Numbered from the stretch's first letter, positions 1 to 26,617 are shown. The stretch: DNA of 26,617 bases from a virus (IMGVR_UViG_3300005583_000011:1-26617), one strand, 5' to 3'. Numbers and translations: made by a program. Notes: generated from the letters alone by a model not told the origin.

Positions 1-3000
1 CCCGGCGCGGGCACCACCCAGACCACGACCGGCACCGCAGACCCCGCGCAGGCGGCGGCAGACGCAGCGGCGCTCACCGCCCGACGGGACAAGGCGCTCG
101 CGATCATCAACGACCGGCTTGAAAAGATGCGGGCGCGCGGCGCGCAGGGCACCATCCTCGCAGACTACCTGGAAGCCGAACTGAAGCGCGGCGTGCTGAC
201 GCCGGCGGAGCTATACGTGGCCTTCCAAGCCAGCAGCACGCTGGCGATCCAGTTGCCCGCCGGGGCTAACCACGACATCATGTTCGTCCCGCGCATACTC
301 ACGTCCGAGGTTAGCCCGGAGGCCTTAGCCGCCAGTGGCGGGACGGACGAGGCAACCATACCCGCGACGCGGACAGCCCCGACAAAATTAGCGCGGGGTT
401 TGATAAAGCTCTCCCTGGAACCCCAGTTCGCCAGCTTCATGCAAGAGAGCGCGGCGCACGAAGCGTTCCATGTGGTGCAGGACTACATCGCCAGCTACGA
501 CCCGTCGGCGGTGCGCCAAATTAAACGCGACTTCCGTGACGGGATGTCGCTGGCGGATGTGGACGGGACCTTGCGACGCAAGCTAGAGCTGGCGAGCACG
601 CCTAAACCCGGCGAGTCATACTGGTCTGCGTTGCAGAAATCCTACACGAATAGAACCTTCTCGTCGGGGGAGATGCAGGCCGTCATCTTCGGCGCGCTGG
701 CAGACGCCAACCGTCGAGGCGTGCCCATGACGGGCCTCAAGCCGTCCTACACGCGGCTGGTCCTGGCGCTCCGGCAGTTCTTCCAGAGACTCGGCGGCGT
801 GCTGCGCGCCGACGGGTTCACCAACACCGCCGATATGCTGAACTTGCTCGGCGAAGGGGGCGCGCGCCGCTTCGACACCCGCGCGGCGCCCCTCGGCACC
901 GGCGCAACGCAAGCCTCGACGCGGGGGGCGGCGCTAGGCCCGCAGTCCACACAAGCCATCAACGCCCAGGCGTTCCACGATATGGTGCAGGGCAACCAGC
1001 CTAAACCCGGCTGGTCCGACGCTATCCTTTCCACGCTGATCGGTCGCCTGCCGGGCGAGGGCAGCGGCGCTGCGATTGTGCGGACCTCCGTTAGCCGCGC
1101 CGCCGCCCTGCATAACCTATACAGGATGGTTGCGGGGAAGGGCTACACGGGTAGGGACGCGGGCACAGCTATGGAGCTGTCCATGATGAACACCGGCCGC
1201 ATCGAACAGGTTTTCACTGCCGGCATGGCCCATTACGACCCGACGACGGGGCGCACCACCATAAGGCGCGATATCAAGCCGCTGCTCAACATATTCAAAG
1301 ATAATGATATAACCGTCGCGCTCATGAAAACCTTCCAGGGCTACGCGGCCGCGCGGCAGGAACGCGATCTTAGGAAAACAGGGCGGGTGGGGTTCCTGCA
1401 AGCCACCGACCAGCAGGTACAGGACACGATAGCTCAGGAAGAAGCCGCGCACCCTAAATGGGCTACGGCAGTGAATGAGCTGCAAAAATATAATGAGGGG
1501 CTGCTCGACTTTGCGATAGCCACCGGCACCCTTGCTAAAGATAAGGCGGATGGTATGCGGATGGCGTTCTACACGCCCCTCTACCGGATTATGAACGCCG
1601 ACAATCGCGCCAACCCAACGCGCATGGCCAGCACGGCTATCGGGGCTAGCTTCCGCAACGTATCTAGCGCGCTGGATAAGGAGCGTAAAGGGGGAACGAA
1701 TCCGCTGAATGATCTGATTGAAAACATTATTGGCAACACAGATTCTATCATCCGAGCGGGGTTAAAAAACGTCGCGGCGAAAGAAGCGGCGGACACCCTG
1801 GTATTCGCTAAGCTGGGTGAAGTGAATACGACGGGGCAAAGGGACGCCAACACGATTACATATAGGGTAGATGGCAACGACGTTGATTTTAATGTCAACG
1901 ACCCCGTTTTGTTCAGCGTGCTGGCTACTATGCCGCGCGAAATACGACATGGCATCTACACTACGATGGCGGGGACGGCGCGTATATTCCGCAATTTTGT
2001 CACGGCCATGCCGTCGTTCATACTTACCAGCCTGTATAAGGGTAAGGGCATGGCGTATGTGCAAGAAGGGCAATCCATCTTCACCAACACGCTGGGCGGT
2101 ATGCGAGATGCCCTCAACGCGAGCACCGCACTTCAAAATTTCCAGATGCAGACCGGCTTTGGCGGTAACACCTTCGGCCAAGGTGACGAGAGTATGGCGC
2201 GTGGGTTCAAGCGTCAGCTCACTGACGAAGGTATGTTCAAAGCTATCGCCAAGGGGCGTCTGATCTCCGGCCTACGGCAGGGTTTTGGGACGCTGCAAGC
2301 CTGGTCCGAAGCTGCTGAAATGGCGGAGCGCCTAAAGCTCTCCGAGAATCTGCAAAAGCGGGGCGCCTCGGATGTGGACGCGGCCTACGGGGGTTACCTG
2401 CTGGCGCCCTACTCTCGCCGCGGCACCGGCGAAGGCTGGCTAGGCAGTTCACTACAATTTTTAATCCCGCTCGTCCCGTTCTTGAACGCCAAGCTGCAAA
2501 CGACGTATCGGCTTATCGAAAACGAGAAGGGCGATAAGCGCAGCATTTGGACCCTGGGTCTACCTCAGCAGATATTCTTGCGCGGTTTGGTTGTGACGGC
2601 GTTCTCTCTCATGGTCTATAGCCTGAACGTGGCCGGCGACGACGATGAATACAACGAAACGCCCAACTATCTGAACCTTGCATACGATAGAATTCCGTTG
2701 CCCGGCGGCGGGCAGATAACGCTGCCCCGCTTCTACGAAGTCGGCGGTATATTCGGCGCGTTGCCAGTGTTTATGCTAGACGCGATCCGACGGGGGGAGA
2801 GCAAGGACCTGGTGAACGCCCTTGTCACTGTCGGTCTCAACACCTTCTGGATGAACCCAACGCCTAAAGCGTTGGCGCCGATAGTGGAAATGTATGCTAA
2901 CCGTAACTTCTTCCAGGGCCGGCCGATTGAATCCAAGGCCGATCAGGGGCTACCAGTGGGGGAGCGCGCCAATCGGGACACCTCTTATATCGCACGCGCC

Positions 3001-3555
3001 CTCGCAGGCGCGGTCAACATGGTGGCCGGGGATGTTATTAGCCCCGCGCAGATGCAGGCGCTCCTCGGCGGTTACACGGGAATTTTAGGCGCTACGCTTA
3101 TGTCGGTGCTTGATAGCATCTTAGCCGCCGCCGGCGCCGTCCCAACAAAACCGTCCAGCGCCTTTGGGTCTCCGGCAGTCGACGCCCTTGCTAAAGTGTT
3201 CGGCGTCGGCAGTATCTACCGCGACGATGCAAACTACACTAAATCGCTAGACGAATATTACAAAATAAAAGAGATGGTCGATCAGCTTGTTCGTTCGCAA
3301 AACAGGGCGAAAGAGTTCCATGACTTCGACCGGCTCCAAGAGTTGGCCGGCGACGCGGGGCTACCGCTCCGACTTAAGGCGGTAGTCAACAATGCGGCAA
3401 CGCAAATGGAGGCTATCAACAAGCAGATAGCGCGCCACGAACGTAGTGATGCAGACCCCGACTACCGCCGCGACGCTATCCGCGTCTTGTCTGCTAGACG
3501 AACCGCCGTAGCGCGGCGGGTGGTGGAGCAGGCCAAAGCTATCGGGGCGTTCTAG
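1..3555 (+). CDS. Large virion polyvalent protein, C-terminal part (LPD38-like; HEAFH motif)
   Basis: The reading frame is open from the first base, so this is the 3' part of a larger gene; the ATG at 127 is only an internal methionine. 1184 residues are visible. Near visible residue 153 (457-471) is HEAFH, a HExxH zinc-metalloprotease-like motif. The C-terminal half contains a stretch around FLIPLVPFLNAKLQT (about 2455-2505), followed by a hydrophobic segment (about 2575-2635). This resembles the LPD38 domain found in giant phage polyvalent proteins, which are packaged in the virion and enter the cell with the DNA. The last 100 residues are charged and helical. Size, position next to the lysis genes and domain type fit an internal or ejected virion protein. 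Proteolytic activity is inferred from one motif only. The family call is moderately sure; the missing N-terminus may hold further enzymatic domains. Confidence 0.8.
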   Translation, partial: PGAGTTQTTTGTADPAQAAADAAALTARRDKALAIINDRLEKMRARGAQGTILADYLEAELKRGVLTPAELYVAFQASSTLAIQLPAGANHDIMFVPRILTSEVSPEALAASGGTDEATIPATRTAPTKLARGLIKLSLEPQFASFMQESAAHEAFHVVQDYIASYDPSAVRQIKRDFRDGMSLADVDGTLRRKLELASTPKPGESYWSALQKSYTNRTFSSGEMQAVIFGALADANRRGVPMTGLKPSYTRLVLALRQFFQRLGGVLRADGFTNTADMLNLLGEGGARRFDTRAAPLGTGATQASTRGAALGPQSTQAINAQAFHDMVQGNQPKPGWSDAILSTLIGRLPGEGSGAAIVRTSVSRAAALHNLYRMVAGKGYTGRDAGTAMELSMMNTGRIEQVFTAGMAHYDPTTGRTTIRRDIKPLLNIFKDNDITVALMKTFQGYAAARQERDLRKTGRVGFLQATDQQVQDTIAQEEAAHPKWATAVNELQKYNEGLLDFAIATGTLAKDKADGMRMAFYTPLYRIMNADNRANPTRMASTAIGASFRNVSSALDKERKGGTNPLNDLIENIIGNTDSIIRAGLKNVAAKEAADTLVFAKLGEVNTTGQRDANTITYRVDGNDVDFNVNDPVLFSVLATMPREIRHGIYTTMAGTARIFRNFVTAMPSFILTSLYKGKGMAYVQEGQSIFTNTLGGMRDALNASTALQNFQMQTGFGGNTFGQGDESMARGFKRQLTDEGMFKAIAKGRLISGLRQGFGTLQAWSEAAEMAERLKLSENLQKRGASDVDAAYGGYLLAPYSRRGTGEGWLGSSLQFLIPLVPFLNAKLQTTYRLIENEKGDKRSIWTLGLPQQIFLRGLVVTAFSLMVYSLNVAGDDDEYNETPNYLNLAYDRIPLPGGGQITLPRFYEVGGIFGALPVFMLDAIRRGESKDLVNALVTVGLNTFWMNPTPKALAPIVEMYANRNFFQGRPIESKADQGLPVGERANRDTSYIARALAGAVNMVAGDVISPAQMQALLGGYTGILGATLMSVLDSILAAAGAVPTKPSSAFGSPAVDALAKVFGVGSIYRDDANYTKSLDEYYKIKEMVDQLVRSQNRAKEFHDFDRLQELAGDAGLPLRLKAVVNNAATQMEAINKQIARHERSDADPDYRRDAIRVLSARRTAVARRVVEQAKAIGAF

Positions 3556-3579
3556 CCCCGCGCCGCCGGGGTGTAGTCC

Positions 3580-3882
3580 TCACCCGGAGCGCCACACCCG
3601 CGTGCCGGTTGGGCGGCGGTTGACGATGAAGTGCAGGTTGCGCTTGCGGGCTTGCTTGCTGACGAACGAGGAGAGGTTGTGGTGCGGCATGGGCCAGAAG
3701 AAGCTGTCCCCGACGGCCATCATCAGCATCGTGTCGAGGAGCAGCCGGCTGGTAGCGGTTAGGTTGAGGTCCTCTTTCGTCGGGACAGGGACGCCGCGCT
3801 CGATGAGGATCGTATCCGGCTCCACATCCGAGGCTGGCGGATCATCCGGCACGGGTTCCAGGGGGGCTACAGTCTTGGCCAT
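3580..3882 (-). CDS. Small conserved phage protein (DUF7303-like)
   Basis: 100 residues starting MAKTVAPLEP, on the opposite strand to both neighbours. The N-terminal third is acidic and proline-rich. The C-terminal half has the pattern GDSFFWPMP followed about 20 residues later by SKQARKRN and a final RRPTGTRVWR. This layout (VGDSFF, then a basic helix, then a GxRVWR ending) is typical of a small phage family that I associate with DUF7303; the name is from memory. No catalytic residues are evident. It converges with the polyvalent gene, leaving only 24 bases between the stop codons. Its ribosome-binding site is weak. Function unknown. Confidence 0.6.
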   Translation of the reverse strand: MAKTVAPLEPVPDDPPASDVEPDTILIERGVPVPTKEDLNLTATSRLLLDTMLMMAVGDSFFWPMPHHNLSSFVSKQARKRNLHFIVNRRPTGTRVWRSG

Positions 3883-4064
3883 AGGTGGGGGTGCTTTCTG
3901 TTAAGACTCAGGCATACTCGGCTGGGCTACCCACGTTGATATAGCTTGCCGCTACGCTGCCGGCCAGTGTAAAACCGCAGCGCGGCTACCATCCCCGCCC
4001 ATCGGACTCGTCCGCGCCCTGATACGTTTGACGCTGAAACGGTAAACATTTTGTGTGAATAACA
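3883..4064. other. Intergenic region between divergent small genes
   Basis: No convincing gene on either strand. A minus-strand frame from 4191 to 3952 has only a GTG start and protein-unlike composition. On the plus strand TTGACG (4028-4033) is followed 17 bases later by TTGTGT, a weak sigma70-like candidate that could serve the small-gene run starting at 4065 or 4219. The upstream promoter of the minus-strand gene at 3882 is not recognisable. Confidence 0.35.
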
Positions 4065-4232
4065 ATGTGTAATCAACTCCAATACCACGAGGATTTAGGC
4101 CGCACGGTAATGTCCGGCCTGGAAACACCAAATCTAGAACCGCGTCGCCTACAGATTTGGTTTCGGCTGTTGGGTATGACCGTCGCGGCACAGATTAAAA
4201 TGGCGAAGGAGGCTGAAAATGCAGGGTTATAG
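4065..4232 (+). CDS. Possible small protein, 55 aa
   Basis: An ATG frame of 55 residues beginning MCNQLQYHED and ending KMAKEAENAGL, overlapping the next gene by 14 bases. The composition is protein-like (amphipathic, mixed charge, with an IWFRLLGMTVAAQIK helix). The start has no Shine-Dalgarno sequence, and the internal ATG at 4110 is no better. It could be a real small phage gene that couples to the membrane-protein gene behind it, or chance coding in the leader of that gene. No family recognised. Confidence 0.35.
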   Translation: MCNQLQYHEDLGRTVMSGLETPNLEPRRLQIWFRLLGMTVAAQIKMAKEAENAGL

Positions 4233-4395
4233 GACTATCATCCTCGCGGCGGGAATGCTCTTCGCCCCGCTGCTCGCCCGCTGGGGGTTCGCTGTTGACC
4301 CTGGCGCTCTGGCGGACGGCATGATGCTGGTCTATCCGGCTATCATGGCCGTCATGCGGGCAATCACTCGCACGCCGTTGGGGGAGAAAGAATGA
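4219..4395 (+). CDS. Small membrane protein, holin-like
   Basis: 58 residues starting MQGYRTIILAAGMLFAPLL and ending RTPLGEKE, preceded by a strong AAGGAGG site. There is one clear hydrophobic segment at the N-terminus and a second, weaker one at MLVYPAIMAVM. Short proteins of the form M-x-GYRTI(I/V), hydrophobic middle and (T)TPxGxKE ending recur in phage lysis regions and are often annotated as membrane or holin-like. Its position at the head of the gene run leading to the endolysin agrees with a holin role, but that role is inference from context and hydrophobicity. Confidence 0.65.
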   Translation: MQGYRTIILAAGMLFAPLLARWGFAVDPGALADGMMLVYPAIMAVMRAITRTPLGEKE

Positions 4396-4475
4396 GCCGC
4401 ATCCTATTCACGGTTGTTCTGCGGGTTGCGGAAACAGTTCTGGTAAGAATACCAACAGGGGGGTACTCGTTATGA
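4392..4475 (+). CDS. Possible tiny membrane peptide, 27 aa
   Basis: ATG overlaps the stop of the preceding gene (ATGA), and its own stop overlaps the start of the next gene. It encodes MSRILFTVVLRVAETVLVRI followed by seven residues. The double overlap suggests translational coupling. The start resembles that of the lipoprotein at 5152 (MRRILFAAALLIA), so this could be a decayed paralogue or simply a coupling leader. No family recognised. Confidence 0.3.
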   Translation: MSRILFTVVLRVAETVLVRIPTGGYSL

Positions 4476-4618
4476 GCAAGACATCTAAACACTATCTGGC
4501 CACCGGCACCGCATACACTGGCCCCGTTCACAAGATGGGAAAGGTTCTGCACACTGGGGCCGCGCACACCGCCAAGAGTAAGAAGGTCACCCACACGCCG
4601 CCCAAAACAAAGAAGTAG
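4472..4618 (+). CDS. Small basic phage protein, 48 aa
   Basis: 48 residues, starting MSKTSKHYLATGTAYTG and ending in lysine-rich THTPPKTKK. It is strongly basic, rich in Lys, His and Thr, with no predicted membrane segment. The start overlaps the tiny upstream frame, and an A/G-rich site (ACAGGGGGG) lies about 10 bases upstream. Similar small Lys-rich proteins sit beside MKGLYANI-type proteins in many proteobacterial phages. They are likely DNA-associated or virion-associated, but the function is unknown. Confidence 0.6.
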   Translation: MSKTSKHYLATGTAYTGPVHKMGKVLHTGAAHTAKSKKVTHTPPKTKK

Positions 4619-4684
4619 AACCACCCCAGAGGCTGGGGTTGCATGGCGCGGCGTTGCAAAACATAACGGAAAAGGACGCGGGAA

Positions 4685-4828
4685 ATGAAGGGCCTATACG
4701 CTAACATCAACGCTAAGAAAAAGCGCATCTCTGAAGGCAGCGGCGAAAAGATGCGAAAGGCCGGAGCCAAAGGCGCGCCGACTGCCGCGGCGTTCAAGGC
4801 GTCTGTTAAAACCGCGAAAAAGAAATAG
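4685..4828 (+). CDS. Small basic phage protein (MKGLYANI family), 47 aa
   Basis: 47 residues: MKGLYANINAKKKRI, then a GSGEKMRKAGAKGAPTAAAF core and a Lys-rich end. This is a recognisable recurrent phage protein type of about this length, always small and basic and found with the DUF6321-like protein that follows here. AAAGGACG upstream serves as ribosome-binding site. Function is unknown. Basic charge and late-region location suggest a minor virion or nucleic-acid-associated role, which is inference. Confidence 0.75.
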   Translation: MKGLYANINAKKKRISEGSGEKMRKAGAKGAPTAAAFKASVKTAKKK

Positions 4829-4866
4829 CCGCGGATAGCGCGGTCAATAACCAACCGGAGTGCAGC

Positions 4867-5121
4867 ATGGCGAAGTCATTGGCTTGGACACGCAAGGAAG
4901 GTAAGTCGGAGGCTGGCGGCCTCAACGCTAAGGGGCGCGCCTCCTACAACCGGGCCAACCCCGGCAAGCCAGGGTTGAAGGCGCCGCAGCCGGGGGGTGG
5001 GCCGCGCAAGGACTCCTTCTGCGCCCGGATGAGCGGCATGAAGGCGAAACTGACTTCGGCGAAGACCGCCAACGACCCGAACAGCCGCATCAACAAGTCT
5101 CTCCGAGCGTGGAAGTGTTAA
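4867..5121 (+). CDS. DUF6321-like conserved phage protein
   Basis: 84 residues beginning MAKSLAWTRKEGKSEAGGLN. The family signature runs through the whole protein: GGLNAKGRASYNRANPG, KAPQPGGG, then RKDSFCARMSGMKAKLTSAK and the invariant-looking ending NSRINKSLRAWKC. Length matches the family. A CCGGAG site lies 9 bases before the ATG. It is highly basic and Gly-rich, without a catalytic motif. These proteins accompany the MKGLYANI protein in phage late regions; the biochemical role is not known. Confidence 0.85.
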   Translation: MAKSLAWTRKEGKSEAGGLNAKGRASYNRANPGKPGLKAPQPGGGPRKDSFCARMSGMKAKLTSAKTANDPNSRINKSLRAWKC

Positions 5122-5151
5122 TGCGTCATGCGCGCCGCCAGGAGAGAACGA

Positions 5152-5523
5152 ATGAGACGCATTCTATTCGCCGCCGCCCTGCTGATCGCCGCGTGCGGCG
5201 CCGTCCCACCACCGAAGACGCCCGCCCAGGCGCTCGTTGAGGCGCGGGCTGGTCTGGGCAGCGCGGTTGCTGCTTTCAACGTCTACGCCTCGCAGCGACC
5301 GTTCTGTGGCGACGGCGGGGCCAAGCCGGCGCCGCTCTGTGCTGACCGGGCCGCTGTCATCCAGGGCGCGCGCGCCGCGCACCAGGTCGCCGACGCGCTG
5401 AGCCGGGCGGAGGCCACCATCCAGGCGCTCGACGTGGCTGACTCCCAATGGCCGGCACTGGCCGAGCCGCTGACCCTGCTGAAGAACTTCCAGGCGTTCG
5501 TCGTCAAAGCGAAGGGAAACTGA
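5152..5523 (+). CDS. Putative phage lipoprotein in lysis cassette
   Basis: The ATG at 5152 is chosen over 5128 because CAGGAGAG lies just upstream. The 123-residue product starts MRRILFAAALLIAACG: two arginines, a hydrophobic core and the lipobox IAAC, so cleavage before Cys15 and lipidation are expected. The mature part is Ala-rich and helical with two further Cys (around FCGDGG and PLCADR) that could form a disulfide. It sits four bases before the 73 aa gene and upstream of the endolysin. An outer-membrane spanin-type role is possible, but spanins are usually encoded after the endolysin and Rz1-type proteins are proline-rich, so this stays a guess. Confidence 0.65.
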   Translation: MRRILFAAALLIAACGAVPPPKTPAQALVEARAGLGSAVAAFNVYASQRPFCGDGGAKPAPLCADRAAVIQGARAAHQVADALSRAEATIQALDVADSQWPALAEPLTLLKNFQAFVVKAKGN

Positions 5524-5525
5524 CC

Positions 5526-5747
5526 ATGGGTATCCTTGAGATTATCGCCCTGGTAGCGGAGCTGGCGCCGAAGGTGATCAACGCCGGCAAGTCGGTGGCT
5601 GACCTCTGGCGCGCGGCCGGCGGCATCATCGCTGACGCGGAGAAGACCGGGAAGGTGGACGCCGACGCCGCCCTGCGGCTGAAGGTGCTGGTCGACGCCC
5701 AACTAGCGGCGCTGGATCGCAATGCTGATGAAGCGAAGGCAGTCTGA
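5526..5747 (+). CDS. Small hypothetical protein in lysis cassette, 73 aa
   Basis: Starts at the ATG two bases after the lipoprotein stop, with AAGGGAAA as ribosome-binding site; the longer frame from 5448 lies inside the lipoprotein gene and is not used. The product begins MGILEIIALVAELAPKVI, an amphipathic rather than fully hydrophobic helix, followed by helical Ala-rich sequence ending LDRNADEAKAV. Its stop overlaps the endolysin start (TGATG). Position between lipoprotein and endolysin suggests lysis or structural accessory function. No family recognised. Confidence 0.6.
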   Translation: MGILEIIALVAELAPKVINAGKSVADLWRAAGGIIADAEKTGKVDADAALRLKVLVDAQLAALDRNADEAKAV

Positions 5748-6271
5748 TGGAATCCAATTTCGTCGCCTGTCTGAGCCATATCCTGGCCATGGAGGGCGGG
5801 TTCTCTAACGACCCATCCGACCGTGGCGGCGCCACCAACTGGGGCATCACAGCGGCCACGCTGGCGCATTACCGGGGCCACGCCGTGACGGCGGACGATG
5901 TGGCGAGCATCGAACCGGAGGAAGCGCGGGCGATCTATCATGCCGGCTACTGGGCCACATGCCGGGCGCCGGAATTGCCGGGCGGTGTGGATCTGATGGT
6001 GTTCGACGTGTCGGTGAACAGCGGGCCAGGCCGCGCAGTAAAGATGCTGCAAGGCGCGCTCGACGTGAAAGCGGACGGGGTGTTTGGGCCGATGACGATG
6101 AAGGCCGTGGCCGCAACAAAGCCCGGCGACTTGATCGGCGTCATCGTCGACAAGCGCCGGGCGTTTTATCATGGCATCGTTGACCGCAATGCCTCACAAT
6201 CCAAATTCCTGCGTGGGTGGCTCAACCGGGTGGACGCGACGTTGACACGCGCGAGGGCGATGGCGCGGTAG
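5747..6271 (+). CDS. Endolysin, GH108-type lysozyme with C-terminal peptidoglycan-binding part
   Basis: 174 residues. The N-terminus carries the GH108 signature: EGGFSNDPSDRGG at residues 16-28, followed by TNWGIT. Glu16 is the expected catalytic acid that cleaves the glycan strands of peptidoglycan. The C-terminal part (from about residue 88, VFDVSVNSG, to the end) matches the predicted peptidoglycan-binding domain usually fused to GH108, with KADGVFGPMT as its core. Length fits the family. There is no signal peptide, so release would depend on a holin, possibly the 58 aa membrane protein at 4219. Translation is coupled to the previous gene by TGATG. The 3' end overlaps the convergent minus-strand gene by 50 bases. 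Confidence 0.9.
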   Translation: MESNFVACLSHILAMEGGFSNDPSDRGGATNWGITAATLAHYRGHAVTADDVASIEPEEARAIYHAGYWATCRAPELPGGVDLMVFDVSVNSGPGRAVKMLQGALDVKADGVFGPMTMKAVAATKPGDLIGVIVDKRRAFYHGIVDRNASQSKFLRGWLNRVDATLTRARAMAR

Positions 6272-6611
6272 GGGGCGAGAGTCTAACCAGCGCGCGGCTA
6301 ACCCTGCATGACAAGCCCATCCTCCCTGCGTTCATGACCACAAGCGTTCGCTTCGTTTGATCCGTCTTGAACGCCTTCCCGCGCAAGGGGCGCGGCCCCG
6401 CCATGAACCGGCGGAACCATTCATAATCGTGTATGGCCACCGGCTCGCCCGCCATCGCGCCGCATTTCGCACATTCAAGCGATGCCGTGCCGGCGGGGAA
6501 CACCGCCACCCAGTCGTGCCCGCACGCCATGCACGCGACGTATTTCGCTGCGTGGGGGCGGTGGTCATCTAGCGTGATGATGTCCGCCGGCGGGGGTTCG
6601 TTTGTCGTCAT
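6222..6611 (-). CDS. Small zinc-ribbon protein
   Basis: 129 residues from the ATG at 6611 (GAGGA seven bases upstream); a GTG one codon earlier is less well placed. A zinc-ribbon is clear: CMACGHDW, then about 16 residues, then CAKCG. It is followed by HDYEWFRRFM, a pattern seen in small phage zinc-ribbon proteins. The last 50 residues are Ser/Pro/Arg-rich and overlap the endolysin gene on the other strand, so the C-terminus may be low in function. It is the last gene of the minus operon. A nucleic-acid or protein-binding role is likely; the partner is unknown. Confidence 0.65.
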   Translation of the reverse strand: MTTNEPPPADIITLDDHRPHAAKYVACMACGHDWVAVFPAGTASLECAKCGAMAGEPVAIHDYEWFRRFMAGPRPLRGKAFKTDQTKRTLVVMNAGRMGLSCRVSRALVRLSPPTAPSPSRVSTSRPPG

Positions 6612-6621
6612 CACCTAATCC

Positions 6622-7164
6622 TCACACCAAAACATTCAAAAGCATACTGCGCGCGGGGCAAGCCGCCGGCATACTATCTGGGTCTATCTGCAAAGCCAGC
6701 AACCCGCCTTTTGTTTCCCCGCACACATGGAACCCGGCCTTCCTGTATGTCCAACCCCAAGTCGGAACACCACGAACGGAAATAGGCGTTACTTTCGCGC
6801 GGTTGATAAATGTTACGAGGCCCAAGGGCGGAGGGTCTCCAAAATGAGCGCGGGTAGCGGAAAGCGCGGATAGAATTAAGTCTGATGCCTTTCCAGCGCA
6901 CTCCGAACGAAACGCCGAACAAATCCAGGCTCCGGCCCATGCGTGCTTCACATATTCCGCAAACGGGTAACTCGTTACCCAGAATGCCTTGTGTGATTCA
7001 TGCAAGAAAACCGCGCATCGCCCTGGCGGAACGAACTGCGGCGATCCAATCTTCTGGCGGTTGTAGTGCCGATCAGCCAGAACGCGTGCCAGAGGATCCG
7101 CGCGGTGCGATTTAAGCCACGGTTGTCGCGCTATACAACGTTTTGGCGGGTGTTCGTCTGTCAT
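6622..7164 (-). CDS. Conserved phage protein, possible GNAT/Mom-like acyltransferase fold
   Basis: 180 residues. Conserved-looking blocks are DRHYNRQKIGSPQFVPPG, HAWAGAWICSAFRSE, PPPLGLVTFIN and YRKAGFHVCGETKGGL. This family is common in phages and actinobacteria as a hypothetical protein. An RHY(S/N)R motif near the N-terminus and a C-terminal G-x-x-YRKAGF block recall GNAT-type proteins and, more loosely, the Mu Mom DNA-modification family. That link is tentative and rests on visual resemblance only. The start overlaps the upstream gene (ATGA), so it is translationally coupled within the operon. Confidence 0.6.
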   Translation of the reverse strand: MTDEHPPKRCIARQPWLKSHRADPLARVLADRHYNRQKIGSPQFVPPGRCAVFLHESHKAFWVTSYPFAEYVKHAWAGAWICSAFRSECAGKASDLILSALSATRAHFGDPPPLGLVTFINRAKVTPISVRGVPTWGWTYRKAGFHVCGETKGGLLALQIDPDSMPAACPARSMLLNVLV

Positions 7165-7361
7165 CTTACCATCCCCCGCTGTTCGATCTCAATTGCCTCG
7201 CGTTCCAACCGCGCCGCCGCGAGTAAATTGCACTGCTCCATAAGCGTTTGCCCCGCCTTCGCGTCCTGTTGCGCAAATTGCAGCCGCACGTTCGCCCGAG
7301 CACGCAGGGTGGGCGGGGTTCGCAGGTGCGCGGTCTGGTCGCCGAGTGCGAATTGAGTCAT
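7161..7361 (-). CDS. Small hypothetical protein, 66 aa
   Basis: 66 residues starting MTQFALGDQTAHLRT and mostly helical: RANVRLQFAQQDAKAG and LLAAARLEREAIEIEQRG look like a coiled-coil or helical hairpin. Its stop overlaps the start of the next gene (ATGA) and its start lies 18 bases after the GcrA-like gene, with CACGGAGA as ribosome-binding site. No family recognised. Operon position suggests an accessory to one of the regulators around it. Confidence 0.55.
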   Translation of the reverse strand: MTQFALGDQTAHLRTPPTLRARANVRLQFAQQDAKAGQTLMEQCNLLAAARLEREAIEIEQRGMVR

Positions 7362-7379
7362 GATACGGTCTCCGTGAGG

Positions 7380-7979
7380 TTAAATAGCGACTGTTGCGCG
7401 GACCGGCCAAAGAAATTTACCTGTGTGGGGCGTCGTGCATAGCTTGAAGTGCGTCTCGCAATACACATGCCCGGTTCGCTGCGCGGCCCCGCAATACTTA
7501 TGCGTTGGGGGTACCATCCCCCACAGCGGATACATACAGCCTCGCCCCCCGATGCCGGTTCTGCGGATGGCGGCGGTGGAAATTTCCGGCGCACGCCAAA
7601 GGTTTTCCGCTGCGATCCGTTCGAGCCGCAGCGCGGCGTTGACAACTTCAGCCGCAGCGCGGTGCTTCGCGGCGACCACCACCGCGCGCGCGGCGCGCGC
7701 GTCGTCCTCGGCTTTCTTGGCCAACCGCAGCGCCTCGGATTCTTTCGAGCGGTGCGCCCGCACCTTCGGTTGGACCCCGTCGGGCTTGATGGGCGTCCCC
7801 CGCGCCGGCAAATAATTCCGATGCGCCGCGCCGATGACGCTGTTCTTGGTGCGCCCCATAGCCACACCAATCAACCGCGTTGACAGCCCCTTTGCCCACA
7901 TCTCGGTTAGGCACCGCACATCTTCAGGCCCCCACGGCGCAATGATCACCGCCGGCGCGCGTGCGTGTTTTCCCGCCAT
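7380..7979 (-). CDS. GcrA-like transcriptional regulator
   Basis: 199 residues from the ATG at 7979 (GGGGAGGA seven bases upstream). Residues about 15-57 match the GcrA DNA-binding helix-turn-helix: WGPEDVRCLTEMWAKGLS, then MGRTKNSVIGAAHR. A charged Ala-rich helix (about 75-130) follows. The C-terminal part has a CMYPLW block and a KYCGAAQ...YCETH block, as in GcrA proteins, where this part contacts sigma70. In alphaproteobacteria GcrA binds RNA polymerase-sigma70 and activates promoters, many carrying CcrM-methylated GANTC. A phage copy could redirect or mimic this control; that role is inference. The start overlaps the stop of the upstream gene (TGATG). It is longer than host GcrA because of the middle helix. 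Confidence 0.8.
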   Translation of the reverse strand: MAGKHARAPAVIIAPWGPEDVRCLTEMWAKGLSTRLIGVAMGRTKNSVIGAAHRNYLPARGTPIKPDGVQPKVRAHRSKESEALRLAKKAEDDARAARAVVVAAKHRAAAEVVNAALRLERIAAENLWRAPEISTAAIRRTGIGGRGCMYPLWGMVPPTHKYCGAAQRTGHVYCETHFKLCTTPHTGKFLWPVRATVAI

Positions 7980-8329
7980 CACACATCCTCCCCTGGTATT
8001 GCTGGCCACACCAGCGCGCGGAGCCAAGCCCGCTCTCCATGCACCCCCTTCCCCCATGGCCTACACAGCCGGAGGTCGGACGCCTTCCGCGCAATCATCA
8101 TCTGCGTGGTCGGGCGGCTCTCGGGGATGGCGTTGACAATCGCCAGGATGTCACCCTCTGGGCGTCCGGCCGGCCAAAGCTCCCGCAGCACGCGCTCGCG
8201 CTCGCCTCCCGGTATCCACACCACATTCAAGGGTGTGTTGCCCTTACCGCCCTCGCGGCGCACAGCGCCAAGCCGTGAACTATAGGGCGAGGCGGCCACT
8301 GATTTAGGCCCGCGTCGTTTCTGTTTCAT
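7979..8329 (-). CDS. Putative helix-turn-helix DNA-binding protein
   Basis: 116 residues with a basic N-terminus (MKQKRRGPKS). The core RERVLRELWPAGRPEGDIL followed by IPESRPTTQMMIARKASDL has the spacing of a helix-turn-helix and resembles the GcrA/HTH layout of the next gene in degenerate form. It is coupled to that gene by TGATG and overlaps the DUF551-like gene by four bases (ATGA). The pair may be two regulators acting together or a duplicated DNA-binding module. The family is not certain. Confidence 0.6.
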   Translation of the reverse strand: MKQKRRGPKSVAASPYSSRLGAVRREGGKGNTPLNVVWIPGGERERVLRELWPAGRPEGDILAIVNAIPESRPTTQMMIARKASDLRLCRPWGKGVHGERAWLRALVWPAIPGEDV

Positions 8330-8610
8330 GCTGCGCCTCCCGATGTAGAATCACGTAACTGCGGTGCGTGCGGCGGTGCCGCCGGCGGGGCAGGCAAGTG
8401 CATCCAGTGGCTAAACGCGGCGTCTTCATATCCGCCATCAGACCCAAGTCCAGACACGCGTTGGAACCAAGACCCCTCGTAGCCCGCTTCGAATACAGCG
8501 CCGCTGTATTCAAACCATTCGATGATAGTGTGCTCGCCGCCGTCCGCCCAGCAGCTTAAGATGCGCGTCCCATCCTTTGGCGCGGTGGCGATTGATTGCC
8601 ATTCAGTCAT
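8326..8610 (-). CDS. DUF551-like phage protein
   Basis: 94 residues from the ATG at 8610; a GTG five codons earlier is not preferred. It starts MTEWQSIATAPKDGTRIL and later has FSHWMHLPAPPAAP. The W-x-(P/S)I-x-x-x-P-x-DG start and the W-x-x-LP-x-PP ending are the hallmarks of DUF551, a small phage family of unknown function. A GSWFQRVSG block lies between. Its start overlaps the stop of the membrane-protein gene, and its end overlaps the following HTH gene. Confidence 0.8.
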   Translation of the reverse strand: MTEWQSIATAPKDGTRILSCWADGGEHTIIEWFEYSGAVFEAGYEGSWFQRVSGLGSDGGYEDAAFSHWMHLPAPPAAPPHAPQLRDSTSGGAA

Positions 8611-8768
8611 GGCATCACCCCCCACAGTTTGACGGCTATGCCCGTTGCGACAAAAACGCCGCCCGCAAATATCAACATAGCGGTAGGCCCCCGAACTTCA
8701 ACGCTGTCGTCAGACACCACACGGATCACCCAGCCTACTGTAACCAGGATAAAGCCAACAGCCGTCAT
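8607..8768 (-). CDS. Small membrane protein, two predicted TM segments, 53 aa
   Basis: 53 residues, starting MTAVGFILVTVGWVIRVV, then a short charged loop (SDDSVEVRG), then AMLIFAGGVFVATGIAV and a short tail. Two membrane spans separated by an acidic hairpin are evident. GGAGG lies ten bases before the ATG and the stop overlaps the next start (ATGA). An 11-codon frame (MTHYFTEVGET, 8765-8800) links it to the upstream gene by further overlaps and may act only as a coupling leader. Function unknown; it could be a superinfection or host-membrane effector. Confidence 0.6.
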   Translation of the reverse strand: MTAVGFILVTVGWVIRVVSDDSVEVRGPTAMLIFAGGVFVATGIAVKLWGVMP

Positions 8769-8796
8769 GTCTCGCCCACCTCCGTAAAATAGTGGG

Positions 8797-8985
8797 TCAT
8801 ACCGCCCTCGCGCTTTTCAAAAGCGCCATCCGCTCGCGGCCCGCGCGGAGCCGAGAATACCGCTGATGCAGCCGCAGCAGGAAGCGGGCGCGGGCCAACC
8901 CATCTTGCTCACGCGTTAGCTCATCCACGAGCTGCGTCTCCGTCAGCGTGGGGAGTTGCTTATTCATCTCCAGCCAGTCGTTCAT
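8797..8985 (-). CDS. Small hypothetical protein, 62 aa
   Basis: 62 residues from the ATG at 8985, starting MNDWLEMNKQLPTLTETQLV. The body is one charged helix (ELTREQDGLARARFLLRLH) ending in basic residues. The ATG overlaps the helicase stop (ATGA) and GGAG sits seven bases upstream inside the helicase gene, so the two are coupled. Small proteins of this kind often follow SNF2 helicases in phage operons. No domain assigned. Confidence 0.65.
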   Translation of the reverse strand: MNDWLEMNKQLPTLTETQLVDELTREQDGLARARFLLRLHQRYSRLRAGRERMALLKSARAV

Positions 8986-10349
8986 GGTTGATCTCCGGTT
9001 GAGTGTTGGTTGGGGGTGGACAGCACCTCCAACGCGAGGTCTGAGAGCGAACGGCGGGCGCGCAGGGTCGCCCAGATGCGCTCGTCGATGGTGTCGGAGG
9101 TGGTCAGGATATAGACCCAGACGGCGTGCCGCTGCCCCGACCGGTGCAGCCTGCCGATCAACTGCTCGTAATCGACGAGGCTCCACGGCAGGGACAGCAG
9201 CACCATCCGGCAGCCGCCGGCCTGGAGGTTCAGGCCATACTGGGCGCTCTTCGGATGCACGAGCAGCAGCTCGACCTCGCCACGGTTCCACCGCGCGATA
9301 GCGTTGTGATCGTCCAGCGTGATCGCGTGCGGATAGCGGCGCTGTAGCTCGGCCAGCTCCTCCCGGAACTGATACGCGATGATGGTCGGCGCCCGCTGGT
9401 TCTCCGCTAGCAAGTCCTCCAGCAAATCGAATTTATGCCGGCTGAACCAGACGGGGTTGCGGGTGGTGATGAAGTTGCCCGGCTGGGCCGGGTCGGGGCG
9501 GGTGGACGTATCATAGACAAACCCGCTGGACATCTGGGCCAGCTTGCCCACCACCACCGCCGCGTTGGCCGCGACGGCCACCGCGTCGGGAAACTGCACA
9601 ACGAAGTCGCGCTTCATCTTCTCATACGGCGCGCGGTCTGGCATGGTGCAGCGCAGCACTACGGTCTCCAAGGGCGGCAGCTTGTCGCGGTATTCCCCTG
9701 GTTCCAGCAGGAACGTCGCCGGCTTGATGCGCTGCATCACCGCTTCATACGATCCTGCGGCGGGCTTCCATTGCTGGTAGTCCCGGTTGATGCAGTGGAA
9801 ATACTGTTGCAGGAACGCGCCCTTGCTGCCACCGAGCAAATATTCCGACACGATCTTGCTCTGCCCGAACGTGTCCTCCAGGCCGTTGGAGGTGAAGCTA
9901 CCCGTCAGACCCCAGCGGATATTGATGTGCGCGATCAGCCTCTCCAGCGCCTTAAAGCGTTGGCCGCTGGGGTTCTTGAGCCGCGTCAATTCGTCGAACA
10001 CCACCGCGTCGAAGCCGAGCAAGGATGGCAGCGTCTGGACGTTGTCGTAGTTGGTGACGATGATCTGCGCGGGAGAATAGAACGCCGCGTCTCGCTGCGC
10101 CCGCGTGCCGACAGCCACCGCCAGGCGCAGGTCCGGCGCCCACTTGGCGGCCTCCTCGGGCCAGACCGAGGCGGCTACGCGCAGGGGTGCCAGGACCAGC
10201 ACCCGTGTGACGAGGCCCTCCTGTAGCGCGCGGCGGATGGCGGTCAGCGTGATGGCGGTCTTGCCGGCCCCGACTGGTGCCAGCAACATCGCGCGCGCAC
10301 GCTCCGCCAGGAACGCCGCGCCTAGCGTTTGATATTCTCTAAGCACCAT
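8982..10349 (-). CDS. SNF2-family DEAD/DEAH-box helicase
   Basis: 455 residues from the ATG at 10349; an upstream TTG at 10367 is possible. Motif I (Walker A) is APVGAGKT at about residues 24-31, preceded by a Q-motif-like LREYQ. Motif II is VVFDELTRLKN (DELT in place of DEAH) near residue 117. Motif III-like LTGS follows at about 149. Motif VI is QLIGRLHRSGQ near residue 405, with the arginine finger. This is the standard two-lobe SF2/SNF2 architecture used by phages in replication or recombination, where the protein translocates on duplex DNA using ATP. Length fits the phage type. It overlaps the VRR-NUC gene by 28 bases, and together they may process replication intermediates. Confidence 0.9.
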   Translation of the reverse strand: MVLREYQTLGAAFLAERARAMLLAPVGAGKTAITLTAIRRALQEGLVTRVLVLAPLRVAASVWPEEAAKWAPDLRLAVAVGTRAQRDAAFYSPAQIIVTNYDNVQTLPSLLGFDAVVFDELTRLKNPSGQRFKALERLIAHINIRWGLTGSFTSNGLEDTFGQSKIVSEYLLGGSKGAFLQQYFHCINRDYQQWKPAAGSYEAVMQRIKPATFLLEPGEYRDKLPPLETVVLRCTMPDRAPYEKMKRDFVVQFPDAVAVAANAAVVVGKLAQMSSGFVYDTSTRPDPAQPGNFITTRNPVWFSRHKFDLLEDLLAENQRAPTIIAYQFREELAELQRRYPHAITLDDHNAIARWNRGEVELLLVHPKSAQYGLNLQAGGCRMVLLSLPWSLVDYEQLIGRLHRSGQRHAVWVYILTTSDTIDERIWATLRARRSLSDLALEVLSTPNQHSTGDQP

Positions 10350-10603
10350 TTCTCGATTTCCAACCAATCTTGAAGGACCACATAGTTCTGGTTCAGCCGC
10401 TGCATCTCCAGCCCGAACAGGCGTTGCAGTTCCGACACCCGGCCACCTTTAGTCTTCAGTTCAACGAACCACGTTGACCCGTTAGGTAGACAGGCAATAC
10501 GGTCTGCGACACCGCGCTGCGCGGGGCTGGAGAATTTGTAGGTGCGGCCTCCACGGCCAACCACAACGGCGACAAAGTAGCGTTCGACGGCGGACTCTTT
10601 CAT
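10322..10603 (-). CDS. VRR-NUC domain nuclease
   Basis: 93 residues from the ATG at 10603. The single VRR-NUC domain is complete: GVADRI (31-36) supplies the catalytic Asp, FVELKTKGG (46-54) supplies the E-x-K pair, and SELQRLFGLEM (57-67) is the conserved helix. Stand-alone VRR-NUC proteins are PD-(D/E)XK nucleases that cut branched or flap DNA and are usual partners of SNF2 helicases in phages. An upstream ATG (10651) would add 16 residues not seen in the family. There is no Shine-Dalgarno sequence, and the predicted promoter would start transcription at or near the ATG, so the mRNA could be leaderless. First gene of the minus operon. Confidence 0.88.
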   Translation of the reverse strand: MKESAVERYFVAVVVGRGGRTYKFSSPAQRGVADRIACLPNGSTWFVELKTKGGRVSELQRLFGLEMQRLNQNYVVLQDWLEIEKWCLENIKR

Positions 10604-10716
10604 GTCGACAACTTGGCAGCACGAAAAATATTTGTCAACGTATGAAAGCATGTTGACAAAAGAAAACCGCGATGGCACACCAGCGGCTCAACCACGACAG
10701 AAAACAGGAGAGTAAA
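10604..10716. promoter_or_regulatory. Divergent promoter/operator region with inverted repeat
   Basis: Lies between the minus operon (VRR-NUC) and the plus replication operon. TTGTCAAC (10632-10639) and GTTGACAA (10652-10659) form a perfect 8-bp inverted repeat with 12 bases between. Each arm contains a TTGACA -35 hexamer on one strand. On the minus strand CAAGTT stands 17 bases downstream, preceded by TGC. On the plus strand CACACC stands at that spacing. Both -10 boxes are poor, as expected for activated or repressed promoters. A second small palindrome, TGTCGACA, lies at 10603-10610. Confidence 0.5.
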
Positions 10717-10926
10717 ATGTTTGCCCCCATCCATCTAACCTACCCCGCCGATGTGGCGGATGCGTTACGCGAGGTCCGTTTGCGGCTTCACGTGCTGAGA
10801 GAGCGCGCGCCCATCGCCCTCAGCTACACCATTCCAGTAGAGGATTATCTAGCCCGGCTAGAAGAGGCCGTGCTGGAGCACGACTGGACCCCAGACCCGG
10901 ACGTTGACGACGAGGCCGTGTCTTGA
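10717..10926 (+). CDS. Small hypothetical protein, 69 aa
   Basis: ATG at 10717 with AACAGGAG eight bases upstream; the longer frame from 10672 has no ribosome-binding site. The product starts MFAPIHLTYPADVADALRE and is a single acidic helical protein ending DWTPDPDVDDEAVS. Its stop overlaps the TTG start of the nuclease gene (TTGA). No family recognised. As the first gene of the plus-strand replication operon it may be an early regulator, or an accessory of the nuclease. Confidence 0.6.
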   Translation: MFAPIHLTYPADVADALREVRLRLHVLRERAPIALSYTIPVEDYLARLEEAVLEHDWTPDPDVDDEAVS

Positions 10927-12065
10927 GCGCCCCCTCCCCCACCGCGCACAGCGTCGTCGTCGGCGGCAGCACGGCCGCCCGCGTCATCGCGTGCCCGGCC
11001 AGCGTGCGCCTCTCGGCCACCGTGCCGCCGCGCCCATCCAGTCAGTATGCCGACATGGGCACCCTGCTGCACAACGTGATCGCTGACACGCTGAGCGCGG
11101 GCCTCCCCCAATCGGATGCAATCGGCAGCAGTTACGCCGGCCAGACGCTCACCGACGATATATACGACGAGAAGATCGCGCCGGCGCTGGCCGCGCTGGA
11201 CGCTATCGACCCCGAGGGGGCCATGACGATATCGGTTGAGGCGCGGGTCTCATACGGTGATTGGCTCCCTGGCGTGTTCGGCACCAGCGATGTGCTTGGT
11301 CGGCTGGGCAACCGGGCCGTAGTGCTGGACTGGAAGTTCGGCGACGGCATCATCGTAGACGCCGAGGAGAACGCGCAGCTTATGTTCTACGCGGCGGCGG
11401 CGATGCGGACGGAGGTTTTCCGCCCGGTGTTCAACGGCGCCACGGAGATCGAGCTGATCATCGTGCAGCCGCCGGAGGTCCGACGCTGGGTGACGACACC
11501 GGAGCGCATCCGGCAGTTTGAATTGTCGCTCAAGCGGGCGGTCACGATGTCCGAGAGCAGCGCGGCTCCGATGGTCATGGGCTCGCATTGCCGGTTCTGC
11601 CCGGCGAAGCCCATCTGCCCGCTGATGACCGGCGCGGCGGCGCGCGCGGTGGATACCCAACTGGCCGAGATGCCGGCGCGCGATATCGGCGCCGCGCTGG
11701 TGCTGGCGTCGCAGCTTGAGAAGTGGATCGAAGACCTGCGCGCACTGGCGATGACCATGCTAACCGCCGAGCATCCGATCCCGGATTGGAAGCTGGTGGC
11801 CAAACGCGGTATGCGTAAATGGATCGACGACGCTGCGGCGGAAGCCGCGTTGCTTACGTTGCTCCCCGAGTCGGACGTTATGGAACGCTTGCTAGTGTCC
11901 CCCGCCAAAGCAGAGAAGGCTTTGAAGAAACTCAAGCTGGATCTGGCGCCGGGCCTCTACCATTCGATATCGTCCGGGACTACCCTCGCCCGCGCGGATG
12001 ATCCGCGCGCCGAGGCGCTATCTATCGGGCGGCAGCTCACTGCCGCTCTGAAACACATACAGTAA
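10923..12065 (+). CDS. PD-(D/E)XK nuclease, DUF2800-like
   Basis: 380 residues with a TTG start overlapping the previous stop. Sequence order matches the DUF2800/RecB-like phage nucleases: an N-terminal SVVVGGSTAARVIACPASVRL block, a GTLLHNVIAD helix, SYGDWLPGVFGTSDV and then VVLDWKFGDGI near residue 138, giving the D...D-x-K catalytic set. QLMFYAAAAM follows. A four-cysteine-like cluster, CRFCPAKPICP (about 222), fits a Cas4/AddB-type iron-sulfur or zinc site, although fewer cysteines are visible than in Cas4. Likely an exonuclease or recombination nuclease acting in replication beside the polymerase. Confidence 0.85.
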   Translation: MSAPSPTAHSVVVGGSTAARVIACPASVRLSATVPPRPSSQYADMGTLLHNVIADTLSAGLPQSDAIGSSYAGQTLTDDIYDEKIAPALAALDAIDPEGAMTISVEARVSYGDWLPGVFGTSDVLGRLGNRAVVLDWKFGDGIIVDAEENAQLMFYAAAAMRTEVFRPVFNGATEIELIIVQPPEVRRWVTTPERIRQFELSLKRAVTMSESSAAPMVMGSHCRFCPAKPICPLMTGAAARAVDTQLAEMPARDIGAALVLASQLEKWIEDLRALAMTMLTAEHPIPDWKLVAKRGMRKWIDDAAAEAALLTLLPESDVMERLLVSPAKAEKALKKLKLDLAPGLYHSISSGTTLARADDPRAEALSIGRQLTAALKHIQ

Positions 12066-12077
12066 GGAAGTAAAACG

Positions 12078-12746
12078 ATGTCTGAAATATCAGTGTTTGC
12101 GACTGCGGGTCTCCCCACCGTCACCGATCTCGCGGCGTCACTGCGGGGCCTGGCTGCCGGCGCGGGCAGCGGGTCGGCGGTGCTGCTCAAGATGGCCAAG
12201 AACGGCGACTGGATCTTCGGCTCCGATCAGACCACCGTCGAGCCGAACGCCGAGTGGGCGATCAACCCGTTCTCCTTCATCCACGGGTATATCGCGTGGG
12301 GTGACGGCGAGGTTCTCGGCGAGGCGATGGGTCCGATTGCGAAACCGAAGCCGGAGGTGGGCGAAGCCCCGGCGGCGGCCAAGCGTGGTTGGGAAGACCA
12401 GGTTGGGTTGTCGGTAAAGTGCGTGAGCGGCGCCGACGAGGGGATGGAGGCGCGGTTCACCGTCACCAGCGTGGGGGGTAAGAAAGCGGTGCAAGCCGTG
12501 GCCCTGGCCATCGCCGCGCAAGTGGAGGTGGACTCGACAAACCCCGTGCCGGTGGTGCTGCTGCGTAAGGGCCACTACCAGCACAAGTCCTACGGTCGCA
12601 TCTATACGCCTGAGTTCGAGGTGGTCCGGTGGATCGCCATGGACGGTCGTTCACCGGCGCAGGCTGCGAAAGGTGACACGCCCCCCACGTCGCCACCAGC
12701 GGAGGCGGCCGCACCGGCACAGGCTACACGTCGCCGCGTTGTCTGA
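12078..12746 (+). CDS. Putative phage ssDNA-binding/replication accessory protein
   Basis: 222 residues, starting MSEISVFATAGLPTVTDL, with AAGGAAG upstream. The middle contains LLKMAKNGDWIFGSD and NPFSFIHGYIAWGD, followed by a linker and a second block (GYGRIYTPEFEVV-like) ending WIAMDG. The tail (about 198-222) is Pro/Ala-rich and ends ATRRRVV. Proteins with this layout lie between the DUF2800 nuclease and polymerase A in many phages and are thought to be ssDNA-binding. Here that is based on context and general pattern, not on an identified OB-fold. It could also be a recombination mediator. Confidence 0.6.
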   Translation: MSEISVFATAGLPTVTDLAASLRGLAAGAGSGSAVLLKMAKNGDWIFGSDQTTVEPNAEWAINPFSFIHGYIAWGDGEVLGEAMGPIAKPKPEVGEAPAAAKRGWEDQVGLSVKCVSGADEGMEARFTVTSVGGKKAVQAVALAIAAQVEVDSTNPVPVVLLRKGHYQHKSYGRIYTPEFEVVRWIAMDGRSPAQAAKGDTPPTSPPAEAAAPAQATRRRVV

Positions 12747-12750
12747 TGGA

Positions 12751-12780
12751 TTTGCCCCGGTCCTTTAGGGCCGGGGCAAA
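12751..12780 (+). terminator. Strong hairpin between genes (terminator-like, no U-run)
   Basis: TTTGCCCCGG (12751-12760) pairs perfectly with CCGGGGCAAA (12771-12780). The inner TCC TTTA GGG extends the stem to about 13 bp with a TTTA loop. No T-run follows on the plus strand, so classical termination is doubtful. It stands 11 bases before the polymerase ATG, which has no visible Shine-Dalgarno sequence, so it may instead control polymerase expression. Confidence 0.6.
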
Positions 12781-12791
12781 ACCTCACCCCT

Positions 12792-14783
12792 ATGAATGAC
12801 CCCCCTATCCTGTGGCTCGACTTCGAGACCCGCAGCCGGTGCGACCTGCGTGTGGCGGGGGTGTATAACTACGCCGGCCACGCCAGCACCGAGGTGCTGT
12901 GCATGTCCTACGCCTTTGACGGCGGCGATGTAGTGACGTGGCGCCCCGAGGACGGGCCGTTGCCCGTCGAGGTGGCAACGCATACGGGGCAGATCCGCGC
13001 ACACAACGCCGCGTTCGAGCGGCTCATATTCCATTGCGTCCTGGAGTGCGACTTCAGGCCAGATCAATTCTACTGCACCGCCGCCCAGGCCCGCGCGAAC
13101 TGCGCGCCCGGCAGCCTGGAAGATGTGGGTCGCTTCGCCGGAGCCGGCATGAGGAAAGACCCGCGCGGGGCGCAGCTTATCCGTAGGCTGTGTATCCCCC
13201 GCGCCGACGGCGCGTTCAGCAAGGACGCGGCGCTGATGGCCGAACTGATTGACTACTGCGAGCAGGATGTGCGCGCCATGCGCGCGGTCAGCCGCGCTAT
13301 GCGCCAGCTAACCGCCGAGGAACTGCACGACTACCACATCAATGAGCGGGTCAATGATCGTGGTGTGTTGGTGGACCGGCCGCTGGCCGAGGCCGCCACT
13401 CGCTACGCTGACGCGGAGCTGGCCGAGATACAGCAGCGGGTGCGGGAGGTGACGGCGGGCGCGGTGCCCACGGTCCGCTCGCCGCGCATGTGCGCCTGGG
13501 TGTGGGACCGGGTCGGCCCGGCGGCGCAGACCCTGATGACCGTGGACCGCAAGGGTGTGGAGGGGCGCGGCATCGACAAGAGCATCCGCGCCAACCTACT
13601 CGCGCTGGCGGATGAAAACCCCGATGAAGTTCCCGTCGATGTGGCCGAGGTGATCAAGTGCGCGGATGACCTATGGGCGTCCTCAGTCGCAAAGTTCACG
13701 CGGATCGGTCAGCTATCCGATGACGTGGATGGCCGGCTGCGCGGGGCGTTTGTGTTCAACGGCGCGGCGGCTACCGGGCGGTCAAGTTCCTTCGGCGCGC
13801 AAATCCACAACCTCACCCGCCAGTGCAGCAAGACGCCGGATGAGACGCGGCAGGCTATGGTGCGCGGCCATGCTATCGTGCCCACCTACGGCACCCGCGT
13901 GACCGACGTGCTGAAGGGGATGCTGCGGCCCGCGCTGCTGGCCGCGCCGGGACATAGCTTGGTGGTGGCGGACTGGGTGGGGATCGAGGCGCGGGTCAAC
14001 CCCTGGGCGTCGAACGAGCCTTCCTCTGAGATCGCTATGGATATGTTCCGCACTGGCGTCGACCGATACAAGGCCGCTGCGGCTGCGATCTTTCTTTGTG
14101 ATATTGGGGGGGTTAATCCGAAACAACGGCAGGTCGGGAAAGTCTCCGAACTGGCGTGCGGATACGGCGGTGGCTCGAACGCCTTCGCTGCGATGGGTCG
14201 GGTCTATGGCGTGAAGATGCCTGAAGCCGAGGCCAAGAAAATCGTGACCGCGTGGCGCACGGCGAACCCGTGGGCGGTGAACTATTGGCAAGCCGTGTCT
14301 AGCGCGGCGTCCCGCGCGATGCGGAACCTGAACAGCGACTTCAAGGCTGGGGTGGTGACGTATATGTTCGACGGGAAACACCTCTGGTATTCGTTACCCT
14401 CGGGGCGGGTGCTATGTTACCCCTACGCCAAGACAGATGATGCGGAGGGCATCAGCTACGCCAAGGCGGCGTGGAAGCCCGCAGCCAGCGCGAAAGAATG
14501 GCCGCGCGCGCGGTTGTGGCACGGCATCATGGTGGAAAACATCGCGCAGGCCATATCGAACGACGTGCTGCGGTTGGCGCTGCGCCGGCTGGATGCAGCG
14601 GGGCTGCACGCAGTGCTACACGCGGTGCTGCACGTCCATGATGAGATCGTGGTGGAGTGTCTGACCGAGGATGTGGCGCAGGTGACGGCGATCATGACCG
14701 ACGCGATGTGCTCGCCGCCGGCGTGGGGCGCCGGCCTGCCGCTAGCTGTGGAAATCAAGGCGATGACGCGCTACGGTAAGTAG
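12792..14783 (+). CDS. DNA polymerase, family A, with 3'-5' exonuclease domain
   Basis: 663 residues. Exonuclease motifs: LDFETRS at 9-15 (Exo I), HNAAFE near 71 (Exo II) and YCEQDVRAM near 155 (Exo III). Polymerase motifs: A is VVADWVGIEARV (391-402) with catalytic Asp394, B is RQVGKVSELACGYGGG from residue 446 with Lys450, C is VHDEIVVE with His616-Asp617-Glu618. All catalytic residues are present, so it should be an active proofreading replicative polymerase. Motif A has W-V where Y-S is more usual. Just before motif C there is a four-residue HAVL tandem repeat. The start lacks a Shine-Dalgarno sequence and follows a hairpin. Confidence 0.95.
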   Translation: MNDPPILWLDFETRSRCDLRVAGVYNYAGHASTEVLCMSYAFDGGDVVTWRPEDGPLPVEVATHTGQIRAHNAAFERLIFHCVLECDFRPDQFYCTAAQARANCAPGSLEDVGRFAGAGMRKDPRGAQLIRRLCIPRADGAFSKDAALMAELIDYCEQDVRAMRAVSRAMRQLTAEELHDYHINERVNDRGVLVDRPLAEAATRYADAELAEIQQRVREVTAGAVPTVRSPRMCAWVWDRVGPAAQTLMTVDRKGVEGRGIDKSIRANLLALADENPDEVPVDVAEVIKCADDLWASSVAKFTRIGQLSDDVDGRLRGAFVFNGAAATGRSSSFGAQIHNLTRQCSKTPDETRQAMVRGHAIVPTYGTRVTDVLKGMLRPALLAAPGHSLVVADWVGIEARVNPWASNEPSSEIAMDMFRTGVDRYKAAAAAIFLCDIGGVNPKQRQVGKVSELACGYGGGSNAFAAMGRVYGVKMPEAEAKKIVTAWRTANPWAVNYWQAVSSAASRAMRNLNSDFKAGVVTYMFDGKHLWYSLPSGRVLCYPYAKTDDAEGISYAKAAWKPAASAKEWPRARLWHGIMVENIAQAISNDVLRLALRRLDAAGLHAVLHAVLHVHDEIVVECLTEDVAQVTAIMTDAMCSPPAWGAGLPLAVEIKAMTRYGK

Positions 14784-14797
14784 GCCTATAAAAATCA

Positions 14798-14830
14798 ACG
14801 CCGCCCGGCGAGTGGTTCACCGGGCGGCGT
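14798..14830 (-). terminator. Hairpin upstream of primase-helicase; minus-strand terminator-like
   Basis: ACGCCGCCCGG (14798-14808) pairs perfectly with CCGGGCGGCGT (14820-14830) around an 11-base loop. Read on the minus strand the stem is followed by TGATTTTTA, the usual form of an intrinsic terminator, although the genes around it are on the plus strand. Read on the plus strand it has an A-run before and no T-run after, and it lies directly upstream of the GGAGG of the next gene. Confidence 0.55.
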
Positions 14831-14848
14831 CAACGGAGGGGATCGACA

Positions 14849-17185
14849 ATGGGCTTTGTAGACCACCTATCTAGTCTCGCAGAGGGCGGCGAGACGCTAC
14901 TAGTTGTGCATCAAAAGCCGGTGCTACGCAACGGAGAACAACAACTGCATGGCGACGGCGCCATAAAGTGTGTGTGGCCGGCGTTCCTGCCGGCGCGCTA
15001 CACCCCCGCCCGCGCCGCGAGGGGCGAGGCATGGTACGCCAATACGGGCGCGTTCATCGTGGATCGGTTCCCCGACGGGAAGCCCCGCGCGGGCGCAGCA
15101 TTCTGCGAATATGTGCTGGTCATGGTGCTGGATGACATCGGCACCAAGGCCAAAGTGCCGCCGCTGGAACCGACCTGGAAGATGGAAACCTCCCCCGACA
15201 ACTATCAGTGGGGCTACGTGTTCAGCGAGCAGCCCCGCGCGGAGATGTTCGCCGCGGCGATCATGGCGATAGCCGACGCCGGCTACACGGATCGGGGTGC
15301 CACCAACCCAGTGCGGAATTTCCGCCTGCCGGGGTCGGTGAATATAAAACCTGGCCGGGGCGCGTTCGCATCGTTGCTCACGGAGTTCCACCCTGATCGG
15401 GAGTTTACCCTGGCCGGCATCTGCGCCGCGCTGGGCGTGACGCCAGGCGAGGCATCGTCGCGGGGTGGGGCGGGCGCGCGCAGCCCCACCCTGGCCGACG
15501 ATGGGCTGGACGATGTGCTGGCGTGGCTGACAGCGGAGGGTCGGATCCTGGACCGAGGCAACGCCTCTGGATGGTGGGGGGTGGTTTGCCCCAACGAGGC
15601 CGAGCATTCCGACGGCAACCCCGAGGGCCGCTATCTACCCGCGAACCGCGCATACACCTGTCTGCACGAACATTGCGGCGACTGGAACAGCGAGCGGTTC
15701 CTGGCTTGGGTGGCCGACGAAGGCGGCCCCGACCAGTCCCCCGGTATGCGTTCCGAACTGCTGGCCGCGACGATGGCGGTGGTGATGGCCAAGCTGACGC
15801 CGGGTGATCTGTTCCGCGATGACCCTGCCGCGCAGTTGGCGGATATCGAACGGCGCGAGCTGGGCCGGGTCGAGAAGGACGCATGGTATACTCGGTTCGC
15901 GTACAACCAAGACGATGAAAACTATTTCGATCTAACGACACGGCGGGAGGTGTCGAGATCCACCTTCAACGCGCTGTATCGTCACATCACCTGCCTCTCG
16001 CGGCACGCCGTGGGTAAGGGGTCGCGCAAGATCGAGGCGTCGGTTTGTTTCGATGAAAACCGGGAGGACCAGGGCGCGCTGGCCCTGGTGGGGATAACCT
16101 ACGCGGCGGGTGACGAGGTCGTGGTGTTCCGTGATGGTGACGCCTTTGGCAACCGTTGGCGCGACGCGCGCCCGGACGTGAGCGGCGCCAGCGGCAGCGC
16201 GCAGCCGTGGCTAGACCACTGCGCCGCGCTGATCCCAAACGAAGCGGAGCGCGCGCACGTGCTGGACGTGATGGCGTTCAAGACGCAGTTCCCTGGCCGC
16301 AAGATCAACCACGCCGTGCTGCACGCGGGCGATGAAGGCTGCGGGAAGGACACGATGTGGGCGCCGTTTCTGTGGGCGGTGTGCGGGCCGGCGCTGCGTA
16401 ACCGGGGGATGATGGACAACGACACCATATCGTCGCAGTGGGGATACCAGCTGGAATCTGAGGTGCTGGTCATCAATGAGCTGCGGGAGCCGGACGCGGG
16501 CGACCGCCGCGCGTTCGCCAACCGGCTCAAGCCGATCATCGCGGCACCGCCGGAGATGCTGCCGATCAACCGGAAAGGGTTGCACCCTTACAACATGGCC
16601 AACCGGGTGTTTGTGCTGGCGTTCTCGAACGATCCGCTGTCTATCTCGCTGGCGTCGCAGGACCGGAGGTGGTTCTGCATCTGGTCGCACGCGCCGCGCA
16701 TGAGCGTGGTCGCGGCGGCGGATATGTGGACGTGGTACTCCAACGGCGGCTTCGAGAGCATCGCGGCGTGGCTGCTGGCGCGCGACGTGTCCGCTCTGAA
16801 CGTGAGCGCCGCGCCCATGATGACCGAGTTCAAGGAGAACCTCATCGAGCATTCGCGGTCGGGCGCGGAGAGTTTCCTGGTCGGCATGATGCTGAGCCGC
16901 ACCGGCGAGTTCGCGCGCGGCGTGGTGGGGTCGCCGTTCCACGCGCTGTGCGACCGGCTGGCCGGCGCGGCGCCGACGGGCATGAAGATACCCCCGGCGG
17001 CGCTGCTGCACGCATTCGTGGAGGCGGGATGGATCGACTGCGGGCGGGTCCACTCCGCAGAACACCCCAGCAAGAAGCATGTGTTCTGCGCGCCGGGTCT
17101 GGATATCCAGTTAAATAAAAGCGAACTGCGCCGGGAGGCTGAGCCAGCGGTGTCCACGCTGGGCCGGCTGTCGGTGGTGCAGTAG
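14849..17185 (+). CDS. Primase-helicase (RepB-like primase N-terminus, DUF5906/D5-like helicase)
   Basis: 778 residues with GGAGG upstream. The N-terminal third resembles a RepB/AEP-type primase: SPDNYQWGYVF (about 111) and then NPVRNFRLPGSVNIKPG (about 154), which is characteristic. A Cys/His cluster follows: VCPNEAEH (about 246) and YTCLHEHCG (about 268). The C-terminal half is a D5/DUF5906-type SF3-like helicase with Walker A GDEGCGKD near 494-501, an acidic VLVINELRE Walker B (about 545) and a sensor-like VLAFSNDP (about 589). It should prime and unwind DNA for the upstream polymerase. Length is typical for fused phage primase-helicases. Confidence 0.88.
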   Translation: MGFVDHLSSLAEGGETLLVVHQKPVLRNGEQQLHGDGAIKCVWPAFLPARYTPARAARGEAWYANTGAFIVDRFPDGKPRAGAAFCEYVLVMVLDDIGTKAKVPPLEPTWKMETSPDNYQWGYVFSEQPRAEMFAAAIMAIADAGYTDRGATNPVRNFRLPGSVNIKPGRGAFASLLTEFHPDREFTLAGICAALGVTPGEASSRGGAGARSPTLADDGLDDVLAWLTAEGRILDRGNASGWWGVVCPNEAEHSDGNPEGRYLPANRAYTCLHEHCGDWNSERFLAWVADEGGPDQSPGMRSELLAATMAVVMAKLTPGDLFRDDPAAQLADIERRELGRVEKDAWYTRFAYNQDDENYFDLTTRREVSRSTFNALYRHITCLSRHAVGKGSRKIEASVCFDENREDQGALALVGITYAAGDEVVVFRDGDAFGNRWRDARPDVSGASGSAQPWLDHCAALIPNEAERAHVLDVMAFKTQFPGRKINHAVLHAGDEGCGKDTMWAPFLWAVCGPALRNRGMMDNDTISSQWGYQLESEVLVINELREPDAGDRRAFANRLKPIIAAPPEMLPINRKGLHPYNMANRVFVLAFSNDPLSISLASQDRRWFCIWSHAPRMSVVAAADMWTWYSNGGFESIAAWLLARDVSALNVSAAPMMTEFKENLIEHSRSGAESFLVGMMLSRTGEFARGVVGSPFHALCDRLAGAAPTGMKIPPAALLHAFVEAGWIDCGRVHSAEHPSKKHVFCAPGLDIQLNKSELRREAEPAVSTLGRLSVVQ

Positions 17186-17229
17186 CCTGACTGAACCGCC
17201 GCACCCTCGCGCCGATGAAGGAACATCAA

Positions 17230-17751
17230 GTGACCGACAACCCCGACTTAGCCGTCCCCGTCGCCGCCGGCAAGCCCACCAAGCGGATACCCCTCACCAG
17301 GGGGCTGTTCGCGACTGTTGACGCCGAGGAATATGAGTTCCTGATGCAGTGGAAGTGGTACGCGCACCCTAAAACCCGAACATTTTATGCTGTCCGCGGC
17401 TCGCGAGCGCCAAACGACAAGCGGACGGTGCGCATGCATCGGGTGATCCTCGAAACGCCGCCTGGCATGGATACGGACCACATCGATTGCGATGGCCTCA
17501 ATAATACGCGCGGCAATTTGCGGATCGCAACGCGTAGCCAGAACCAAATGAATCGACGCCCTCTGCGTGGGGGGACGAGTTCGCTCAAGGGTGTCAGTTG
17601 GCAGGCCGGCGCGCGGAAATGGCAGGCGCATATTCGGGTCAACGGCATCGGAATTTATCTCGGCATATTCGCCCGCGAGGATGATGCCGCCGCCGCTTAC
17701 GCGGCCGCCGCTGTCAAATACTTTGGCGGTTACGCCCGCGTCAGTGATTGA
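17230..17751 (+). CDS. HNH endonuclease with C-terminal AP2 domain
   Basis: 173 residues if read from the GTG at 17230, which has GAAGGA seven bases upstream; an ATG at 17215 lacks such a site. N-terminal PLTRGLFATVDAEEYEFL and MQWKWYA are typical of HNH_3 proteins. The nuclease core is MHRVIL...MDTDHIDCDGLNNTRGNLR, with His and the DH-N pair as the metal site. The last 55 residues (LKGVSWQAGARKWQAHI to KYFGGYARVSD) form an AP2 DNA-binding domain. HNH-AP2 proteins act as free-standing homing-type endonucleases in phages and spread between genomes. It is placed at the end of the replication operon before a strong terminator, consistent with late insertion. Confidence 0.9.
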   Translation: MTDNPDLAVPVAAGKPTKRIPLTRGLFATVDAEEYEFLMQWKWYAHPKTRTFYAVRGSRAPNDKRTVRMHRVILETPPGMDTDHIDCDGLNNTRGNLRIATRSQNQMNRRPLRGGTSSLKGVSWQAGARKWQAHIRVNGIGIYLGIFAREDDAAAAYAAAAVKYFGGYARVSD

Positions 17752-17780
17752 CGGCTGGCTACGATGCGCCTTGGCCAAAG

Positions 17781-17809
17781 AAAAACCCCGCCGGTGTGGC
17801 GGGGTTTTT
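17781..17809. terminator. Bidirectional intrinsic terminator
   Basis: AAAAACCCCGCC, loop GGTGT, GGCGGGGTTTTT: a perfect 12-bp stem whose seven inner pairs are G:C, with A/T-runs at both ends. It separates the plus-strand replication operon (ending 17751) from the minus-strand genes ending at 17822, and has the form expected to stop transcription from both sides. Confidence 0.95.
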
Positions 17810-17821
17810 GTTGGGGTGGGG

Positions 17822-18433
17822 CTACGCCGCGCTGCGCGCCATGGCCAGGAGTAGGTCCCGAAACTCAACCGGCGTCGCGTTGCGTATCTGCGTCTTGTTT
17901 TTCCCGCCGATCATCGACACCAACCCTTTGCGGCGGGCGTATTCGTATCCGTGACGCGCGAGCATGGTCGGGTCTAGCCGTTGCTCTCCGCGCCCCCAGC
18001 GCAGCTCTGGCAGGGTGACGCGGCAGGCATAAAGCCACGTCCCCTTCCGCGCCGCGTGGCCGTAGAAGCCCTGCTCCACGTAACAAGTCCAGCCGTCGTG
18101 CTGATCGGCGGCGACCCACCCGCCAGCCCGTGCTGGGGTTGTCAGACCGTGCGCCGCCCAGGCTTTGCTGTCCGCCGGGTGCTCAAGCACGCCGCCCCAA
18201 CGCCGCACCGAGGCGAGCGCCGCGCTGAAGCACCCGCCATCGTCACCAAGCAGGAACTGGTGCGGCTTACGCGGGGAGCCGTGCCAGAACCGCCCCCATC
18301 GCTGGCATGGGGGGTGCGCCACAACCGGCCAGGGGCCGGCATACGGCCGGGCGTCGCGGGCCTCGTCCCAAACCTCGACGCCCGCCAGGTTGCCGTAAAC
18401 GCCAGCGGGTTCGACATACAACGCTGCAATCAT
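17822..18433 (-). CDS. Conserved phage protein with PPCQ motif, possible methyltransferase relative
   Basis: 203 residues from the ATG at 18433 (AAGGA upstream). N-terminal MIAALYVEPAGVYGNLAGVE is followed by VVAHPPCQRWGRFW near residue 38. The PPCQ is like the motif IV of C5-cytosine methyltransferases. Later blocks are GGVLEHPADSKAW and GWTCYVEQGFYGHAARKGTWLY. The protein is too short for a complete C5 methyltransferase, and no clear AdoMet-binding glycine motif is seen. It is a frequent phage protein, usually named hypothetical. A role in DNA modification or host recognition is possible but unproven. Last gene of the minus array, ending at the terminator. Confidence 0.6.
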   Translation of the reverse strand: MIAALYVEPAGVYGNLAGVEVWDEARDARPYAGPWPVVAHPPCQRWGRFWHGSPRKPHQFLLGDDGGCFSAALASVRRWGGVLEHPADSKAWAAHGLTTPARAGGWVAADQHDGWTCYVEQGFYGHAARKGTWLYACRVTLPELRWGRGEQRLDPTMLARHGYEYARRKGLVSMIGGKNKTQIRNATPVEFRDLLLAMARSAA

Positions 18434-18458
18434 GATGCGCGGTCCTTGCTGTCGGACG

Positions 18459-18587
18459 TTACGCGCCCAGCTTGGCGCGGAGGCACTCGTTGTAGGTCCC
18501 GTGCCGCACGATCCGATAGCCGGATCGCGGAACCTCGCCCTTGCACACAATGCTGTTGCCGTGCGCGTCGATCTGTAACGTATACAT
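18459..18587 (-). CDS. Small hypothetical protein, 42 aa, with array leader
   Basis: 42 residues beginning MYTLQIDAHGNSIVCKGEVP and ending YNECLRAKLGA. The strong GAAGGAGA site seven bases upstream belongs to the repeated leader with its GC hairpin (18609-18630). Stop and following start are 25 bases apart. It may be a small beta-rich protein with two Cys. No family recognised. Presence of the leader, which is shared with neighbouring genes, is the best reason to accept this frame. Confidence 0.65.
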   Translation of the reverse strand: MYTLQIDAHGNSIVCKGEVPRSGYRIVRHGTYNECLRAKLGA

Positions 18588-18608
18588 GACGGTCTCCTTC
18601 AGGTTCTC

Positions 18609-18630
18609 CCCCCGCCGGGATCGGCGGAGG
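18609..18630 (-). promoter_or_regulatory. Array leader A (hairpin + SD) for gene at 18587
   Basis: CCGCCG (18612-18617) pairs with CGGCGG (18622-18627) around GGAT, with flanking C:G pairs beyond one mismatch. On the minus strand it is followed by AGAACCTGAAGGAGA and the ATG at 18587. Diverged linker compared with the other copies. Confidence 0.7.
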
Positions 18631-18647
18631 GGTGGGGGGTGGGCGGG

Positions 18648-19391
18648 TCAGCCGAGCACGGCGGCGCGGCGTGCGGCCATCTCGTCGGGCGACAGGCCCC
18701 CATTCATAGGCATCACGACACCCAGGAAGCGCGGGTCTTGGGTGGCGACTAACAGCGGGTCAACACCGTTCCAGTCGAACGACATGCAGGGTTCGCCGGC
18801 GCGCGTCATCCCCTTGAACAGGGTGGGGTCCACGCCGGAGTAGGTGACGGGCCGCGCCCTCGGCGCGTCGTCGTGCGGCGACACGATGTGGGTGGCCCGG
18901 CTCCCGAGCATCGGCCCGTCCAGGCTGGGCACGACCCGGCGCCAGTCCGGGAACGTGCCGTCCACCAGCAGCGCGGATACGGGGAAGGTCTGCGTCACCC
19001 GCCCGCTGTCGATCACTTCTGCCGGCGCGGGCGCGGCTTGACTCGGCATCCACCGCACCTCGACCGTCTCCGTGCGGATGATGATCCAATGCGCGTCCCG
19101 TTTCGTGGCCTTGAGCGCGGCCAGGAACGCCTTGTTGCCGATCGACAGGATGATGTGCGCCGGCGTCTCGCCCACCGGGTTCGGGGCGCAGTAACCCTCG
19201 GTCGCGGGCAGCCGCAGGACGCCCAAGCGGTGGCCGTCCGTGGCCACCAGATGCGCGCCGTCGGGGGCCGGCGCAACGTGAACGCCTTTCAGATAGTAGC
19301 GGGTCTCCTCGCTGCTCGCGAACTGCGCGATGTGCAGGAAGTCAACGGCGGGGAAGATGGCGCGGATGTCGGCGGTGATGGTGTCGGTCAT
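18648..19391 (-). CDS. DNA polymerase III beta subunit-like sliding clamp, short form
   Basis: 247 residues from the ATG at 19391, directly after the leader. Beta-clamp landmarks: LVATDGHRLG (48-57), the phrase ending a clamp domain, TFPDWRRVVP (146-155), and the C-terminal VVMPMNG (225-231), equivalent to the LVMPMR end of DnaN. The full-length bacterial clamp has three domains in about 366 residues; here only about two are present, with no first domain. A sliding clamp would tether the family A polymerase encoded at 12792, or could interfere with the host clamp loader. Assignment is good; the oligomeric state is unknown. Confidence 0.75.
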   Translation of the reverse strand: MTDTITADIRAIFPAVDFLHIAQFASSEETRYYLKGVHVAPAPDGAHLVATDGHRLGVLRLPATEGYCAPNPVGETPAHIILSIGNKAFLAALKATKRDAHWIIIRTETVEVRWMPSQAAPAPAEVIDSGRVTQTFPVSALLVDGTFPDWRRVVPSLDGPMLGSRATHIVSPHDDAPRARPVTYSGVDPTLFKGMTRAGEPCMSFDWNGVDPLLVATQDPRFLGVVMPMNGGLSPDEMAARRAAVLG

Positions 19392-19415
19392 GGTCGGTAT
19401 CCTTCTGGTTGGTCT

Positions 19416-19438
19416 CCCCCTGCCGGGATGGCAGGGGG
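19416..19438 (-). promoter_or_regulatory. Array leader B (hairpin + SD) for clamp gene
   Basis: CCCCCTGCC (19416-19424) pairs with GGCAGGGGG (19430-19438) around GGGAT. On the minus strand AGACCAACCAGAAGGA then ATACCGACC leads to the ATG at 19391. Confidence 0.85.
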
Positions 19439-19453
19439 GGTGGGCGGGTGGGG

Positions 19454-19687
19454 TCAACTGCGCGCCACTGCGTTGTCGCGGATCACGCGGGCGACATGCC
19501 TGATCGACAGGGGGTAAAAATCTTCTTTCCGCACGTCGCCCCCCAGCCAGGTCCCGGCCGGCAAGAAGGTTTCCAAACCGCGCAGGGTCCACATCGTATG
19601 CGTCGTTTCCCCTCCCCACTGGCGCTCGATTTGCCGCAAAAACGCTCGGGCGGCGCGTTCGGCGGACGCTGGCGTGATGTTGGTCAT
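19454..19687 (-). CDS. Small hypothetical protein, 77 aa
   Basis: 77 residues from the ATG at 19687 (MTNITPASAERAARAFL), chosen because leader C ends there; the longer frame runs through the hairpin. The product is basic with a central LETFLPAGTWLGGD and a C-terminal helix SIRHVARVIRDNAVARS. No conserved catalytic motif and no family recognised. It lies between the clamp gene and another array gene, each with its own leader, so translation initiates independently. Confidence 0.65.
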   Translation of the reverse strand: MTNITPASAERAARAFLRQIERQWGGETTHTMWTLRGLETFLPAGTWLGGDVRKEDFYPLSIRHVARVIRDNAVARS

Positions 19688-19712
19688 GGTCGTGGTCCTT
19701 CTGGTTGGTCTC

Positions 19713-19735
19713 CCCCCTGCCGGGATGGCAGGGGG
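19713..19735 (-). promoter_or_regulatory. Array leader C (hairpin + SD)
   Basis: CCCCCTGCC (19713-19721) pairs with GGCAGGGGG (19727-19735). Followed on the minus strand by AGACCAACCAGAAGGA and CCACGACC before the ATG at 19687. Confidence 0.85.
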
Positions 19736-19748
19736 TGGGGGTGGTGGG

Positions 19749-20279
19749 TCAGGCGCCGGCGCGCTCGTCGGCACTGACAACCGGGCCGGTCTCGCCCCGC
19801 TGGGGCTGCGGCGGCAACGCCGTGCGTGAGTAGGTCGAGCGCAGCTTGGACACGGCCTGCTCGTCCTGCGTCATCGTCAGATGCAGGCGCGCGAAGGGGT
19901 GAGAGGTCGGGTAGTCCTCGATCCGCCGGATCTCGGTGCAGACCCAGCCCGCCTTCAGCCGGCGCAGCACCACCGTCGTGCGGATGACAATCCGCCCGGC
20001 TTTGGCGTAGGCGTTCGGCAGCGCGTCGCCGGACTTGGCGTGCAGCTCAGCCCCGGCGCGGGAGGAGACCGGGATGCCCAGCGCGGCGAGCCGCGCCTCG
20101 GCGTCGAGGGCCAGTTCGCGGATGTGCTGGCCGGCGGTGTAGGTGTGCGAGCGGGCCGTGCCATTGACGGCGGTGAGCGCGGCGGTCAGCGCGTCGAGCG
20201 CCGGTTGACGCTGGGCCTCGCGCATCGCGGGGGTGGCGCTGGAGTGCAGCGTGTCGGTCGGGACTTTCATCGGCTTCAT
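19749..20279 (-). CDS. Hypothetical protein, 176 aa
   Basis: 176 residues, starting MKPMKVPTDTLHSSATPAMR. The first half is Ala-rich and helical (LDALTAALTAVNG, LALDAEARLAALG). The middle has IVIRTTVVLRRLKAGWVCTEIRRIEDYP, a likely beta-sheet unit. The tail LPPQPQRGETGPVVSADERAGA is disordered. No known motif. Leader D is immediately upstream. Protein-like composition and clear leader make it a genuine gene; function unknown, probably early. Confidence 0.7.
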   Translation of the reverse strand: MKPMKVPTDTLHSSATPAMREAQRQPALDALTAALTAVNGTARSHTYTAGQHIRELALDAEARLAALGIPVSSRAGAELHAKSGDALPNAYAKAGRIVIRTTVVLRRLKAGWVCTEIRRIEDYPTSHPFARLHLTMTQDEQAVSKLRSTYSRTALPPQPQRGETGPVVSADERAGA

Positions 20280-20303
20280 GGTCGTGGTCCTTCTGGTGGG
20301 TCT

Positions 20304-20326
20304 CCCCCTGCCGGGATGGCAGGGGG
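20304..20326 (-). promoter_or_regulatory. Array leader D (hairpin + SD)
   Basis: CCCCCTGCC (20304-20312) pairs with GGCAGGGGG (20318-20326). Followed on the minus strand by AGACCCACCAGAAGGA and CCACGACC before the ATG at 20279. Confidence 0.85.
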
Positions 20327-20345
20327 GTGGGTGGGGTGGGGTGGG

Positions 20346-20663
20346 TCAGTCGGCGTCGTAGGGGATCAAGTCACTCACGATGCGGTGGCACTTATTCGCC
20401 TGCTTCCCGGCGAGGCGCGCGGCCTTCGCCGTTGCGCTCCAGGGAGGCATGCCGAACGAAAGGGCGTGCACCCACGCGGTGTCCGCGACATGTGCATAGT
20501 ACAGACGGGCCGCCGCGTGCTCGATGTCGTCGTGCGCGGTGGGGTTGAGATATTCCCGCGTCACCTGGGAGGGGGTCAGACGTGGCGCCCACTTGTTGCG
20601 GGCCACCAACGCCGCCTGTAGGCGACGCCGGAACTCTTGCTTGCTCATGGTTGTCGTTGTCAT
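20346..20663 (-). CDS. Hypothetical protein, 105 aa (no array leader)
   Basis: 105 residues starting MTTTTMSKQEFRRRLQAALV. It is basic at the N-terminus with Trp- and Ala-rich helices (HAAARLYYAHVADTAWVHAL) and a basic ATAKAARLAGKQANKCHR stretch. AAAGGATC lies about eight bases before the ATG, and the gap to the upstream gene is only 23 bases, so it has lost or never had the hairpin leader and is probably translated as a pair with the 81 aa protein. No family recognised. Confidence 0.65.
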   Translation of the reverse strand: MTTTTMSKQEFRRRLQAALVARNKWAPRLTPSQVTREYLNPTAHDDIEHAAARLYYAHVADTAWVHALSFGMPPWSATAKAARLAGKQANKCHRIVSDLIPYDAD

Positions 20664-20686
20664 TGGCGTGATCCTTTAGGTGGGCG

Positions 20687-20932
20687 TTACGACTTGGCCG
20701 TGTGCGCGATGGCAAGCCGGGCCGCACGCTCCAGGGTGTCCAGCATGTCAGTCAGGTAGTCCTGCGCGTCGGCGAACATTCCGCCAGCAACGTGCAGCGC
20801 GTCGGGGTCGCCCGCCGCCTCGCCCAAGGCGGAGGTCAGCGCGGCGTCCATAGCTGTGATGGATAGGGACAACTGCGCGACGAGAACGCGGGCGGCGTGG
20901 AGGTGGGGGGTGATGGTGATGGTGTCGGTCAT
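20687..20932 (-). CDS. Small helical hypothetical protein, 81 aa
   Basis: 81 residues, MTDTITITPHLHAARVLVAQ, then a mostly helical Ala/Leu-rich acidic protein ending LAIAHTAKS. Helical content (QDYLTDMLDTLERAARLA) suggests a small four-helix or dimeric coiled protein. The start MTDTIT is shared with the clamp protein (MTDTITADI), so the repeated leader sequence may extend into the first codons. It is the first gene behind promoter P1. No family recognised. Confidence 0.65.
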   Translation of the reverse strand: MTDTITITPHLHAARVLVAQLSLSITAMDAALTSALGEAAGDPDALHVAGGMFADAQDYLTDMLDTLERAARLAIAHTAKS

Positions 20933-20953
20933 GGTCGTGTTCCTTTACTGTCG

Positions 20954-20976
20954 CCCCCTGCCGGGATGGCAAGGGG
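20954..20976 (-). promoter_or_regulatory. Array leader F (hairpin + SD)
   Basis: CCCCCTGCC (20954-20962) pairs with GGCA and GGGG across one C/A mismatch (20968-20976). On the minus strand the linker is shorter (GACAGTAAAGGA) before the ATG at 20932. This leader directly follows promoter P1. Confidence 0.75.
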
Positions 20977-20998
20977 GGTAGTCCTAGATAACAATAAC

Positions 20999-21027
20999 AC
21001 AATAGCATAGGTTGTTACGTTTGTCAA
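20999..21027 (-). promoter_or_regulatory. Minus-strand sigma70-like promoter P1
   Basis: On the minus strand TTGACA (21027-21022), a 17-base spacer ending in TGC, then TATTGT (21004-20999): a perfect -35 box and an extended -10. Transcription would start near 20992, heading toward the gene at 20932. The first 29 bases downstream (20979-21007) are identical to those of P2. Confidence 0.8.
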
Positions 21028-21057
21028 GTAGCCGGGATAACCTGGCGGTGGGCAGGC

Positions 21058-21150
21058 TCAGCCGCTGACATGCGCGATGGCGATGATGCCGACCGCGATG
21101 AGGGCGGCGAGGGCGATAGCGAGGTTCTTAAGCTTTTCATAGAGCGGCAT
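21058..21150 (-). CDS. Tiny single-span membrane protein, 30 aa
   Basis: 30 residues: MPLYEKLKNL, then the hydrophobic segment AIALAALIAVGIIAIA and a short tail HVSG. It is preceded by leader G at the usual distance, which supports it as a true gene despite its size. One membrane span with a charged N-terminus. Small hydrophobic peptides of this kind in early phage regions can act on host membranes or block superinfection; no specific role can be claimed. Confidence 0.65.
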   Translation of the reverse strand: MPLYEKLKNLAIALAALIAVGIIAIAHVSG

Positions 21151-21174
21151 GGTCGTGGTCCTTCTGGTTGGTCT

Positions 21175-21197
21175 CCCCCCGCCGGGATGGCAGGGGG
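21175..21197 (-). promoter_or_regulatory. Array leader G (hairpin + SD)
   Basis: CCCCC-C-GCC pairs with GGC-A-GGGGG around GGGAT with a single C/A mismatch in mid-stem. Followed on the minus strand by AGACCAACCAGAAGGA and CCACGACC before the ATG at 21150. Confidence 0.8.
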
Positions 21198-21205
21198 GTG
21201 GGCGG

Positions 21206-21218
21206 GCATACGGTATGC
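21206..21218. repeat. Palindromic repeat GCATACGGTATGC, copy 1
   Basis: Inverted GCATAC/GTATGC arms around one G. It begins two bases past the stop codon of the gene ending at 21221 (minus strand). Copies at 21566, 23211 and 23976. Confidence 0.8.
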
Positions 21219-21220
21219 GG

Positions 21221-21508
21221 TCAGGCGGCAGCGGCGATCACCAATTCGATCATGCCTGGATGCGTCTCGGACGAGCAATTGCCATCCGTGAAGTGGAAAT
21301 GCACCTCATTGTCCCACTCCTCCAGTTCGGGACGATGCGTGTCCAGTTCGACCGGGAAGTAGCAATCGTCGTCGCTACCCGATTGCTCCCCGACTGTGCC
21401 GCATTCTCCGGCCTGGAATGAAGCGAGGTTCCAGACGTGCGCGGTTTCCGTGAACCGGACCCGACTACCCGCCGGGAAGGGGAATAGGGATTGGAAATCG
21501 TAGGTCAT
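21221..21508 (-). CDS. Small hypothetical protein, 95 aa
   Basis: 95 residues beginning MTYDFQSLFPFPAGSRVRFT. It is rich in aromatic and acidic residues with alternating beta-like segments (HVWNLASFQAGECGTVGE, CYFPVELDTHRPEL, EVHFHFTDGNC). This could be a small beta-barrel. The N-terminal VRFTETAHVW and GECGTV pattern recalls SH3-like phage proteins, but this is only a visual impression. Leader H precedes it and palindromic repeat 1 follows its stop. Confidence 0.7.
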   Translation of the reverse strand: MTYDFQSLFPFPAGSRVRFTETAHVWNLASFQAGECGTVGEQSGSDDDCYFPVELDTHRPELEEWDNEVHFHFTDGNCSSETHPGMIELVIAAAA

Positions 21509-21532
21509 GGTCGTGGTCCTTCTGGTTGGTCT

Positions 21533-21554
21533 CCCCCGCCGGGATCGGCGGAGG
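21533..21554 (-). promoter_or_regulatory. Array leader H (hairpin + SD)
   Basis: CCGCCG (21536-21541) pairs with CGGCGG (21546-21551) around GGAT, then one mismatch and outer C:G pairs. Followed on the minus strand by AGACCAACCAGAAGGA and CCACGACC before the ATG at 21508. Confidence 0.85.
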
Positions 21555-21565
21555 GGTGGGCGTTT

Positions 21566-21578
21566 GCATACGGTATGC
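21566..21578. repeat. Palindromic repeat GCATACGGTATGC, copy 2
   Basis: Lies two bases past the stop of the ArdC-like gene (minus strand) with GGCGTTT on its left, as in copies 3 and 4. Confidence 0.85.
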
Positions 21579-21580
21579 AG

Positions 21581-22450
21581 TCAGGCGGCCTCGGCCATCG
21601 GTTCGGTCGCCGCGTGCAGGTAGGTCGCGGCCTTCTCGGCGGCAGCGGCGGCGCGGAAGATGGCGCGGGGATCGTCACGCAAGCCCTTGATCCAGCCGGC
21701 GATATAGCTAGCGTGATCTGGCCGAGGCTCGATGCTGACGCCCAGATCGGCGCACAGATAGGCCGCGCCCAGTTCGGCAATCAGTTCCTCGAATGCGTAG
21801 TCGGGGTCACCAAAGCGGCCCTTCAAGCTGCGGTCGAGGCGGCTCTTATGGCCGGACCAATGGGTCAGTTCGTGCAGCAGCACCGCATAGTAGGCTTCCG
21901 GCGTGTTGAAGTCGGCGAACCCCGGCATCTGCACGATGTCTTCCGACGGGCGGAAGTAAGCCCGCGCTCCGCCGTGCCGGATGACGGCACGGGTCGCCAT
22001 GGCGAAGGCCTCCGCGCCGGCATGGCGCTCGCCGATCGGCATAGGCTCGGGCGGCGCGGTCGGCGCGAGGTAGGGCGCGGCCAGTCCATCGCACTGGTCA
22101 GCGTTAAACACGCAGTAAGATTTCATCAGGGGGAACATTTTGGCGTCTTCCGTTTCGGTCGCGGCCTTCGCGACCGTCGTGAAAAAGAAAACGGTGGTCG
22201 CCTTCTCACCCTTCCGGACTTGCCCGCCCGCCGCTTGCGCGGCTTTGTAGGTCAGCCAGTAGCGGGACTGGTAGCCGTGGTCCTGCGCGGCGCCCCAAAG
22301 GATCAGCGTATTGATGCCCTGATAGCCCTCGCCTGTGGCGCGGAGGGGCCGACCCATCGGGCCGCCGCTCGCCCATGACTTGGACCAAGGCGCGGTGCCG
22401 GCCTCCAGCATGGCGATGATCTTGTTCGTAACCGTTTCGTAAGAGGTCAT
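21581..22450 (-). CDS. ArdC-like antirestriction protein (ssDNA-binding + zincin metalloprotease)
   Basis: 289 residues. The N-terminal domain (1-120) has the ArdC pattern: ITNKIIAMLEAG-like start, TAPWSKSW (19-26), GYQGINTLIL (42-51) and YWLTYKAAQAAGGQVRKGEK (64-83), the ssDNA-binding part. The C-terminal zincin has HELTHWSGH (193-201), giving HExxH, and a downstream EELIAELGAAYLC as the glutamate ligand region. ArdC proteins, known from plasmids, bind ssDNA and protect incoming DNA against type I restriction. In a phage it should shield injected DNA or act on host nucleases. It is the first gene behind promoter P2, consistent with immediate-early expression. Confidence 0.9.
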   Translation of the reverse strand: MTSYETVTNKIIAMLEAGTAPWSKSWASGGPMGRPLRATGEGYQGINTLILWGAAQDHGYQSRYWLTYKAAQAAGGQVRKGEKATTVFFFTTVAKAATETEDAKMFPLMKSYCVFNADQCDGLAAPYLAPTAPPEPMPIGERHAGAEAFAMATRAVIRHGGARAYFRPSEDIVQMPGFADFNTPEAYYAVLLHELTHWSGHKSRLDRSLKGRFGDPDYAFEELIAELGAAYLCADLGVSIEPRPDHASYIAGWIKGLRDDPRAIFRAAAAAEKAATYLHAATEPMAEAA

Positions 22451-22474
22451 GGTCGTGGTCCTTTACTGTCTCCC

Positions 22475-22491
22475 CCGCCGGGATCGGCGGG
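22475..22491 (-). promoter_or_regulatory. Array leader I (hairpin + SD)
   Basis: CCGCCG (22475-22480) pairs with CGGCGG (22485-22490) around GGAT; one more C:G pair outside. The linker is the short form (AGACAGTAAAGGA) as in leader F, then CCACGACC before the ATG at 22450. It follows promoter P2. Confidence 0.8.
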
Positions 22492-22516
22492 TGGGGTAGT
22501 CCTAGATAACAATAAC

Positions 22517-22545
22517 ACAATAGCAGATGTTGTTACGTTTGTCAA
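22517..22545 (-). promoter_or_regulatory. Minus-strand sigma70-like promoter P2
   Basis: On the minus strand TTGACA (22545-22540), a 17-base spacer ending TGC, then TATTGT (22522-22517). Near duplicate of P1: the -35 side AAACGTAACAA and the whole downstream 29 bases (22497-22525) are shared. It serves the ArdC-like gene. Confidence 0.8.
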
Positions 22546-22569
22546 GCCTTGGGCTTACCCCCCTGGGGG

Positions 22570-22809
22570 TCAGCCGCTGTATCGCTGGGTGCTGTATAGC
22601 GTGCGCGTAAAGGCGACTGGATCGAAGCCCGGCGTCGACTTGGTCAGGGCCACAATCACCGCGTCAAGCTGGGCCAGGGACAGGTCGTATCCCGCCATGT
22701 TCTCGGCGATGTTCTGGACCTGGGTGAGCGTGAAGGCGTCGGTGTGGTCGCACACGAGCCGGACGGCGGTGTTGACCTGCGTGGTGGTTAGGGTGGGATA
22801 CTTAGGCAT
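22570..22809 (-). CDS. Small hypothetical protein, 79 aa
   Basis: 79 residues starting MPKYPTLTTTQVNTAVRLVC and ending FTRTLYSTQRYSG. Helical segments FTLTQVQNIAENMA and LSLAQLDAVIVALT suggest a compact helical fold, possibly HTH-like, but no family is recognised. Leader J precedes it. Its 3' end lies 25 bases upstream of promoter P2, so P2 sits in the gap between this gene and the ArdC-like gene. Confidence 0.65.
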   Translation of the reverse strand: MPKYPTLTTTQVNTAVRLVCDHTDAFTLTQVQNIAENMAGYDLSLAQLDAVIVALTKSTPGFDPVAFTRTLYSTQRYSG

Positions 22810-22831
22810 GGTTGGTCTCCTTCTAGGGTCT

Positions 22832-22854
22832 CCCCCTGCCGGGAGGGCAGGGGG
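22832..22854 (-). promoter_or_regulatory. Array leader J (hairpin + SD)
   Basis: CCCCCTGCC (22832-22840) pairs with GGCAGGGGG (22846-22854); loop is GGGAG. The linker has AGACCCTAGAAGGAGA then CCAACC before the ATG at 22809. Confidence 0.85.
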
Positions 22855-22876
22855 GGTAGGCGTTTGTATCCGGGGG

Positions 22877-22900
22877 AAACCTTATGCCGGCATAAGGTTT
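22877..22900. repeat. 24-bp perfect palindrome, copy 1
   Basis: AAAC + CTTATGCCGGCATAAG + GTTT. Placed between the stop of the 77 aa zinc-ribbon gene and leader J. Other copies at 24006, 26350 and 26406. Confidence 0.9.
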
Positions 22901-22918
22901 GCCTAGGTGTCCGGTCGG

Positions 22919-23152
22919 CTAGTCGGCGTGGTGGAACAGCCCCATCATGGCTAGTTCCTCAGCGCCGTAGACCTTAGCCGCGCCGCAGCCTTCGCAGGTG
23001 TAGCGTCGGGCGGCAGGCTCGCAGCCGGTCTGCGTGTCGCCGCAGCTGAGGCAGAAGCCCCAGCCACCGTCGCGGCGCACGGCGCTCTCGATCCACTTGA
23101 ACGCGGGCTTGAACTGCTTCCGGCCGGTCTTGGTCGTGTAGGATACGGTCAT
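22919..23152 (-). CDS. Small zinc-ribbon protein, 77 aa
   Basis: 77 residues from the ATG at 23152 (MTVSYTTKTGRKQFKPAFKW), chosen by leader K. A clear zinc ribbon: CLSCGDTQTGC (two C plus C) and, 11 residues on, CEGCG. The N-terminal 30 residues are basic and precede a Trp-Gly-Phe start of the ribbon. The end is acidic (ELAMMGLFHHAD). It probably binds nucleic acid or a protein partner. The specific function is unknown. Confidence 0.75.
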   Translation of the reverse strand: MTVSYTTKTGRKQFKPAFKWIESAVRRDGGWGFCLSCGDTQTGCEPAARRYTCEGCGAAKVYGAEELAMMGLFHHAD

Positions 23153-23176
23153 GGTTGGTCTCCTTCTGGTGGGTCT

Positions 23177-23199
23177 CCCCCTGCCGGGAGGGCAGGGGG
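23177..23199 (-). promoter_or_regulatory. Array leader K (hairpin + SD)
   Basis: CCCCCTGCC (23177-23185) pairs with GGCAGGGGG (23191-23199); loop is GGGAG. Linker AGACCCACCAGAAGGAGA then CCAACC before the ATG at 23152. J and K share the GGGAG loop. Confidence 0.85.
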
Positions 23200-23210
23200 G
23201 GTGGGCGTTT

Positions 23211-23223
23211 GCATACGGTATGC
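23211..23223. repeat. Palindromic repeat GCATACGGTATGC, copy 3
   Basis: Lies three bases past the stop of the DUF7227-like gene (minus strand), preceded by GGCGTTT. Confidence 0.85.
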
Positions 23224-23226
23224 AGA

Positions 23227-23910
23227 TCAGGCGGCGATGGCGCTGGCATTGCGCTTGTAGGTGCCGTGTGCCGGGAAGCCGACGATCACGGCGCGCTGCT
23301 TGGCGCACAGACCGCACGAGGCGCACGTCACGTCGTCGCGGTAGGTCGCGGGGCAGACCGTCACTCGCCGCCCCTCAGGCGTGGCCAGCGTTTGGTTGCC
23401 CGTGACGGTGGAGGGTAACACCACGACAACGGGTGCGATGGCCAGCGCGGCCAGCGTGTCGGCGTGCGCCAAGTTGTTGGCGCTCAGATTGACCGTGAAC
23501 CCGCCGGCATTTGCCTTTGCGACGGCGCGCCGGGCGGCGGCGGTGTGCATCGGCTTGTGGGTGTACGTGAAGCCGCGCCGGCCTTTGTTGGCGGCAACCA
23601 ACCGCGCCAGCGCAGCGGTGTCGATGTGATCGCCCACGCCGGGAAGATCGCCGGCTTGGTTGTGACGCCACAGTTGACCCTCGGGCAGCGCCGCGATCTG
23701 CGGCAGCAGCGCGTCAAACGATCCGCCGCGCCGGCCATCCGTCACCTCATCCCAACGGCTTTTGAGCGGGTAGCTTTCGGCGTAGCAGCCCTTGCCCTGG
23801 AAGGGGCATGAGGTCGGGCAGGTCGCGGCGGTGGAGGTGCTGACGGGGATCGGTCCCGTCTTGGAATTGAGTGACTTCAAGGTGAGGCTCACGGCGTAGG
23901 TGTTGGTCAT
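23227..23910 (-). CDS. DUF7227-like phage protein, Cys-rich
   Basis: 227 residues from ATG at 23910. Cys clusters: CPTSCPFQGKGCYAE near the N-terminus and CPATYRD-x-TCASCGLCAKQ near the C-terminus. Between them are LPEGQLWRHNQAGDLPG (about 77-93) and GFTYTHKPMH and VNLSANNLAHADTLA. This family is recognised from phages (DUF7227) and is unassigned in function. The two cysteine clusters suggest metal or Fe-S binding. First gene behind promoter P3. Annotation name is from memory; the sequence pattern is clear. Confidence 0.8.
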   Translation of the reverse strand: MTNTYAVSLTLKSLNSKTGPIPVSTSTAATCPTSCPFQGKGCYAESYPLKSRWDEVTDGRRGGSFDALLPQIAALPEGQLWRHNQAGDLPGVGDHIDTAALARLVAANKGRRGFTYTHKPMHTAAARRAVAKANAGGFTVNLSANNLAHADTLAALAIAPVVVVLPSTVTGNQTLATPEGRRVTVCPATYRDDVTCASCGLCAKQRAVIVGFPAHGTYKRNASAIAA

Positions 23911-23934
23911 GGTCGGTGTCCTTCTAGTGTCTCC

Positions 23935-23954
23935 CCCTGCCGGGATCGGCGGGG
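23935..23954 (-). promoter_or_regulatory. Array leader L (hairpin + SD)
   Basis: CCCTGCCG (23935-23942) pairs with CGGCGGGG (23947-23954) around GGAT; a T:G wobble replaces the usual pair. Linker is the shorter AGACACTAGAAGGA then CACCGACC before the ATG at 23910. Confidence 0.8.
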
Positions 23955-23975
23955 CGGGTTAGGCGGTCGGCGTTT

Positions 23976-23988
23976 GCATACGGTATGC
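23976..23988. repeat. Palindromic repeat GCATACGGTATGC, copy 4
   Basis: Same arms and GGCGTTT left flank as copies 2 and 3, but not next to a stop codon: it lies in the leader between P3 and the DUF7227-like gene. Confidence 0.8.
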
Positions 23989-24005
23989 ATCCGGTCGGCT
24001 GTCGC

Positions 24006-24029
24006 AAACCTTATGTCGGCATAAGGTTT
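24006..24029. repeat. 24-bp palindrome, copy 2 (one central mismatch)
   Basis: AAAC, CTTATGTCGGCATAAG, GTTT: one T for C in the centre compared with the perfect copies. Lies 34 bases downstream of the -10 of P3 on the minus strand, so in the promoter leader. Confidence 0.85.
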
Positions 24030-24063
24030 CCGGGGTCAGACCCTATCTCGATCTGAAGGATAT

Positions 24064-24092
24064 AGTGTAGCACACTTTGTTTCGTTTGTCAA
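24064..24092 (-). promoter_or_regulatory. Minus-strand sigma70-like promoter P3
   Basis: On the minus strand TTGACA (24092-24087), 17-base spacer ending TGC, then TACACT (24069-24064). The -35 side AAACGAAACAA matches P1 and P2 with small changes; the downstream part differs. Serves the DUF7227-like gene. Confidence 0.8.
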
Positions 24093-24111
24093 GTAGTCGG
24101 AAAGCTTTGTG

Positions 24112-24984
24112 TTAGGTGGACGGGGAGGCGCGGGCCAGACGCGCCAGGCGCAGCGCCTCGCGTGCGCGGACCAGATTCTCAGGGCTTCCACCTGCGCGGC
24201 GGGGTGTGTGGGTTGGGTAGGGAGGGGCGGGGTCGAAGGCGGGGTCGGGTGTGGTGGCGGCGTAGGCGTCGCGTGCGCGGGCCAAGGCGCGCTGCGCGCG
24301 TGCGCTGGTGGGCGAGCGGGCAACAGCATCCTGGGCGGCGAGGTATGCGGAGAACGCGGCGCGGGGGGAGGTCATGGGGGCCGCCGTGTAAGGTGCGCGG
24401 GTGGCACGGTTAGCCGCGCGGCGGGCGGCGGCATCGTAGGCGTCGGCGTCGGCGGCGAGGGCGTCGGCGTAGCCGGCAGCGTAGCGTGCGTATTGGGCGG
24501 ATTGCGCTACGGCGCGGGCGTAGCGGACGCCGCTGGCTTCGACGCGGGCGTCGGCGGTCTGGCGTGCGGCTTCGGCGCGGGCGACGGTGGCCTGGCGCGC
24601 GGCTTCGCGGCGGACGCCGCGGGCTTCGGCGCGGGCGACGGCGCGCGCGGCGGCGGCCAAGCGCGCGGCTTCGCGGCGGACGCCGCGGACGCCGCGGGCG
24701 ACGGCGGCGGCGGCGCGCGCGGCGGCGCCGGCGTGCCGCGCGGCGCAGGCGGCGGCGCGGGCTTCAGCGCGGGCTTCGGAGTAGGCGGCGCGGGCGTCGA
24801 TGGCGGCGGCGCGGGCGTCGATGGCGGCGGCGCGGGCGTCGATGGCGGCGATGTCGCGCGCTTCGGCGCGGGCTTCGCGTGCTTCGACGCGTGCTTCGAC
24901 GCGTGCTTCGGGGCCGGCGGCGCGGGCGGCGCGCGCGGCGCGGGCCTCGGCGGCGGCGATGTCGCGGGCGGTGAGGGTGATCAT
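24112..24984 (-). CDS. Ala/Arg-rich repetitive helical protein
   Basis: 290 residues from the ATG at 24984 (AAGGACCC upstream); the frame stays open further upstream but without protein-like sequence. It is composed almost entirely of A, R, E, D repeats such as EARVEAREARAEAR and three AAIDARA units (DNA repeats at about 24785-24850), ending in a Pro-rich tail and RAREALRLARLARAS. It probably forms long helices or coiled coil. The codon pattern GCG/CGC and GC-rich repeats leave the opposite strand open as well (24109-24999), but the minus frame has the ribosome-binding site. No array leader. Function unknown; possibly DNA- or scaffold-related. Confidence 0.6.
   Translation of the reverse strand: MITLTARDIAAAEARAARAARAAGPEARVEARVEAREARAEARDIAAIDARAAAIDARAAAIDARAAYSEARAEARAAACAARHAGAAARAAAAVARGVRGVRREAARLAAAARAVARAEARGVRREAARQATVARAEAARQTADARVEASGVRYARAVAQSAQYARYAAGYADALAADADAYDAAARRAANRATRAPYTAAPMTSPRAAFSAYLAAQDAVARSPTSARAQRALARARDAYAATTPDPAFDPAPPYPTHTPRRAGGSPENLVRAREALRLARLARASPST
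24785..24850. repeat. 21-bp tandem repeats within the Ala/Arg-rich gene
   Basis: Three adjacent units of GCGGCGCGGGCGTCGATG-type sequence code for AAIDARA on the minus strand. A further near-exact repeat pair with GGCTTCGCGGCGGACGCCGC occurs around 24605 and 24668. Confidence 0.75.
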
Positions 24985-25188
24985 GGGGAGGGTCCTTAGC
25001 GTCGGTTGTTGCGGGGGGCTTCGTCGCGGGGGGCTAGTCCATATGCCCGAGATATGAGCGTAAGCAAGAAATATTGTCGGGGGCGTATCTGCGATGTGTG
25101 CCGGGAGGGGTGTATCGTTGGGGGTGTGATGCGTATCGGGGGGAAGCACTAACGCGGCGGGGGGATGGCGGCGGCCGCATGGTCACGA

Positions 25189-25234
25189 TAAGCCGTTGAA
25201 AAGATTGGCGTGGTCACGGCGTGGTCTTTTATGG
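25189..25234 (+). repeat. Diverged direct repeat, copy 1
   Basis: TAAGCCGTTGAAAA, then TTGGCG, then a variable middle and TGGTCTTTTATGG. Partner copy at 25264-25308 with the same three conserved blocks. Confidence 0.6.
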
Positions 25235-25263
25235 GGGGGGCGGCGTTTGTGAATGACCAACCG

Positions 25264-25308
25264 TAAGCGGTTGAAAACGCTGGCGGTTTAGCAATCCTGG
25301 TCTTATGG
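25264..25308 (+). repeat. Diverged direct repeat, copy 2
   Basis: TAAGCGGTTGAAAA, CTGGCG, variable middle and TGGTCTTATGG. TTGAAA may double as a -35 box, but no matching -10 is seen at 16-18 bases. Confidence 0.6.
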
Positions 25309-25315
25309 TCTAACA

Positions 25316-25352
25316 TTTATTCTATATTATATAGTATATTATATAATATATA
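25316..25352. other. AT-only palindromic block
   Basis: 37 bases almost free of G/C in an otherwise very GC-rich genome, built from TATATTATATAG-type units that are self-complementary (TATTATATAATA). Easily melted DNA of this kind is found at replication origins and strong promoters. Confidence 0.6.
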
Positions 25353-25607
25353 GGTGTTCCGTCAGCGCCAGCGTTGCGCGGTGCAGCACGGCGCGGCGCA
25401 GCGCGCAATCCTGTAGCGTGTGCCCCGTGTAGCCGGCGATAGTTTCCCGGCGACCACGCATGACCAATGACCATTCGGGCGTTAAGGGCGGGCGCTGGCG
25501 CGCGCATGACGCATGGCCCGCGCCCCTGCTGATGGGCGGTGCGGAAAGCTGTGGCGGGGCGCTGGCCTAGGCTGTAGGGTGTGCTGGAGCGATGAGAGGA
25601 GAGGCGT

Positions 25608-26270
25608 ATGACTAATAGGGTGTATGACGGACCGTTGCCTGACCCTGCGCTGCTGACGCCCAAGGCGCGGGTGATCCGCACGCCAGTGGCTAAGTTCTCG
25701 GGCGGGGATATAGGCTGCGGCACGGAGCTGATCGGGCCACCCGTGAAGCTGACGGTGATCAAGGGCACGGATTACAATCCGGCTTGTGAGACCGAGGGCA
25801 ATGTCGTGTTCTATAAAGGGAACAAGATGTTGGAGAATGGGCTGACGGCCAAACAGGAGTTGTTCGCGCGATGCGTCGCAAGCGGTAACACACTGGCGGA
25901 CAGTTACCGGCGCGCATATAATGTTAAAAGTGCAAAGGATTCCAGCATTCATGGCGCGGCCACTGGACTTATGCAAACTCCCAGAATCCGAAACCGCGTG
26001 CATGTTTTGAGCGAGGAAGTCTCAAAAATGGAGCGATACACGTCTGAACGGATACGTTTGCATGTTATTGATCGCCTCATGGTTGAGAGCGGGAACGAAG
26101 ATTCGAAGGCAGCGGAGCGGCTTCGTGCCTTGGAATTGTTGGGGAAGATCTACGATGTGTCGCTGTTCAAGGAGCGGCCCACCGAGACGAAGCCCGTCAC
26201 GCTTACGGTCGAGCATATCACCAACGAGATCGAGGATAAGCTGCGGAAGGTGATGTCTAGCAAGGATTGA
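25608..26270 (+). CDS. Terminase small subunit
   Basis: 220 residues with AGGAGAGG upstream. The central domain fits the phage small terminase pattern: LTAKQELFARCVASGN (about 79-94), then ADSYRRAYN, SAKDSSIHGAATGLMQTPRIRNRV (helix-turn-helix, DNA binding). The C-terminus has helical ERLRALELLGKIYDVSLF, the oligomerisation region, and a tail that would contact the large subunit. The protein recognises the packaging site and loads DNA for cutting. The N-terminal 75 residues are unusual, Pro/Gly-rich and not part of the usual domain. Repeats directly downstream may be its recognition site. Confidence 0.85.
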   Translation: MTNRVYDGPLPDPALLTPKARVIRTPVAKFSGGDIGCGTELIGPPVKLTVIKGTDYNPACETEGNVVFYKGNKMLENGLTAKQELFARCVASGNTLADSYRRAYNVKSAKDSSIHGAATGLMQTPRIRNRVHVLSEEVSKMERYTSERIRLHVIDRLMVESGNEDSKAAERLRALELLGKIYDVSLFKERPTETKPVTLTVEHITNEIEDKLRKVMSSKD

Positions 26271-26288
26271 TGCGATAGCCGTTGCATT

Positions 26289-26311
26289 AGGCTGCGCTTG
26301 GCTGCGTTGGG
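26289..26311 (+). repeat. 23-bp direct repeat, copy 1
   Basis: AGGCTGCGCTTGG followed by CTGCGTTGGG. An exact copy lies at 26452-26474; a partial one (GCTGCGTTGGG) at 26438-26448. The two full copies flank the two large palindromes. Confidence 0.9.
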
Positions 26312-26349
26312 GACACCCGCGCGTGCGCGCCCGCCAGGTGGTAGCCGCG

Positions 26350-26377
26350 GCAAACCTTATGCCGGCATAAGGTTTGC
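26350..26377. repeat. 28-bp perfect palindrome, copy 3
   Basis: GCAAAC, CTTATGCCGGCATAAG, GTTTGC. Longest perfect form; extended by two bases on each side compared with copy 1. Confidence 0.92.
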
Positions 26378-26405
26378 GGCGGCGGCTGCGCCTGGCGGTA
26401 GGCGG

Positions 26406-26433
26406 GCAAACCTTATGCCGGCATAAGGTTTGC
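26406..26433. repeat. 28-bp perfect palindrome, copy 4
   Basis: Identical to copy 3, starting 56 bases after it, so close to five helical turns apart and on the same face of the DNA. Confidence 0.92.
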
Positions 26434-26451
26434 GGCAGCTGCGTTGGGTTG

Positions 26452-26474
26452 AGGCTGCGCTTGGCTGCGTTGGG
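26452..26474 (+). repeat. 23-bp direct repeat, copy 2
   Basis: Exact copy of 26289-26311, on the far side of the palindrome pair. Confidence 0.9.
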
Positions 26475-26530
26475 CGCACACGCACACGCACACGCACACG
26501 CACGCACGCGCGCACGCACGCGTGCGCGCG
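26475..26530. repeat. Alternating purine/pyrimidine tract (CA/CG repeats)
   Basis: Continuous CACACG- and CGCACG-type dinucleotide repeats over 56 bases, ending GCGTGCGCGCG. Such DNA can adopt the Z form under supercoiling. Confidence 0.85.
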
Positions 26531-26538
26531 GGGGATAG

Positions 26539-26617
26539 GGCCAGACGGGCAGGGCCAGACGGGCAGGGCCAGACGGGCAGGGCCAGACGGGCAGGGCCAG
26601 ACGGGCAGGGCCAGACG
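26539..26617 (+). repeat. 14-bp tandem repeats reaching the window end
   Basis: Unit GGCCAGACGGGCAG starts at 26539, 26553, 26567, 26581, 26595 and 26609; the last is cut by the window end, so the array may continue. A perfect array of this kind often stops an assembly. Confidence 0.95.

Follow-up and report, generated by a model that had tools for sequence, protein, structure and literature searches.

The question raised by this locus is why eleven unrelated genes of one phage should carry the same block of sequence immediately before their start codons.

Genomic context

The whole stretch of DNA analysed, here called the window, is a P22-like podovirus contig entered in IMG/VR as a linear virus record; it has 26,617 bases and 64% G+C. 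Its polymerase is 61-67% identical to those of IMG/VR relatives and 53% identical to that of MW202483, a complete 38.8-kb podovirus whose portal and coat are annotated as P22-like. The plus strand of the window encodes the polymerase, a primase/helicase-like protein, an exonuclease and an HNH protein, and the terminase small subunit is encoded close to the right end. A leftward cluster of small genes, which includes those for a beta-clamp-like protein, ArdC and DUF7227, converges on the plus-strand replication genes. An early cluster also converges on the replication genes of MW202483, and from the layout alone we infer that the leftward cluster of the window is early.

The genes of this array are mostly orphans or of mixed origin. 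Most of their proteins have no family match, and no relatives were found for ORF 19749-20279. Proteins similar to ArdC occur in Caulobacter phages and on alphaproteobacterial plasmids; the nearest counterpart of ArdC in the genome collection is from Novosphingobium (44%), and ArdC was not found in ten contigs of the polymerase relatives.

Structure and position of the leader

The repeated block is about 47 nt long and is composed of a GC hairpin, a linker, the Shine-Dalgarno (SD) sequence AGAAGGA, an 8-nt spacer and ATG. The original prediction described it as one uniform leader shared by minus-strand genes with starts at 18587, 19391, 19687, 20279, 20932, 21150, 21508, 22450, 22809, 23152 and 23910, and lacking only at the gene starting at 20663. 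All eleven ORF starts are confirmed at these coordinates, and a covariance model built from the eleven copies matches exactly these copies in the window (58-84 bits). The next-best match in the window, a weak piece of 18.8 bits at start 20663 (20661-20690, minus strand), is leader-like in its AAGGA/spacer part alone. The exception at 20663 is not the sole one, since the last gene of the run, starting at 18433, also has no leader; the run, whose starts extend from 23910 to 18433, thus comprises 13 genes, 11 of them with a leader. The uniformity holds for the layout of hairpin, SD and ATG, and fails for the linker and the spacer, which vary among the copies as described below.

Two types of hairpin are distinguished. 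Type 1 reads CCCCCUGCC-AUCCC-GGCAGGGGG and type 2 reads CCUCCGCCG-AUCC-CGGCGGGGG, the two differing by a compensatory change of a U-A to a C-G pair and by one additional G-C pair. Type 1 is found in copies 2 (23153-23199, before ORF 22919-23152), 3 (22810-22854, before ORF 22570-22809), 7 (20933-20982, before ORF 20687-20932), 8 (20280-20326, before ORF 19749-20279), 9 (19688-19738, before ORF 19454-19687) and 10 (19392-19438, before the beta-clamp-like gene, 18648-19391), all on the minus strand. Type 2 is found, on the same strand, in copies 4 (22451-22500, before the ArdC gene, 21581-22450), 5 (21509-21554, before ORF 21221-21508) and 11 (18588-18631, before ORF 18459-18587 of 42 aa), the last having a hairpin of 10 bp followed by AGAACCTG and AAGGA. 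Copy 1 (23911-23957, minus strand, before the DUF7227 gene, 23227-23910) has a type 2 5' arm and a type 1 3' arm with a C.A mismatch, and copy 6 (21151-21197, minus strand, before a hydrophobic ORF of 30 aa, 21058-21150) has a type 1 5' arm and a type 2 3' arm with a U-G pair.

The loop reads AUCCC, CUCCC or GAUCCC in different copies. The linker is A/C-rich and nearly free of U, and its length differs by a few bases; it is AGACCAACC in four copies, AGACCCACC in two and shorter in five, and reads GACAGTAAAGGA in copies 4 and 7. The two hairpin types combine freely with the linker types, and two of the copies have a chimeric appearance. The SD core is AAGGA throughout and lies 8 nt from the ATG (7 nt in one copy), with the spacer CCACGACC in 5 of the 11 copies.

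The only 11 occurrences of the core TCCCGGC(A)GGGG in the window are on the minus strand, each just 5' of a leader gene. With up to three mismatches, TCCCGGCAGGGGGAGAC has 8 matches against 0.1 expected in shuffles. The distance from hairpin to ATG is 14-24 nt (S. D. 3.6), the two values of 14 nt being due to extra outer pairs in the promoter-linked copies, whereas the distance from the upstream stop codon to the hairpin is 10-154 nt (S. D. 41). The hairpin is locked to the downstream ATG and not to the upstream stop, and therefore belongs to the downstream gene. Because it is start-locked and is not followed by a U-tract, the block is best regarded as a 5' leader and not as a terminator. Of the terminator-like sites in the window, none on the minus strand falls on a leader hairpin, and an intrinsic terminator was accordingly rejected.

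The same measurements bear on the possibility that the block is a 3'-end element of the upstream gene, acting between cistrons as a terminator, a Rho site or an exonuclease block. Several copies come after C-rich, G-poor stretches, and intergenic hairpins are common in these phages: with genes called crudely, 78 of 182 co-directional gaps have one, where shuffled sequences would give about 15. However, the wide variation of the stop distance beside a nearly fixed ATG distance, the lack of a U-tract and the two copies directly behind promoters make such an element very improbable.

Promoter-linked copies

Three promoter-like sequences are found on the minus strand: P1 (TTGACA-17-TACACT, 24064-24092), P2 (TTGACA-17-TATTGT, 22517-22545) and P3 (TTGACA-17-TATTGT, 20999-21027). 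P2 and P3 are a duplicated sigma70-like promoter to which leader copies 4 and 7, respectively, are fused, so that promoter and leader together form a duplicated block of 102 nt, the P2 copy of which is 87% identical to 20927-21028. Judged from the position of the -10 element, P2 and P3 would leave about 12 nt between the predicted transcription start site (TSS), that is, the mRNA 5' end, and the hairpin. Since two copies lie close behind predicted TSSs, the leader stands right behind promoters as well as between cistrons.

The duplication of promoter and leader as a single block is also consistent with the leaders being recombination patches, i.e., short homologous boundaries that serve for the exchange or addition of gene cassettes, the hairpin itself being of minor importance. 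The orphan or mixed origin of most array genes, the independent assortment of hairpin and linker types and the two chimeric-looking copies all fit this proposal. It would nevertheless leave the exact start-locking and the retained pairing unexplained, and none of the related genomes examined shows swapped cassettes; we therefore consider it improbable as the main explanation.

Predicted pairing in the leader

Every copy is predicted to fold into a GC hairpin of 8-10 bp, the 61-nt leaders having folding energies between -17 and -24 kcal/mol. The folding z-scores (-1.2 to -3.5) are modest because the region is very GC-rich. Stem positions 1-8 are nearly always paired across the copies. Position 4 passes from U-A to C-G by way of U-G, one copy having the U-G intermediate and one a C.A mismatch. 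In total, the first eight pairs include four G-U wobbles, which keep the sense RNA paired, and two further mismatches. A one-base insertion beside the loop distinguishes some copies from others and reduces the RNAalifold model (R1) to 5 pairs; the stem pairs were therefore counted by hand alignment. The one compensatory pair and the four wobbles, drawn from 11 paralogous copies in one genome, modestly support pairing at the RNA level.

Alternatively, the leader could be a site on duplex DNA for a dimeric protein and serve as an operator or in pausing or silencing, as has been proposed for the extended start-associated sequences (ESAS) of cluster K mycobacteriophages, for which Pope et al. favour DNA binding (PMC3203893). 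The leader is indeed an inverted repeat, and true DNA palindromes adjoin several of the copies. GCATACCGTATGC occurs four times (21206-21218, 21566-21578, 23211-23223 and 23976-23988), each just upstream of a leader, and AAACCTTATGCCGGCATAAGGTTT also four times (22877-22900 and about 24006-24029, 26352-26375 and 26408-26431). On the other hand, the leader has a single orientation, an asymmetric loop, a fixed distance to the ATG and continuity with the SD, and most copies lie away from promoters. Moreover, the sense-strand mismatches at positions 1-8 lean toward G-U (four, against one C.A), although these numbers are small. A duplex-DNA site is therefore a doubtful candidate, with a low probability.

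Several other readings of the hairpin were considered. A template-strand G-quadruplex was rejected as the conserved feature, its motif being present in just 7 of the 11 copies. No Rfam family, the hammerhead included, matches the window at the gathering threshold. As the stem has only 8-10 bp, an RNase III processing site, which calls for a long duplex, seems unlikely. The hairpin as a simple insulator of the SD is likewise unsupported, as the predicted accessibility of the SD is about 0.47 in the native leaders and on average about 0.46 when the upstream sequence is shuffled. The last result moves weight toward mRNA stability or processing, or toward a trans-acting reader.

Such a reader would be an RNA-binding protein of phage or host that recognises hairpin and linker and switches the translation of all eleven genes, much like a phage translational operator. 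This proposal draws on the sharing of the leader by 11 unrelated genes and on a conservation that extends past the SD to the hairpin loop, the linker and the spacer; in linker and spacer it exceeds the needs of an SD, which hints at either a specific reader or recent homogenisation. Analogous repeats in other phages, some of which place GGA, the core of the SD, in the loop of a small hairpin (see below), point in the same direction. Neither the loop sequence nor the linker length is constant, however, and no candidate protein was found, most of the array proteins being without a family match. On balance, a dedicated reader appears rather unlikely, though it deserves more weight than a site on DNA.

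Comparison with known start-associated repeats

Each cluster K genome contains 11-19 start-associated sequences (SAS, or ESAS in the extended form). They lie at the SD, immediately before the start codons of non-structural genes that belong to different families; roughly half have an inverted repeat upstream, and their role is unknown (PMC3203893). The 11 copies in the window are similarly linked to starts of unrelated non-structural genes in one orientation. In contrast, ESAS are 17-bp imperfect inverted repeats whose pairing as RNA was judged unlikely (PMC3203893), and ESAS of phage Adephagia contain promoters (PMC11373665), whereas the arms in the window are 8-10 bp long and pair well, and the promoters are separate from the repeat. 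The cluster K 13-bp consensus GGGATAGGAGCCC has no match in the window with up to two mismatches.

Microbacterium phages provide further parallels (PMC7302621). Cluster EF has SAS/ESAS-like repeats at the ribosome-binding site, and cluster EG has 8-10 18-bp inverted repeats located 14-22 bp upstream of starts, a spacing nearly the same as that of the leader. Their hosts are actinobacterial, and for EG a shared block of linker and SD does not figure in the parts of the account considered here. The window has no match to the EF sequence GGGAAAGGACCCC with up to two mismatches, or to the EG sequence GATCAACCNNGGTTGATC with up to three. Membership of the leader in the K, EF or EG families by sequence was thus rejected. 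The parallel with start-associated sequences of different sequence, drawn in the original prediction for cluster K, stands with respect to layout and extends to the motifs of EF and EG. Compared with the open-licence literature, the leader appears to be a start-associated repeat in kind that lies outside these families.

Two other classes of phage repeat are also similar in part. Clustered hammerhead ribozymes occur between phage and prophage genes (PMC3088659) and, like the leader, are structured RNAs repeated between the genes of one cluster and ending shortly before the next start; unlike the leader, which matches no Rfam family, they self-cleave. The 17-bp palindromes of cluster O mycobacteriophages are present in many copies and are dense in the non-structural arm (PMC4351075). 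They share with the leader the repetition of one inverted repeat, but are symmetric, lie inside genes in about a third of cases and are not start-linked (PMC4351075), and so are nearer to the GCATACCGTATGC palindromes of the window than to the leader.

Searches outside the window

In IMG/VR, a stricter pattern of the leader gave no matches and a looser one gave seven scattered single matches, the best of which (L012) has one GC hairpin with a AGAAGGAG leader and scores 21 bits. Patterns of the leader have no match in 84,980 bacterial species genomes; in phages and plasmids the matches are short and look like chance. Among nine polymerase-relative records, covered nearly in full, none has a repeated start leader comparable to this one; a single family of three repeats, in G009, looks like the ends of a repeated coding sequence. 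Within the collections searched, the leader sequence appears to be lineage-specific.

Structured start-proximal RNAs are not confined to the window, and neither is the repeated start leader as a kind. In several relatives of the window, the polymerase leader has strong hairpins, unlike one another in sequence and with compensatory differences, although the starts were chosen automatically and are unreliable for several loci. Several of about 150 phage loci, a set collected for different purposes, also have a repeated start leader of their own. The contig of one of these (L141) has seven type-II hammerhead hits, four of them above the gathering score, and six of these hits end roughly 15-25 nt before genes with the repeated leader, of which this phage has seven, a position from which action at the RNA level is expected. 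In another (G002) and its relatives, the hairpins are of the AGTCC kind, AGTCCAATGTTGGACT or AGTCCGACAGCGGACT; several copies have a second small hairpin as well, with changing stems and a loop that presents GGA, the core of the SD. What is peculiar to the window is that one sequence is reused eleven times as a complete leader.

Proposed function

Repetition, start-locking, single orientation, a predicted hairpin, the lack of a U-tract and the promoter-fused copies form the observed basis for reading the block as an RNA leader, and the structured RNAs in the same start-proximal position in other phages (L141, G002 and the polymerase leaders) support this reading. Against it are the thin covariation, which amounts to one pair, and the lack of a relative with the same leader. 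With slightly better than even confidence, we regard the block as a 5' leader of the start-associated kind: a standard cassette for expression, copies of which stand before most genes of the early leftward cluster. It is most likely a module acting as RNA for standard translation initiation and for mRNA processing or stability. The original prediction of a common expression system is well supported insofar as the block is start-locked, has a single orientation, is absent elsewhere and stands both behind promoters and between cistrons; translation control, RNA processing and a phage factor are candidate mechanisms for it.

In such a cassette, the GC hairpin of 8-10 pairs would mark in the mRNA the upstream edge of each ribosome-binding site, and would be followed by a single-stranded A/C-rich linker, the uniform SD AAGGA and the fixed 8-nt spacer. 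Acting as RNA, the block may give each cistron an identical initiation site, and the hairpin may provide a stable, defined 5' boundary within a polycistronic mRNA, as protection from decay, as a processing edge or as both. Newly acquired genes could thereby be expressed alike, with the copies probably spread or homogenised by recombination. A host or phage factor binding the hairpin is possible in this scheme and would not be required.

In the open-licence literature, start-associated repeats have been on record since 2011, chiefly from actinophages and always as motifs without an assigned function. The present leader is from a P22-like podovirus whose ArdC has its nearest relatives in alphaproteobacterial plasmids and Caulobacter phages. 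It may be speculated that phages have repeatedly and independently evolved a genome-wide standard leader, in which a structured RNA fused to the SD of accessory genes is commonly read or processed, coordinates the set and allows captured genes to be expressed at once, and that it takes the form of a plain hairpin in the window, a hammerhead ribozyme in the phage of L141 and GGA-loop hairpins in G002 and its relatives. We put this joint proposal forward tentatively, as an idea that may well not hold. The well-formed predicted hairpin, the fixed geometry and the two copies behind predicted promoters make the role of the repeat accessible to simple reporter assays in laboratory strains, and the leader could find use in high-GC bacteria as a naturally occurring standard part for gene expression.

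Two of the leader-bearing ORFs are very short (30 and 42 aa). The case for their being real genes rests largely on the leader, which in this way flags very small genes that gene callers could miss.

Repeated leader elements in other phage loci

Seven matches to the type-II hammerhead ribozyme lie at 32339-35541 of contig IMGVR_UViG_3300008255_000242 (locus L141), four of them exceeding the Rfam cut-off, and six of the seven are located immediately 5' of successive small phage genes. The arrangement is a natural ribozyme-per-gene array, the ribozymes being predicted from the sequence.

Other phage loci display repeated hairpins in their leaders. The hairpin AGTCC..GGACT recurs in L093, L095, L082, and L083 (for example, in the minus-strand leaders of L167), together with a second hairpin that carries the SD core GGA inside its loop and whose stems covary (CAATAC-GGA-GTATTG, CAAC-GGA-GTTG, and CAAAC-GGA-GTTTG). 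CsrA-type proteins recognise RNA via GGA in a loop. Several gene leaders of L178 (contig IMGVR_UViG_3300050821_003054) have the flank CCAGCGAACAA in common, while the hairpins enclosed by it differ in sequence.

A strong hairpin is also found 5' of the polymerase gene of the window (12731-12791), and likewise in the polymerase leaders of four relatives (L024, L137, L144, and L153); the stems of the relatives differ in sequence, with compensating changes.

Palindromes and other features of the window

The operator-like palindrome GCATACCGTATGC occurs in four identical copies (21206-21218, 21566-21578, 23211-23223, and 23976-23988), each closely 5' of a leader. The long palindrome AAACCTTATGCCGGCATAAGGTTT, a possible repressor or packaging site, is likewise present four times, with two copies within the leftward gene cluster (22877-22900 and about 24006-24029) and two adjoining the terminase small-subunit gene (26352-26375 and 26408-26431).

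The minus-strand ORF preceding the cluster (24112-25149) lacks the repeated leader and is of very low complexity, rich in Ala, Arg, and Glu (for instance, AARAEAR); it may not be a true gene. At the right end, tandem copies of the 14-mer AGGGCCAGACGGGC occupy 26523-26617 and continue past the contig end, the assembly having probably broken off inside this array.
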